Source of the DNA: Bacillota bacterium
Lineage (GTDB): Bacteria > Bacillota > Limnochordia > Darwinibacteriales > Darwinibacteriaceae
NCBI GenBank assembly: GCA_012521335.1
Contig: JAAYMM010000029.1
Location: 1-51,106, forward strand
Length of the DNA: 51,106 bases
Direction of reading: 5' to 3'
The position numbers and the translations under genes are program-made. Of this stretch, positions 1 to 51,106 are shown piece after piece. Each line of letters begins with the position of its first letter. Position 1 is the first letter of the stretch. The notes under the pieces were generated by a model, which saw only the letters and a list, made by a program, of their open reading frames with translations, made no database searches and was not told the origin of the DNA.

Positions 1-1
1 A

Positions 2-322
2 GAGGCTCTGAAGCAGGCTGAGGCCGCTCCGGCTGTGGAGCCCTTTGCCATCGCAGTTGCAGACGGAGTGCACCGGGGCAGTGCTCAAGGCTTCGGCGGC
101 GAGTTGGTCTTGGACGTGACCGTTGAGGGCGGCAGGATCATTGCCATCGAGGTGGTAGAGTCCAACGATACGCCTTTCATCGCTGAAACGGCGTTCAAGA
201 CGCTGATCCCTGCCATAATTGAAGCACAAGGTCCCGTTGATGCGGTGAGCGGTGCCACTTTCACCAGCAGGGCGGTGGAGGCGGCGGTACGCGACGCCCT
301 GAGCATAAAGGAGGGCCAATAG
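2..322 (+). CDS. FMN-binding domain protein, RnfG-like, 5' end cut off by window
   Basis: The reading frame is open from base 2, so the N-terminus lies outside the window. An Ala/Pro-rich linker leads into a complete small FMN-binding domain (PF04205 type) with a GFGGEL start and a DAVSGAT motif near bases 239-259. DxxSGAT is the signature where the ApbE transferase attaches FMN to the Thr (codon at 257-259). It sits one base upstream of the rnfE-like gene, so by position it plays the RnfG role of passing electrons through a covalently bound flavin on the outer membrane face. The domain lacks the roughly 40-residue insertion that canonical RnfG has between its ETPGLG region and the TGAT motif, so it may be a stand-alone or tandem FMN-domain protein. 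The family is sure; calling it RnfG is inference from context. Confidence 0.8.
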   Translation, partial: EALKQAEAAPAVEPFAIAVADGVHRGSAQGFGGELVLDVTVEGGRIIAIEVVESNDTPFIAETAFKTLIPAIIEAQGPVDAVSGATFTSRAVEAAVRDALSIKEGQ

Positions 323-323
323 G

Positions 324-911
324 ATGAAACAGTTTTGGGAAGGTGTTTTCACTAAGAATCCGGTCTTTGTTCTGGCTCTCGGGCTGGTTCCTGCGGTGGC
401 GGTGACCACCACCGCCCTGAGCGGCCTGGCCCTGGGCCTGATCACAGCCATCATCATGGTTGTGGCTGCGGTGATCGACTGGCTGCTCGTTTCCCATGTG
501 CCAGACAACGCCAAGCTGCCCGTACGGGTGCTGGTGCTCATCCTGCTGGTGGTGGGTGCTTACAGCCTGCTGCTGAGGGAGAATCCCGGCTTAGTAGCCA
601 GCCTCGGCATTTTCCTGCCGCTCGTGGCTTTCAATGATCTGCTGCTGCAGCCAAAGGACGAGGAGGGCAGCCTGGCCCACATTCTCCTGGGCACCTGCGG
701 TCGCGGCCTGGGCTTCGCCTTGGCCCTCGTGATCCTGGGGATCATCAGGGAGTTCTTAGGTATGGGCTCCGTATTCGGCCAGCAGATCGTAACCGGCCGT
801 CTCGCACCGCTGTCACTAGCCGGCAGTGTGCCGGGGGGCCTGGTTATCGTGGGCCTGCTCATGGCGGTAGTCAACGTAGCAACGAAGCGGGGAGGCGAAC
901 TCCATGACTAA
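324..911 (+). CDS. rnfE: RnfE-like electron transport complex membrane subunit
   Basis: This 195-residue protein has about six membrane helices. The N-terminal NPVFVLALGLVP and VTTTALSGLALGL segments and the later GIFLPL and IREFLGMGS segments match RnfE/NqrD. In known complexes this subunit pairs with RnfA around a two-fold axis, and together they hold an intramembrane [2Fe-2S] cluster that carries electrons across the membrane. Two cysteines per subunit bind that cluster. Here the LGLCP position is LGLVP (Val22) and the NC position is ND (Asp105), so both ligands are missing. The only Cys is in LLGTCGRG, elsewhere. The start ATG follows a GGAGGG-like site and the end overlaps the next gene by 8 bases, so the two are probably translated together. 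The family is clear; electron-transfer competence is doubtful. Confidence 0.85.
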   Translation: MKQFWEGVFTKNPVFVLALGLVPAVAVTTTALSGLALGLITAIIMVVAAVIDWLLVSHVPDNAKLPVRVLVLILLVVGAYSLLLRENPGLVASLGIFLPLVAFNDLLLQPKDEEGSLAHILLGTCGRGLGFALALVILGIIREFLGMGSVFGQQIVTGRLAPLSLAGSVPGGLVIVGLLMAVVNVATKRGGELHD

Positions 912-1437
912 CGGATTGGAAATCTTGGCACAGGCCGTGGTTACTGGGAACTTGATCTTGGTGCACGGGTTGGGGCTGTTTGTCCTCACCCGCTATACGA
1001 AAAATGTGCGCGAGGCTGCCAGCGCCGGTCTCACGGTAGCCGTGGGCATGCTGGTGGGCGCCATCCTCCTTTGGCTGTGCGGTTCTATCATTCCTGCGGC
1101 ACCGGTTCCGCAGGTGGGGTTCTACCTGCTGGTGGCTTTGGCGGCGAGCTGTCTGACTTCTGCCCTGCTCAAGCAGGACGTAACCATAGAGCGCCGGTCG
1201 GTGGACAGCGCCATCGTGGGCCTGCTGCTCCTCATGGGGCGCAGCGGAGTAACGGGGGTGCACAACGTGTGGATGGCTCTGGCCGCCGGTGTGGGCTATC
1301 TGCTGGTTCTGGTGGTTATGGCCACCATCCGCAGGCGTCTGGAGCTGGCACCTGTGCCCAGGCCTCTGCAGGGGCTGCCCATACTGCTTATCACGGCCGG
1401 ACTGCTGGCCATGGCCCTGTTAGGATTCAGATTCTAG
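904..1437 (+). CDS. rnfA: RnfA-like electron transport complex membrane subunit
   Basis: This 177-residue, roughly six-helix membrane protein aligns by eye with RnfA/NqrE. The N-terminal N-x3-x-x-x-LGL segment lines up without gaps, and the C-terminus PRPLQGLPILLITAGLLAMALLGF matches the family's ending. The cluster-binding Cys of canonical ILGICPFLG is Phe26, and the Cys of canonical TTNCAVLG is Ser102 in SVDSAIVG. Cys59 and Cys83 are at non-canonical places. In Clostridia rnfB normally follows rnfA, but here a strong terminator follows directly. The protein is more divergent from RnfA than its neighbour is from RnfE. The family assignment is good from both ends and from its position; function as a redox-active pair is uncertain. 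Confidence 0.78.
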   Translation: MTNGLEILAQAVVTGNLILVHGLGLFVLTRYTKNVREAASAGLTVAVGMLVGAILLWLCGSIIPAAPVPQVGFYLLVALAASCLTSALLKQDVTIERRSVDSAIVGLLLLMGRSGVTGVHNVWMALAAGVGYLLVLVVMATIRRRLELAPVPRPLQGLPILLITAGLLAMALLGFRF

Positions 1438-1444
1438 CTACCCA

Positions 1445-1481
1445 GCGTCTCGGGACGGTTTATGTCCCGAGGCGCTTTTTT
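1445..1481 (+). terminator. Rho-independent terminator after the rnf-like operon
   Basis: A 12-bp stem (GCGTCTCGGGAC pairing with GTCCCGAGGCGC, one G-T wobble) with a short loop is followed by six T. It closes the rnf-like operon and isolates it from comEA. Confidence 0.92.
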
Positions 1482-1563
1482 GGGAAAATATATCTGAAAA
1501 AAGAGGTGTTTTGGCATATGTGTGGAAAGTAATAGTGCCCGGGGAGCAGAAAGGGAGATTGCT

Positions 1564-1926
1564 GTGCCCACGAAGCAACGGGTTGTGCTGGTCGTACTCG
1601 TCGTGCTTAGCCTTCTGCAGCAGGGGGTGCGCTGGAAGCTGAGCAGCCGGGAACCGGTGGTGGTCCAGGCTGCGGAGGCTGTTTCTGTAGAACAGGTGGA
1701 CAGGCACTGCCCTCTGGTGCATGTGAACACCGCCGGCATGGCTGAACTGCAGACTCTGCCCGGCATAGGTCCAGTGATTGCGGAGCGCATTATCCTGGAG
1801 CGGAAGGAGCAGCCCTTCCAGGAGAAGCTGGATCTTCTGCGTGTTCCGGGGATAGGAGAAAAACGCTTGGCCCAGATCGCCGACCTGATCTGCCTGTACT
1901 TCGAAGAAGATGCGCCGGCCCAGTAG
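1564..1926 (+). CDS. comEA: ComEA-like competence protein, helix-hairpin-helix DNA binding
   Basis: ComEA is the membrane-anchored receptor that binds incoming double-stranded DNA during natural transformation. The 120-residue protein has one N-terminal membrane segment (about residues 6-20) and a C-terminal double helix-hairpin-helix with LPGIGPVIAERI and VPGIGEKRLAQIA hairpins. It lacks the longer SLBB region seen before the HhH pair in B. subtilis ComEA, so it is a short form. I chose GTG 1564 because AAGGGAG lies seven bases upstream; an in-frame GTG at 1522 would add 14 residues but lacks such a site. It overlaps comEC by 17 bases. Confidence 0.88.
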   Translation: MPTKQRVVLVVLVVLSLLQQGVRWKLSSREPVVVQAAEAVSVEQVDRHCPLVHVNTAGMAELQTLPGIGPVIAERIILERKEQPFQEKLDLLRVPGIGEKRLAQIADLICLYFEEDAPAQ

Positions 1927-4192
1927 TCTTGTGCTGCTCTTTCCCTGTCTGGCTCTGGGAATCCGCCTAGGCTCCCAGAGCCTCCTCAGCCCTGGGCTCT
2001 TTGGCGCGCTGTTCTGCCTGGCGGCGGCCCTCTGGCTGGCGGCAGCGTATAGAGGTTGGGCCGCGCAGGCTTGGCTGTTTCCCTGTGTCCTCTGCCTAGG
2101 TGTGCTGCTCCTGGGCCAGTTGGCCGTCCTGCCTGAACAGCTTTGGGAGGAGCCCCAAGAAGGAAGCTTCCGGGGGCGGGTCTATGCTGTGCAGCCGTTG
2201 AGTTTTGATCAGCGTATCTTGGTGTGTTTGCAGTCGCCGGCGGCCCGCGTAGCGGTGCATCTGTCCCTGGATGTGCCCGTGCAAGTTGGCGATGAGCTGT
2301 TCTTTCGGGGCACCATCGCGCAGCCCAGCCCGGCACCTAACCCCGGCGTGTTCTGCTACCGGGACTACCTGCGCCGCCAAGGAGTGTTCGGGGTAAGCTA
2401 CCCTGAAGAGGTGGAGGTGGTGCGCCGGGCCAAACCGGGCTTGTGGGCCAGGGCGCGGGAGCTGCTGCGGAGGAATCTCACCGCCCACGTGCGCGATCCC
2501 GGGCTGGTTTTAGCTCTGGTTTTGGGAGAACGGGAGCAGTTGGGGACAGAGCGGAAGGAGACCTGGCGGCTGCTCGGCATCGGGCACCTCCTGGCTATTT
2601 CCGGGATGCACGTTGGCTATGTGGCGTTCGGTTTTACCCTGCTGGTGCAGAGACTGCCCTGGCGTCTCTGGGTGAAGTATCTTGTTGTCCAAACAGGGCT
2701 GCTCCTGTATATCCTGCTTTCTGGCTCCGGGGCGTCGGCTTGGCGGGCACTGGTCGTGAGCGCATTGGGGGGCTATGCGGGCCTGAGGGGACTGCGCCGC
2801 GACGGGCTGCATCTGTGGGCTGCCGCCGGATGGATTCTGCTCCTGAACCGGCCTTCCTGGGCCTTTGATCTGGGCTTTATCCTATCCTTTGCCGCCTCGG
2901 GAGGCATTTTGCTCTGGTCGCCAACCCTGAACATTAGGTGGCGCAGCAGAGTGCTCACATACCTGGCCCAGGGACTGCTCTTTTCACTGATCGCCCAGCT
3001 CAGCTTAGCGCCTTTTCTCCTGGCCAGCTTCGGGGAGATGGCTCTGCTGGGCCCTTTGGCCACACTGCTGTTTCTGCCCTGTGTGGCGGTTTTGCTTGGC
3101 GGCGGTCTGCTTACCGCGGTGGGACTGGGCCCCTTGGGCATCGGGCGTCTGCTCAACTTGGTTATGCAGGTAGTGGGGGCTTTAGAAAGGCTCCTGCTGC
3201 CTTTTGCCTGGCAGTGGCGGCTGGGATCAGTGAGCTTGAGAGAAGTCGTGGTCTGGTGGGCTTTGTTTGTCTATGCGGGCTGGCGCCTGCGGCTGCCGCG
3301 TCTTACGGCACCCAGGCGTACGGCTGGGAGGCTCCTGAGCATCTTTGTGGTGCTGGTCTTCGTCAGCTCCCTACCGCCTGCTGTGCGCCGGCCTCTGGAA
3401 GTGACCGCACTCAATGTGGGCCAGGGAGACAGCTATTATCTGCGCACCCCCAGCGGACGCAGCGTGCTCATCGATGGGGGCGGCGATCTGGTCCCCTGGC
3501 AGCCAGGGAGGAGGGATGCGGGCCGGGAGCGGGTTGTCCCCTACCTGCGCCACAGGCAGGTGCAGCGGTTGGATTATGTGATCCTTTCCCATGCCCACGA
3601 TGACCACCTGGCAGGGCTCTTGGCCGTACTGGAAGAGTTTCCAGTGGGGATGGTGCTGGACAGCGGCCTGGAGCAGGCTAGCCCAACGTACGAGCGCTTC
3701 CTGGAGCTGATCGCGGAAAAAGGAATCCCTTACCGCACCGTGCGGGCCGGGGACCGGGTGCTGTTGGGGGACGGGGTTACCCTTACTGTCCTCTATCCAC
3801 AGGAGCTGCGGCCGCACCTGCCTTCCCCCCAGAACAACAACTCTCTGCTGCTGCGTGTGGACTATGGCGGAGTCGGCCTGCTTTTCACCGGTGACCTGGA
3901 AGCTCCTGTGTTGTACGATCTGGCCCATGACCCCAGGATCGATCTGCGGGCCCAGTGGCTGAAGGTGCCTCACCACGGGAGTAGAGGCAGCCTCGTGGAG
4001 GAGTTCTACGCGGCTGTAGATCCCCTGTGGGCAGTGATTTCCGTGGGGCCCAACCCCTTCGGCCATCCCCACCAGGAGGTGCTGGATGTGCTCAACCGAC
4101 GCCAGGTGATCTGGCGCACCACCTCAAAAGGCCCGCAAACTTTTGAGGTGTGGTGGGGGATCTGGGGCAGGTTTAGGCGTACCCCATCGTGA
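1910..4192 (+). CDS. comEC: DNA internalization-related competence protein ComEC/Rec2
   Basis: This 760-residue polytopic protein forms the channel for single-stranded DNA during transformation. It has the expected three parts: an N-terminal DUF4131 OB-like region (about residues 1-190), a Competence domain of many helices (about 200-480, with the family's LLAISGMHVGYV segment) and a C-terminal metallo-beta-lactamase domain (about 495-755). That last domain shows LNVGQGDSYYL, HAHDDH (near residue 561), TGDLE and PHHGS, the metal ligands expected of a nuclease that degrades the non-transported strand. All three parts are present and the gene looks intact. Translation is probably coupled to comEA through the overlap. 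Confidence 0.95.
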   Translation: MRRPSSLVLLFPCLALGIRLGSQSLLSPGLFGALFCLAAALWLAAAYRGWAAQAWLFPCVLCLGVLLLGQLAVLPEQLWEEPQEGSFRGRVYAVQPLSFDQRILVCLQSPAARVAVHLSLDVPVQVGDELFFRGTIAQPSPAPNPGVFCYRDYLRRQGVFGVSYPEEVEVVRRAKPGLWARARELLRRNLTAHVRDPGLVLALVLGEREQLGTERKETWRLLGIGHLLAISGMHVGYVAFGFTLLVQRLPWRLWVKYLVVQTGLLLYILLSGSGASAWRALVVSALGGYAGLRGLRRDGLHLWAAAGWILLLNRPSWAFDLGFILSFAASGGILLWSPTLNIRWRSRVLTYLAQGLLFSLIAQLSLAPFLLASFGEMALLGPLATLLFLPCVAVLLGGGLLTAVGLGPLGIGRLLNLVMQVVGALERLLLPFAWQWRLGSVSLREVVVWWALFVYAGWRLRLPRLTAPRRTAGRLLSIFVVLVFVSSLPPAVRRPLEVTALNVGQGDSYYLRTPSGRSVLIDGGGDLVPWQPGRRDAGRERVVPYLRHRQVQRLDYVILSHAHDDHLAGLLAVLEEFPVGMVLDSGLEQASPTYERFLELIAEKGIPYRTVRAGDRVLLGDGVTLTVLYPQELRPHLPSPQNNNSLLLRVDYGGVGLLFTGDLEAPVLYDLAHDPRIDLRAQWLKVPHHGSRGSLVEEFYAAVDPLWAVISVGPNPFGHPHQEVLDVLNRRQVIWRTTSKGPQTFEVWWGIWGRFRRTPS

Positions 4193-4217
4193 ATAACACT
4201 GTAGGAGTGATGGTTGA

Positions 4218-5207
4218 ATGGATCAAGCTTTGCTGCAGCGCCTGGAGAGGGAACCTTTACCCCGAGTCTTGTTCGTGCACGGCCAGGAGGCAGTGTGGCG
4301 GGATCGCGTTTTTGAGCTGCTTAAGCAGCGCAGTGCCCAGGATGAATTTGGCCAGTGGAACTGGTCCGTGCTGTACGGATCGAAGGAACTGAGTTTGGAT
4401 GCAGTCACAGCCGAGCTGGCCATGGTGCCCTGGGGTGACTCCCCCAGGATAGTGGTGCTGCGCGGCGCCCAGCAGGTGCCGGCAGACACTATGCACCGCC
4501 TTGTGCAGTGGCTGGCGGAGCATCCCGACGCCAACTGCCTGGCTTTGTTCTTTGACCAGGTGGACGAAGGCTGGAAGTTCCTCCAGCCCCTGCGGCAGAT
4601 CGCCGTGGAGATCCAGAGCAGTGTGCTGGAAGGGCCGCAGTTGACGGAGTATGTGAGCCGGTACTGTGCCGAACAGGGAAAAAGGATGGATAAGGTGACG
4701 GTGCAGCTGTTCTTGGCGCGGGTTGGCAGCAACCTGCAGGTGATCCACAACGAACTGGAAAAGCTCCTGGCCTACACGGGAGAGCGGGGAGAGATCACCT
4801 CGGCCGACGTGGAGGAGGTTACCTCCCTGTGGCCGGAGCAGATTGCTAACCACGCCATTTTCCAGCTCACGGACTTCATCGTGCAAAAAAAGCGCCCAGA
4901 GGCGCTGCGCCTACTGCAGCAGCTGCTCCAGGCGGGGGAGGTTCCCTTGAAGATTCTAGCCCTTATCGAGCGTCAGCTGAGGCTGCTGCTCGCGGCCAAG
5001 ACTGGCGGCAGCAATCTGGAGCTGGCCGCCAGGGAAATGGGGGAAAGCAGGGCCTTTCTCTTGAAGAAGATGCGCGCCCAGGCAGGCAGATTCAGCCTGG
5101 ACGAGATCATCCTGGGTTTTCACGCGATAGTTCAGGCCGACGGAGAGATTAAGCTCGGTGCCCCGGGCGAAGAAGTGCTCACCGACCTGATCATCAAACT
5201 CACCTGA
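4218..5207 (+). CDS. holA: DNA polymerase III delta subunit
   Basis: HolA is the clamp-loader subunit that opens the beta sliding clamp. The 329-residue length fits the family. The N-terminal region has the FVHGQE start typical of the degenerate P-loop domain, and the C-terminal helical collar has FQLTDFIVQKKR and LLLAAK segments. The order comEA-comEC-holA-rpsT is conserved in Firmicutes and supports the call. A GTAGGAGTG site lies about ten bases before ATG 4218. A terminator follows. Confidence 0.93.
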   Translation: MDQALLQRLEREPLPRVLFVHGQEAVWRDRVFELLKQRSAQDEFGQWNWSVLYGSKELSLDAVTAELAMVPWGDSPRIVVLRGAQQVPADTMHRLVQWLAEHPDANCLALFFDQVDEGWKFLQPLRQIAVEIQSSVLEGPQLTEYVSRYCAEQGKRMDKVTVQLFLARVGSNLQVIHNELEKLLAYTGERGEITSADVEEVTSLWPEQIANHAIFQLTDFIVQKKRPEALRLLQQLLQAGEVPLKILALIERQLRLLLAAKTGGSNLELAAREMGESRAFLLKKMRAQAGRFSLDEIILGFHAIVQADGEIKLGAPGEEVLTDLIIKLT

Positions 5208-5219
5208 AGCAAAAAACAA

Positions 5220-5258
5220 AACGCCTCATCCGGATGGAAGGGCGTTGCTTCTTTTTTT
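5220..5258. terminator. Bidirectional terminator between holA and rpsT
   Basis: AACGCC and GGCGTT form the outer stem, with a CATCCGGATG palindrome inside. A T-rich run follows on the plus strand (5249-5258), and an A-rich run (5211-5220) reads as T on the minus strand, so it can end both convergent transcripts. Confidence 0.8.
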
Positions 5259-5517
5259 ATGCTAATTTGGTCAGCCTCTTGCTCAGACGAGACTTTTTAC
5301 GGGCAGCGGTGTTCTTATGGATAATGCCCTTAGCGGCTGCTTGATCCAGCGCTTTGAATGCCTTGCGAAGGTGGGCAGGCGCGCTGCTTGGATCAGTGGT
5401 CAAAGCGGCCTCGTACTTCTTGATCACCGTCTTCAGGGCAGACTTAGCGGAAACGTTACGCGCACGCTTTTTCAGGTTGATCTTCACCCGTTTTTCAGCG
5501 GATCTACTGTTGGCCAT
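5257..5517 (-). CDS. rpsT: 30S ribosomal protein S20
   Basis: This 86-residue basic protein begins MANSRSAEKRVKINLKKRAR and has the Lys/Arg-rich helices of S20, which binds the 5' domain of 16S rRNA early in assembly. It is convergent with holA, as in other Firmicutes. A GAGGAGGTG ribosome-binding site lies just before the start, and a promoter with 17-base spacing is visible upstream. Length and sequence are normal. Confidence 0.97.
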   Translation of the reverse strand: MANSRSAEKRVKINLKKRARNVSAKSALKTVIKKYEAALTTDPSSAPAHLRKAFKALDQAAAKGIIHKNTAARKKSRLSKRLTKLA

Positions 5518-5551
5518 ACCGGTTCACCTCCTCAGGCACAATTGCTTTTTG

Positions 5552-5580
5552 ATTATACCACTAGAAACGAGTTTGTTCAA
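5552..5580 (-). promoter_or_regulatory. Sigma-A type promoter for rpsT
   Basis: On the minus strand TTGAAC and TATAAT are separated by exactly 17 bases. Transcription would start near 5545, leaving a leader of about 27 bases that contains GAGGAGGTG. Confidence 0.85.
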
Positions 5581-5591
5581 GAGTTCGCGCT

Positions 5592-5621
5592 GAATAAGGT
5601 TTCTCCTTTGGGTTAATCTAA
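5592..5621 (+). promoter_or_regulatory. Candidate sigma-G promoter for gpr
   Basis: GAATA, 18 bases, then AATCTAA. This compares with the B. subtilis sigma-G pattern GHATR-N18-CATNHTA: the -35 matches fully, the spacer is exact, and the -10 matches at five of seven positions. gpr is a sigma-G/sigma-F gene in Bacillus, which makes the match meaningful. The predicted start is near 5628, just before the ribosome-binding site. Confidence 0.5.
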
Positions 5622-5641
5622 CAGTGATTGGAGGAGAGACC

Positions 5642-6724
5642 ATGGAAAAAAACAGCAGCGAAGACCGTCTTTTCACCAAATACCACATCCGGACTGACCT
5701 GGCCCTGGAATCCCACCAAGCGGTCATCGAACGGGAGGGGCCGCCGGAGCTGCCCGGAGTGCAGGTGCACACCGAAGAGGAGCCGGGTATTACCCTCACC
5801 CGCATCGTGGTAGAAAACGACTTGGGGGCACGCCTTATGGGGAAAGCTCCCGGAAACTATAGTACCATACAGGCCGCCGGTCTGCGCGAACATAATCGCG
5901 ATGTGCACGAAAGAACGGCACAGCTTCTGGCCAAGGAAATCGAATGGTTCTTTGAGCAGTCCCAGGTGGGGGCTGAGGACTCCGTTCTAGTGGTGGGCCT
6001 GGGCAACTGGAACGCCACTCCTGATTCCCTCGGGCCTAAGGTACTGGAAAACCTCATGGTCACCCGCCACCTTTTGGAGATGTCCCCGCCCGAACTGCGC
6101 CAGGGCCTGCGGCCGGTAGCCGCCTTAGCCCCTGGAGTGCTGGGCCTGACGGGCATCGAAACTGGGGAGATAATCATGGGCGTCGTAGAGCGCATGGGAG
6201 CCAAGGCAGTGATCTGCGTTGACGCGCTGGCTAGCCGCAGCGTGGATCGCCTCTGCAGCACTATCCAAATTTCCGATACAGGCATCCACCCTGGCGCCGG
6301 CGTGGGCAACCGCCGCTTGGCCATCAACAAGGAAACCCTGGGCATACCCGTGATCGCCATTGGGGTACCTACGGTGGTGCACGCGGTGACCATCATCTCA
6401 GATGCCCTCAATCTCCTGGATAGCGGCAGCCAGGCTCCCTCCGGCGCAGGAGATGGCACTCCTGGGCGCACCCAGTTTAAGATCGATCCCCAGACCCTGC
6501 TCAATCCGGAGCAGGCCCAGAACCCTGCTTCCAACCCAGGCCCGGTACCCGACCGGCGACAGCTGATCAGCCAGGTGCTGGATCCCTACTTCGGCAGCAT
6601 GATTGTCACGCCCAAGGAAATCGACCTGCTCATTGATGAAGTGGCGGATGTGGTGACGGGAGGGCTCAACACCGCTTTCCACGAGGGTGTCAGTTACGAT
6701 GAGGTGTTCAAATACCTGAGCTAA
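5642..6724 (+). CDS. gpr: Germination protease GPR, spore-specific endopeptidase
   Basis: GPR is the zymogen protease that degrades small acid-soluble spore proteins at germination. The 360-residue protein begins with a short propeptide ending at YHIRTDLALE, which resembles the SASP cleavage site used for self-processing. VVGLGNWNATPDSLGPKV, GIETGEIIMGV and IHPGAGVGNRR match conserved family segments. ATG 5642 is chosen because GGAGGAGA lies five bases upstream; GTG 5624 lies before that site. Its stop codon overlaps that of the convergent GerMN gene. Expression in the forespore is expected. Confidence 0.95.
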   Translation: MEKNSSEDRLFTKYHIRTDLALESHQAVIEREGPPELPGVQVHTEEEPGITLTRIVVENDLGARLMGKAPGNYSTIQAAGLREHNRDVHERTAQLLAKEIEWFFEQSQVGAEDSVLVVGLGNWNATPDSLGPKVLENLMVTRHLLEMSPPELRQGLRPVAALAPGVLGLTGIETGEIIMGVVERMGAKAVICVDALASRSVDRLCSTIQISDTGIHPGAGVGNRRLAINKETLGIPVIAIGVPTVVHAVTIISDALNLLDSGSQAPSGAGDGTPGRTQFKIDPQTLLNPEQAQNPASNPGPVPDRRQLISQVLDPYFGSMIVTPKEIDLLIDEVADVVTGGLNTAFHEGVSYDEVFKYLS

Positions 6725-7230
6725 AGGCCCCTTTTCAGGGGCTTGTTGGCCAGGATGTGCCCTCCGATGGATTCCACAACTTCGCCCTCCACCAAGATCT
6801 GCACTTGCTCGATGTGGGGGAATTCCGTGAGTGTGTTGACTATGGCTGCCACCAGGTAAGACTCCAACAGCGCACCGCCGTTGAAGTCAGTGATCAGCTC
6901 GGCACTGAAATCCGCCGAGGCCAACCCGTCCTGCACCGTAAGACTGCGGAGCCGCACGCTGGGGGGCACCGAGGCGTAGAGCTCCTCGCCGCTTTGAGGT
7001 CCGTTGAGCAGCTCCTGCAGCGCTGCTTCTGGGCTCGCGGCCCCCCCGAGTTTTCTCTGCACAGGCACCAAGTGGAACTCCGTTGGTTCTGAACGCACCA
7101 GATAGATGGTGACAGACTCTTCCTGGGGCTCGTCCTGCTGCACTTGGCTGTACTGTGAGAACAGGACCCAAAGCCCCGCGATCAATCCTATGGCCAATAT
7201 GCTGATGAGAAAAAGCTTGGCTGAGCGCAT
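6721..7230 (-). CDS. GerMN-domain protein, membrane anchored, probably sporulation related
   Basis: This 169-residue protein has an N-terminal membrane helix or uncleaved signal (about residues 6-24) with no lipobox Cys, then one GerMN domain (about 40-155): VTIYLVRSE, SPEAALQELLNGP, SADFSAEL and the FPHIEQVQILVEG segment. GerMN domains occur in GerM, a lipoprotein of B. subtilis sporulation and germination, and in LpqB. The gene lies alone on the minus strand between gpr and spoIIP, with a GAAAGGGGTGAG site before its ATG. A sporulation role is inferred from neighbours and domain. Confidence 0.8.
   Translation of the reverse strand: MRSAKLFLISILAIGLIAGLWVLFSQYSQVQQDEPQEESVTIYLVRSEPTEFHLVPVQRKLGGAASPEAALQELLNGPQSGEELYASVPPSVRLRSLTVQDGLASADFSAELITDFNGGALLESYLVAAIVNTLTEFPHIEQVQILVEGEVVESIGGHILANKPLKRGL
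6725..6744. terminator. Weak hairpin at the gpr / GerMN convergent ends
   Basis: GGCCCC-TTTTCA-GGGGCT forms a short stem at the point where the two genes converge. The following T-run is poor on both strands, so the terminator call is tentative. Confidence 0.35.
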
Positions 7231-7320
7231 GTACTCACCCCTTTCCGGCGTTCTGCCTATGACGAGTCTATCATATTTTCCCAGGCAAACAAATATATTG
7301 CCTAGGGAAGAGGTGGTGAC

Positions 7321-8406
7321 ATGCGTCTGCGGCTCCGCCGGGTCTACAAGAGAATTCGCCGCCGGACCAGTGCTTTGGGGCAGGAGTTCCAGATTATTCC
7401 CCTGATGCTGCTCGCTCTGCTTTTTCTCTCCCTATCCCTCAGCGGGTACCGCCTCTTGGTGCAAGGCGGCGCTCTGGACCACTCTCTGGCCCGGTCCCTG
7501 CTCGATCTGGGCATGCCGGCGGTTAGCGGAGCGGAGCCTGATCGGGAGAGCTGGAATCTGCACCTTTTTCTCTATTGGCTCACCGGTTTTGATCTGCGCG
7601 ATCCGCTGCGCATGGTGGAGGACTCATTGCCCTTCTCGCCGCGGGCGGTTGCGCAGATGCGCATCTGGGAAGACCGGCCGTTCGTGTTCATCCAGGAGCT
7701 CACCTTTGCCCCCGACCCGGTGCGGACACCCGATTGGGGGGTGGCGCCTGGAGAGCGGGGTGAGGCGGCCCCAAGCGGCCCTAAGATTTTGATCTACCAC
7801 ACCCATACTTCAGAGATGTACCTGGGACGAGCCTCAGAGGGCGGTCAAGCGGCGGCTACCCATTACATGTTTCGCAGCCAGGCTGATCCCACCATCACTG
7901 GGGTGATGGCAGTGGGCAGGCACCTCTCCAACGCCCTCAACAGCTTGGGCTTCCAGACGATCCATGAGACCCGGATTCACACTCTGCCCAGTATCAACAA
8001 CTCCTACAGCAATTCGGAACGCACCGTGCGGGAGATTCTCAGCAAACACAAGGACATCGCCTTAGTGATCGATCTGCACCGCGATGCCGGGGTGCCCAAT
8101 CCCACCGTGCGGATCAACGGGCGGGATGTGGCCCGCATAGCCATTGTGGTGGGCACTGCTCAGAACATCCCCCTGCCCCATCCCAACTACCAAGAAAACC
8201 TAGAACTGGCCTACCGGATAAAAAACGCCTGCGATGCTTTGTACCCTGGGCTGATGCGGCCCGTGCAGGTGCATAAGGAGGCCAGGTACAACCAGCACCT
8301 GCATCCAGCCAGCTTGATCTTCGAAGTTGGTTCAGTGGAGAACACTCTGGAAGAAGCCCTCTTGGCCGCGGAAGTACTGGCCAATGTATTGGTGCGCGTC
8401 CTCTAA
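7321..8406 (+). CDS. spoIIP: Stage II sporulation protein P, amidase/endopeptidase
   Basis: SpoIIP works with SpoIID and SpoIIM to degrade septal peptidoglycan during engulfment of the forespore. The 361-residue protein has a basic cytoplasmic start, one membrane helix (about residues 26-42) and an extracytoplasmic Amidase_3-like domain. That domain includes IYHTHTSEMY (His160 region) and DLHRDAG (about residues 251-257), likely zinc-binding segments, and a late FEVGS with a conserved Glu. The gpr-spoIIP-lepA order matches B. subtilis, apart from the inserted GerMN and murJ genes. Confidence 0.95.
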   Translation: MRLRLRRVYKRIRRRTSALGQEFQIIPLMLLALLFLSLSLSGYRLLVQGGALDHSLARSLLDLGMPAVSGAEPDRESWNLHLFLYWLTGFDLRDPLRMVEDSLPFSPRAVAQMRIWEDRPFVFIQELTFAPDPVRTPDWGVAPGERGEAAPSGPKILIYHTHTSEMYLGRASEGGQAAATHYMFRSQADPTITGVMAVGRHLSNALNSLGFQTIHETRIHTLPSINNSYSNSERTVREILSKHKDIALVIDLHRDAGVPNPTVRINGRDVARIAIVVGTAQNIPLPHPNYQENLELAYRIKNACDALYPGLMRPVQVHKEARYNQHLHPASLIFEVGSVENTLEEALLAAEVLANVLVRVL

Positions 8407-8469
8407 CAGGATTTTGCCCCCGTAAGGCGAATCTTTCAATTTGTTGCCTAGGAAGAGGAGCGAGGAAGT

Positions 8470-10065
8470 TTGGACACAGAAAACAGAGCACAGGTGACGC
8501 GCGCAGCCACCATCGTTATGGCGGCCATTATAGTCAGCAGGATTCTGGGGTTCGTACGGGAGCGGGCCATTGCCGAGGTATTCGGACGGACAGCCGCCAC
8601 CGACGCATTTTTCGCCGCCTTTGCCCTGCCGGACCTCATGTACCAGCTGTTAGTGGGCGGCGCGTTGAGTTCAGCATTTATCCCCGTTTTTACCCAGTAC
8701 TTGGCCAAGGATGAGGAAAAGGAAGCCTGGTATGTGGCGAGCATCTTTCTCAACGCCACTTTTTTGATTCTGCTCGGGATCATGATCTTGGGAGTGATCT
8801 TTGCGCCGCTCCTAGCGCCCCTGGTGGGCGTGGGCTTCACCGGGGAGCATAGGGAGCTGTTGATCCTGCTCATGCGGGTCACTTTCCCCGCGGTGTTTTT
8901 TACTGCCCTGGCGGGCCTGTGTATGGGTGTGCTCCATTCCTATCAAGTCTTTCTGCGCCCCGCGGTGGGCCCCATCATCTACAACCTCTGTCAGATCTTA
9001 GGGGCTTACCTTCTGGGCCCCATCGTGGGCATCATGGCCATGGCCGTGGGCACGGTTGTGGGTGCCGTGGGCAACTTTGGCATTCAAGTTCCAGAGGTGT
9101 GGCGGAGGGGAGCCAAGCACTATCGGCGGGTTGTGGACTTTAGGCATCCCGGTATCCGCCGCATGGTGCAGCTTATGGTGCCTGCGGTAGTGGGCCTGTC
9201 CATCGCCCAGGTCAACGTGATCGTCAGTCAGAACCTGGCCTCCACTCTCGAGGAAGGATCCATCGTGGCCCTGCGGCTCGCCAACAGGCTGATCAACTTC
9301 CCCCTGGGCATTTTCGCCATGGGGATTTCCACCGCTGTGTTTCCAACCCTTGCAACGCTGGCGGCCAAGGGCGAGCGGCAGGAGTTCATCCGCACTCTCG
9401 CTTTCGGGCTGCGCATTGTCTTCTTCATCACCATCCCTTCGGCTGTGGGCATGGCCGCCCTGCGCGTGCCCATTGTGCGCCTGCTGTTTGAAGCGGGGGA
9501 GTTCACCGCCGCCGATACGGCAGCCACTGCCTTCGCGCTCTTGTTCTACGTTCCAGGCCTCTTCGCCCAAGCCGCCCTGCAGGTGACGACCAGGGGCTTT
9601 TATTCACTGCAGGATACCAAGACCCCGGTGAAAATCGGCCTAGTCGCCGTGGCCGCAAACCTTCTGCTCAGCTTGGCTTTTCTGCGCTGGACCAGTCTGG
9701 AGGCCGGAGGACTGGCTTTGGCCTTCTCCTTAAGCTCCCTGGTGAATATGGTGTTGGCTTTTGTGATTTTAGGGAAACGGCTCCCGGGGTTGTTAGGCCT
9801 GGATCTGGCTGCTGCAGTGGTGAAGTCCACTGCCGCGGCGCTGGCCATGGGTTTTGGTGCCGCCTGGTCCGCCTCTTTCCTGGAACAGCATTTGCCCCTC
9901 GCCGGTAAGCTGGGCGAGGCTGTGCACACCCTGGGTGCCATCAGCGCGGGGGTAGTGGTGTACCTGCTGCTGGCTGCGGTGCTGCGTATGGAGGAAATGC
10001 GGCTGGTCTGGCAGATGATTTCCGGCAGACTGAAAGGCAAACGCAGGGCCAGGCAGGAGGGCTAA
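8470..10065 (+). CDS. murJ: Lipid II flippase MurJ
   Basis: MurJ moves the peptidoglycan precursor lipid II across the membrane. The 531-residue protein has about 14 helices, and its N-terminus matches the family (SRILGFVRERAIAEVFG, TDAFFAAFALPD). RGFYSLQDTKTPVKIG is the conserved loop before helix 11. The start is TTG 8470, nine bases after AGAGGAG; no ATG fits the conserved N-terminus. It lies between spoIIP and lepA, which are adjacent in B. subtilis, so it may be co-transcribed with spoIIP. Whether it is the housekeeping or a sporulation-linked copy cannot be told. Confidence 0.95.
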   Translation: MDTENRAQVTRAATIVMAAIIVSRILGFVRERAIAEVFGRTAATDAFFAAFALPDLMYQLLVGGALSSAFIPVFTQYLAKDEEKEAWYVASIFLNATFLILLGIMILGVIFAPLLAPLVGVGFTGEHRELLILLMRVTFPAVFFTALAGLCMGVLHSYQVFLRPAVGPIIYNLCQILGAYLLGPIVGIMAMAVGTVVGAVGNFGIQVPEVWRRGAKHYRRVVDFRHPGIRRMVQLMVPAVVGLSIAQVNVIVSQNLASTLEEGSIVALRLANRLINFPLGIFAMGISTAVFPTLATLAAKGERQEFIRTLAFGLRIVFFITIPSAVGMAALRVPIVRLLFEAGEFTAADTAATAFALLFYVPGLFAQAALQVTTRGFYSLQDTKTPVKIGLVAVAANLLLSLAFLRWTSLEAGGLALAFSLSSLVNMVLAFVILGKRLPGLLGLDLAAAVVKSTAAALAMGFGAAWSASFLEQHLPLAGKLGEAVHTLGAISAGVVVYLLLAAVLRMEEMRLVWQMISGRLKGKRRARQEG

Positions 10066-10086
10066 GCCCCGCCCGGGAGGCGCGTT

Positions 10087-10114
10087 TTGCAATCGGGCGG
10101 TGCTGTGTTATAAT
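10087..10114 (+). promoter_or_regulatory. Sigma-A type promoter for lepA
   Basis: TTGCAA, 16 bases, TATAAT. The start would be near 10121, with GGAGGAAA about 16 bases downstream of it. Confidence 0.7.
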
Positions 10115-10152
10115 AGCGGCAGGCCACTATTCTGTGGAGGAAATGGAAGAGT

Positions 10153-11946
10153 ATGGTCCAGAAAAACATTCGCAATTTTTGCATAATAGCTCATATCGAT
10201 CACGGCAAATCCACCTTGGCGGATCGCATCCTGGAGACCACAGGCGCCCTCAATCAACGGGAGATGACCGAGCAGGTGCTGGACTCCATGGATTTGGAAA
10301 GGGAGCGGGGCATCACCATTAAGCTGAAAGCCGTCCGCTTGAACTATCGCGCCCAGGATGGACAAGAATACATCCTCAATCTCATCGATACCCCCGGGCA
10401 TGTGGACTTTTCCTATGAAGTGTCCCGAAGCTTGGCCGCCTGTGAAGGCGCCCTGCTGGTCATTGACGCCTCCCAGGGAGTGGAGGCCCAAACCCTAGCT
10501 AATCTCTATCTTGCCCTGGAACACGACCTGGAGATTATCCCGGTGATCAACAAGATCGACCTGCCCAACGCTGACCCGGACCGGGTCAAGCAGGAGCTGG
10601 AGGATATTGGTTTTCCCGCGGATGAGGCCATCCTGGTGAGCGCCCGCACGGGACAGGGCATAGAACAGGTCCTTCAGGCCATTGTGGAGCGCATTCCACC
10701 TCCCAAGGGCGACCCCCAAGCTCCGACTCGGGCCATGATTTTCGATTCCCATTACGATCAGTACCGGGGTGCCGTGGCCTACGCCCGTATTGTGGATGGC
10801 ACCATCAAGCTGGGCGATGTCATCCAGATGATGAGCACCGGGCGCAAGTTTGAGGTCACGGACCTGGGAGTGCTGCAGCCGGGGTACACCCCTGTTTCCT
10901 CCCTGGGCCCAGGTGAAGTGGGCTGCATTCTGGCCAGCATCAAGGATGTGCGCGATACCCGTGTGGGGGATACCATTACGACCGCAGCCAATCCGGCGGA
11001 TCAACCTCTACCCGGCTACAGGCCCGCCAAACCCATGGTGTACTGCGGGCTGTATCCCGTGGTGAATGAGGAGTATACGCTGCTGAGGGATGCCTTGGAT
11101 AAACTGCAGCTCAACGATGCCGCCCTCACCTATGAAGCGGAATCGTCCGCCGCCCTGGGTTTTGGTTACCGCTGCGGGTTTCTGGGACTGCTCCATTTGG
11201 AGATTGTGCAGGAGCGCTTGGAGCGGGAGTTTGATCTGAACTTAATCACAACTGCCCCCAGCGTAGTGTACCGGGTCGTGCTCAAAGACGGCAGCGTCAA
11301 GGAGATCGACAACCCTACCGCCATGCCTCCAGTAACTCAGATTGAGCACATCGAAGAGCCTTTTGTCCGGGCCACTATCCTGGTGCCTGACGAGTTCATT
11401 GGTGCGGTAATGGAAGTGTGCCAGGAGCGCCGCGGGGTCTTTGTGACCATGGAGTACATCACGCCGGGCAGGGCCCGTTTGGAATACGAACTGCCTCTAG
11501 CGGAAATCCTCATGGACTTCTTCGACCGCCTCAAGTCACGCACGAAGGGCTACGCTTCGCTGGACTATGAGTTTATTGGCTATCGGGAGTCCGATGTGGT
11601 CAAGCTGGATATCCTGCTTAATGGGAATCCTGTGGACGCCCTGTCCATCATCGTCCACCGGGATAAGGCCATGTCCAGAGGCCGGGCGCTGGTGGAGAAG
11701 TTGAAGGAAGTGATTCCGCGCCAGCAGTTTGAAGTGCCCATTCAGGCCGCCATCGGCAGCAAGATCATCGCACGGGAAACGGTGCGGGCACTGCGCAAGG
11801 ACGTTTTGGCCAAGTGTTACGGCGGCGATGTGAGCCGCAAACGCAAGCTCCTGGAGCGGCAGAAGGAAGGCAAGAAGCGGATGAAAAGCCTGGGCAATGT
11901 GGAGGTTCCTCAGGAAGCATTCATGGCTATCTTGAAGGTTGATTAG
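10153..11946 (+). CDS. lepA: Elongation factor 4 (LepA), ribosome-associated GTPase
   Basis: LepA is a translational GTPase related to EF-G that acts on stalled ribosomes and in initiation or assembly. At 597 residues it has the usual length. The G domain starts at once: [13 protein letters not shown] (G1), RGITI (G2), DTPGHVDF (G3), NKIDLP (G4) and SARTG (G5). Domains II and III, an EF-G-like domain V and the LepA-specific basic C-terminus ([23 protein letters not shown]) follow. ATG 10153 follows GGAGG by 11 bases. It heads the lepA-hemW pair. Confidence 0.97.
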
Positions 11947-11954
11947 GTGATTCC

Positions 11955-13097
11955 ATGGGTGTCTACATTCACATCCCCTTTTGTGAACACAAGTGCCCGT
12001 ACTGCGACTTTTACTCGATAGTTGTCGGTGAGGCGGACGGCTTTAGCCGCCTTGTCGACAGCTATCTTGTTTCTCTGCGCCGTGAAGCGCTCTACTATAA
12101 AGACCGCTGGGGGGATAGGCCCATCCGCTCCATCTTTCTGGGCGGTGGTACGCCCAGCCTGCTGCCCCCGGAAAAACTGGCGGCTCTGCTCTCCTTTCTA
12201 AGGCAGGAGCTGCCCTGTGCCGCTGAGCTGGAGATCACCATGGAGGCCAACCCCCATTCCTTGACGCCCGAAGGAGCGGCGATCCTGGCTGAAGCCGGGC
12301 TGAACAGAGTCAGCCTTGGTGCCCAGGCCTTTGCTGATGAGCTGCTGAGGGCTATCGGCCGCCTGCACCGGGTGGAGCAGATCCACCAGGCGGTGTGCAG
12401 CCTGCGTCAAGCGGGGATCGAGAACATCAACTTGGATTTGATGTACGGCCTGCCGGGGCAGGGCCTGGAGCAGTGGCAGGATACCCTGGAAAAGGCCCTG
12501 GCTCTTCAGCCCACCCACTTCTCCTGCTATGCCTTGACTCTGGAGCCGGATACCCCCCTGTTTCGCTGGCATGAGCGGGGTCTGGTGCAGCTTCCTGGGG
12601 AAGATGAACAGGTGGAGATGTACAACCTGGCTCGGGATCTTCTCCGGCAGGCCGGTTACGAGCACTACGAGATTTCCAACTGGTGCCTCCCAGGGTGGAA
12701 CTGCCGGCACAACCTGCTTTACTGGCAGAACGAGCCGTACCTTGGTTTGGGCAGCGGAGCCGCGGGTTACGTGGGCGGGTACCGCTACCTCAACGCACCT
12801 GATGTGCAGGGCTACATCCGTGCTTGGGAGGACGGGACTCCTTTGTATGCCGAATGCGAACGGCTTTCCCGCGAGCAGGAGATGGACGAAACCATGATGC
12901 TGGGTATGCGCCTTTTGGCAGGGGTTGAGGAGGAGCGGTTCCGCCGGCGCTTCCAGGTGAGCTTCCGTGAGGTGTACGAACAGGCCATTGCCGAACTGGC
13001 GGCCCAAAGCTTGGTGGAGGAAAAGGATGGACACCTGCGCGTCACCGAGCAGGGATTATTGCTGGAAAACCGCGTCTCGGCGGCGTTTCTCCGCTGA
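11955..13097 (+). CDS. hemW: Heme chaperone HemW, radical SAM protein
   Basis: HemW is a radical-SAM protein that binds heme and delivers it to membrane enzymes; it was long annotated as coproporphyrinogen oxidase HemN. The 380-residue protein opens with HIPFCEHKCPYCDF, whose CxxxCxxC binds the [4Fe-4S] cluster with SAM. The F after the last cysteine fits HemW rather than HemN. GGGTPSLL (SAM binding) and NINLDLMYGLPGQ follow, with a C-terminal HemN_C domain. It starts nine bases after lepA ends, as in most Firmicutes. Confidence 0.93.
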   Translation: MGVYIHIPFCEHKCPYCDFYSIVVGEADGFSRLVDSYLVSLRREALYYKDRWGDRPIRSIFLGGGTPSLLPPEKLAALLSFLRQELPCAAELEITMEANPHSLTPEGAAILAEAGLNRVSLGAQAFADELLRAIGRLHRVEQIHQAVCSLRQAGIENINLDLMYGLPGQGLEQWQDTLEKALALQPTHFSCYALTLEPDTPLFRWHERGLVQLPGEDEQVEMYNLARDLLRQAGYEHYEISNWCLPGWNCRHNLLYWQNEPYLGLGSGAAGYVGGYRYLNAPDVQGYIRAWEDGTPLYAECERLSREQEMDETMMLGMRLLAGVEEERFRRRFQVSFREVYEQAIAELAAQSLVEEKDGHLRVTEQGLLLENRVSAAFLR

Positions 13098-13106
13098 CCG
13101 GTCCCC

Positions 13107-13135
13107 TTGACAAAGGGCACCTGAAGTGATATTTT
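13107..13135 (+). promoter_or_regulatory. Sigma-A promoter of the hrcA-grpE-dnaK-dnaJ operon
   Basis: TTGACA (13107-13112), 17 bases, TATTTT (13130-13135). The start would be near 13142, eight bases before the CIRCE element, so a bound repressor would block initiation or early elongation. Confidence 0.88.
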
Positions 13136-13149
13136 ATGGGTGAGATCTG

Positions 13150-13176
13150 TTAGCACTCACACCTAATGAGTGCTAA
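13150..13176 (+). promoter_or_regulatory. CIRCE operator bound by HrcA
   Basis: TTAGCACTC, nine bases, GAGTGCTAA is a perfect match to the CIRCE inverted repeat. It lies just downstream of the promoter and just upstream of the hrcA ribosome-binding site, so the operon is repressed by HrcA and induced by heat or misfolded protein. Confidence 0.98.
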
Positions 13177-13195
13177 AAGGGGAGGTGGAAGGGTC

Positions 13196-14218
13196 ATGTT
13201 AGATGAACGCAAACGGTTAGTACTCCGGGCTATTATCGACAGCTACATTGAGACTGCTGAGCCCGTGGGCTCGAGGACCATTGCGCGCAAACATGACTTA
13301 GGCGTCTCTCCAGCCACCATTCGCAACGAAATGGCAGACCTGGAAGAAATAGGGTATCTAGAACAGCCGCATGTCTCCGCGGGGCGGATCCCTTCCGACA
13401 AGGGTTATCGCTTTTACGTGGATGCTCTCATGGAGCCGCACGCTTTTCCCAAATCTGAAGTGGAGAGAGTTGAAAAGCAGCTGCTAGACCCGCAGCTCAC
13501 TCCCGAGCGGGCTCTGCAGGCAGCGGCCAGGCTTCTAGCGCTGCTTACGGACTCCGTGTCACTGGTAGTGGCGCCTAGCACCGACCAACTTGTGTTCAAG
13601 CATGTACAGCTGGTCTGTTTGGAGCCTAACAGCATTTTGGTTACACTTGTCCTCCATCCCATGATTGTGAAGAACCGGCTGATCCGCACGGACCGGGAGT
13701 ATACTCCCGAAGAGATTGGCGAGATTTCTGAAGCCCTGAACCAAAAGCTCAGAGGCATCACCTACAGGCAGCTGGGTCTCACGGTGCTCAGGGAGATTAT
13801 CAGTGACTTTGGAGACATCGGACACACATTAGTGGATCTGGTGCTCCAGAGTCTAGCGGAAGAACGGGAAGAGCAGATCTACTCAACAGGCGCATCCAAC
13901 ATCTTGACCCAGCCTGAGTTTAGGGATGTGCAGCGCGCTGCGGCAGTGCTGGCAGCCTTGGAACAGAAAGACATCCTGTTGAGCATTCTCAGCAGCGCCG
14001 CTAAGTCCAGCGGCGTGCAGGTGATCATCGGGCAGGAAAACGCCTACGCCCCCATGCAGACCTGCAGTATCGTCACCTGCACCTATTACGTGGGAAATGA
14101 TGTTGTCGGGACCCTGGGAGTTCTAGGGCCGACGCGCATGGATTATTCCAAGATGGTCGCCGCTGTAGATTTGGTGGCGCAAACCGTGAGTTTGCTCCTT
14201 ACCAAACAGCATAGATAG
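13196..14218 (+). CDS. hrcA: Heat-inducible transcription repressor HrcA
   Basis: HrcA binds CIRCE and represses chaperone genes; GroEL assists its folding, so it senses free chaperone. The 340-residue protein has an N-terminal winged helix (residues 1-75, EPVGSRTIA and SPATIRNEMADLEEIGYLEQ as helix-turn-helix and recognition helix; PHVSAGRIPSDKGYR). A GAF-like and dimerisation region completes it, with the C-terminal IGQENAYAPMQTCSIV segment typical of the family. ATG 13196 is chosen because GGAGGTGG lies eight bases upstream; an ATG at 13166 falls inside CIRCE. Confidence 0.97.
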   Translation: MLDERKRLVLRAIIDSYIETAEPVGSRTIARKHDLGVSPATIRNEMADLEEIGYLEQPHVSAGRIPSDKGYRFYVDALMEPHAFPKSEVERVEKQLLDPQLTPERALQAAARLLALLTDSVSLVVAPSTDQLVFKHVQLVCLEPNSILVTLVLHPMIVKNRLIRTDREYTPEEIGEISEALNQKLRGITYRQLGLTVLREIISDFGDIGHTLVDLVLQSLAEEREEQIYSTGASNILTQPEFRDVQRAAAVLAALEQKDILLSILSSAAKSSGVQVIIGQENAYAPMQTCSIVTCTYYVGNDVVGTLGVLGPTRMDYSKMVAAVDLVAQTVSLLLTKQHR

Positions 14219-14223
14219 CGTGA

Positions 14224-14255
14224 CAAAGTGACCTTTGCCAGCAAGGGTCACTTTG
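14224..14255 (+). promoter_or_regulatory. Long RNA hairpin between hrcA and grpE
   Basis: CAAAGTGACCTTTG and CAAGGGTCACTTTG form a 14-bp stem (one G-T wobble) around a CCAG loop. No T-run follows, so it is not a terminator. It ends six bases before the grpE ribosome-binding site. In B. subtilis the dnaK operon mRNA is cut between hrcA and grpE to give a stable downstream transcript; a similar role here is inference. Confidence 0.7.
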
Positions 14256-14275
14256 CTGAGGAAGGAGGTACCTTG

Positions 14276-14890
14276 GTGACGGATAAGAACGAGGTGAGGG
14301 AAGAAACCGAAGGGGCCACTGAACAGGTGAACTTGGAGGAAGAATCTCGCGAGGAAGAACTGACCCAGGAACAACGCGAGGAGGCCGAGGAAGCAGGAGA
14401 GCAGCAGAACGATCGGGCCCAGTTGGAGCAGCTGGAGGAAGAAAAGGCCCGCCTGGTGCAGCAGCTGCTGCGGCTTCAGGCCGACTTCGACAACTACAAG
14501 CGAAGGATGACCCAGCAGCTGGCCAGCATGCGGTTGGAAGCCAATGAACAGCTGATTAAAGATCTGCTGCCCGTTTTGGACAATTTCGAGCGGGCCATGC
14601 AGGCCAAACGGGAAGATCAAGCAGAGGACCCGTTTTTCCAGGGGATGGAGATGATCTACAAAGGCCTGCAGGATGTCTTGGCCAACCACGGCCTCAAGCC
14701 CATCGCAGCCCTTGGGCAGCCTTTTGATCCCAACCTGCATGAAGCGGTGGCCATGCAGGGTTCGGGAGGTGAGGAACTGTCTGTGCTGGCCCAAGTGCAG
14801 ACTGGTTACCTGCTCTATGATAAAGTACTTAGACACACCAAAGTCCTAGTTGGCCAGAGTGAGGAGGAAGATCAGCCATGTCAAAAGTGA
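14276..14890 (+). CDS. grpE: Nucleotide exchange factor GrpE
   Basis: GrpE releases ADP from DnaK. The 204-residue protein has a very acidic, Gln/Glu-rich N-terminal tail (to about residue 55), a long coiled coil ([18 protein letters not shown], then [11 protein letters not shown]) and a C-terminal beta domain with [12 protein letters not shown] and [19 protein letters not shown] 14276 is chosen because AAGGAGGT lies six bases upstream; an upstream ATG at 14228 lies inside the hairpin. It overlaps dnaK by 13 bases. Confidence 0.94.
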
Positions 14891-16710
14891 TTGGTATAGA
14901 CTTGGGTACCACAAACTCAGTGGTAGCAGTGATGGAAGGCGGAGAACCTGTCATAATCCCCAATGCGGAAGGTTCGCGCACGACGCCTTCCGTTGTAGCG
15001 TTTACAAAGGATGGCGAGCGCCTGGTGGGCCAGGTGGCCAAGCGGCAGGCCATCACCAACCCCGACAGGACCATTACTTCCATCAAGCGGCACATGGGAA
15101 CCGACTATAAGGTGACCATCGACGGCAAGTCCATGACGCCTCAGGAGATTTCCGCCATGATCCTCCGGAAGCTGAAGGAAGAGGCGGAAGCGTACTTAGG
15201 TGAGAAGGTGGATAAAGCCGTAATCACGGTACCGGCCTATTTTACCGATGCCCAGCGCCAGGCCACGAAAGATGCCGGTACCATTGCCGGGCTGGAAGTG
15301 CTGCGCATCATCAACGAGCCTACCGCGGCTTCCCTCGCTTACAAATTGGATAAAGAAGGGGAGCAGACGGTCCTCGTCTATGACCTGGGCGGCGGTACCT
15401 TTGACGTGTCCATCCTGGAGCTGGATGAAGGCTACGTCGGCGTGAAAGCCACCAGCGGGAACAACCGCCTCGGTGGAGATGATTTTGACCAGCGCATCAT
15501 GGACTGGATGGTGCAGGAGTTCAAGAAAGAGACGGGCATCGATCTGACCCAGGATAAGATGGCCATGCAGAGGCTGAAGGAGGCTGCAGAAAAGGCTAAG
15601 ATTGAGCTGTCCGGCCTGCTGCAGACCACCATCAACCTGCCCTTTATCAGTGCCACTCCTTCTGGGCCCGTGCACCTGGACATGACCTTGACCCGAGCCA
15701 AGTTCAATGAACTCACCGCGGATCTGGTGGAGATGACTTTGGGTCCTGTGCGCCAGGCTCTGTCCGATGCCGGGCTGGAACCGAAGGACATCGATCGCGT
15801 TATCCTAGTGGGCGGCTCAACCCGCATCCCGGCGGTGCAGGAAGCTATTGAGCGGCTCATGGGCAAAGAGCCCTATAAAGGCATCAACCCCGATGAGTGC
15901 GTGGCTTTGGGTGCGGCCATCCAAGCTGGGGTACTGGCAGGCGAGTTTGAGGCCGGCCAAGGCTTGGTTCTGGTGGACGTTACTCCGCTCTCTTTGGGTA
16001 TCGAGACTCTGGGCGGCGTGATGACTACCCTGATCAAGCGCAACACGCCCATTCCCTGCCGGGAAACCAAGGTCTTCACTACCGCCAGCGACAACCAGCC
16101 CGCTGTGGATATCCACGTTCTGCAGGGCGAGCGGCCACTGGCGGCGGATAACGTGACTCTGGGGCGTTTCCAGCTTACGGGCATCCCCCCGGCACCCCGC
16201 GGCGTTCCCCAGATTGAGGTGACCTTCGACATCGACCGCAACGGCATTGTACACGTTACAGCCAAGGACAAGGGCACAGGCAAAGAGCAGAGCATCACCG
16301 TAACCTCTTCCACCAGCCTCACCGAGTCCGACATTGAGCGGTTGGTCAAGGAAGCGGAAGAGCATGCGGAAGAGGATCGCAAGAAGCGGGAAGCCATCGA
16401 ACTGCGCAACAATGCGGATAATGCCCTGTGGGCAACGGAACGCACTTTGAAGGAACTGGGCGACAAGGTCACCGCTGAGCAGAAGGCGGAGGCGGAAAAG
16501 GCCATGGCCGACTTGCGGGCGGCAATGGAAAAGGATGATCTGGAAGAGATCAAAAACAAGATGCGGAGCCTGGATGAGGTTATGCACCGCATTTCGGAAA
16601 GAATCTACCAGCAGGCTCAGGCTCAAGGCGCTCAGGCAGGTGCTGGGGGAAGGGCACAGAATAACAACCAGGAAGATGTGGTGGATGCTGACTACACGGA
16701 AGAGTCGTAA
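14878..16710 (+). CDS. dnaK: Chaperone DnaK (Hsp70)
   Basis: This 610-residue Hsp70 has an N-terminal ATPase domain (about 1-360) with [10 protein letters not shown] (phosphate 1), [14 protein letters not shown] (phosphate 2) and [11 protein letters not shown] (adenosine). The conserved linker region [17 protein letters not shown] leads into the substrate-binding domain and helical lid, and the protein ends with DVVDADY. It lacks the 20-odd-residue insert in lobe I of proteobacterial DnaK, as expected for Firmicutes. It is co-transcribed under HrcA control. Confidence 0.98.
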
Positions 16711-16739
16711 GGTCAGCTGTGAAAAAGGCGGTGTAGCGC

Positions 16740-17858
16740 TTGGCTAAAGAGGATTACTATGACGTCTTAGGAGTTCCCCGCGGAGCATCCGAAGACGAGA
16801 TCAAAAAGGCCTACCGCAAACTGGCCAGGAAATACCATCCCGACGTGAACAAGGAGCCGGGGGCGGAGGAGAGGTTCAAGCTGATCAATGAGGCCTACTC
16901 CGTGCTGAGCGACCCGGAAAAGCGGGCGCAATACGACCAGTTCGGCCACGCGGCCTTCGACGAGATGGGCCAGGGCGGGTTTGGTGGCTTCGGGTTTCCA
17001 GGTTTTGATGACCTGGGTGACCTGTTCAGCGAGTTCTTTGGCGGGTTCTCCACCCGCCAAACCCAGAGGCCTGAACGGGGGGCTGATCTGCGCTACGAGC
17101 TGACCATCGAGTTTGAAGAGGCCGCCTTTGGGGTGGAAACGGAAATCACCATACCCCGCACGGAAATCTGTGATCACTGCGGCGGCAGTCAAGCGGAGCC
17201 AGGAACCCCCATTGTCACCTGTGCTGAGTGCAACGGGACAGGCCGGGTAACCTTTACCCAGGCCACTCCCTTCGGCCACTTTACTACGACCAGGACCTGC
17301 ACGCGCTGCCACGGGGAAGGCCGGACTTTCGATACGCCCTGCAGCGTCTGCTATGGCAGCGGAACGCAGCGCAAGATGAGCACTGTTAAGGTGAAGGTTC
17401 CTGCCGGCATAAACGATGGCCAGCGGCTGCGTCTGGCTGGCAAAGGTGAAGCAGGGCGGCGGGGAGGCCCCCCGGGAGATCTGTTTGTGGTGGTGCGGGT
17501 GAAACCCCACAAGGTGTTCCGCCGGGAAGGCCAAGATGTGCTGATCGAAGTGCCAATCACCTTTGTCCAGGCGGCTTTGGGTGATGAGATCGATGTGCCT
17601 ACCCTGGATGGAGATGTGAAGGTGCGCATCCCTGAGGGGACCCAATCGGGACGGGTGCTGCGGCTGCGCAACAAGGGGATCCCCTACTTGCGCGGTGCGG
17701 GGCGCGGTGATCAGCTGGTGCATCTGAAAGTTGTGACGCCAACGAAGCTCACCGCAAAACAGAAAGAGCTGCTGCGGGAATTTGCTAAAGCCGGCGGAGA
17801 AAACCCGCCCGATGAAAACAAGGGCTTTTTCGAGCGCGTGAAAGATGCCCTGCGCTGA
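16740..17858 (+). CDS. dnaJ: Chaperone DnaJ (Hsp40)
   Basis: DnaJ delivers substrates to DnaK and stimulates its ATPase. The 372-residue protein has a J domain with HPD at residues 33-35, a Gly/Phe-rich linker (about 75-100), four zinc-finger repeats (about 143-215), and C-terminal substrate-binding barrels. The first CxxCxGxG repeat reads CDHCGGSQ, with Gln in place of the last Gly; the other three are canonical. The start is TTG 16740, preceded by an AAAGGCGGTG site. It is the last gene of the HrcA operon before a hairpin terminator. Confidence 0.96.
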
Positions 17859-17861
17859 TGG

Positions 17862-17884
17862 GCTGCCCCACCGGGGCAGCTTTT
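17862..17884 (+). terminator. Hairpin terminator after dnaJ
   Basis: GCTGCCCC-ACC-GGGGCAGC is a perfect 8-bp stem with only four T after it. It may be an efficient or leaky stop between the heat-shock operon and prmA, whose ribosome-binding site follows. Confidence 0.7.
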
Positions 17885-17905
17885 GACTTCAGAAAGGAGA
17901 GGGCC

Positions 17906-18829
17906 ATGGAAAGCTTGCAGGAACTAAGGATCTTTATCAACCGCGCGGCTCTGGAAGGCGCCTATGCTGTGCTGGCTAAGTGGGGGATTGAGCACTTCGC
18001 CGAAGAAGACACCGCACTCATAGCCGAAGCCCAGCAATCCGGATGGGGTGACTATTTCCCCGAGGCGTCAGCATCGGAGCAGGCCGTGATCATCTGCTAT
18101 CTGGCCGAGGAGCGGCTGGATAGGGCCGCACAGGAAGAACTGAAAAAGGAGCTTGAGGGCCTAAAGGACTACGGCTTTGATCCGGGCCTCGTCAGGATTG
18201 CGGAGGGCAGCGTGCGCGAGGAAGATTGGGCGCATGCCTGGAAGCAGTATTACCATCCGCTGCGCATCGGCCAGGTGCTGATTCAGCCCGCCTGGGAGCC
18301 TGTGGAAGAGGGGCCCGGCCCAGGGCAGATCGTAGTTTATCTTGATCCCGGTATGGCGTTTGGAACCGGGACGCATCCTTCCACCGCGATGTGCATCGAG
18401 TTTCTGCAGGAACTAAACCTAGAAGGACGTCTGGTGTGGGATATCGGTACCGGTTCGGGAATTCTGGCGCTGGTGGCGGCGCGCCTTGGGGCCAAGGTGG
18501 AGGCGGTAGACATAGACCCTGTGGCTGTGCAGGCGGCCAAAGAGAATCAGGATTTGAACCGGCTCTCTTTTCCCATCAAACGGGGCACCCTGGAAGACCT
18601 GCAGGGCAGCCCGCAGGTGATCGTGGCCAACATTGTGGCCAACGTGATCGGCCCCATGCTGCCCCGGGTGCGGCAGGTCCTGGCGCCGAGGGGTTTTTTC
18701 ATCGCCTCCGGCGTGATCAAGGACCGGGATGGCGAGATCCTGGCCCTGGCTCGAGAGGCGGGCCTGCGGCTGCTGCGCCGCAAAGAGCAGGGGGAATGGG
18801 TAGCCTATCTGTTCCAGAGGGGTGATTGA
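17906..18829 (+). CDS. prmA: Ribosomal protein L11 methyltransferase
   Basis: PrmA trimethylates lysines of ribosomal protein L11 using SAM. The 307-residue protein has an N-terminal substrate-binding domain and a Rossmann methyltransferase domain with DPGMAFGTGTHPST and VWDIGTGSGILALVAARLGA (SAM binding), then VDIDPVAV and VANIVANVIGPM (NPPY-like motif). ATG 17906 follows AAAGGAGAGG. Its position after dnaJ and before rsmE is conserved. Confidence 0.95.
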   Translation: MESLQELRIFINRAALEGAYAVLAKWGIEHFAEEDTALIAEAQQSGWGDYFPEASASEQAVIICYLAEERLDRAAQEELKKELEGLKDYGFDPGLVRIAEGSVREEDWAHAWKQYYHPLRIGQVLIQPAWEPVEEGPGPGQIVVYLDPGMAFGTGTHPSTAMCIEFLQELNLEGRLVWDIGTGSGILALVAARLGAKVEAVDIDPVAVQAAKENQDLNRLSFPIKRGTLEDLQGSPQVIVANIVANVIGPMLPRVRQVLAPRGFFIASGVIKDRDGEILALAREAGLRLLRRKEQGEWVAYLFQRGD

Positions 18830-19571
18830 ACTGACCCGCTTCTTTATCGAACCAGAACAGCTGAATGACGGTATCGTGACTATAACCGGCAGCGATGCCC
18901 ACCACATTACGAAAGTGCTCAGGATGGAGCCGGGTGAGTTGATTGAGTGCGTGGATGCCCAGGGTTTTGTACACCTGGTGCGGCTTACCTCTGTGGGCCC
19001 CACGGTGCGGGGAGGAGTGGAAGAAACCAGAAAGGGTTTACAAGAGTCGCCCCTTCGTTTAGTATTGTTCCAGGGACTGGCCAAAGGGGACAAGATGGAT
19101 CTTGTAGTCCAGAAGGCAGTGGAGCTTGGTGCCGCGGAAATAGTGCCCTTTACCTCCCGCTATACGGTGGTGCAGCTCGCGGCCAAGCAGGCCGAAAACA
19201 AGCTGCGGCGCTGGGAGCGCATCGCCATAGAGGCGGCCAAGCAGTGCGGGCGTACGCGCCTGCCGCTAGTAGCGCCTGTGCACACCTTTGCGGAAGTGGT
19301 GGAGCGGGTGCGGGCTGGGACCGGCCCCGAGCACTTGGTGCTGGTCGCTTATGAGGCCGAGCGGGAGCGGGGGATCAGCCAGATCCAAGCTCAACCCAGA
19401 GCCGTATCGGTGGTTGTGGGCCCTGAGGGGGGCTTTACCCCTGAAGAAATCGCCCAGCTGCAGCAGGCGGGGGCAGAGATCTGCACCTTGGGCCCGCGCA
19501 TTCTGCGCACGGAAACAGCCGGGCTGGTTCTGCTCAGTATTTTGGGATATAGATGGGGAGATTTGGGATGA
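18822..19571 (+). CDS. rsmE: 16S rRNA m3U1498 methyltransferase RsmE
   Basis: RsmE is a SPOUT-class enzyme that methylates U1498 of 16S rRNA. At 249 residues it has the usual length. It has an N-terminal PUA-like domain (GSDAHHITKVLRMEPG) and a C-terminal trefoil-knot domain with VGPEGGFTPEEI and LGPRILRTETAGLVLLSILG, the SAM-binding knot. The GTG start overlaps the prmA stop by eight bases. Confidence 0.95.
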   Translation: MIELTRFFIEPEQLNDGIVTITGSDAHHITKVLRMEPGELIECVDAQGFVHLVRLTSVGPTVRGGVEETRKGLQESPLRLVLFQGLAKGDKMDLVVQKAVELGAAEIVPFTSRYTVVQLAAKQAENKLRRWERIAIEAAKQCGRTRLPLVAPVHTFAEVVERVRAGTGPEHLVLVAYEAERERGISQIQAQPRAVSVVVGPEGGFTPEEIAQLQQAGAEICTLGPRILRTETAGLVLLSILGYRWGDLG

Positions 19572-20884
19572 ACCAGGCAGCAAAAAGGTTAGCTGTGGCT
19601 ACTTTAGGCTGCAAAGTGAACCAATACGATACAGATGCTGTAGTGACCCAGTTTCTGCAGGCAGGATACACCTTGGTTGATTTCCGGGAGCAGGCGGACG
19701 TGTACCTGATCAACACCTGCACCGTGACCAATCTGGGGGACAAAAAGTCGCGCCAGATGATTCGACGCGCCCACCGCCTTAACCCACATGCTCAGGTTGT
19801 GGTGATGGGCTGCTTAGCCCAAACGTCGCCGGAAGATGTGGCCGAGTTGGAAGGCGTGAGCCTGGTGGTGGGCAACGACGGCCGCGACCGCATTGTTCAG
19901 GAGCTGGAACGCCTGGCGGAAGGCGATCAGAAAACACTGGTGGAAGACATCTTCCAGGTGACTGACTTTGAAGATCTGCCGGCGCTGAACTTCTCGGGGC
20001 GGACAAGGGCAGCCCTCAAGATCCAGGACGGCTGCAACCAGTTCTGCACCTACTGCCGGGTACCCTATGCCCGGGGACGGCCCCGCAGCCGCCATCCAGA
20101 GAGTGTTCTGCGCCAGGTAGAGCTTTTGGTGGAGCAGGGGTACAAAGAGATCGTACTCACCGGAATCCATTTGGGGCTTTACGGCGTAGACCTGGACCCG
20201 CCCCTGACCTTGGCGGAGGTCAGCAGGCAGGTGGCTGCTTGCCCTGGCCTTTTGAGGCTGCGCATCAGCTCTGTGGACCCCCATGAAATCACGGATGAGC
20301 TGGTGGAGCTGTTCAGCTCCCACCCGGCCGTCTGCCGTCACGTGCACATTCCCCTGCAGAGCGGCAGCGACAGGATCTTGGAGCTCATGCGCCGCAACTA
20401 CACCAGCGAACAGTTTTTGGAGATTGTGCGCAAGCTCAGAGCGCATGTCCCCGGAATCGCCATCACCACCGACATCATGGTGGGTTTTCCCGGCGAAACG
20501 GAGGAAGACTTTGCCCAGACTCTCGAACTCACCGCCGAAGTGGGCTTCAGCCGCATTCACGTCTTCCAGTATTCCAAGCGCGCGGGGACCAAAGCGGCGC
20601 GTTTTCCTGGACAAATTCCTGCAGCGGTAAAGGAAAGCCGCAGCAAACGTCTAATAGAATTAGGGCATACCTTAGCGGAGGCCTTTCACCGTTCCTCGGT
20701 GGGCCGCAGTGTGGAGGTTTTGGTGGAGGAGCAGGAGCAGGACTGCGCCACCGGCCATACTGACAACTACGTCCAGGTGAGATTTCCGGCCATGGGACGG
20801 GATCGCGTAGGTGAGCTGGTTCAGGTGCAGATCCTGGGCAGCGACCGCGAAGGTGTCTGGGGAGAGCTAGTAGAGGGGAGGTAA
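19568..20884 (+). CDS. mtaB: tRNA t6A37 methylthiotransferase MtaB
   Basis: MtaB adds a methylthio group to t6A at position 37 of ANN-reading tRNAs, making ms2t6A. The 438-residue protein has an N-terminal UPF0004 domain (TLGCKVNQYDT; Cys ligands of the auxiliary cluster at LINTCTV and VMGCLAQ), a radical-SAM core with CNQFCTYCRVPYARG, and a C-terminal TRAM domain. ATG 19568 is preferred because GGGGAG lies seven bases before it; ATG 19553 would add five residues. It overlaps rsmE by four bases, as in B. subtilis (yqeU-yqeV). Confidence 0.95.
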   Translation: MNQAAKRLAVATLGCKVNQYDTDAVVTQFLQAGYTLVDFREQADVYLINTCTVTNLGDKKSRQMIRRAHRLNPHAQVVVMGCLAQTSPEDVAELEGVSLVVGNDGRDRIVQELERLAEGDQKTLVEDIFQVTDFEDLPALNFSGRTRAALKIQDGCNQFCTYCRVPYARGRPRSRHPESVLRQVELLVEQGYKEIVLTGIHLGLYGVDLDPPLTLAEVSRQVAACPGLLRLRISSVDPHEITDELVELFSSHPAVCRHVHIPLQSGSDRILELMRRNYTSEQFLEIVRKLRAHVPGIAITTDIMVGFPGETEEDFAQTLELTAEVGFSRIHVFQYSKRAGTKAARFPGQIPAAVKESRSKRLIELGHTLAEAFHRSSVGRSVEVLVEEQEQDCATGHTDNYVQVRFPAMGRDRVGELVQVQILGSDREGVWGELVEGR

Positions 20885-20889
20885 GTTCC

Positions 20890-21234
20890 ATGTCGGCTGA
20901 TTGCCTGTTCTGCAAGATTGCGCGGGGCGAGTTTTCCACAGAGTTCCTGCTGGAAACGGAGCATGTAGCTTCCTTCCGCGATATCAACCCGCAGGCCCCC
21001 ACGCATATCCTGGTCATTCCTAAAAAGCACATTGAGAGCCTGGCGCACTTGGAGGCGGAAGACCAGGGTTTGATGGGTGAGTTACTGCTGGCTGTAAAGG
21101 ACCTCGCCGCACAGGAAGGCTTGCGCGATGGCTACAGGGTTGTGGTGAACACCGGACGCGACGGCGGACAGAGTGTGGGCCACCTCCATTTTCATCTTTT
21201 AGGCGGCCGCGCCCTGCAGTGGCCTCCAGGTTAA
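20890..21234 (+). CDS. Histidine triad nucleotide-binding protein (HinT family)
   Basis: This 114-residue HIT protein hydrolyses aminoacyl- or phosphoramidate-linked nucleotides such as AMP-lysine. It begins with CLFCKIARGE, a Cys pair that binds zinc in many members, and ends with HLHFHLLGGR, the HxHxHxx active-site triad. The gene starts six bases after mtaB and precedes rpsU, a common Firmicutes arrangement. Confidence 0.95.
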   Translation: MSADCLFCKIARGEFSTEFLLETEHVASFRDINPQAPTHILVIPKKHIESLAHLEAEDQGLMGELLLAVKDLAAQEGLRDGYRVVVNTGRDGGQSVGHLHFHLLGGRALQWPPG

Positions 21235-21237
21235 ATA

Positions 21238-21266
21238 TTGACCCTGAGGGCCAGATCGGTTATAAT
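21238..21266 (+). promoter_or_regulatory. Strong sigma-A promoter for rpsU
   Basis: TTGACC, 17 bases, TATAAT. The start would be near 21273, giving a leader of about 65 bases before the rpsU start. No clear riboswitch-like structure is visible in it. Confidence 0.9.
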
Positions 21267-21338
21267 TAGCTTGATATTATGCCCACGGCGTATCCTGTAG
21301 TATAGCAAGACGCACTCGGCATGGAAGGAGGGATACCA

Positions 21339-21515
21339 GTGGCAGAAGTCAAAGTTGGCAAAAACGAGTCCCTCGACAATGCCTTGCGCCGTTTTAAGAA
21401 GCAAATTCGGATGTCAGGTGTTCTGTCTGAGCTGAGAAAAAGGGAGCATTACGAAAAACCCAGCGTTAGACGGAAGAAGAAGTCTGAGGCAGCTCGTAAG
21501 AGAAAATATCGGTAA
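21339..21515 (+). CDS. rpsU: 30S ribosomal protein S21
   Basis: This 58-residue, very basic protein reads [20 protein letters not shown] and ends in an Arg/Lys-rich tail, all typical of S21. GTG 21339 is chosen because GGAAGGAGGG lies six bases upstream and it gives the canonical N-terminus; an ATG at 21321 overlaps that ribosome-binding site. It has its own promoter and terminator. Confidence 0.97.
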
Positions 21516-21524
21516 CGTAGGCTT

Positions 21525-21557
21525 AGCTCGATGTCCCCAAGATGTCGAGCTTTTTTT
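21525..21557 (+). terminator. Terminator after rpsU
   Basis: AGCTCGA and TCGAGCT form the stem, extended by four weaker pairs around a CCCAA loop, and are followed by seven T. Confidence 0.9.
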
Positions 21558-21574
21558 ACAGAAAGGGTGGTGTC

Positions 21575-22870
21575 ATGAAGCGGAGAGCGCTGGTGCTCAT
21601 GGGCTTGTTGGTCTGCTGTGTGCTGCTTCCCTTGAGCGAGGCGGCTGCCGCGGCTCCCATAGTCTACCGCCTGCCTATCCAGGGCGAGATCGAACCGGGC
21701 CTGGCGGCGTTTGTGGCCAGGGGCTTGGCCCTGGCGGAGCGCAATGACGGTGTGGTTCTGCTGGAGATCAATACCTTTGGCGGCAGAGTGGACGCGGCCA
21801 CGGAGATCAAGGACCTCATCTTCCGGTCTCAGGTACCCGTTATCGCCTTTGTGAGCGAACGGGCGTGGTCTGCCGGAGCCCTCATCGCGTTGGCTGCCCC
21901 CAAGATCGCTATGGCACCGGGCAGCAGCATGGGTGCCGCCGAGCCCAGGCCTATGGAGGAAAAGACCGTTTCGGCCCTGAGGGCTGAGTTTGAGGCAGCC
22001 GCCGAGCGGTGGGGCCGGGATCGCCGCCTGGCAGGCGCCATGGTGGATGCGAGCATAGTTGTTGAGGGGATTTCGGAGCAAGGTAAGATCCTCACCTTAT
22101 CTGCGCAGGAGGCCTTGGAGTACGGCATGGCCGATCTTCTAGCCGGCAGTATCCACGAGGCGCTCGCCAAGTCGGGTTACGAGGTATATGAACTGGTGGA
22201 GCTCAAGCCCCACTGGGCTGAGAACATTGCCCGCTTCCTGACCCAATCTACTATCAGCTCGCTGCTGCTTACTTTGGGTTTTCTGGGTTTGGTCTTTGAA
22301 GTGACTACTCCGGGTTGGGGCGTGCCTGGTACGGCTGGCCTGGTCTGCCTGCTGCTCTTCTTTGGCGGCCGCTATGTCGCGGGGATCATGGGCTGGGAGG
22401 CCATCCTGCTGTTTTTCGTGGGCCTGCTCCTGCTGATCTTGGAGCTGTTCGTTATTCCAGGTTTCGGCATCGCCGGCATTTTGGGTATCCTGGGTGTTAT
22501 GGGCAGCATCATCTTGGCCTTTGGCGATCTGCAGCTTGCCCTGATCAACTTGTCTGTGGTGCTGGTGGCGACCATCGCGGTTGTGGTCCTGTTGTGGAAG
22601 CGGATCACCCAGTCGCGGTTGTGGAAACGCATTGTGCTGTCCCACAGTGAGACGCCCCAGGCCGGTTACCGCGCTCCCGCGGATTTCAGTCATCTTGTGG
22701 GCAAACAGGGGATGGCCATCACGCCTCTGCGCCCCTCTGGAACCTGCCTCATTGACGGTCAGCGCTATGATGTCGTTTCCGATGGCGGTTTTATCAGCGC
22801 AAATACGAAGGTTGAAGTGGTGTTCACAGAAGGAACCAGGGTGGTTGTTAGGGAAGTAAAGAAAGACTAA
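21575..22870 (+). CDS. nfeD: NfeD-family membrane-bound ClpP-like serine protease
   Basis: This 431-residue long-form NfeD protein has a signal peptide (residues 1-25), a ClpP-like protease domain (about 30-215; [13 protein letters not shown], and the nucleophile region [13 protein letters not shown]), a cluster of membrane helices (about 225-345) and a C-terminal OB-fold domain ([15 protein letters not shown]). Long NfeD proteins pair with flotillin/stomatin proteins, and the next gene is floA. ATG 21575 follows an AAAGGGTGG site; the earlier ATG at 21542 lies within the rpsU terminator. A role in membrane organisation or quality control is inferred from the family. Confidence 0.92.
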
Positions 22871-22889
22871 GCAAAAGGGAGGATGCAAC

Positions 22890-23888
22890 ATGGGTTTGAT
22901 TCTCGCTGGGATTGTACCGCTTCTGATCATCATCTTCTTAGCCCTGTTCTTCAGCTTTGTGCCAATCGGTTTGTGGATTTCTGCCATCGCAGCCGGCGTC
23001 AAGGTGAGCCTCATGAGTCTGGTGGGCATGCGGCTGCGTCGGGTGCCCCCTGCCCGCATAATTCTGCCTTTCATCAAGGCGCAGAAAGGCGGCGTAGAAA
23101 CGACCATTGACAAGCTGGAAGCCCACTATTTGGCAGGTGGTAACGTGGACAATGTGGTGGATGCCTTAATTGCTGCCACCCGTGCCGACATTCCCATCAC
23201 CTTTGAGCGTGCCGCCGCCATCGACCTGGCAGGCCGCAACGTGCTGGAAGCCGTGCAAATGAGCGTCAACCCTAAAGTGATTGAGACCCCCCTTATCTCA
23301 GCTGTGGCCAAAGACGGCATTGAACTGAAGGTCAAGGCCAGGGTTACCGTGCGGGCCAACATCGACCGGCTGGTGGGCGGTGCTGGGGAAGCGACAATCA
23401 TTGCCCGCGTTGGTGAGGGCATCGTCACTTCAGTTGGTTCCAGCGCCAGTCACGCCGATGTCTTGGAGAACCCCGATGTGATCTCCAAACTCGTTCTGAA
23501 CAAGGGCCTCGATGCAGGAACGGCCTTTGAAATTCTCTCGATTGACATAGCCGACGTGGATGTGGGCCGGAACATCGGTGCCCGCCTCCAGATGGATCAG
23601 GCCGAAGCCGACAAGAATATTGCCCAGGCCAAGGCGGCCGAACGCCGCTTCGCTGCCCAGGCGCGCGAGCAGGAAATGCGGGCCGCGACGCAAGAAATGC
23701 GGGCCAAGGTGGTCGAAGCAGAGGCGCAGATTCCTCAGGCCATTGCCGAAGCGCTCCGGTCAGGCAATTTGGGCGTTATGGACTACTACGCCATGCAGAA
23801 CATTCTAGCTGATACGCGCATGCGGGAAGCCATCAGCGGGAGAGGGCCCGAGCAGTCTGAGGATGGCCAAGAGAGCAGAGAACGGTAG
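22890..23888 (+). CDS. floA: Flotillin-like protein FloA
   Basis: FloA (YqfA) scaffolds functional membrane microdomains. The 332-residue protein has two N-terminal hydrophobic segments (about residues 3-55), a PHB-like domain ([27 protein letters not shown]) and a C-terminal Ala/Glu/Gln-rich coiled coil (about 230-290). It follows nfeD by 19 bases with a GGGAGG site. The pairing and length match B. subtilis yqeZ-yqfA. Confidence 0.96.
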
Positions 23889-23897
23889 GTGGAGAGT

Positions 23898-24311
23898 ATG
23901 CGAGGCCTCCTAAGCTTCCTCATCTACCTGATCTTGAATATGGTGTCAAGCTACTTGAAACGAGCTGGCCAAAAATCAACTAGGCCCAGTGGCCTGCCCG
24001 CTTGGGCTCCCCAGGCGCCTCAGGCATCTGGGCAGGCAGGTGAGGTTTCGGCGCCGGTGCCCGGTGCCGGCAGAGAGCTGGCTCCTCAAGAAGACGTGTA
24101 TGAAGCGACCGATGAAGGGCTCGAGGAAGAAGACCTGGAATTATGGGCAGATGAGGAGCAGGAAGACAGGGTGCGTCTAGATGCCAGAGACCGGAGTGAG
24201 CCGCTGGAGCAGTACGGTGGGCAGCTCGGGTTGTCTAAGCTCACCGAAGCGATTATCATGTCCGAGATCATCAGGGAACCGCGGGCACTGCGCCGCTGGC
24301 CCAGCCGCTAG
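23898..24311 (+). CDS. Uncharacterised small membrane-anchored acidic protein
   Basis: I do not recognise a family. The 137-residue protein has a short N-terminal hydrophobic helix (about residues 4-17), a Pro/Ala/Gly-rich linker, a strongly acidic middle (DEGLEEEDLELWADEEQED) and a basic end with the helix LTEAIIMSEIIREPRALRR. It is likely anchored by its N-terminus with a disordered cytoplasmic stretch. It begins nine bases after floA, in the slot B. subtilis fills with yqfB, so it may act with NfeD/FloA; homology to YqfB is not evident. ATG 23898 follows TAGGTGG; GTG 23889 is an alternative. A terminator follows the gene. Confidence 0.7.
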   Translation: MRGLLSFLIYLILNMVSSYLKRAGQKSTRPSGLPAWAPQAPQASGQAGEVSAPVPGAGRELAPQEDVYEATDEGLEEEDLELWADEEQEDRVRLDARDRSEPLEQYGGQLGLSKLTEAIIMSEIIREPRALRRWPSR

Positions 24312-24343
24312 GCAGTTCCTCTACTCGTACAAAATGGAAGAAG

Positions 24344-24376
24344 CAAGGTTAGGCCGCTGCGGTCTAACCTTTTTTT
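24344..24376 (+). terminator. Terminator before yqfC
   Basis: An 11-bp stem (AGGTTAG plus GCCG, pairing with CGGT plus CTAACCT) with a three-base loop is followed by eight T. It ends the nfeD-floA unit, so yqfC must have its own promoter or rely on read-through. Confidence 0.93.
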
Positions 24377-24409
24377 TGCTGCATAGTTTTAGGTGAAGGG
24401 AGGAACACC

Positions 24410-24688
24410 ATGCGGCCAGCCGTGCGCCACAACTTGAAACGCAAGTTCGCCCAAACCCTCGACCTGCCCCCGAGCGTGGTTCTGGACCAAGCCGTGATCC
24501 ATATTCTCGGTGATGGGGAAGTGCAGATCGTGAACCACAAAGGCTTAGTCCAATACACCGCCGCCTGCGTCAAGGCCCGGGCTGTGCAGGGCATGATCGA
24601 GGTGAGCGGTTCCGAATTGGAGATTGCCTCCTTTTCGGCTCAGCAGATGAAAATCCGCGGGCGGATCCGCCAGGTGATGCTGAAATGA
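24410..24688 (+). CDS. yqfC: Sporulation protein YqfC
   Basis: This 92-residue protein is of the YabP/YqfC family: DLPPSVVLDQAVIHILGDGEVQIVNHKGLVQY is characteristic, and IRGRIRQVML ends it. YqfC is a mother-cell sporulation protein of unknown biochemistry. ATG 24410 follows GAAGGGAGG. It overlaps yqfD by four bases, as in other spore formers. No convincing sigma-E promoter could be identified in the short gap after the terminator. Confidence 0.93.
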   Translation: MRPAVRHNLKRKFAQTLDLPPSVVLDQAVIHILGDGEVQIVNHKGLVQYTAACVKARAVQGMIEVSGSELEIASFSAQQMKIRGRIRQVMLK

Positions 24689-25866
24689 CTGCTCTTCTGT
24701 GGCTGTGGTGGCAGGGATATGTCACTGTCCGCCTGCGCGGCGTGGGGATCGAGCGGGTGCTCAATGGGGCGGCGCAGGCAGGTGTAGCTCTCTTTCAGGT
24801 ACAGCGCCTCACCGCGGATGTGGTGCTGGCGAGAATTCCGGCGCGGGATTTCCGCCGCTTGCGGCTTCTGCTCAGGCAGGCGGCCAATGGGCCGCGCATC
24901 CATGTTACCATCTTGGACCGCCACGGCTTTCCCTTCCTGCTGCGCCAGTTCAGCCGCAGGGCCTTTCTTGCGGTGGGACTGGGGCTCTCTGCCCTAGCCC
25001 TGTTCTACTTGGCCAACTTCGTGTGGTTCATTGAAGTTGTGGGCGCCGATGCCATGACTGTAGAGCTGATCAAGGCGGTGGTGGAGGAAACCGGACTGCG
25101 CTCTGGTGTTCTGCGGAGTTCTCTGGATGCGCGCCGCATTGAGCAGCGCCTTCTGGAGCGCCTGCCGCATCTGGCCTGGGCCCACGTGAAAAACCAGGGC
25201 GTGAGAGTGGAAATCCAGGTGATGGAGCGGGAGTCGGCGGAGCTGGATGCACAGGGCGCGGGACACGTCTATGCCAAGCGCGACGGGCTCATCACTGAAC
25301 TGCTCGTTCTGCAGGGCACGCCCCAGGTCCGAGAGGGCGACACGGTGCGCCAAGACGATCTGCTCATTTCCGGTATGTACTACGACCGGCAGGGGCGCCG
25401 CCAGTTTGGCGCGGCCCGGGGAGTCGTGAAAGCTCGAGTCTGGTACCAGGCGGTGGGGGAAGCGAGCCTAGTCCGCTGGGAGCCTCAGAAAACAGGCAGG
25501 AGCCACAGGCAGTACCGCCTCACCGTGGGGCCCTTCAGCATCCCCCTGGGCCGCTCGTATCCCCGCGACAATCACCTAGTCTCAACCAAAAACTGGCAGC
25601 TGTATCTAGGCCAGGCCATGGCCCCCGTGAGCTGGACCCGCATCAACTATGAGGAGGTGCTGTGGGAGGCCGTTCCCGTGCCGATGACAGAAGCGGAACG
25701 AACTGCCTACGAACTTGCCTGGGAAAGCTTGCTCAACCAGGGGGTGGAGCGCGATAATGTCTTGGAGGAGAGAAGGACGGTGGAATATCTGACAGATGCC
25801 CACGGCATTAGGGTTACCGTGCAAGTAGAGGTGCTGGAGGACATCGGCCAATTTTTGGGTCAATAG
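24685..25866 (+). CDS. yqfD: Sporulation protein YqfD
   Basis: YqfD (stage IV sporulation protein) is a conserved mother-cell protein related to the YabQ/YqfD group; its biochemical role is unknown. The 393-residue protein has an N-terminal region with LWWQGYVTVRLRG, one central membrane helix (about residues 94-115, ending near NFVWFIEVVGAD), and a large extracytoplasmic part with POTRA-like and beta-rich segments (LPHLAWAHVKNQGVRVEIQV, DTVRQDDLLISG). Length and order with yqfC and phoH match the family. Confidence 0.93.
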   Translation: MTALLWLWWQGYVTVRLRGVGIERVLNGAAQAGVALFQVQRLTADVVLARIPARDFRRLRLLLRQAANGPRIHVTILDRHGFPFLLRQFSRRAFLAVGLGLSALALFYLANFVWFIEVVGADAMTVELIKAVVEETGLRSGVLRSSLDARRIEQRLLERLPHLAWAHVKNQGVRVEIQVMERESAELDAQGAGHVYAKRDGLITELLVLQGTPQVREGDTVRQDDLLISGMYYDRQGRRQFGAARGVVKARVWYQAVGEASLVRWEPQKTGRSHRQYRLTVGPFSIPLGRSYPRDNHLVSTKNWQLYLGQAMAPVSWTRINYEEVLWEAVPVPMTEAERTAYELAWESLLNQGVERDNVLEERRTVEYLTDAHGIRVTVQVEVLEDIGQFLGQ

Positions 25867-25867
25867 T

Positions 25868-25896
25868 TTGCACTTTTGCCCCATTTTGCTTATAAT
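25868..25896 (+). promoter_or_regulatory. Sigma-A promoter for phoH
   Basis: TTGCAC, 17 bases, TATAAT, beginning two bases after the yqfD stop. The start would be near 25903, giving a leader of about 19 bases. It separates phoH and the following housekeeping genes from the sporulation pair. Confidence 0.82.
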
Positions 25897-25921
25897 AAGT
25901 GCATACAGAGACAGACAAAGG

Positions 25922-26893
25922 ATGGTTGATGTATTGAGTCAGATATTGCGCCTACGAGACAACGATCAGGCTCAAGCCCTGAGCGGCCAGCGCGATGAGT
26001 ATCTGCGGCTGTTGGAAGAGGCTTTCGGCGTGCAGATTGTGGCCCGGGGACTTGATCTGATCATCAACGGTTCCGATGAAGCCATCGCCAAGACCAAGCT
26101 GGCCCTGGAGAACATGGCCGAATTCGGTTCCAACCTGACTAACCACGATGTTTATTACGCCATCAAGCTGAGCGCTAACGGCGATTCCCTTCCTCTCCAG
26201 GAGCTCAACGCGGGTCTGGTGGTGGTTACCCACCGCGGCCACAGAATCCGTCCGAAAACCGCGGGTCAGAGACGCTACATTTCGGCCATAGACACCCACG
26301 ATGTGGTGTTTGCCATCGGTCCGGCCGGCACAGGGAAAACATACCTGGCCATGGCTCAGGCGGTGGCTAGTTTGAAGCGGAAAGAAGTGGAGCGGCTCAT
26401 TTTGACGCGTCCTGCGGTGGAGGCAGGGGAGCACCTGGGGTTTTTGCCCGGGGATCTGCAGGACAAGGTGGATCCCTATCTCCGGCCCCTCTACGATGCC
26501 CTGTTCGACATTTTAGGCTTTGAAACCTATGCGAAATACAGGGAAAAGGGCATCATTGAAGTAGCGCCCCTGGCCTACATGCGGGGGAGGACCTTGGATG
26601 CCAGCTTCATTATTCTCGATGAGGCGCAGAACTGCACGCCGGCCCAGATGAAGATGTTCCTCACGCGCCTGGGCTTTGGGTCCAAAGCGGTGATCACTGG
26701 GGACATTACCCAGGTGGATCTGCCCAAGGATAAAACCTCCGGGCTGATCGAGGTCCAGAAGATCCTCAAGGGCGTAGAGGGCATCAGCTTCTGTTTTTTG
26801 GATGAAACCGATGTGGTGCGCCATCCTCTAGTTCAGAGAATCATTCAAGCCTATGACGCCCACGATCAGAAGACTGGCAAATTGCAATCCTAG
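25922..26893 (+). CDS. phoH: PhoH-like ATPase
   Basis: This 323-residue protein has an N-terminal KH-like region (about 1-110) and a RecA-like ATPase domain: GPAGTGKTYLAMAQAV (Walker A, near residue 139), LILTRPAVEAGEHLGFLPG, and FIILDEAQNCTPAQMKMFLTR (Walker B). PhoH-like proteins often neighbour ybeY and are linked to RNA metabolism. ATG 25922 is used because the open frame upstream overlaps the promoter; its ribosome-binding site (ACAAAGG) is weak. Confidence 0.94.
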   Translation: MVDVLSQILRLRDNDQAQALSGQRDEYLRLLEEAFGVQIVARGLDLIINGSDEAIAKTKLALENMAEFGSNLTNHDVYYAIKLSANGDSLPLQELNAGLVVVTHRGHRIRPKTAGQRRYISAIDTHDVVFAIGPAGTGKTYLAMAQAVASLKRKEVERLILTRPAVEAGEHLGFLPGDLQDKVDPYLRPLYDALFDILGFETYAKYREKGIIEVAPLAYMRGRTLDASFIILDEAQNCTPAQMKMFLTRLGFGSKAVITGDITQVDLPKDKTSGLIEVQKILKGVEGISFCFLDETDVVRHPLVQRIIQAYDAHDQKTGKLQS

Positions 26894-26903
26894 GAGGCTA
26901 ATC

Positions 26904-29102
26904 GTGAAACGCAAAAACAAGGGCAGGTGGGGGCAGGCCTGGTTGCAGGTGCTGAGGGAAACTGCCTTCAGCCGATGGGTGCTGGGTGCACTCATCGTCG
27001 CAGCCATGCTGGCCATCCTGCTGGTGGATGCCTTGCCTGCCGGAGTCCAGATCCAAGTAGGGGAAGTGGCCAAGCAGGATATTGTGGCGCCCATGACCGC
27101 CATCAACTCCAGTGCTACTGAGCGCTTAAGAGAAGAGGCGGCGCGCCAAGTGCTGCTGGAAGCGGCTGATGACCCCGAGTACTATCAGATCAACCCCGCA
27201 GCAGTGATGAGGGTGGAAGAAAACGTCACCGGAGTGCTCAACCTGTTGCGGCAGGGCATCGCTCCTGAAGTGCAGAGCCAAGAACAGGAGCAGGCGCAGG
27301 AGCGAGAGGAAGCCCAGACTGAACAGCTCGAACAGCTCACCATATCTGAGATTGACCGCCGCTTGATCCGAGATTGGCAGATCGAGATTCCCCAGAGGAA
27401 TCTGGAAGCGGTCGTTTCTTTGTCTTTGGTGCAGTTTGACCAGTTTGCTCAGATCACCGCGGACCTGGTGCTGGCTGCCATGGAGCAGCGCATCAGCCAG
27501 GATGGTCTGCGGGACGCTCGAGATGCTTTTGAGGAGAGTGTGCGCAGGAGCGATCTCCGGGACGACCTCCAGCAGACGGCGGTGATCCTGGGACGGCAGC
27601 TCATACAACCTAACCTGGTGCTGAACACGGAAAAGGTAAATGCAGCCCGAGACCAGGCCGTGCAGTCTGTGCAGCCTGTGCAGATTATGCAGGGTGAGAT
27701 CATCATCCGAAAAGGAGATGTGGTGCGGCCTGAACATATCAGCCTCATGCGCGATGTGGGGCTCTTGAAAACCGGGCGCGATTACGGGGCCTTAGCCGGG
27801 CGCACCCTCTTGGTTCTGTCTTTGGCCCTGCTCATGGCCGTTTATCTCTACCAGAACCATAAGCAGGTGCTGGACAACATTGCTTTGCTGGGCCTGGTGG
27901 GCTGCATTGTGGTTACCGTGCTTCTGCTCGGACGTTTGTTCAGCCTCTTGTCTTGGCCGCAAGCTGTCTACCTGAACCCCTCTGCTCTGGTGGGTCTGCT
28001 GCTTACCCTGCTCTTGGATCCGCAGGTTGCCAGCATGGCCACGGTCATTACCGCTGCCCTGCTGGGTGTGATCAGCGGTTTCAGCTGGTTTGTTGGTGTG
28101 TTTGCCTTGGTGGGCGGGCTCACCGCGGTACTCAGCGTTTCCAAGGTGAGCCAGCGCGGTGATCTAATGCGCGCCGGGTTTATCGTGGGCGGGGTCAACT
28201 TCCTGCTCATGCTGGCTTTGGGTCTAGCGGGCAAGGACACCAACCTGATCATCCACAGCTACCTGGGCCTGATCAGCGGCTTACTGGCGTCGATTGTGGC
28301 CATCGGTGTTCTTCCCTATCTGGAGAGCGCCTTCAAGATTACCTCTGCCATCCGCCTTCTGGAGCTGTCCAACCCCAACCATCCCCTGCTGCGGAAGCTG
28401 ATGCTGGAGGCTCCGGGCACCTACCATCACAGCATTCTTGTGGGCAATTTGGCTGAAGCTGCCGCTGAAGCGGTGGGGGCAGACGGCCTGCTGGCTAGGG
28501 TGGGGGCGTTTTACCATGATATCGGCAAGTTGAAACGTCCGTACTTCTTCGTGGAAAACCAAGTGGGTAAAGACAATCCCCACGACAAGATTGCGCCGTC
28601 CCTGTCTACGCTGATCGTCACTTCTCACGTTAAGGACGGGCTGGAGCTGGCGGCGGAGTATAAGCTGCCGGAGGTTGTCACCCAGTTCATCGCCCAGCAC
28701 CACGGCACGGATCTGGTGCGCTTTTTCTATCACCGGGCTACGGAAGCAGCTGAGGACAACTCCGTTGAGGAAAAGGACTTCCGCTACCCCGGGCCCAAGC
28801 CCCAGGGCAAGGAGGTGGCCATTGTCTCCCTGGCTGATGCGGTGGAGGCTGCAGTGCGTTCCTTGTCTAAACCGACTCCGGGCAAGATTGAAGGTTTGGT
28901 GCGCAAGATCATTAAGGACCGCCTCAACTCTGGGGAGCTGGATGAGAGCGATCTTACCTTCCAGGATATGGATAGAATTGCCAATGCGTTTGGGAAGGTA
29001 ATTATGGGCATGTTCCACACCCGTGTGGAATACCCAGAGAAGATCACGAAAGAAGAGATCGAGGGGAAGAAAGCGAAAAATGGAAGTTCTGTTCAACAAT
29101 GA
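26904..29102 (+). CDS. pgpH: Cyclic-di-AMP phosphodiesterase PgpH, 7TM-HD family
   Basis: PgpH hydrolyses the second messenger c-di-AMP. The 732-residue protein has one N-terminal helix, a large extracellular 7TMR-HDED domain (about residues 45-285), seven membrane helices (about 290-490), and a cytoplasmic HD domain with GTYHHSILVGN, FYHDIGKLKRPYFF, TSHVKDGLELA and QHHGTDLVRFFYH supplying the metal ligands. The order phoH-pgpH-ybeY-dgkA-cdd-era is standard in Firmicutes. GTG 26904 follows AGGAGG by six bases. Confidence 0.95.
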   Translation: MKRKNKGRWGQAWLQVLRETAFSRWVLGALIVAAMLAILLVDALPAGVQIQVGEVAKQDIVAPMTAINSSATERLREEAARQVLLEAADDPEYYQINPAAVMRVEENVTGVLNLLRQGIAPEVQSQEQEQAQEREEAQTEQLEQLTISEIDRRLIRDWQIEIPQRNLEAVVSLSLVQFDQFAQITADLVLAAMEQRISQDGLRDARDAFEESVRRSDLRDDLQQTAVILGRQLIQPNLVLNTEKVNAARDQAVQSVQPVQIMQGEIIIRKGDVVRPEHISLMRDVGLLKTGRDYGALAGRTLLVLSLALLMAVYLYQNHKQVLDNIALLGLVGCIVVTVLLLGRLFSLLSWPQAVYLNPSALVGLLLTLLLDPQVASMATVITAALLGVISGFSWFVGVFALVGGLTAVLSVSKVSQRGDLMRAGFIVGGVNFLLMLALGLAGKDTNLIIHSYLGLISGLLASIVAIGVLPYLESAFKITSAIRLLELSNPNHPLLRKLMLEAPGTYHHSILVGNLAEAAAEAVGADGLLARVGAFYHDIGKLKRPYFFVENQVGKDNPHDKIAPSLSTLIVTSHVKDGLELAAEYKLPEVVTQFIAQHHGTDLVRFFYHRATEAAEDNSVEEKDFRYPGPKPQGKEVAIVSLADAVEAAVRSLSKPTPGKIEGLVRKIIKDRLNSGELDESDLTFQDMDRIANAFGKVIMGMFHTRVEYPEKITKEEIEGKKAKNGSSVQQ

Positions 29103-29538
29103 ACTGCCCCAGGAGGACACCTCTAGGTTTGAGGCTCTGATCGAACAGGGATTTGCCCTGGCGGCAGAGCTCAAGGACCTGCCCGAACCGTGGGAAGTGA
29201 GCGTCTCCTTTGTGGACGATGAGACCATCGCCGCCTTGAACGCACAGTATCGCGGCAAGCCGACCTCCACTGATGTGCTGTCTTTCCCTCAGGATGACGA
29301 GGAGTTCGGCGCAGTGGAGGGCCTGCCCCGTATGCTCGGGGATATTGTTATCTCCCTGGATCGGGCCAAAGAACAGGCGTCCGAGTACGGCCATTCCCTG
29401 GAGCGGGAGGTCCTGTTCTTGGCCGTCCACGGGTTTTTTCATCTCCTGGGCCACGATCACGAAACCGAGGAGGAGCGACAGGTGATGCGTTCTTGGGAAG
29501 AGCGCGTCTTGAGGGAGCTGGGCTTGGGGAGAGATTAG
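29080..29538 (+). CDS. ybeY: Endoribonuclease YbeY
   Basis: YbeY is a zinc-dependent RNase that acts in 16S rRNA 3'-end maturation and ribosome quality control. The 152-residue protein has STDVLSFPQ, LGDIVIS and the zinc motif HGFFHLLGHDH. ATG 29080 is preferred; it lies within pgpH, overlapping by 23 bases, with GAGGGGA about a dozen bases upstream. An in-frame GTG at 29023 would add a basic, non-conserved stretch. Confidence 0.95.
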   Translation: MEVLFNNELPQEDTSRFEALIEQGFALAAELKDLPEPWEVSVSFVDDETIAALNAQYRGKPTSTDVLSFPQDDEEFGAVEGLPRMLGDIVISLDRAKEQASEYGHSLEREVLFLAVHGFFHLLGHDHETEEERQVMRSWEERVLRELGLGRD

Positions 29539-29539
29539 G

Positions 29540-30214
29540 GTGAAAAGGCGAAGCCTTGTAGAGAGCTTCCGCAATGCTATCCAGGGCATGGCTCAAGCGG
29601 TGCGGTACGAGCGGAATATGCGCATCCACGTGTGCATAGCTCTGCTGGTCGTCCTGTTGGCGGCTGCCCTGGGCGTGACCCGGCTGGAAATGGCAGCGCT
29701 GCTGCTTTCCATCGGGTTTGTTTTAACCGCAGAGCTGTTCAACACCGCGGTGGAAGAAGTGGTGGATTTGATCACACCGGACTTTCACCCCCGGGCGGGG
29801 GAGATCAAGAACATCACCGCTGGCGGAGTCTTGGCGGCGGCCCTCACAGCTGTGGCCGTCGGTTATCTGGTGTTCATTGATTACCTGCTGCGTTTGGATG
29901 AGCTCGTGCTGCGCGGGCCCGTGCCACCGCCTTATTTAGCCGCACTGGCTCTGGCTGTGGTGGTGCTGGTTGTCTTGGGCTGGAAGGGATTGCTGCGCGG
30001 CAGCCGGCCCTCCGGGCACAGTGCTGTGGCCTTTGCCTTAGCGGCCGCCATTTGGGAGACCAGCCGGGGTTTCCCCGCTGTCGCTGCCTGGGTGTTAGCC
30101 CTGCTCGCGGCCCACGGCCGGGTGGAGGCGGGGGGGCACAAGTGGTGGGAAGCAGTTACGGGAGCCCTGCTGGGGACGGGCATAACGCTGCTGCTATTTA
30201 GACTCTTCGCATAG
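29540..30214 (+). CDS. DgkA-PAP2 fusion: undecaprenol/diacylglycerol kinase plus PAP2-type phosphatase
   Basis: Residues 1-117 are a DgkA-type kinase: SFRNAIQGMAQAVRYERNMRIH, then ELFNTAVEEVVDLITPDFHP. In Gram-positives this enzyme phosphorylates undecaprenol. Residues 130-224 are a small PAP2 phosphatase with KGLLRGSRPSGHS, in which motif 1 (K-x6-RP) runs straight into motif 2 (PSGH), and motif 3 GRVEAGGHKWWE (Arg194, His200, Glu204). The phosphatase part could dephosphorylate undecaprenyl pyrophosphate, so both halves would feed the carrier-lipid cycle. Oddities: the kinase KD pair reads KN (Asn91), and the last PAP2 residue is Glu rather than Asp. The GTG start follows ybeY by one base. 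Domain calls are firm; substrates are inferred. Confidence 0.87.
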   Translation: MKRRSLVESFRNAIQGMAQAVRYERNMRIHVCIALLVVLLAAALGVTRLEMAALLLSIGFVLTAELFNTAVEEVVDLITPDFHPRAGEIKNITAGGVLAAALTAVAVGYLVFIDYLLRLDELVLRGPVPPPYLAALALAVVVLVVLGWKGLLRGSRPSGHSAVAFALAAAIWETSRGFPAVAAWVLALLAAHGRVEAGGHKWWEAVTGALLGTGITLLLFRLFA

Positions 30215-30231
30215 AGGAAGGAGCGCTGGCA

Positions 30232-30630
30232 ATGACTGAAAGAGAGCTGATGGAACTGGCCATCCAGGCCAGGGAAAGGGCTTATGTACCATACTCGCAG
30301 TTCAAGGTGGGGGCTGCCCTGTTGGGAGCCGATGGGCAGGTGTACCTAGGCTGCAACATCGAGAATGCTGCCTACGGCCCCACGAACTGTGCTGAGCGCA
30401 CAGCCATCTTCAAAGCCGTGTCCGATGGAGTTAGGCAGTTCGCCGCCCTGGCTGTGGTTGCCGATACGGAGGAGCCCGTGGCCCCCTGTGGGGTGTGCCG
30501 CCAGGTGATGGCGGAGTTTTTTGATCCAGATACACCCGTGTACTTGGGCAATCTCCGCGGGGACCTGCACCAGACTACCCTCAAGGAGCTTCTGCCCGGA
30601 GCTTTCACTTCACGGGCCTTGCGCAGGTGA
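30232..30630 (+). CDS. cdd: Cytidine deaminase
   Basis: Cdd deaminates cytidine and deoxycytidine in pyrimidine salvage. The 132-residue protein has YSQFKVGAALL, NIENAAYGPTNCAERTAI (catalytic Glu and first zinc Cys) and PCGVCRQVMAEF (second and third zinc Cys), typical of the small homotetrameric type. ATG 30232 follows GAGGAAGGAG. It overlaps the possible GTG start of era. Confidence 0.97.
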   Translation: MTERELMELAIQARERAYVPYSQFKVGAALLGADGQVYLGCNIENAAYGPTNCAERTAIFKAVSDGVRQFAALAVVADTEEPVAPCGVCRQVMAEFFDPDTPVYLGNLRGDLHQTTLKELLPGAFTSRALRR

Positions 30631-30635
30631 ACAAC

Positions 30636-31526
30636 ATGGCTAACGGTTTCAAATCAGGTTTCGTGGCCGTTGTGGGCCGCCCTAATGTAGGCAAATCCAC
30701 CTTGCTGAACGCGCTTTTAGGGCACAAAGTGGCCATCGTATCGGATAAGCCGCAGACTACCCGCAACACAATTCGCGGCGTGTTAACGCTGGAGCAAGCT
30801 CAGATTGTCTTTCTCGATACTCCCGGGCTGCACAAGCCGCTGCACAAATTAGGAGAGTACATGGTCAAGAGCGCCTTTCAGGCCCTGGAAGATGTGGATT
30901 TGGTGCTCTGGCTGGTGGAAGCAGGGAAGTGGGCACCCGCGGATCAGCATATCTTGGGTGAACTGGCCGTCGTTCAACAGCCGGTGATCTTGGTAGCCAA
31001 CAAGACGGACCAGGTGTCCCCGAGCGACCTGGAGGTGTATCTGGACCAGGTTGCCAGCAAACGCGAATTTGCGGCAGTGCTCGGAGTTTCCGCGCAAGAG
31101 GGCACCAATTTGCCGGAACTGGTGGAGCTCATCGTAGATCGGCTCGCCGAAGGGCCGAAGTACTATCCTGACGACTGGATCTCAGATCAACCTGAACGCT
31201 TCATTATCGCCGAGTTTATCAGAGAAGAGCTGTTTCTCCGCACGGAGCAGGAGGTACCTCATTCCATTGCCGTGGATGTGGAGGAGATCAAAGAAGATGC
31301 GGAGAAAAACCTGATGAGGATTAGGGCAACCATCTATGTGGAACGGGACAGCCAAAAAGGGATCGTGATCGGTCAGGGCGGCAGGATGCTCAAGGATGTG
31401 GGTACAGCTGCCCGCATGCAGATTGAGCGCTTGTTAGGCACCCGTGTGCACCTGGAGCTCTGGGTAAAGGTGAAAAGAGATTGGCGCAACAAGCCCGGAG
31501 CTCTTAGAGAGTTTGGCTATGAGTAA
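30636..31526 (+). CDS. era: GTPase Era
   Basis: Era is an essential GTPase that binds 16S rRNA during 30S assembly. The 296-residue protein has GRPNVGKSTLLNA (G1), the TTRNTI switch, DTPGLHKP (G3), NKTD (G4) and SAQEG (G5). The C-terminal KH domain includes GIVIGQGGRMLKDVG. ATG 30636 is preferred, with an AGGTGA site five bases upstream; GTG 30627 would add three residues. recO does not follow, unlike in many relatives. Confidence 0.97.
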   Translation: MANGFKSGFVAVVGRPNVGKSTLLNALLGHKVAIVSDKPQTTRNTIRGVLTLEQAQIVFLDTPGLHKPLHKLGEYMVKSAFQALEDVDLVLWLVEAGKWAPADQHILGELAVVQQPVILVANKTDQVSPSDLEVYLDQVASKREFAAVLGVSAQEGTNLPELVELIVDRLAEGPKYYPDDWISDQPERFIIAEFIREELFLRTEQEVPHSIAVDVEEIKEDAEKNLMRIRATIYVERDSQKGIVIGQGGRMLKDVGTAARMQIERLLGTRVHLELWVKVKRDWRNKPGALREFGYE

Positions 31527-31557
31527 GTAATTCGTGGCGCGCAGCCGAGCCTACGGC

Positions 31558-31586
31558 ACCCTCATACCTAGTTGCCAGTTAGCGAA
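31558..31586 (+). promoter_or_regulatory. Possible SigI-type autoregulatory promoter
   Basis: ACCC (31558-31561) and CGAA (31583-31586), 21 bases apart, resemble the ACCC-type -35 and CGAA -10 elements of SigI promoters. They lie 23 bases before the sigI start. Such short motifs can arise by chance. Confidence 0.35.
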
Positions 31587-31608
31587 ATTTGTCAAGGGAG
31601 GTAAAGCC

Positions 31609-32355
31609 ATGACCACGACGCATGCCTACAAACCAGATGAACGCGGTCAGCTCACAGACTTGGTAGCTAGGGCCCAGGCAGGCGATACAGCCGCCCGCGA
31701 ACAGCTTCTCCAAGATTACCGTCCATTTTACCTGCGGGTAGCGTCCAACGCTTGCCGCAAGTACTTGGTGCTCGGCCGCGATGACGAGGCCAGCATAGCC
31801 ATGATTGCCTTTAACGAAGCTATCGATTCCTTTGACAGCGCTGGGGGAGCTTCTTTCCTCAGCTTTGCCGAAATCGTGGTCAAGAGGCGCATGGTGGACT
31901 ACTTCCGGCGGCAGAGCAGGAAGTCGGAAGAAATTCCCCTCTCCACCTTCGAGACGGAAGATAACGAAGATGGGATTCTGCAGAAAATAGAGTCCAAGGA
32001 AGCCCAGACAGTCCTGCAGATTCAGGAAGAGACGGAGCAGCGCCGGGAAGAGATCTTCCGCCTGGATCAGCTGCTCAGCCACTACGGCATCCGTTTCTCC
32101 GAATTGGTTAAAATATCGCCGAAGCACCAAGATGCCCGAGACCGAGCTCTGCAGGTGGCCAGGACGCTGATCAGCGATCCGGAACTTTTGGCCCACCTGA
32201 CCCGCAAAAAGTCGCTGCCCCTTAAGGAGCTGGAAGCCAAGGTGCGGGTGAGCCGCAAGACGCTGGAGCGGCAGAGGAAGTACATAATCACCTTAGCGCT
32301 CATTCTTATCGGTGACTTCTATCATCTGCAGGAGTACCTAAACCGTCCGGAGTGA
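31609..32355 (+). CDS. sigI: RNA polymerase sigma factor SigI
   Basis: This 248-residue protein is of the SigI group of sigma-70 factors, which respond to heat or cell-envelope stress in Bacillus and to polysaccharides in cellulolytic clostridia. Region 2 is at about 20-110 (DYRPFYLRVASNACRKYL, AFNEAIDSFDSAGGASFLSFAEIVVKRRMVDYFRR), and the SigI-specific C-terminus ends with VSRKTLERQRKYIITLALILIGDF. ATG 31609 follows AAGGGAGGT. The anti-sigma gene rsgI follows by 18 bases. Confidence 0.94.
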   Translation: MTTTHAYKPDERGQLTDLVARAQAGDTAAREQLLQDYRPFYLRVASNACRKYLVLGRDDEASIAMIAFNEAIDSFDSAGGASFLSFAEIVVKRRMVDYFRRQSRKSEEIPLSTFETEDNEDGILQKIESKEAQTVLQIQEETEQRREEIFRLDQLLSHYGIRFSELVKISPKHQDARDRALQVARTLISDPELLAHLTRKKSLPLKELEAKVRVSRKTLERQRKYIITLALILIGDFYHLQEYLNRPE

Positions 32356-32373
32356 AAAGGAGGTGGACAGAAG

Positions 32374-33249
32374 GTGAGACATAAAGGGATTGTTGTGGAG
32401 ATCGCTCCCAAGAACAAAGTGATTATCCTCACGCCGCAGGGGGAGTTTCTCAAGATCCCTTTCCGCAAGCATGTTCAGGTGGGGCAGGAAATCCGCTACA
32501 CCCCCCGCAGAGAACGTCTCAGCCCGTGGCAGCTGGCTGCGGCCGCGGTGTTGTTCTTGGCTCTGCTGGGCAGCTGGCCCATGGTCAGCGACCTGCTTGT
32601 ACCCCAACCGGCTGTGCCCGCCTTCACCGTCACTCTTGATCTAGACTCCAGTTTTGAGCTGGCCGTCAGTGCCGACGGGAAAGTCTTAGGAGTGGAAGGG
32701 CTGAACCGGGGCGGGAAAGAGATGGTGCAGAGCCTGAATGTGGTAGGGTCTGATCTCAGGACGGCCTTGCAGTCCATTGCCGCCCTCGCCGGCAGCGGCA
32801 AGCAGGCGGTGGTGACCGTGGCGGCCCAGCAGGAAAGCATCGCCGCCATAAAAGAGAAAAGCGCAGGACAGTACTCTGCTCTGGAACGGGAGATCGCCGA
32901 TGCCCTGCGAGCAGCCAAGCTGGCAGATGTACGCATCCTGGAGGTGCCCAGATCATTCCAGGCTGAAGCGAAACTGGCTGGCATCGCGCCCAGCAAGTAC
33001 CTGGCCATTCAACACCCGCAGACTCCAGCGGTGCCTTTGAAGATGGAAACCCGGTTGACCATGAGCGATCCGCCGGAGTTGGAAGACACGCCTACTCAGC
33101 TCGCGGGAGCGACTGTGGCGCAGAGGGTGATGGAGCCCATTAAGCCGGCGTTGACGCCCACCAGGTGGACCAGACAGTCCGCGGAGACGGTGCCGGCTAG
33201 CATCTATAACGTGAGTTTTCCCATTGCAGCAGTTAAAGGAGATTATTAG
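32374..33249 (+). CDS. rsgI: RsgI-type anti-sigma-I factor
   Basis: RsgI holds SigI at the membrane until an external signal triggers its cleavage. The 291-residue protein has an N-terminal RsgI domain (residues 1-46, [20 protein letters not shown]), one membrane helix (about 53-70) and an extracytoplasmic domain (about 83-215, [20 protein letters not shown]). The family's usual D-x-N-P-S site, where RsgI cuts itself between Asn and Pro, reads D-L-D-S-S (Asp91-Ser92). The last 70 residues are Pro/Thr-rich with no carbohydrate-binding module, so the sensed signal is unknown. GTG 32374 follows AGGAGG. Confidence 0.88.
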
Positions 33250-33257
33250 GACTACCC

Positions 33258-35409
<2,152 letters not shown>

Positions 35410-35472
35410 AGGAACCGAGGCTTCGAGGTAGAAATCTAGTGAGGTACTTCACTTAAGTGGGAGGTGAACAGC

Positions 35473-35763
35473 GTGTTTTTGCAGACTGAGGTTCCTGCAC
35501 CGCAGGGCAGCATTATCAGCCTGTTTCTGCCCATTATCCTTTTGGGTGTCATGTTCTACTTCATGATCTGGCGTCCCCAGCAGAAGCAGCAAAAGGAAAG
35601 GAAGGCTATGCTCGATTCCCTCAAGAAGGGCGACAAGGTGGTCACCATCGGGGGAATCCATGGCGAGCTGACCAGCCTCAAGGAGGACTATGTCACGCTC
35701 AAGGTGGCTGACAAGGTAGAGATCAAGCTTTCGCGCAGCGGCATCAGCCACGTGCTGAAGTAA
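35473..35763 (+). CDS. yajC: Preprotein translocase accessory subunit YajC
   Basis: YajC is a small single-helix partner of SecDF. The 96-residue protein has a membrane helix (about residues 14-32, IILLGVMFYFMIWRPQ) and the conserved QQKERKAMLDSLKKGDKVVTIGGIHG segment. GTG 35473 is chosen because GGGAGGTG lies eight bases upstream; an in-frame GTG at 35464 sits inside that site. The usual secD-secF do not follow. Confidence 0.94.
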   Translation: MFLQTEVPAPQGSIISLFLPIILLGVMFYFMIWRPQQKQQKERKAMLDSLKKGDKVVTIGGIHGELTSLKEDYVTLKVADKVEIKLSRSGISHVLK

Positions 35764-35813
35764 GCAGCTGAGACAGAGCCCAAGCTGTTTGACGTATTGC
35801 GGCAGCCAGGGTT

Positions 35814-35840
35814 AAACCACCGTTCAGGTGGTTTTCTTCT
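35814..35840 (+). terminator. Terminator after yajC
   Basis: AAACCACC-GTTCA-GGTGGTTT is an 8-bp stem followed by a T/C-rich tail (TTCTTCT). It ends the queA-tgt-yajC unit. Confidence 0.83.
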
Positions 35841-35865
35841 AGATACTGATAAGGAGGGGATCGCC

Positions 35866-36402
35866 GTGCGCAGAATGTTAGCAGTGGGAGCACTCATCTT
35901 TGTCTTTTTCGCGGTGCAGGTGGCTCAGGCTGGCACCTTTTACCTGCATGATCATCCTAGCTATTGGTGGTATGTGGTGGATGATCCCGCCTTCAGTGTT
36001 ATTGTCCCCTCGACAGGACAGAATTACATCGAGCGTTCCATCTTCGGCATGGACAGCTTGCTGATTACCTTCCGAGATGGGGCCATCACCATGGAAGTGA
36101 ACAGCCAGCCCAGTACCGATGTGGAAGCGGTGCGCAGCAGCCTCGAGGCGCGCTATAAGCCTCTGGTGAAGAACGTGACGATCATTTCCAATCAGGAGAT
36201 CACCACGTCCAACAACCTGAAGTGTCTCTTTTACGCCTACGAGGCCACGGGAGCCAATGGGAAAAAGGTGATGCTCCGCTCGGTGTTCTTCCAGAGGGGA
36301 GGACACGTCGTTTACCTCACCTATTTCCTCGAGGCTGACCAATTCAAAGATGACCTCCGTGAGTACTGGATCAGGGCCGTGAACGGCTTCGAGTGGAACT
36401 AG
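35866..36402 (+). CDS. Exported protein of unknown function
   Basis: This 178-residue protein has a signal peptide (VRRMLAVGALIFVFFAVQVAQAG, probable cut after AQA near residue 20), then about 158 residues predicted outside the cytoplasm. The mature part is Tyr/Phe-rich and looks like one alpha/beta domain (DPAFSVIVPSTGQ, LITFRDGAITMEV, LKCLFYAYEATG, HVVYLTYFLEADQF). The overall pattern recalls small PsbP/DcrB-like exported domains, but I cannot assign it. GTG 35866 follows AAGGAGGGG. The gene lies ten bases before a SpoIIE-type phosphatase and may be co-transcribed with it. Confidence 0.8.
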   Translation: MRRMLAVGALIFVFFAVQVAQAGTFYLHDHPSYWWYVVDDPAFSVIVPSTGQNYIERSIFGMDSLLITFRDGAITMEVNSQPSTDVEAVRSSLEARYKPLVKNVTIISNQEITTSNNLKCLFYAYEATGANGKKVMLRSVFFQRGGHVVYLTYFLEADQFKDDLREYWIRAVNGFEWN

Positions 36403-36411
36403 GTAGATACT

Positions 36412-37110
36412 ATGGAAGTACAAGTTGATGTGGCCAAAGTGGGGAAATATGCTGTGGGCGTCAGCGGTGACTCTGTGGAAGTGGTGGAGCGGCCTGGAGG
36501 CGGCGTTTCCATCGTGATCATCGACGGACAAGGCCACGGGCGGGCGGCTAAGCGCATGAGCCACATGATCGCCAACCAGGCGGCCAGGCTCATTGAAGAC
36601 GGGGCCCGAGACGGGGCGGTCATGCGGGTGATCAACGATCATCTCTACGCCTTCCGGGATGGGAAGGTTTCCGCCACGGCCACCCTGCTCTCTGCCGATC
36701 TGGCCCACGGCTGCCTCGTGGTCTCCCGCAACTCCAACACCCCAGTGCTGGTAGCTGCGGGAGGACATGCCCGCGTGCTGGATGCTCCGGTGGAACCCAT
36801 TGGCGTCCGCCGCCTGCTGAAGCCTTCCCTCACCCACTTGGAACTGGCTGAGGGAACGGTGCTTATGGGGTTCACCGACGGGGTGATCCACGCTGGCCGC
36901 AGCAGGGGGGAGAAACTGTCCCTGCAGCGGGTCTGCCGCCTGTTGACCACCGGCCTGTCCGCAGGCGGGCTGGCGGATGCCGTGCTCCAGTACGCCCTGG
37001 ATCTGGAAGACGGCAGACCCCGTGACGACATGGTGGTGGCGGTTCTGAAGGTCACAGGCGACGAGAACAAGCTGGGGATCAGGAGAATCTCTGCTTCCTA
37101 TCCGGTGTGA
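36412..37110 (+). CDS. SpoIIE-type (PP2C) serine/threonine phosphatase
   Basis: This 232-residue protein is a stand-alone SpoIIE/PPM phosphatase domain without sensor or membrane parts. The metal-binding positions are present: IIDGQGHGRAAK (Asp38), GFTDGVIHAG (Asp156) and RPRDDMVVAVLKV (Asp205-Asp206). Related enzymes dephosphorylate anti-anti-sigma factors of the SpoIIAA/RsbV type, but no such partner is encoded nearby. The P-loop gene that follows starts ten bases after its stop. The substrate is unknown. Confidence 0.88.
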   Translation: MEVQVDVAKVGKYAVGVSGDSVEVVERPGGGVSIVIIDGQGHGRAAKRMSHMIANQAARLIEDGARDGAVMRVINDHLYAFRDGKVSATATLLSADLAHGCLVVSRNSNTPVLVAAGGHARVLDAPVEPIGVRRLLKPSLTHLELAEGTVLMGFTDGVIHAGRSRGEKLSLQRVCRLLTTGLSAGGLADAVLQYALDLEDGRPRDDMVVAVLKVTGDENKLGIRRISASYPV

Positions 37111-37120
37111 GGTGGGAACG

Positions 37121-37504
37121 GTGCAGCAGGATCCTTTAATTCTCGTAGTGGGAGTGTGCGCCTCAGGCAAGAGCACCCTGGCCAAAGGGCTGAGGGAGCT
37201 GGGTTATCATGTCCGCTCCTTTGCCCAGGAGCATTCTGTCAGCAGGCGCTTGTGGCAGCGCCTGGATCCGGACTTCCTCATCCTTTTGGAATGCAGCTAT
37301 GAGACGATCCGGCGGAGAAAGAGGGTTTCCTGGGGAGTAGACCGCTACCGGAGGCAGCTGCGCCTTTTGGCCAACGCCAGGGCCCAAGCCGATCTGATTG
37401 TGCGCACCGATGGTTTCACTCCGGAACAGCTGGTGAGCTTTGTGCACAGGCAGTTGCAGCAACTGGGTATAGGGGGACTGGATAGCCGTGGTGAAGCTGG
37501 CTGA
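37121..37504 (+). CDS. Small P-loop NTPase of unknown function
   Basis: This 127-residue protein starts with a Walker A motif, GVCASGKST (residues 11-19), like small nucleotide or metabolite kinases. LDPDFLILLECSYETIRRRKRVSWG is a possible Walker B and lid with a basic stretch, and the C-terminus (VRTDGFTPEQLVSFV) resembles the adenylylsulfate-kinase/gluconokinase-like fold. It is shorter than those kinases. GTG 37121 follows GAGGTGG. The end overlaps the HD-domain gene by 17 bases, so the two are probably translated together. Confidence 0.75.
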   Translation: MQQDPLILVVGVCASGKSTLAKGLRELGYHVRSFAQEHSVSRRLWQRLDPDFLILLECSYETIRRRKRVSWGVDRYRRQLRLLANARAQADLIVRTDGFTPEQLVSFVHRQLQQLGIGGLDSRGEAG

Positions 37505-38147
37505 TCTGGAAAAACACCCGACGATCAGAGCCTATGTCAAGCAAGCTGATGCTAATCTGGCGGCCATGGGTTTCACGGAACATGGTTTCCGCCATATCAG
37601 CTTGGTCTCCTCCATTGCCCGCCAGATCCTGCTGCGCTTGGGCTATGCTGAGCGCAGGGCAGAGCTGGCAGCCATAGCCGGTTATGTGCACGATTTGGGC
37701 AACTGCGTAGGGCGGGTTAACCATGGTTACGCAGGAGCCCTGCTGGTAGAGCCGGTCCTGAGGGAGCTGGGCATGCCGCCGGAGGAAGTGGCACTGGTGC
37801 TCAGCGCGGTGGGCAATCACGAAGAGGAAGTGGGAGAGCCGGTGAATGAGGTGGCGGCAGCACTAATTTTGGCCGACAAATCTGATGTGCACCGCACTAG
37901 AGTGCGCAACCGGGAGCTGGCCACCTTTGATATTCACGATCGGGTGAACTATGCGGTGAATAAGTCGTTTTTGAATGTGGATGAACAGCAGCGGCTGATC
38001 ACCTTGAACATCACTATCGAGACTGAATACACGCCCATCATGGACTATTTCGAGATCTTTCTGGACCGCATGCTCATGTGCCGCCGGGCCGCGGCCTATC
38101 TGGGATGCCAGTTCAAGCTGAAAATCAACGATGTGCTTCTGCTCTAG
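37488..38147 (+). CDS. HD-domain phosphohydrolase of unknown substrate
   Basis: This 219-residue protein has an HD domain at about residues 30-150: GFRHISLVSSIARQIL (first His), YVHDLGNCVGRVNH (HD pair), GNHEEE and ADKSDVHRTR (final Asp). The set of metal ligands looks complete, so it is probably an active phosphatase or phosphodiesterase. A further 70 residues follow with no recognised motif. It is the last gene of the phosphatase/P-loop/HD cluster. GTG 37488 or 37491 both fit; AGGGGG lies about 11 bases before the first. Confidence 0.8.
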   Translation: MVKLADLEKHPTIRAYVKQADANLAAMGFTEHGFRHISLVSSIARQILLRLGYAERRAELAAIAGYVHDLGNCVGRVNHGYAGALLVEPVLRELGMPPEEVALVLSAVGNHEEEVGEPVNEVAAALILADKSDVHRTRVRNRELATFDIHDRVNYAVNKSFLNVDEQQRLITLNITIETEYTPIMDYFEIFLDRMLMCRRAAAYLGCQFKLKINDVLLL

Positions 38148-38175
38148 AGTCCGAAGAATTGAAAACTGGCATAAG

Positions 38176-38215
38176 AAAAAACTGGCGCTGAAGGTGAAAA
38201 CCAAGAGCGCCAGTT
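38176..38215 (-). terminator. Terminator after hpt (minus strand)
   Basis: AACTGGCGCT and AGCGCCAGTT form a perfect 10-bp outer stem with a small GGT-GAAA-ACC hairpin inside. On the minus strand a T-run follows (A-run 38176-38180 on the plus strand). There is no T-run for the plus strand, so it serves mainly hpt. Confidence 0.88.
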
Positions 38216-38219
38216 CTAC

Positions 38220-38774
38220 TTATGCATTCTGGATATATTCTTTCTTGGGCACGAAGACGAAGGGGATGTTGCGGTAGAACTGCTTGAAATCAAGCCCGTA
38301 TCCCACTAAGAACTCATTGGGCACTTCAAAACCCACATAATCAATGGGGATGTCTACGCGGCGGTTAGCCGGTTTGTTCAACAGGGTGCAGATGCGCAGG
38401 GAGGCAGGATTTCTGCTGTGCAGGTTCTTCACCAGATAGCTCAACGTTAGGCCCGTGTCGATAATATCTTCCACGATGAGGACATGCTTGCCTTCGATGC
38501 TCTCCTCCAGGTCCTTGACGATGCGCACCACACCTGAAGATTCGGTGGCATCTCCATAGCTGGACACCGACATAAAGTCGTAGGCCACCGGTACTGTAAT
38601 ATGTTTGGCCAGATCACAGAGGAACATGAGGCCGCCTTTGAGCACGCAGAGTAAAGTGATTTCCTTGCCTGCGTAATCTTGAGAGATGGCCTTGCCCAGT
38701 TCGCGGACCCGTCTTTGAATATCGTCTTCGCTGATGATGATGCGATCTACTATGTCCACCGGAACCACCGCCAT
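38220..38774 (-). CDS. hpt: Hypoxanthine phosphoribosyltransferase
   Basis: Hpt makes IMP and GMP from hypoxanthine and guanine in purine salvage. The 184-residue protein has LLCVLKGGLMFLCDL, the DFMSVSSYG loop, the PRPP motif VLIVEDIIDTGLTL and the late IDYVGFEVPNEFLVGYGLD segment. It is alone on the minus strand with its own promoter and terminator. ATG 38774 is only about eight bases from the predicted transcription start and has no ribosome-binding site. GTG 38759, which has GGCGGTGG upstream, would give a 179-residue protein and may be the true start. Confidence 0.94.
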   Translation of the reverse strand: MAVVPVDIVDRIIISEDDIQRRVRELGKAISQDYAGKEITLLCVLKGGLMFLCDLAKHITVPVAYDFMSVSSYGDATESSGVVRIVKDLEESIEGKHVLIVEDIIDTGLTLSYLVKNLHSRNPASLRICTLLNKPANRRVDIPIDYVGFEVPNEFLVGYGLDFKQFYRNIPFVFVPKKEYIQNA

Positions 38775-38788
38775 TCATTTTTCTATTA

Positions 38789-38817
38789 ATGATACTATTA
38801 CGGCCAGCGGCGGTCAA
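38789..38817 (-). promoter_or_regulatory. Sigma-A promoter for hpt (minus strand)
   Basis: On the minus strand TTGACC, 17 bases, TATCAT. The predicted start is near 38782. Confidence 0.78.
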
Positions 38818-38892
38818 GGGGGAACCCTGCCCAGTCAGGGGGCAGGAGTTCACTGAGGGGTGTAGAATGTACAGGGAACGGAGGACTTGCTT

Positions 38893-41424
38893 ATGGCGAA
38901 AAGACAGTGGATTCTGCGCGAGCAGCACGGCCCGCTGGCAGGAGAACTGGCGGCCGCGCTGAACATCACCCCGCTCGTGGCCCAGATCCTCATCAACCGA
39001 GGGATCACCACCGTGGAAGCGGGGAGGCAGTTTTTGCAGTGCGATCTGGCGGCGACTCCGGATCCTTTTTTAATGTCCGGGATGCGGCAGGCAGTGGAAC
39101 GCATCCAGCTGGCCCTTTTCAGACACGAGCGGATTGTGGTGTACGGCGATTACGATGCGGATGGTCAAACCGCAGCCGCTCTGTTGGTGCGCGCCCTGCG
39201 CGAGCTGGCACCTGATCCTGGCAGCATCAGTTACTACGTGCCCGACCGCTTTGATGAAGGCTATGGACTCAACGCGCAGGCGGTGGCCGCGCTGAGCGCC
39301 CAGGCAGACCTGCTCATCTCCGTAGACTGCGGAATTGTCTCCTATGCGGAAATCCAGGAGGCCCAGCGCTTGGGGCTCGATGTGATTGTCACCGACCACC
39401 ATGAGCCTGGACCGGAGCGGCCGCCGGCCTTGGCCGTGCTCAACCCGAAACAGGCGGGCTGTGCCTACCCGTTTAAGGATCTAGCCGGAGTGGGAGTAGC
39501 CCTCAAGCTGGTGCAGGGGCTGGGCCTGCCCGGGTGGGAGGAGTACCTAGACTTAGCAGCCTTGGGCACAGTAGCTGACCTGGTGCCGCTGCAGGGAGAA
39601 AACCGCACCATCGTTAAGCGCGGTCTCGAGCTGATGCCCAGAACGAAGAACCTGGGCCTGCGCGCTCTCATGGAAGCTTCAGGCGTTGAAGCGCCCACAG
39701 CAGCAGATCTGGGTTTCCGCTTGGGGCCTCGCCTCAATGCTGGGGGACGCCTGGGGGATGCGGGGCGCGGCGTTCGCCTGCTGCTCACAGAAGATGAAGA
39801 GGAAGCCAGGGAACTAGCGGCTCAGCTCAGCCAGGAGAATGCCAAACGGCAGCAGGTGGAGCTGGACATCCTGGACGCCACGGTGCAGATTGTGGAGAAG
39901 TATGAACTGTACAAGCGCCCGGCCCTAGTGGTGTGGGGCGAGAACTGGCACCAAGGGGTAATCGGCATTGTCGCTTCCCGCCTGGTGGAGCGGTATTACC
40001 GGCCAACCGTGGTGATCAGCCTGCTGGAAGGAAAGGGTGTGGCCTCCGCCCGGAGCATTGCCGGGCTGCACTTGTATGAGACCCTCAGCGAGTGCGCCCA
40101 CCTGCTCACGAAATTTGGCGGGCATGCCATGGCCGCAGGGCTCACCTTGCCAAAGGGGAACCTTATGACCTTCCAGCGGCTTTTCGAAGAGCTCTGCGCG
40201 CAAAGGCTCAGCGCGGAAGACTACATACCCAAGCTCTACATCGACTGCGCAACTGAACTGGACAAGGTAACGGAGGGACTGGTGGCTGAACTGAGCCTGC
40301 TAGAACCCCATGGGTTGGGCAATCCCAGCCCCATTCTGCGGGCGGATGTGGCTGTGCTGCGCACGCGCCGGGTGGGCGGGGAAAACCAGCATCTCCAGCT
40401 GGCGGTGCACGATGGCACCGTTGTGGAAATGCCCGCCATCGCCTTCGGGGCAGGTGCGGATCAAGAGGAACTGGAAAAGAGAGCGGAGCAAGTGGCGCTG
40501 GCCTTCGTGCCCACAGTGAACGAATGGCAGGGAACCAGGATCATACAGCTGCAGGTCAGGGACTGGCAGGAAGTGCAGGTAGAAGACACTTTCGTGCGGC
40601 GCTGGCTGGTGGAGTCCTACCCCTGGAGGCTCGGGCCCTCCTTTTACCAGAGCTCTGCTCTGAGCATTGAGGACACTCAGTTTGCTTGTCCCAGGCATGT
40701 GCTGGTGGATCTCCGGGGCACCTACGATAAGGCAGCGGCACTGCGCAGACGACGGAACGGGTTGCCCGCCTTGATCCTGGTTAACAGGGCCGTATCCGTG
40801 TTGGAAGTCTGCCGGCAGCTGCGCATTGCGGCAGCTGGTAGGGAGTCCATCGGGTTTGCTCATGAGTGGCTTTCCGAAGCTGAACTGGCCGAGCTCCACA
40901 GCTCCCCCTTCACCTGGCTGGTTTCCACGGGCTTAGGGCTGCCCAAGGGCAGGTGGCCTTCCGTCTGGTTTTGGGAACCTCCCCTCACCCCCACGGTCCA
41001 GGGATTGTGGTCTTCCCTGGTGGAGGAGGGGGGAGAGATTGTGGCCATCTACGGCTCCAAAGACGTGCAGCAGTTACAGGTGCACCTGGCCAAGGAGTAT
41101 CCTGACCGCAGCATATTGGCCAGGATCTACTCTCTGCTGCGTTCCTGCGGAGGCAGCATCTCTCTGGGAGAAGCAGTCGCCAAATTGGAGGAAGTGGGGC
41201 TTTTCGGGGCCCTCCCGGCGGCCGTGGGCATCTTTGCTGAACTGGGCCTCTGGTCAGTGCGGGATGGGGCCATCTTCTATCTTCCAGAACCTGACCACAA
41301 GCTAGACTTGCAGCAAGCAGTTTTGTATAATAAGATAACAAAGATACGCGATCAGGCTGCAGTGTACCTTAAGCGTTGTTTGGAAAGGGGATTCTTCCAG
41401 GATGGACTTAAAAGAGAAAATTAG
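38893..41424 (+). CDS. recJ: Single-stranded-DNA-specific exonuclease RecJ
   Basis: RecJ degrades 5' single-stranded DNA in repair and recombination. The 843-residue protein is of the long Firmicutes type: a DHH domain (about 60-230; VYGDYDADGQTAAALL, SVDCGI, VTDHHEPG), a DHHA1 domain (about 350-450; GHAMAAGLTL with the GGH-like turn) and an OB-fold (about 460-565). A C-terminal extension of about 270 residues is the RecJ_C-type region also found in B. subtilis YrvE. ATG 38893 follows GGAACGGAGGA; TTG 38887 is less likely. It overlaps apt by 23 bases. Confidence 0.95.
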   Translation: MAKRQWILREQHGPLAGELAAALNITPLVAQILINRGITTVEAGRQFLQCDLAATPDPFLMSGMRQAVERIQLALFRHERIVVYGDYDADGQTAAALLVRALRELAPDPGSISYYVPDRFDEGYGLNAQAVAALSAQADLLISVDCGIVSYAEIQEAQRLGLDVIVTDHHEPGPERPPALAVLNPKQAGCAYPFKDLAGVGVALKLVQGLGLPGWEEYLDLAALGTVADLVPLQGENRTIVKRGLELMPRTKNLGLRALMEASGVEAPTAADLGFRLGPRLNAGGRLGDAGRGVRLLLTEDEEEARELAAQLSQENAKRQQVELDILDATVQIVEKYELYKRPALVVWGENWHQGVIGIVASRLVERYYRPTVVISLLEGKGVASARSIAGLHLYETLSECAHLLTKFGGHAMAAGLTLPKGNLMTFQRLFEELCAQRLSAEDYIPKLYIDCATELDKVTEGLVAELSLLEPHGLGNPSPILRADVAVLRTRRVGGENQHLQLAVHDGTVVEMPAIAFGAGADQEELEKRAEQVALAFVPTVNEWQGTRIIQLQVRDWQEVQVEDTFVRRWLVESYPWRLGPSFYQSSALSIEDTQFACPRHVLVDLRGTYDKAAALRRRRNGLPALILVNRAVSVLEVCRQLRIAAAGRESIGFAHEWLSEAELAELHSSPFTWLVSTGLGLPKGRWPSVWFWEPPLTPTVQGLWSSLVEEGGEIVAIYGSKDVQQLQVHLAKEYPDRSILARIYSLLRSCGGSISLGEAVAKLEEVGLFGALPAAVGIFAELGLWSVRDGAIFYLPEPDHKLDLQQAVLYNKITKIRDQAAVYLKRCLERGFFQDGLKREN
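41303..41331 (+). promoter_or_regulatory. Promoter for apt inside the 3' end of recJ
   Basis: TAGACT, 17 bases, TATAAT. The start would be near 41338, giving a leader of about 64 bases before apt. The -10 is perfect and the -35 matches four of six. Confidence 0.65.
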
Positions 41425-41929
41425 GGTGATACCAGATTTTCCGCAGCCTGGTATCAGTTTTAAGGACATTACCACCTTGCTTAGAGACGGAGAAGCGCTG
41501 AGGGAGGCTGTTCAGCGCATGGCCAGGCACTATGCTGGTGCTGGGATCGACATGGTTGTGGGAGTGGAATCAAGGGGCTTCATTCTGGGAGCGCCCTTAG
41601 CCTATGAGATGGGCCTAGGCTTTACCTTGATCCGCAAACCGGGCAAGCTTCCCGGGGACGTGCTTTCGGTGGAGTATGATCTGGAGTATGGGACGGACCG
41701 TTTGGAGATCCACGCCGATTCCTTCCCGCCGGGCACCCGGGTGCTGATCGTGGATGATCTGCTGGCCACAGGCGGGACCATTGCGGCGGCCATGGAGCTT
41801 GTCAATAAGCTCGGTGGACAAGTAGTGGGCTTAGCCTTCTTGATTGAACTCAGCTACCTAGGCGGCAGGAAAAAGTTAGAGGAGCTTGGCGACTACGACA
41901 TCTTGGCGCTCGTTGACTATAAGGAATAA
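41402..41929 (+). CDS. apt: Adenine phosphoribosyltransferase
   Basis: Apt converts adenine and PRPP to AMP. The 175-residue protein has the family's VIPDFPQPGISFKDITTLL start, VVGVESRGFILGAPLAY, and the PRPP motif VLIVDDLLATGGTI. Order recJ-apt-relA is conserved in Firmicutes and puts purine salvage next to (p)ppGpp synthesis. ATG 41402 follows GGAAAGGGG. Confidence 0.97.
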   Translation: MDLKEKIRVIPDFPQPGISFKDITTLLRDGEALREAVQRMARHYAGAGIDMVVGVESRGFILGAPLAYEMGLGFTLIRKPGKLPGDVLSVEYDLEYGTDRLEIHADSFPPGTRVLIVDDLLATGGTIAAAMELVNKLGGQVVGLAFLIELSYLGGRKKLEELGDYDILALVDYKE

Positions 41930-41956
41930 ACACTTGGGGGGAAGGAGGGGGGCGCT

Positions 41957-44095
<2,139 letters not shown>

Positions 44096-44114
44096 GAGCA
44101 GAGGATGAGTTGGC

Positions 44115-44561
44115 ATGCGAGCAGTTGTACAGCGGGTGAAACAAGCTAGTGTCACCGTAGATGGAGCCGTAGTGGGCAAGATTGCCCACGGGCTTTTAGT
44201 TTTCCTGGGTGTTGGTCAGGGAGATAGCAGCGAAGATGCCAGGTATCTGGCCGAGAAAATAGCTAAACTGCGGATCTTCTCCGATGACCAGGGGAAACTC
44301 AACCTGGATGTCCAGGCAGTGGGTGGTGCGGTTCTAGCCGTCTCCCAGTTCACGCTGTACGGCGACTGCCGACGCGGGCGCCGGCCCAGCTTCAGCTCGG
44401 CAGCTCCTCCAGATGAGGCTCAAGCTCTCTACGAGGAGTTCGTGGCGGAGCTGCAGGCCGCGGGTATCCCCGTGGCTACAGGTGTGTTCCAGGCGCATAT
44501 GGAGGTAAGCCTAGTCAATGACGGGCCGGTGACGCTTATTGTAACCAGTGAAGGAGAGTAG
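44115..44561 (+). CDS. dtd: D-aminoacyl-tRNA deacylase
   Basis: Dtd removes D-amino acids mistakenly attached to tRNA. The 148-residue protein starts [17 protein letters not shown] and has [19 protein letters not shown] and NDGPVTLIV (the Gly-Pro loop of the active site), all characteristic. It follows relA by 19 bases, the standard order. Confidence 0.97.
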
Positions 44562-44563
44562 GC

Positions 44564-45181
44564 ATGCAGATCGAACGTTTTGTGGTCAACTCGTTGTCTA
44601 CCAACTGCTATGTAGTTCATGATTCCGGCGAAGCGGTCGTGGTGGATCCTGGCGCCGAGTCCCAGGAAGTGCTGAATTTCATACAGGAAAACGGGCTGCG
44701 GGTTGTGGCCATCATCAACACCCACGGTCATTGCGACCACATTCTGGGCAATGCCTGGCTTAAGGAGCAGACCGGGGCACCTATAGCTGTGCATGAAGCG
44801 GATGCCCCGTTTCTCAGCGACCCTGAGCTGCACTTAGGGCCCCAGGTGCGCATGCAGGTGCCGCCCACCAAAGCGGATCGCCTGTTGAAAGATGGCGATG
44901 AGATTGCCGTAGGCCAGGGGAGTCTGCAGGTGATCCATACCCCTGGGCACAGCCCCGGCGGGATCTGCCTTTACGGACCGGGTCTGCTGATCAGCGGAGA
45001 CACCTTGTTTAAGTCCTCTGTTGGGCGATGGGATTTTCCCAGCTCAGATGAACAGGACCTGTTCCAAAGCCTGAAACGCCTGGTTGTGCTGCCCCCCGAG
45101 ACTAAGGTCTATCCGGGCCACGGCTTCAGCACCACCTTAGCCAGGGAACTGGTGGAGAACCCCTTTTTGAACTCACTGTAG
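44564..45181 (+). CDS. MBL-fold metallohydrolase, glyoxalase II-like (YqgX type)
   Basis: This 205-residue protein is a compact metallo-beta-lactamase-fold hydrolase: VVDPGAE, NTHGHCDHILGN (HxHxDH), HTPGHSPGGICLY, ISGDTLFKSSVGRWDFP and VYPGHGFSTTL supply the two-metal site. Small glyoxalase II-like proteins in this exact place (after dtd) are common in Firmicutes. The true substrate is not known. ATG 44564 is two bases after dtd ends. Confidence 0.92.
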   Translation: MQIERFVVNSLSTNCYVVHDSGEAVVVDPGAESQEVLNFIQENGLRVVAIINTHGHCDHILGNAWLKEQTGAPIAVHEADAPFLSDPELHLGPQVRMQVPPTKADRLLKDGDEIAVGQGSLQVIHTPGHSPGGICLYGPGLLISGDTLFKSSVGRWDFPSSDEQDLFQSLKRLVVLPPETKVYPGHGFSTTLARELVENPFLNSL

Positions 45182-45264
45182 GGAAGTGAAGGGCAATAGC
45201 TATTCCTTTTTATTTTGGCCATGAAAGCTATGAGATACAAGCTGATGATTTCCTAGCCCCTTCC

Positions 45265-46683
45265 ATGGAAGTGGCGGTGAAATCGCTGGCACCGAACGCC
45301 AATTTTGGCAAGGGCAAAGTCCTCCGCGCGCAGTATGCGTGGGAGGACTCTGCCTTGTTTGTCGCCGTCTGCCTGGACGGGGAAGAGTGGACGCTGCGCG
45401 ATACGGAGATCTTCGATCCCCGCTATGACGAAAGGGATCGCGAGCGCAGGATCAAGGAACGGGTACGGCTGGGCATTCGCCGCGTGTTTGAACGTGTGTA
45501 CGGCTTGGCAGAAAGCCCCTGGGGCATTCTCACCGGCGTGCGTCCAATGAAGATGGTCCACTCCATGCTGGACCGGGGCTTTCCCCCGGAGGAACTGAAG
45601 GTCCTTTTGCGGGAAGTCTATGCTTTGAGTCCCAAAAAGGCGGATCTGCTCTTGGAGGTTGCTGCCGAACAGCGCCCCTATTTCCATCCTGATCCCAACA
45701 ATCCCATTGGCATCTATGTGGGCATTCCCTTTTGCCCCACCCGCTGCAGCTACTGCTCGTTCGCCGCTTATCCGCTGCACACCCACGGCCATCTGCTGCC
45801 GGCCTTCCTGGAGGCGCTGCATGCGGAGATTGCGGCTGTGGGCAGCCTCATCAAGGAGCGGGGCTTGGAGGTGGAAGCGGTTTACCTGGGCGGAGGCACT
45901 CCCACTACCGTGCAGGGGGCCGACCTGGATCGGCTCCTGGGGCTCCTGCGCGAACATCTCTGTACTGCCACAACCAGGGAGTTCACGGTGGAAGCCGGGC
46001 GGCCCGAGACGTTGTCCAGGGAGACGCTGAGCATTCTCAAAGCCAACGGGACGCAGCGCATCTGCATCAACCCCCAGACCATGCACGAGCCCACCCTCCA
46101 GGCCATTGGGCGCCGACATACGGTGGAAGAGGTGCGCACCGCCTTTGCCGCTGCCCGGGACATAGGTATTCCGCTGATTAACATGGATATTATCCTCGGT
46201 CTGCCCGGAGAAGAGCTTCCCCAGGTGCGGCAGACCTTGGAGGAAATCGCGGACCTAGGGCCCGACAACCTGACTGTGCACAGCCTGGCCCTAAAGCGCG
46301 CTTCCCGGCTGAAAAAGGACTGGGAACAGGAGCGCATCGCCCAGGAACAGGGGGAGGCCATGGTGGACCTGGCCCGGGATTACGCCTTAAGCTGGGGGAT
46401 GAGCCCCTATTACCTCTACCGTCAGCGCCATATCCTCGGGGATTTGGAGAATATAGGTTACTCCAAGCCGGGGGCCGCGTCCGTCTACAATATTCAGATG
46501 ATGGAAGAGCGGCAGACGATCCTCGCCCTGGGAGCGGGAGGCATAACCAAGCTCATCGCGCCCGACCTGACCTTGGCGCGCCAGGTGAACCCCAAATGCC
46601 CTGCAGCCTACACGGCCCAGATCCGCGGCTGTTTAGAGGAACGGCTTGCTGCTCTGCGCCGGCACTTCTCTAGCAGGTATTGA
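45265..46683 (+). CDS. hemZ: Coproporphyrinogen dehydrogenase HemZ, radical SAM protein
   Basis: HemZ is a HemN-like radical-SAM protein assigned to oxygen-independent coproporphyrinogen oxidation. It has a non-catalytic N-terminal region (GILTGVRPMK), then VGIPFCPTRCSYCSF (CxxxCxxC cluster), YLGGGTPTT and NMDIILGLPGEE, and the HemN_C-like end with YYLYRQRHILGDLENIGY. The coordinates use the first standard start, ATG 45265, but it has no ribosome-binding site. The frame stays open upstream to 45190 and encodes a plausible N-terminus (PFYFGHESYEIQADDF), so translation may begin at ATT 45202, eight bases after GAAGGG. It precedes the PPIase gene and hisS. Confidence 0.92.
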   Translation: MEVAVKSLAPNANFGKGKVLRAQYAWEDSALFVAVCLDGEEWTLRDTEIFDPRYDERDRERRIKERVRLGIRRVFERVYGLAESPWGILTGVRPMKMVHSMLDRGFPPEELKVLLREVYALSPKKADLLLEVAAEQRPYFHPDPNNPIGIYVGIPFCPTRCSYCSFAAYPLHTHGHLLPAFLEALHAEIAAVGSLIKERGLEVEAVYLGGGTPTTVQGADLDRLLGLLREHLCTATTREFTVEAGRPETLSRETLSILKANGTQRICINPQTMHEPTLQAIGRRHTVEEVRTAFAAARDIGIPLINMDIILGLPGEELPQVRQTLEEIADLGPDNLTVHSLALKRASRLKKDWEQERIAQEQGEAMVDLARDYALSWGMSPYYLYRQRHILGDLENIGYSKPGAASVYNIQMMEERQTILALGAGGITKLIAPDLTLARQVNPKCPAAYTAQIRGCLEERLAALRRHFSSRY

Positions 46684-46706
46684 CTGGTTAAGCAGAAGTT
46701 GTGCGT

Positions 46707-46735
46707 TTGACATAGAACGGCATTTCAAGTACAAT
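46707..46735 (+). promoter_or_regulatory. Strong sigma-A promoter for the PPIase-TPR gene
   Basis: TTGACA, 17 bases, TACAAT. The start would be near 46742, with AAAGGA about 20 bases downstream. Confidence 0.9.
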
Positions 46736-46776
46736 TAGCTTGTTGGTCTTTCTCGAATGGAAAGGATTGGTTGGCG

Positions 46777-48291
46777 ATGTTCCGCAAGATGAGAAACCAG
46801 ATGAAGATTGTCATTATCATTGTCCTGGCGGCCATGCTTGGCGGCGGGCTGTGGGCAGCGGGGGTTTCGCTGTTCAGCGGGCAGAACGTGCCGGCAGAAG
46901 CGGCTCTGGCCGTGGCCAAGGTTAATGGCCAGACCATCACCCTCTACGACCTGTATCTGACCCACCTGCGGTTTGCCCAAGAACTGGAGATGCAGCAGGG
47001 GCCCCTCACCGAACGCATGCATGAGGCCCTGCGCTACCAGGCTCTGCAGGCTTTGGTCGATAGTATTCTGGTCAACCAGGAGATTGAAAAACGCAAGATC
47101 ACAGCCAGCAAAGGTGAAGTAGATGCGGAGCTGCAGCAGATCGTCGATCTGTTTGGCAGCGAAGAGGATTTCCGCCAGCAGCTGAAGAATGCTGGCCTCA
47201 GTGAAGAGACGCTGAGGAGGCAGCTGGAACACCAGATTAAGGTGGATAAGCTGCAGGACCAGATCCTGGCGCATGTTCCAGTGAGTGAAGAGGAAATCCG
47301 GGCTGCCTATGAACGGGTGCGTACTAAGCACATCCTGATCAGGCCGGAAGGTTCCAGCGATGAAGACTGGGCAGCAGCAGAGAATCGAGCCTGGGAAGTC
47401 TACGCTCAGGTCACGCCAGAGAACTTTGCTGAACTGGCAGAAACGTATTCCGATGATTCCAGCAGCACCAGCGGGGGAGATCTGGGTTACATCTACCGCG
47501 GCAAGACCGTTCCCGAGTTTGAAGAAGCGGCCTTCTCCTTGGCGGTGGGCCAGATCAGCGAGCCGGTGCGCTCCACCTACGGTTACCACATCATTACCGT
47601 AACTGACCGCATGGAGCCTGAAGGCGAAGACTTCGAGCAGTCCCGGGCTGAGCTTGAGAAGCAGCTGCGCTGGGAAAAGGGCCAGGAAGAAATCTCTGCC
47701 TGGCTGGAGCAGATGCGGGAGTCTGCGGAGATCGTGGTCATGGAACATCGTCTCAACGCCTATAAAGCCATGCAGGCTGGCAATTATGAGGATGCGGTGC
47801 ATTACTATAAGCTCGCCCTGGAAGAAGAGCCAGGCAACGGCTACATCAACTCCTTCCTGGGAGATGCCTACCATGGGTTGGGCGATCTCGAGGCAGCCAT
47901 TGAGCAGTACACACTGGCTGCAGAAAAGGAAGCCACCGACTATACTCTGCTGTACAGTCTGGGCAAACTATACGAAGAAGCGGAAGACATTGATCGGGCA
48001 GTGGAGCAGTATATTAAGGCAGCAGAACTGGTCCCAGGCGACATCTTTGCCCTGCTCACGCTGTACTACAGTGTGACGGCGCTGGAGCGCTGGGAGGATG
48101 CCAAAGCCATCGAGAAGCTCATTGAGGAGTTCCAAGAGCAGCAGCAGGCGCTGCTGCAGGAGCAAGCTGCCGCCGAAGCTGCTGAAGGGGAGGCAGAGGA
48201 ACTGCCGGAGCTGGTGGAGGAGCTTGAAGAAGCGCCCGCTCCAGTGGAAGAGGAACCAGCGGAAGCAGCTGAATCTGCTCCAGAGAACTAG
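46777..48291 (+). CDS. Membrane-anchored parvulin-type peptidyl-prolyl isomerase with TPR repeats
   Basis: This 504-residue protein has an N-terminal membrane helix (about 8-30) with no lipobox Cys and a SurA/PrsA-like N domain (about 43-180, [20 protein letters not shown]). A parvulin rotamase domain follows (about 183-285; [42 protein letters not shown]), then about three TPR-like helix pairs (about 325-425, [21 protein letters not shown] and two more) and a Gln/Glu-rich tail. It is probably an extracytoplasmic folding factor tethered to the membrane, with the TPR part holding partners. PrsA proteins are normally lipoproteins without TPRs. ATG 46777 follows AAAGGA; TTG 46771 is possible. 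Confidence 0.87.
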
Positions 48292-48298
48292 AACTCAG

Positions 48299-48328
48299 GC
48301 GAGTGGTGGTTACCATCACTCGCTTTTT
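48299..48328 (+). terminator. Terminator between the PPIase gene and hisS
   Basis: GCGAGTGGTGG-TTA-CCATCACTCGC is an 11-bp stem with one G-T pair and a three-base loop, followed by five T. hisS starts 24 bases later, so hisS must be expressed by read-through or by a promoter not evident here. Confidence 0.9.
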
Positions 48329-48351
48329 GCAAATGCCTAGGGGGTGGAGAG

Positions 48352-49626
48352 ATGACACTGACTACCAGGCCCAGGGGCACCAATGACGTTGGTCCGGGCG
48401 ACATAGAACTCTGGCACAAGCTGGAGGAGAAGATCAGGCAGGTCTGCGCTGCCTATGGGTACAGCGAACTGCGCACACCCATGTTTGAACATACTGAGCT
48501 TTTCCAGCGGGGTATCGGTGAGGCCACCGATATTGTGGAGAAAGAAATGTACACCTTCGTGGATCGGGGTGAGCGGAGCCTCACTCTGCGTCCGGAAGGC
48601 ACGGCGCCTGCCGTGCGTGCGTATCTTGAAAACAACTTGGGCGCCGGGGCCTTGCCCGTCAAGCTCTACTACTACGGACCCATGTTCCGCTATGAGCGTC
48701 CGCAGGCCGGGCGCTACCGGCAGTTTACCCAATTTGGCCTGGAGGTCTTGGGTTCCTCTGACCCTCTGCTGGATGTGGAAGCCATCCTGCTGCCCTTAGA
48801 ACTGTACAAAGCCTGCGGCCTAAGCGGGTTCCAGGTGGAGATCAACAGCATCGGGTGCCCCAAGTGCCGTCCCAGCTATCGGCAGGAACTGGTGGAGTAC
48901 TTCGAGCCCCATGTGGACAGACTGTGCAGCAGCTGCCGGAGCAGGCTGCACCGAAATCCCCTGCGCCTGCTGGACTGCAAGGTGGAAAGCTGCCAGGAGG
49001 TGCTGGCGGGGGCTCCCCAGATCGGCCGGCACCTCTGCCCAGAGTGTTCCGCGCATTTTGCTCAGGTCCTGGCCTACCTCGATGCCCTCGGTGTCGACTA
49101 CAAGCTCAACCACAGGCTGGTGAGGGGCTTTGACTATTACACCAAGACCGTATTTGAGGTAACCAGTGCAGAGCTGGGCGCCCAAAACGCCATCGGCGCC
49201 GGGGGGCGCTATGACGGCCTGGTGGAGGAACTCGGCGGCAAGCCTACTCCTGCCGTTGGGTTTGCAGTGGGTGTGGAAAGGCTGCTCTTGGCTCTCCAGG
49301 GGCAGGACAAGTTTCAGGCAGAACCCGCCGCGCCCCACGTCTATTTGGTCCATTTTGGGGGCGAGAGCAAACTGCGCGCGGCACAAGTGGCGTATTTCCT
49401 GCGCGGCCAGGGGCTCTGGGCGGAACTGGATTACCTTGAGCGCAGCATCAAGGCCCAGATGAAGGCCGCAAACAGGTTGGGCAGCCGCTATGTGGCCATC
49501 TTCGGTGAGGAGGAACTGGGCCGCAACAGTATTGTGCTCCGCAACATGCGGGATGGTCAGGAGCAGGAGATAAACTTGCAGGATCTAGAACAGCTAGCGA
49601 AGATCTTAGGAGAGTGTGGGAAATGA
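48352..49626 (+). CDS. hisS: Histidine-tRNA ligase
   Basis: This 424-residue class II synthetase has RGTNDVGPGD at the start, motif 2 (YYGPMFRYERPQAGRYRQF), the histidine-binding region GAGGRYDGLVEELGG and the motif 3 region VGFAVGVERLLLAL. A C-terminal anticodon-binding domain completes it. ATG 48352 follows GGGGTGGAGAG. No T-box leader is visible in the 60 bases upstream. It overlaps aspS by four bases (ATGA), the common Firmicutes hisS-aspS pair. Confidence 0.97.
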   Translation: MTLTTRPRGTNDVGPGDIELWHKLEEKIRQVCAAYGYSELRTPMFEHTELFQRGIGEATDIVEKEMYTFVDRGERSLTLRPEGTAPAVRAYLENNLGAGALPVKLYYYGPMFRYERPQAGRYRQFTQFGLEVLGSSDPLLDVEAILLPLELYKACGLSGFQVEINSIGCPKCRPSYRQELVEYFEPHVDRLCSSCRSRLHRNPLRLLDCKVESCQEVLAGAPQIGRHLCPECSAHFAQVLAYLDALGVDYKLNHRLVRGFDYYTKTVFEVTSAELGAQNAIGAGGRYDGLVEELGGKPTPAVGFAVGVERLLLALQGQDKFQAEPAAPHVYLVHFGGESKLRAAQVAYFLRGQGLWAELDYLERSIKAQMKAANRLGSRYVAIFGEEELGRNSIVLRNMRDGQEQEINLQDLEQLAKILGECGK

Positions 49627-51106
49627 CGGACTGGAAGAGGACAAAAAACTGCGGTGAGTTGAGGAAGTCCGATGCGGGTACCATCGTTACGCTTAACGGC
49701 TGGGTGAACCGCAGGCGCGACCTGGGCCAGTTGATCTTTGTGGACCTGCGGGATCGTTCCGGCCTGGTGCAGGTGGTGTTTGACCCGGAACTGTTGGGTG
49801 CTGAGCAGTTTGAGTTGGCCGAGGGCCTGCGCGCCGAGTACGTTATTGCAGTACAAGGGAAAGTGGCGCCCCGCCCGGAAGGGCAGGCCAATCCCAATCT
49901 GCCCACTGGGGAAGTGGAGGTGCAGGCTACCCGTTTGGTGATCCTTTCAGAAGCGGAAACGCCGCCGTTCCCTATTGACCGCGCTGAGGAAGTGGACGAA
50001 GCCATTCGGCTCAAGTACCGCTATCTGCACCTGCGCAGCCGCGAGCTGCAGGAGACCATTGCCCTGCGGCACCGGATTACCGCTGCTGTGCGTTCGTTTT
50101 TGAACAGCCAGGGCTTCTTAGAGATAGAAACGCCCATGCTCATCCGTTCTACTCCCGAAGGGGCCAGAGACTACGTGGTGCCCAGCCGGGTACACCCGGG
50201 AAGCTTTTACGCGCTGCCCCAGTCGCCGCAGCTCTTTAAGCAGCTGCTGATGATCGCCGGATTTGAGCGCTACTACCAGATTGCCCGCTGCTTCCGGGAC
50301 GAGGATCTGCGGGCCGACCGGCAGCCGGAGTTCACCCAGATCGACGTGGAGATGTCCTTTGTGGACAGAGAAGATGTGATGGCCACCATGGAAGCCATGA
50401 TTCTCCATGTCCTGGAAGAGGTCAAGGGCATAAAGGTACCCTCACCCATTCCGCGCCTGAGCTATCAGGAAGCCATGGACCGTTATGGCTCTGACAAGCC
50501 AGATACACGTTTTGGTATGGAGATCTGTGATCTTACTGCTCAATTGAGCACCAGCGAGTTTAGAGTTTTCTCTGAGGCCGCAGCGGCCAAGGGAGTGATA
50601 AGGGGCATCAACGTCAAAGGCGGAGCCAGCTTTACCCGCAGGCAGATCGACCAGCTTAGCGAACAGGCCCAGGGCTGGGGAGCCAAGGGCTTGATCTGGC
50701 TCGCTGTGGAGGAAAGCCAGGTGCGTTCGCCCATCGCCAAGTTCCTCAAGCCGGAAGAGCTGGATGCCATCTGCCAGGCCATGGCGGCACAGCCCGGCGA
50801 CCTGATCCTCATGGTAGCCGGGAGCTATGAACTGGTCTGCGACGTCTTAGGCCGGCTGAGATTGGCTCTAGGCAAAGAACTGGGCCTCATGGACGAAGAT
50901 GCCTTCAACCTGCTGTGGGTTGTGGATTGGCCTCTGCTTGTCTACGATGAAGAAGCGGGGCGCTATGTAGCGGCCCACCATCCCTTTACCGCTCCTCTAG
51001 ATGAAGATGAGCACCTGCTGGAGACCGCCCCCGGGCAAGTGAGGGCTAAGGCCTACGACATGGTGCTCAACGGGGTGGAGTTGGGCGGAGGAAGCATCCG
51101 CATCAG
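49623..51106 (+). CDS. aspS: Aspartate-tRNA ligase, 3' end cut off by window
   Basis: The frame is open from ATG 49623 to the window end (494 codons); about 95 residues are missing against the usual length near 590. The N-terminal OB-fold anticodon domain (LNGWVNRRRDLGQLIFVDLRDRSG) is followed by class II motif 1 (FLEIETPMLIRSTPEGARDY), the aspartate site QSPQLFKQLLM, motif 2 (RCFRDEDLRADRQPEFTQ) and the start of the bacterial GAD insertion. The protein is of the bacterial type. Whether it is discriminating or Asp/Asn-nondiscriminating cannot be decided from this sequence alone. Confidence 0.96.
   Translation, partial: MTDWKRTKNCGELRKSDAGTIVTLNGWVNRRRDLGQLIFVDLRDRSGLVQVVFDPELLGAEQFELAEGLRAEYVIAVQGKVAPRPEGQANPNLPTGEVEVQATRLVILSEAETPPFPIDRAEEVDEAIRLKYRYLHLRSRELQETIALRHRITAAVRSFLNSQGFLEIETPMLIRSTPEGARDYVVPSRVHPGSFYALPQSPQLFKQLLMIAGFERYYQIARCFRDEDLRADRQPEFTQIDVEMSFVDREDVMATMEAMILHVLEEVKGIKVPSPIPRLSYQEAMDRYGSDKPDTRFGMEICDLTAQLSTSEFRVFSEAAAAKGVIRGINVKGGASFTRRQIDQLSEQAQGWGAKGLIWLAVEESQVRSPIAKFLKPEELDAICQAMAAQPGDLILMVAGSYELVCDVLGRLRLALGKELGLMDEDAFNLLWVVDWPLLVYDEEAGRYVAAHHPFTAPLDEDEHLLETAPGQVRAKAYDMVLNGVELGGGSIRI

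Follow-up and report, generated by a model that had tools for sequence, protein, structure and literature searches.

An Rnf-derived operon of one bacterial order (class Limnochordia) encoding RnfE- and RnfA-type subunits without the four cysteines of the intramembrane [2Fe-2S] cluster

In the canonical Rnf complex, electrons pass from ferredoxin via RnfB, the AE1 cluster, the FMN of RnfG, the FMN and riboflavin of RnfD, and RnfC to NAD+ (PMC11889175). AE1 is an intramembrane [2Fe-2S] cluster, the ligands of which are C25 and C108 of RnfE together with C25 and C113 of RnfA (A. woodii numbering), and AE1 Cys mutants of the A. woodii Rnf exhibited no Fd:NAD+ activity (PMC11889175). Canonical RnfA is characterized by broken half-helices at TM1 and TM4 (PMC12174285). 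The coupling mechanism of Rnf and Nqr is disputed, a channel in RnfD/NqrB being set against an RnfA/E path gated by AE1. For clusters with multi-flavinylated RnfG a ‘bifurcated’ RNF model was proposed (PMC8238504, Fig. 6H), in a survey which called a cluster RNF only with RnfB present (PMC8238504), and for two-subunit Nqr/Rnf-like systems a one-way flow from NAD(P)H through an RnfD-like protein to an extracytosolic FMN_bind domain was put forward (PMC8238504, PMC11334425).

The DNA analyzed here, a stretch of 51,106 nucleotides (the window), opens contig C33 of a Bacillota genome (G000; 1.72 Mb, 93 contigs) and carries an RnfE/RnfA-type pair devoid of all four cluster cysteines. These Cys-less subunits are referred to below as variant RnfE and variant RnfA, and together as the variant pair.

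Gene order and genomic setting

Table 1. Features of the operon and its downstream neighbours. Positions without a locus name refer to the window; the cut-off for PF02508 is 23.8 bits.
Feature	Position	Strand	Basis
rnfC, upstream of rnfD::rnfG in the same genome	L034:5466-6800 (contig C59)		
Rest of the rnfD::rnfG gene, same genome	L034:6812-8704 (contig C59)		synteny
rnfD::rnfG fusion, 3' end	2..322	+	last FMN_bind domain; PF04205, 60.6 bits; synteny with L042 and L044
Variant rnfE (RnfE/NqrD-type membrane subunit, both cluster Cys replaced)	324..911	+	195 aa; PF02508, 100 bits; column counts; model closest to RnfE chains
Variant rnfA (RnfA/NqrE-type membrane subunit, both cluster Cys replaced)	904..1437	+	177 aa; PF02508, 58 bits; column counts; model
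Intrinsic terminator	1445..1481	+	directly 3' of rnfA; 13-bp G+C-rich hairpin and T6; -29.9 kcal/mol, z -5.96
comEA and comEC	1522..4192	+	HHH protein domain match; same order in relatives; comEC named from sequence and position

The window opens within the rnfD::rnfG fusion, the last domain of which contains the predicted FMN-carrying Thr in the motif SGATFTS (codon 257-259). The rnfC and rnfD genes, which the earlier note proposed to look for upstream, were located on another contig of the same genome, the latter gene as part of the fusion; that contig stops within the FMN repeats, and its join to the window is based on synteny (gene order as in G018) and not on sequence. Both variant ORFs are intact, the start of rnfA overlapping the stop of rnfE by 8 nt. 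The terminator lies at the operon end, right after rnfA, so no rnfB follows downstream, and the conserved neighbours comEA and comEC are outside the system and mark its syntenic position.

The order rnfC - rnfD::rnfG(FMN)n - rnfE - rnfA - terminator is conserved across five families, and in relatives with contiguous assemblies rnfC and the fusion gene invariably lie upstream of the variant pair. In the fusion, RnfD (PF03116) is joined to an RnfG-type FMN domain and mostly also to further tandem FMN_bind domains (up to five extra), with up to six SGAT-type motifs. Nearly all intact copies possess two to six PF04205 domains or [ST]GA[ST] motifs and thereby qualify as multi-flavinylated, flavinylation being predicted. 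These domain counts are minima, as the repeats of the fusion break many contigs. Contigs break within these repeats or shortly before rnfE at the end of L034 (G000:C59), at the window start and in L039, L041, L043, L046 and L049; the true number of FMN domains is thus hidden in short-read assemblies. The fusion point holds an RnfG-like membrane helix, and the ten membrane helices of RnfD (PMC11889175) would place the FMN domains outside the membrane by topology, suggesting an extracytosolic location.

Searches of the operon revealed neither rnfB, since TIGR01944 exceeded its cut-off only at a separate canonical rnfCDGEAB-apbE locus, nor an NqrF-like gene, nor a PF00175 NAD-binding domain on the PF03116 protein, which bears FMN_bind domains instead. 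A canonical rnfCDGEAB set is likewise present in most genomes of the order. Family searches found no canonical rnf, rnfB or apbE in the window’s genome. The trmL-like and trxB-like genes, which flank the canonical locus in G018 (G018:C14 = L117:2410-9806), have no orthologue-level match in G000 either. True loss is disfavoured by the absence of these flanking genes as well, and an assembly gap is the probable cause.

Cluster cysteines and the clade lacking them

The products were aligned to solved structures, the nearest chains being 7zc6_E and 9eri_E for variant RnfE, and 9eri_A and 7zc6_A for variant RnfA. In this alignment V22 (gtt, 387-389) and D105 (gat, 636-638) of RnfE correspond to the cluster ligands C25 and C108 of 9eri_E, while F26 (ttt, 979-981) and S102 (agc, 1207-1209) of RnfA correspond to C25 and C113 of 9eri_A. 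The replacement of all four cluster Cys, reported in the earlier note, is confirmed by the structure alignment and by column counts; the gap-free alignment which it described around these sites holds for RnfA only locally, because roughly twelve residues are missing between the two positions. Canonical copies possess Cys at the E sites in 34/34 and 34/34 sequences and at the A sites in 34/34 (three partial rows are gapped) and 37/37, and Cys is kept in all phylum-wide loci checked (26 RnfA and 25 RnfE). For the window’s clade the respective counts are 0/30 and 0/30, 0/29 and 0/29, i.e., 0/59 members overall.

What stands in place of the cysteines differs from site to site: Val in 26, Ala in three and Met in one of the 30 sequences at E22; Gly (10), Ala (8), Asp (4), Ser (4), Glu (2), Thr (1) and Arg (1) at E105; Tyr in 27 of 29 at A26, the window being among the two with Phe; and Ser (20), Thr (8) and Gly (1) at A102. 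Neither a conserved replacement ligand nor a conserved Cys was found among the 30 RnfE and 29 RnfA variants aligned. Shifted Cys ligands were ruled out, as neither RnfA C83 nor any other Cys is conserved across the clade; 19/30 variant RnfE and 14/29 variant RnfA contain no Cys at all. A cluster ligated by Asp and Ser (D105, S102) was rejected as well, given that position 105 is Gly or Ala in 18/30 and Asp in only four, and no ligand set emerges. Sequencing error, the other circumstance under which the earlier note would have failed, is eliminated, because about 30 assemblies agree in lacking these Cys. Judged by sequence, the variant pair cannot hold a Cys-ligated [2Fe-2S] cluster. It might hold another redox centre (heme, flavin, quinone, or Tyr/Trp hopping through Tyr26 of RnfA), so that electrons would still cross the membrane there, and the nearly uniform Tyr at A26 and Ser/Thr at A102 (28/29) accord with this idea. 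We regard it as highly improbable, considering the variability of E105, the V/A/M set at E22, the lack of a conserved ligand set, and an operon without rnfB to feed the pair.

The 30 variant RnfE and 29 variant RnfA are distributed over five families within a single order (class Limnochordia), the genomes sampled being mostly metagenome assemblies, and often share the genome with canonical Rnf/Nqr copies possessing all four Cys. A PF02508 search in 37 genomes of the order revealed canonical high-scoring pairs and, in most genomes, a second low-scoring pair; a profile (A1) representing the RnfA of this second pair gave 184-266 bits in 29/37 genomes, again from five families. In profile searches confined to one phylum, nothing exceeded about 110 bits beyond the order (36 other genomes of the class; about 390 outside-order genomes of a 398-genome phylum sample), those of the weaker matches that were checked being canonical, and only close relatives came up when 84,980 species genomes were scanned with a pattern. 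The order also contains a third PF02508 system, an NqrBCDEF-type cluster with NqrF, no adjacent NqrA seen, beside a rubrerythrin-like gene (L113:3172-8086, L114:3233-8139); the NqrD-like protein of this cluster falls together with the NqrD of V. cholerae. In family f2, the genomes G001, G002 and G003 encode further RnfD/NqrB-like PF03116 proteins in addition to the canonical, fused and Nqr ones (e.g., G001:C38:3286-4122 and G001:C325:13517-14431).

Phylogenetically, variant RnfE forms one clade (SH-aLRT 100), the Cys-less clade that the earlier note proposed to look for, on a long branch from canonical RnfE and NqrD; the RnfD parts of the fusion also form one clade (SH-aLRT 99). Within a genus, pN/pS amounts to 0.26-0.36 for variant RnfE and 0.22-0.39 for variant RnfA, compared with 0.08-0.17 for canonical RnfE and 0.10-0.19 for the operon’s RnfC. 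The variant pair is under purifying selection, yet less constrained than its operon neighbours. A decaying or mis-sequenced Rnf duplicate could account for the faster evolution of variant RnfE and for the long stem branch; its probability is close to nil, as it is already refuted by conservation: intact frames, the recurrence of the Cys-less state, the conserved operon and synteny across five families, pN/pS well below 1, and 23 (RnfA) and 27 (RnfE) positions invariant in the clade. The earlier note’s denial of decay is thereby upheld, and its view of one functional change in both subunits gains support from the single clade, the conserved operon and the pN/pS values.

Retained and lost parts and their possible function

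The upstream part of the operon is that of Rnf. Its RnfC scores 510 bits with TIGR01945 (cut-off 246), matches RnfC and not NqrA (510 vs 55 bits), and, aligned to 7zc6_C and 9eri_C, keeps the NADH/FMN region and the two [4Fe-4S] motifs by which an Rnf-type RnfC is recognized. RnfD scores 245 bits (cut-off 207) and retains the flavinylated Thr ([ST]xATPL) in 28/28 sequences; the own-genome copy also preserves the equivalents (vs 9eri_D) of N123 and D249, the roles of which as riboflavin ligands are described in PMC11889175. The RnfG part, with its TGATISS/SGAT motif, reaches 103.9 bits with TIGR01947 (cut-off 102) in the own-genome fusion and 100 in the L037 copy. The family scores of the variant subunits fall below the cut-offs (RnfE 90 of 213, RnfA 66 of 229), and the identity between canonical and clade sequences is 47.0% for RnfC, 47.5% for RnfD, 32.8% for RnfE and 28.1% for RnfA. 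Among the near-invariant canonical columns, RnfE keeps 32 of 95 and has lost 31, and RnfA keeps 23 of 104 and has lost 59, so the earlier note is only in part correct in stating that the other family motifs have been retained.

Variant RnfA has lost the ion-pair E88, the gate L108, T111 and the helix-breaking P26 and P107, and its model (pLDDT 75), best matched by RnfA with weak E-values, shows continuous TM1 and TM4. Variant RnfE retains the half-helix prolines in 30/30, the gate Leu in 24/30 and a basic residue (Arg/Lys) at position R67 in 20/30 sequences, and RnfE remains the best match of its model (pLDDT 64). The equivalents of the RnfB-contact residues K32, R154 and E158 of A. woodii RnfA (K33, R143 and E147 in the window) are largely kept in the clade despite the rnfB-less operon.

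With moderate confidence, we consider the variant pair to be part of an Rnf-derived paralogous complex which lacks the ferredoxin-input half and keeps the NAD(H)-flavin half. In such a complex NADH would reduce the RnfC FMN, from which electrons would proceed through the two [4Fe-4S] clusters to the riboflavin and covalent FMN of RnfD, cross the membrane to the RnfG FMN, and enter the chain of further covalent FMN domains outside; this outer arm would pass them to extracytosolic acceptors. The variant pair would serve as a non-redox scaffold for RnfD/RnfG, with neither electron transfer nor a cluster-gated Na+ stroke. The net route, from NADH to the outside, would replace the U-shaped ferredoxin to NAD+ loop, and one-way NADH-to-exterior electron transfer, with no ion-pumping loop-back, appears to be the most likely mode of operation. 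A one-way conduit is the simplest reading, as the features of the ferredoxin - RnfB - AE1 branch are lost, and the RnfC/RnfD/RnfG half is kept and extended outward. The missing replacement ligands, the lost gating residues and the lost helix-breaking prolines of RnfA point to a scaffold and not to a new carrier. Flavin-linked export of electrons, one of the options raised by the earlier note, is thus the best fit for the whole operon and not for the pair itself.

Several facts count against the one-way conduit. Retention of the variant pair under purifying selection is only partly explained by a pure scaffold, variant RnfA keeps most of the RnfB-contact equivalents, no ApbE match was found in the window’s genome (probably due to the assembly gap), and the operon contains no acceptor gene. 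As for the order as a whole, its candidate acceptors comprise a protein with FMN_bind and a fumarate-reductase-like FAD_binding_2 domain, and small proteins bearing two or three FMN_bind domains (L182:2647-4404, L186:2456-3079, L187:2775-3716); none is linked to the operon.

The constrained retention of the pair, together with the preserved prolines, gate Leu and basic residue of variant RnfE, would also suit an ion-translocating or gating module which carries no electrons and still moves Na+ or H+ through conformational changes of RnfG/RnfD, in other words a cluster-free redox pump. Such a module seems rather unlikely in view of the residues and both helix-breaking prolines missing from variant RnfA, and of the published model that ties Na+ binding to the reduction of AE1 (PMC11889175), which is absent here. 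That this pump would be driven by RnfD/RnfG flavin chemistry and RnfG motion, making NADH oxidation by an external acceptor energy-conserving, we judge quite unlikely. Alternatively, the variants may be alternative subunits which associate with the cell's canonical Rnf and use the RnfB of that complex, yielding a regulatory or uncoupling version of it, as the canonical rnfCDGEAB in most genomes of the order and the retained RnfB contacts of RnfA would allow; this we hold to be very unlikely, because in contiguous loci the pair is always accompanied by its own rnfC and rnfD::rnfG, and because RnfB would have no acceptor in a pair without AE1.

Under the favoured one-way reading, the operon points to a new flavin route by which NADH electrons would reach the cell exterior in a class of Bacillota with few cultured members. 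With regard to the disputed coupling mechanism, a natural and conserved Rnf without the cluster or RnfB, in which the RnfA gate is eroded and the RnfC-RnfD-RnfG wire is intact, amounts to a separation-of-function experiment performed by evolution; from it follows a prediction as to which half of Rnf carries the ion stroke, and it offers a modular view of Rnf evolution.

Relation to described systems

Like canonical Rnf (RnfABCDGE; A. woodii 9eri, C. tetanomorphum 7zc6), the system has homologues of RnfC, RnfD and RnfG in which the residues for flavins, NADH and [4Fe-4S] clusters are preserved, and RnfA/E homologues of the same fold class. It differs in the absence of RnfB and of the AE1 Cys, in the fusion of RnfD with RnfG and extra FMN domains, and in the loss of the gating and ion-pair residues of RnfA. 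Lacking two defining features of Rnf (RnfB and the AE1 Cys), it is, as far as sequence tells, best kept apart from Rnf complexes as defined by function. Na+-NQR (V. cholerae 7xk3, 8a1t) has homologous D/E, B and C subunits, whereas here NqrF is absent, the FeS-bearing RnfC replaces NqrA, and the NqrDE cluster Cys are missing.

In the multi-flavinylated RnfG clusters (PMC8238504), tandem FMN_bind domains on RnfG form a branch to external acceptors, as they would here; in contrast to the ‘bifurcated’ RNF, both RnfB and the A/E cluster are gone, and the FMN branch would be the sole path and not a second one. The two-subunit Nqr/Rnf-like systems share the proposed one-way outward electron flow. 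In those, the RnfD/NqrB-like protein is fused to PF00175, lacks the flavinylated Thr of RnfD and has no A, C or E partners, whereas in our system RnfC is the NADH module, the RnfD Thr is kept and A/E persist. No published RnfB-less and AE1-less Rnf retaining A and E was found in the openly licensed literature. Multi-flavinylated RnfG and one-way two-subunit systems have already been published; a cluster-less, RnfB-less Rnf that keeps A and E is, in our assessment, a new variant.
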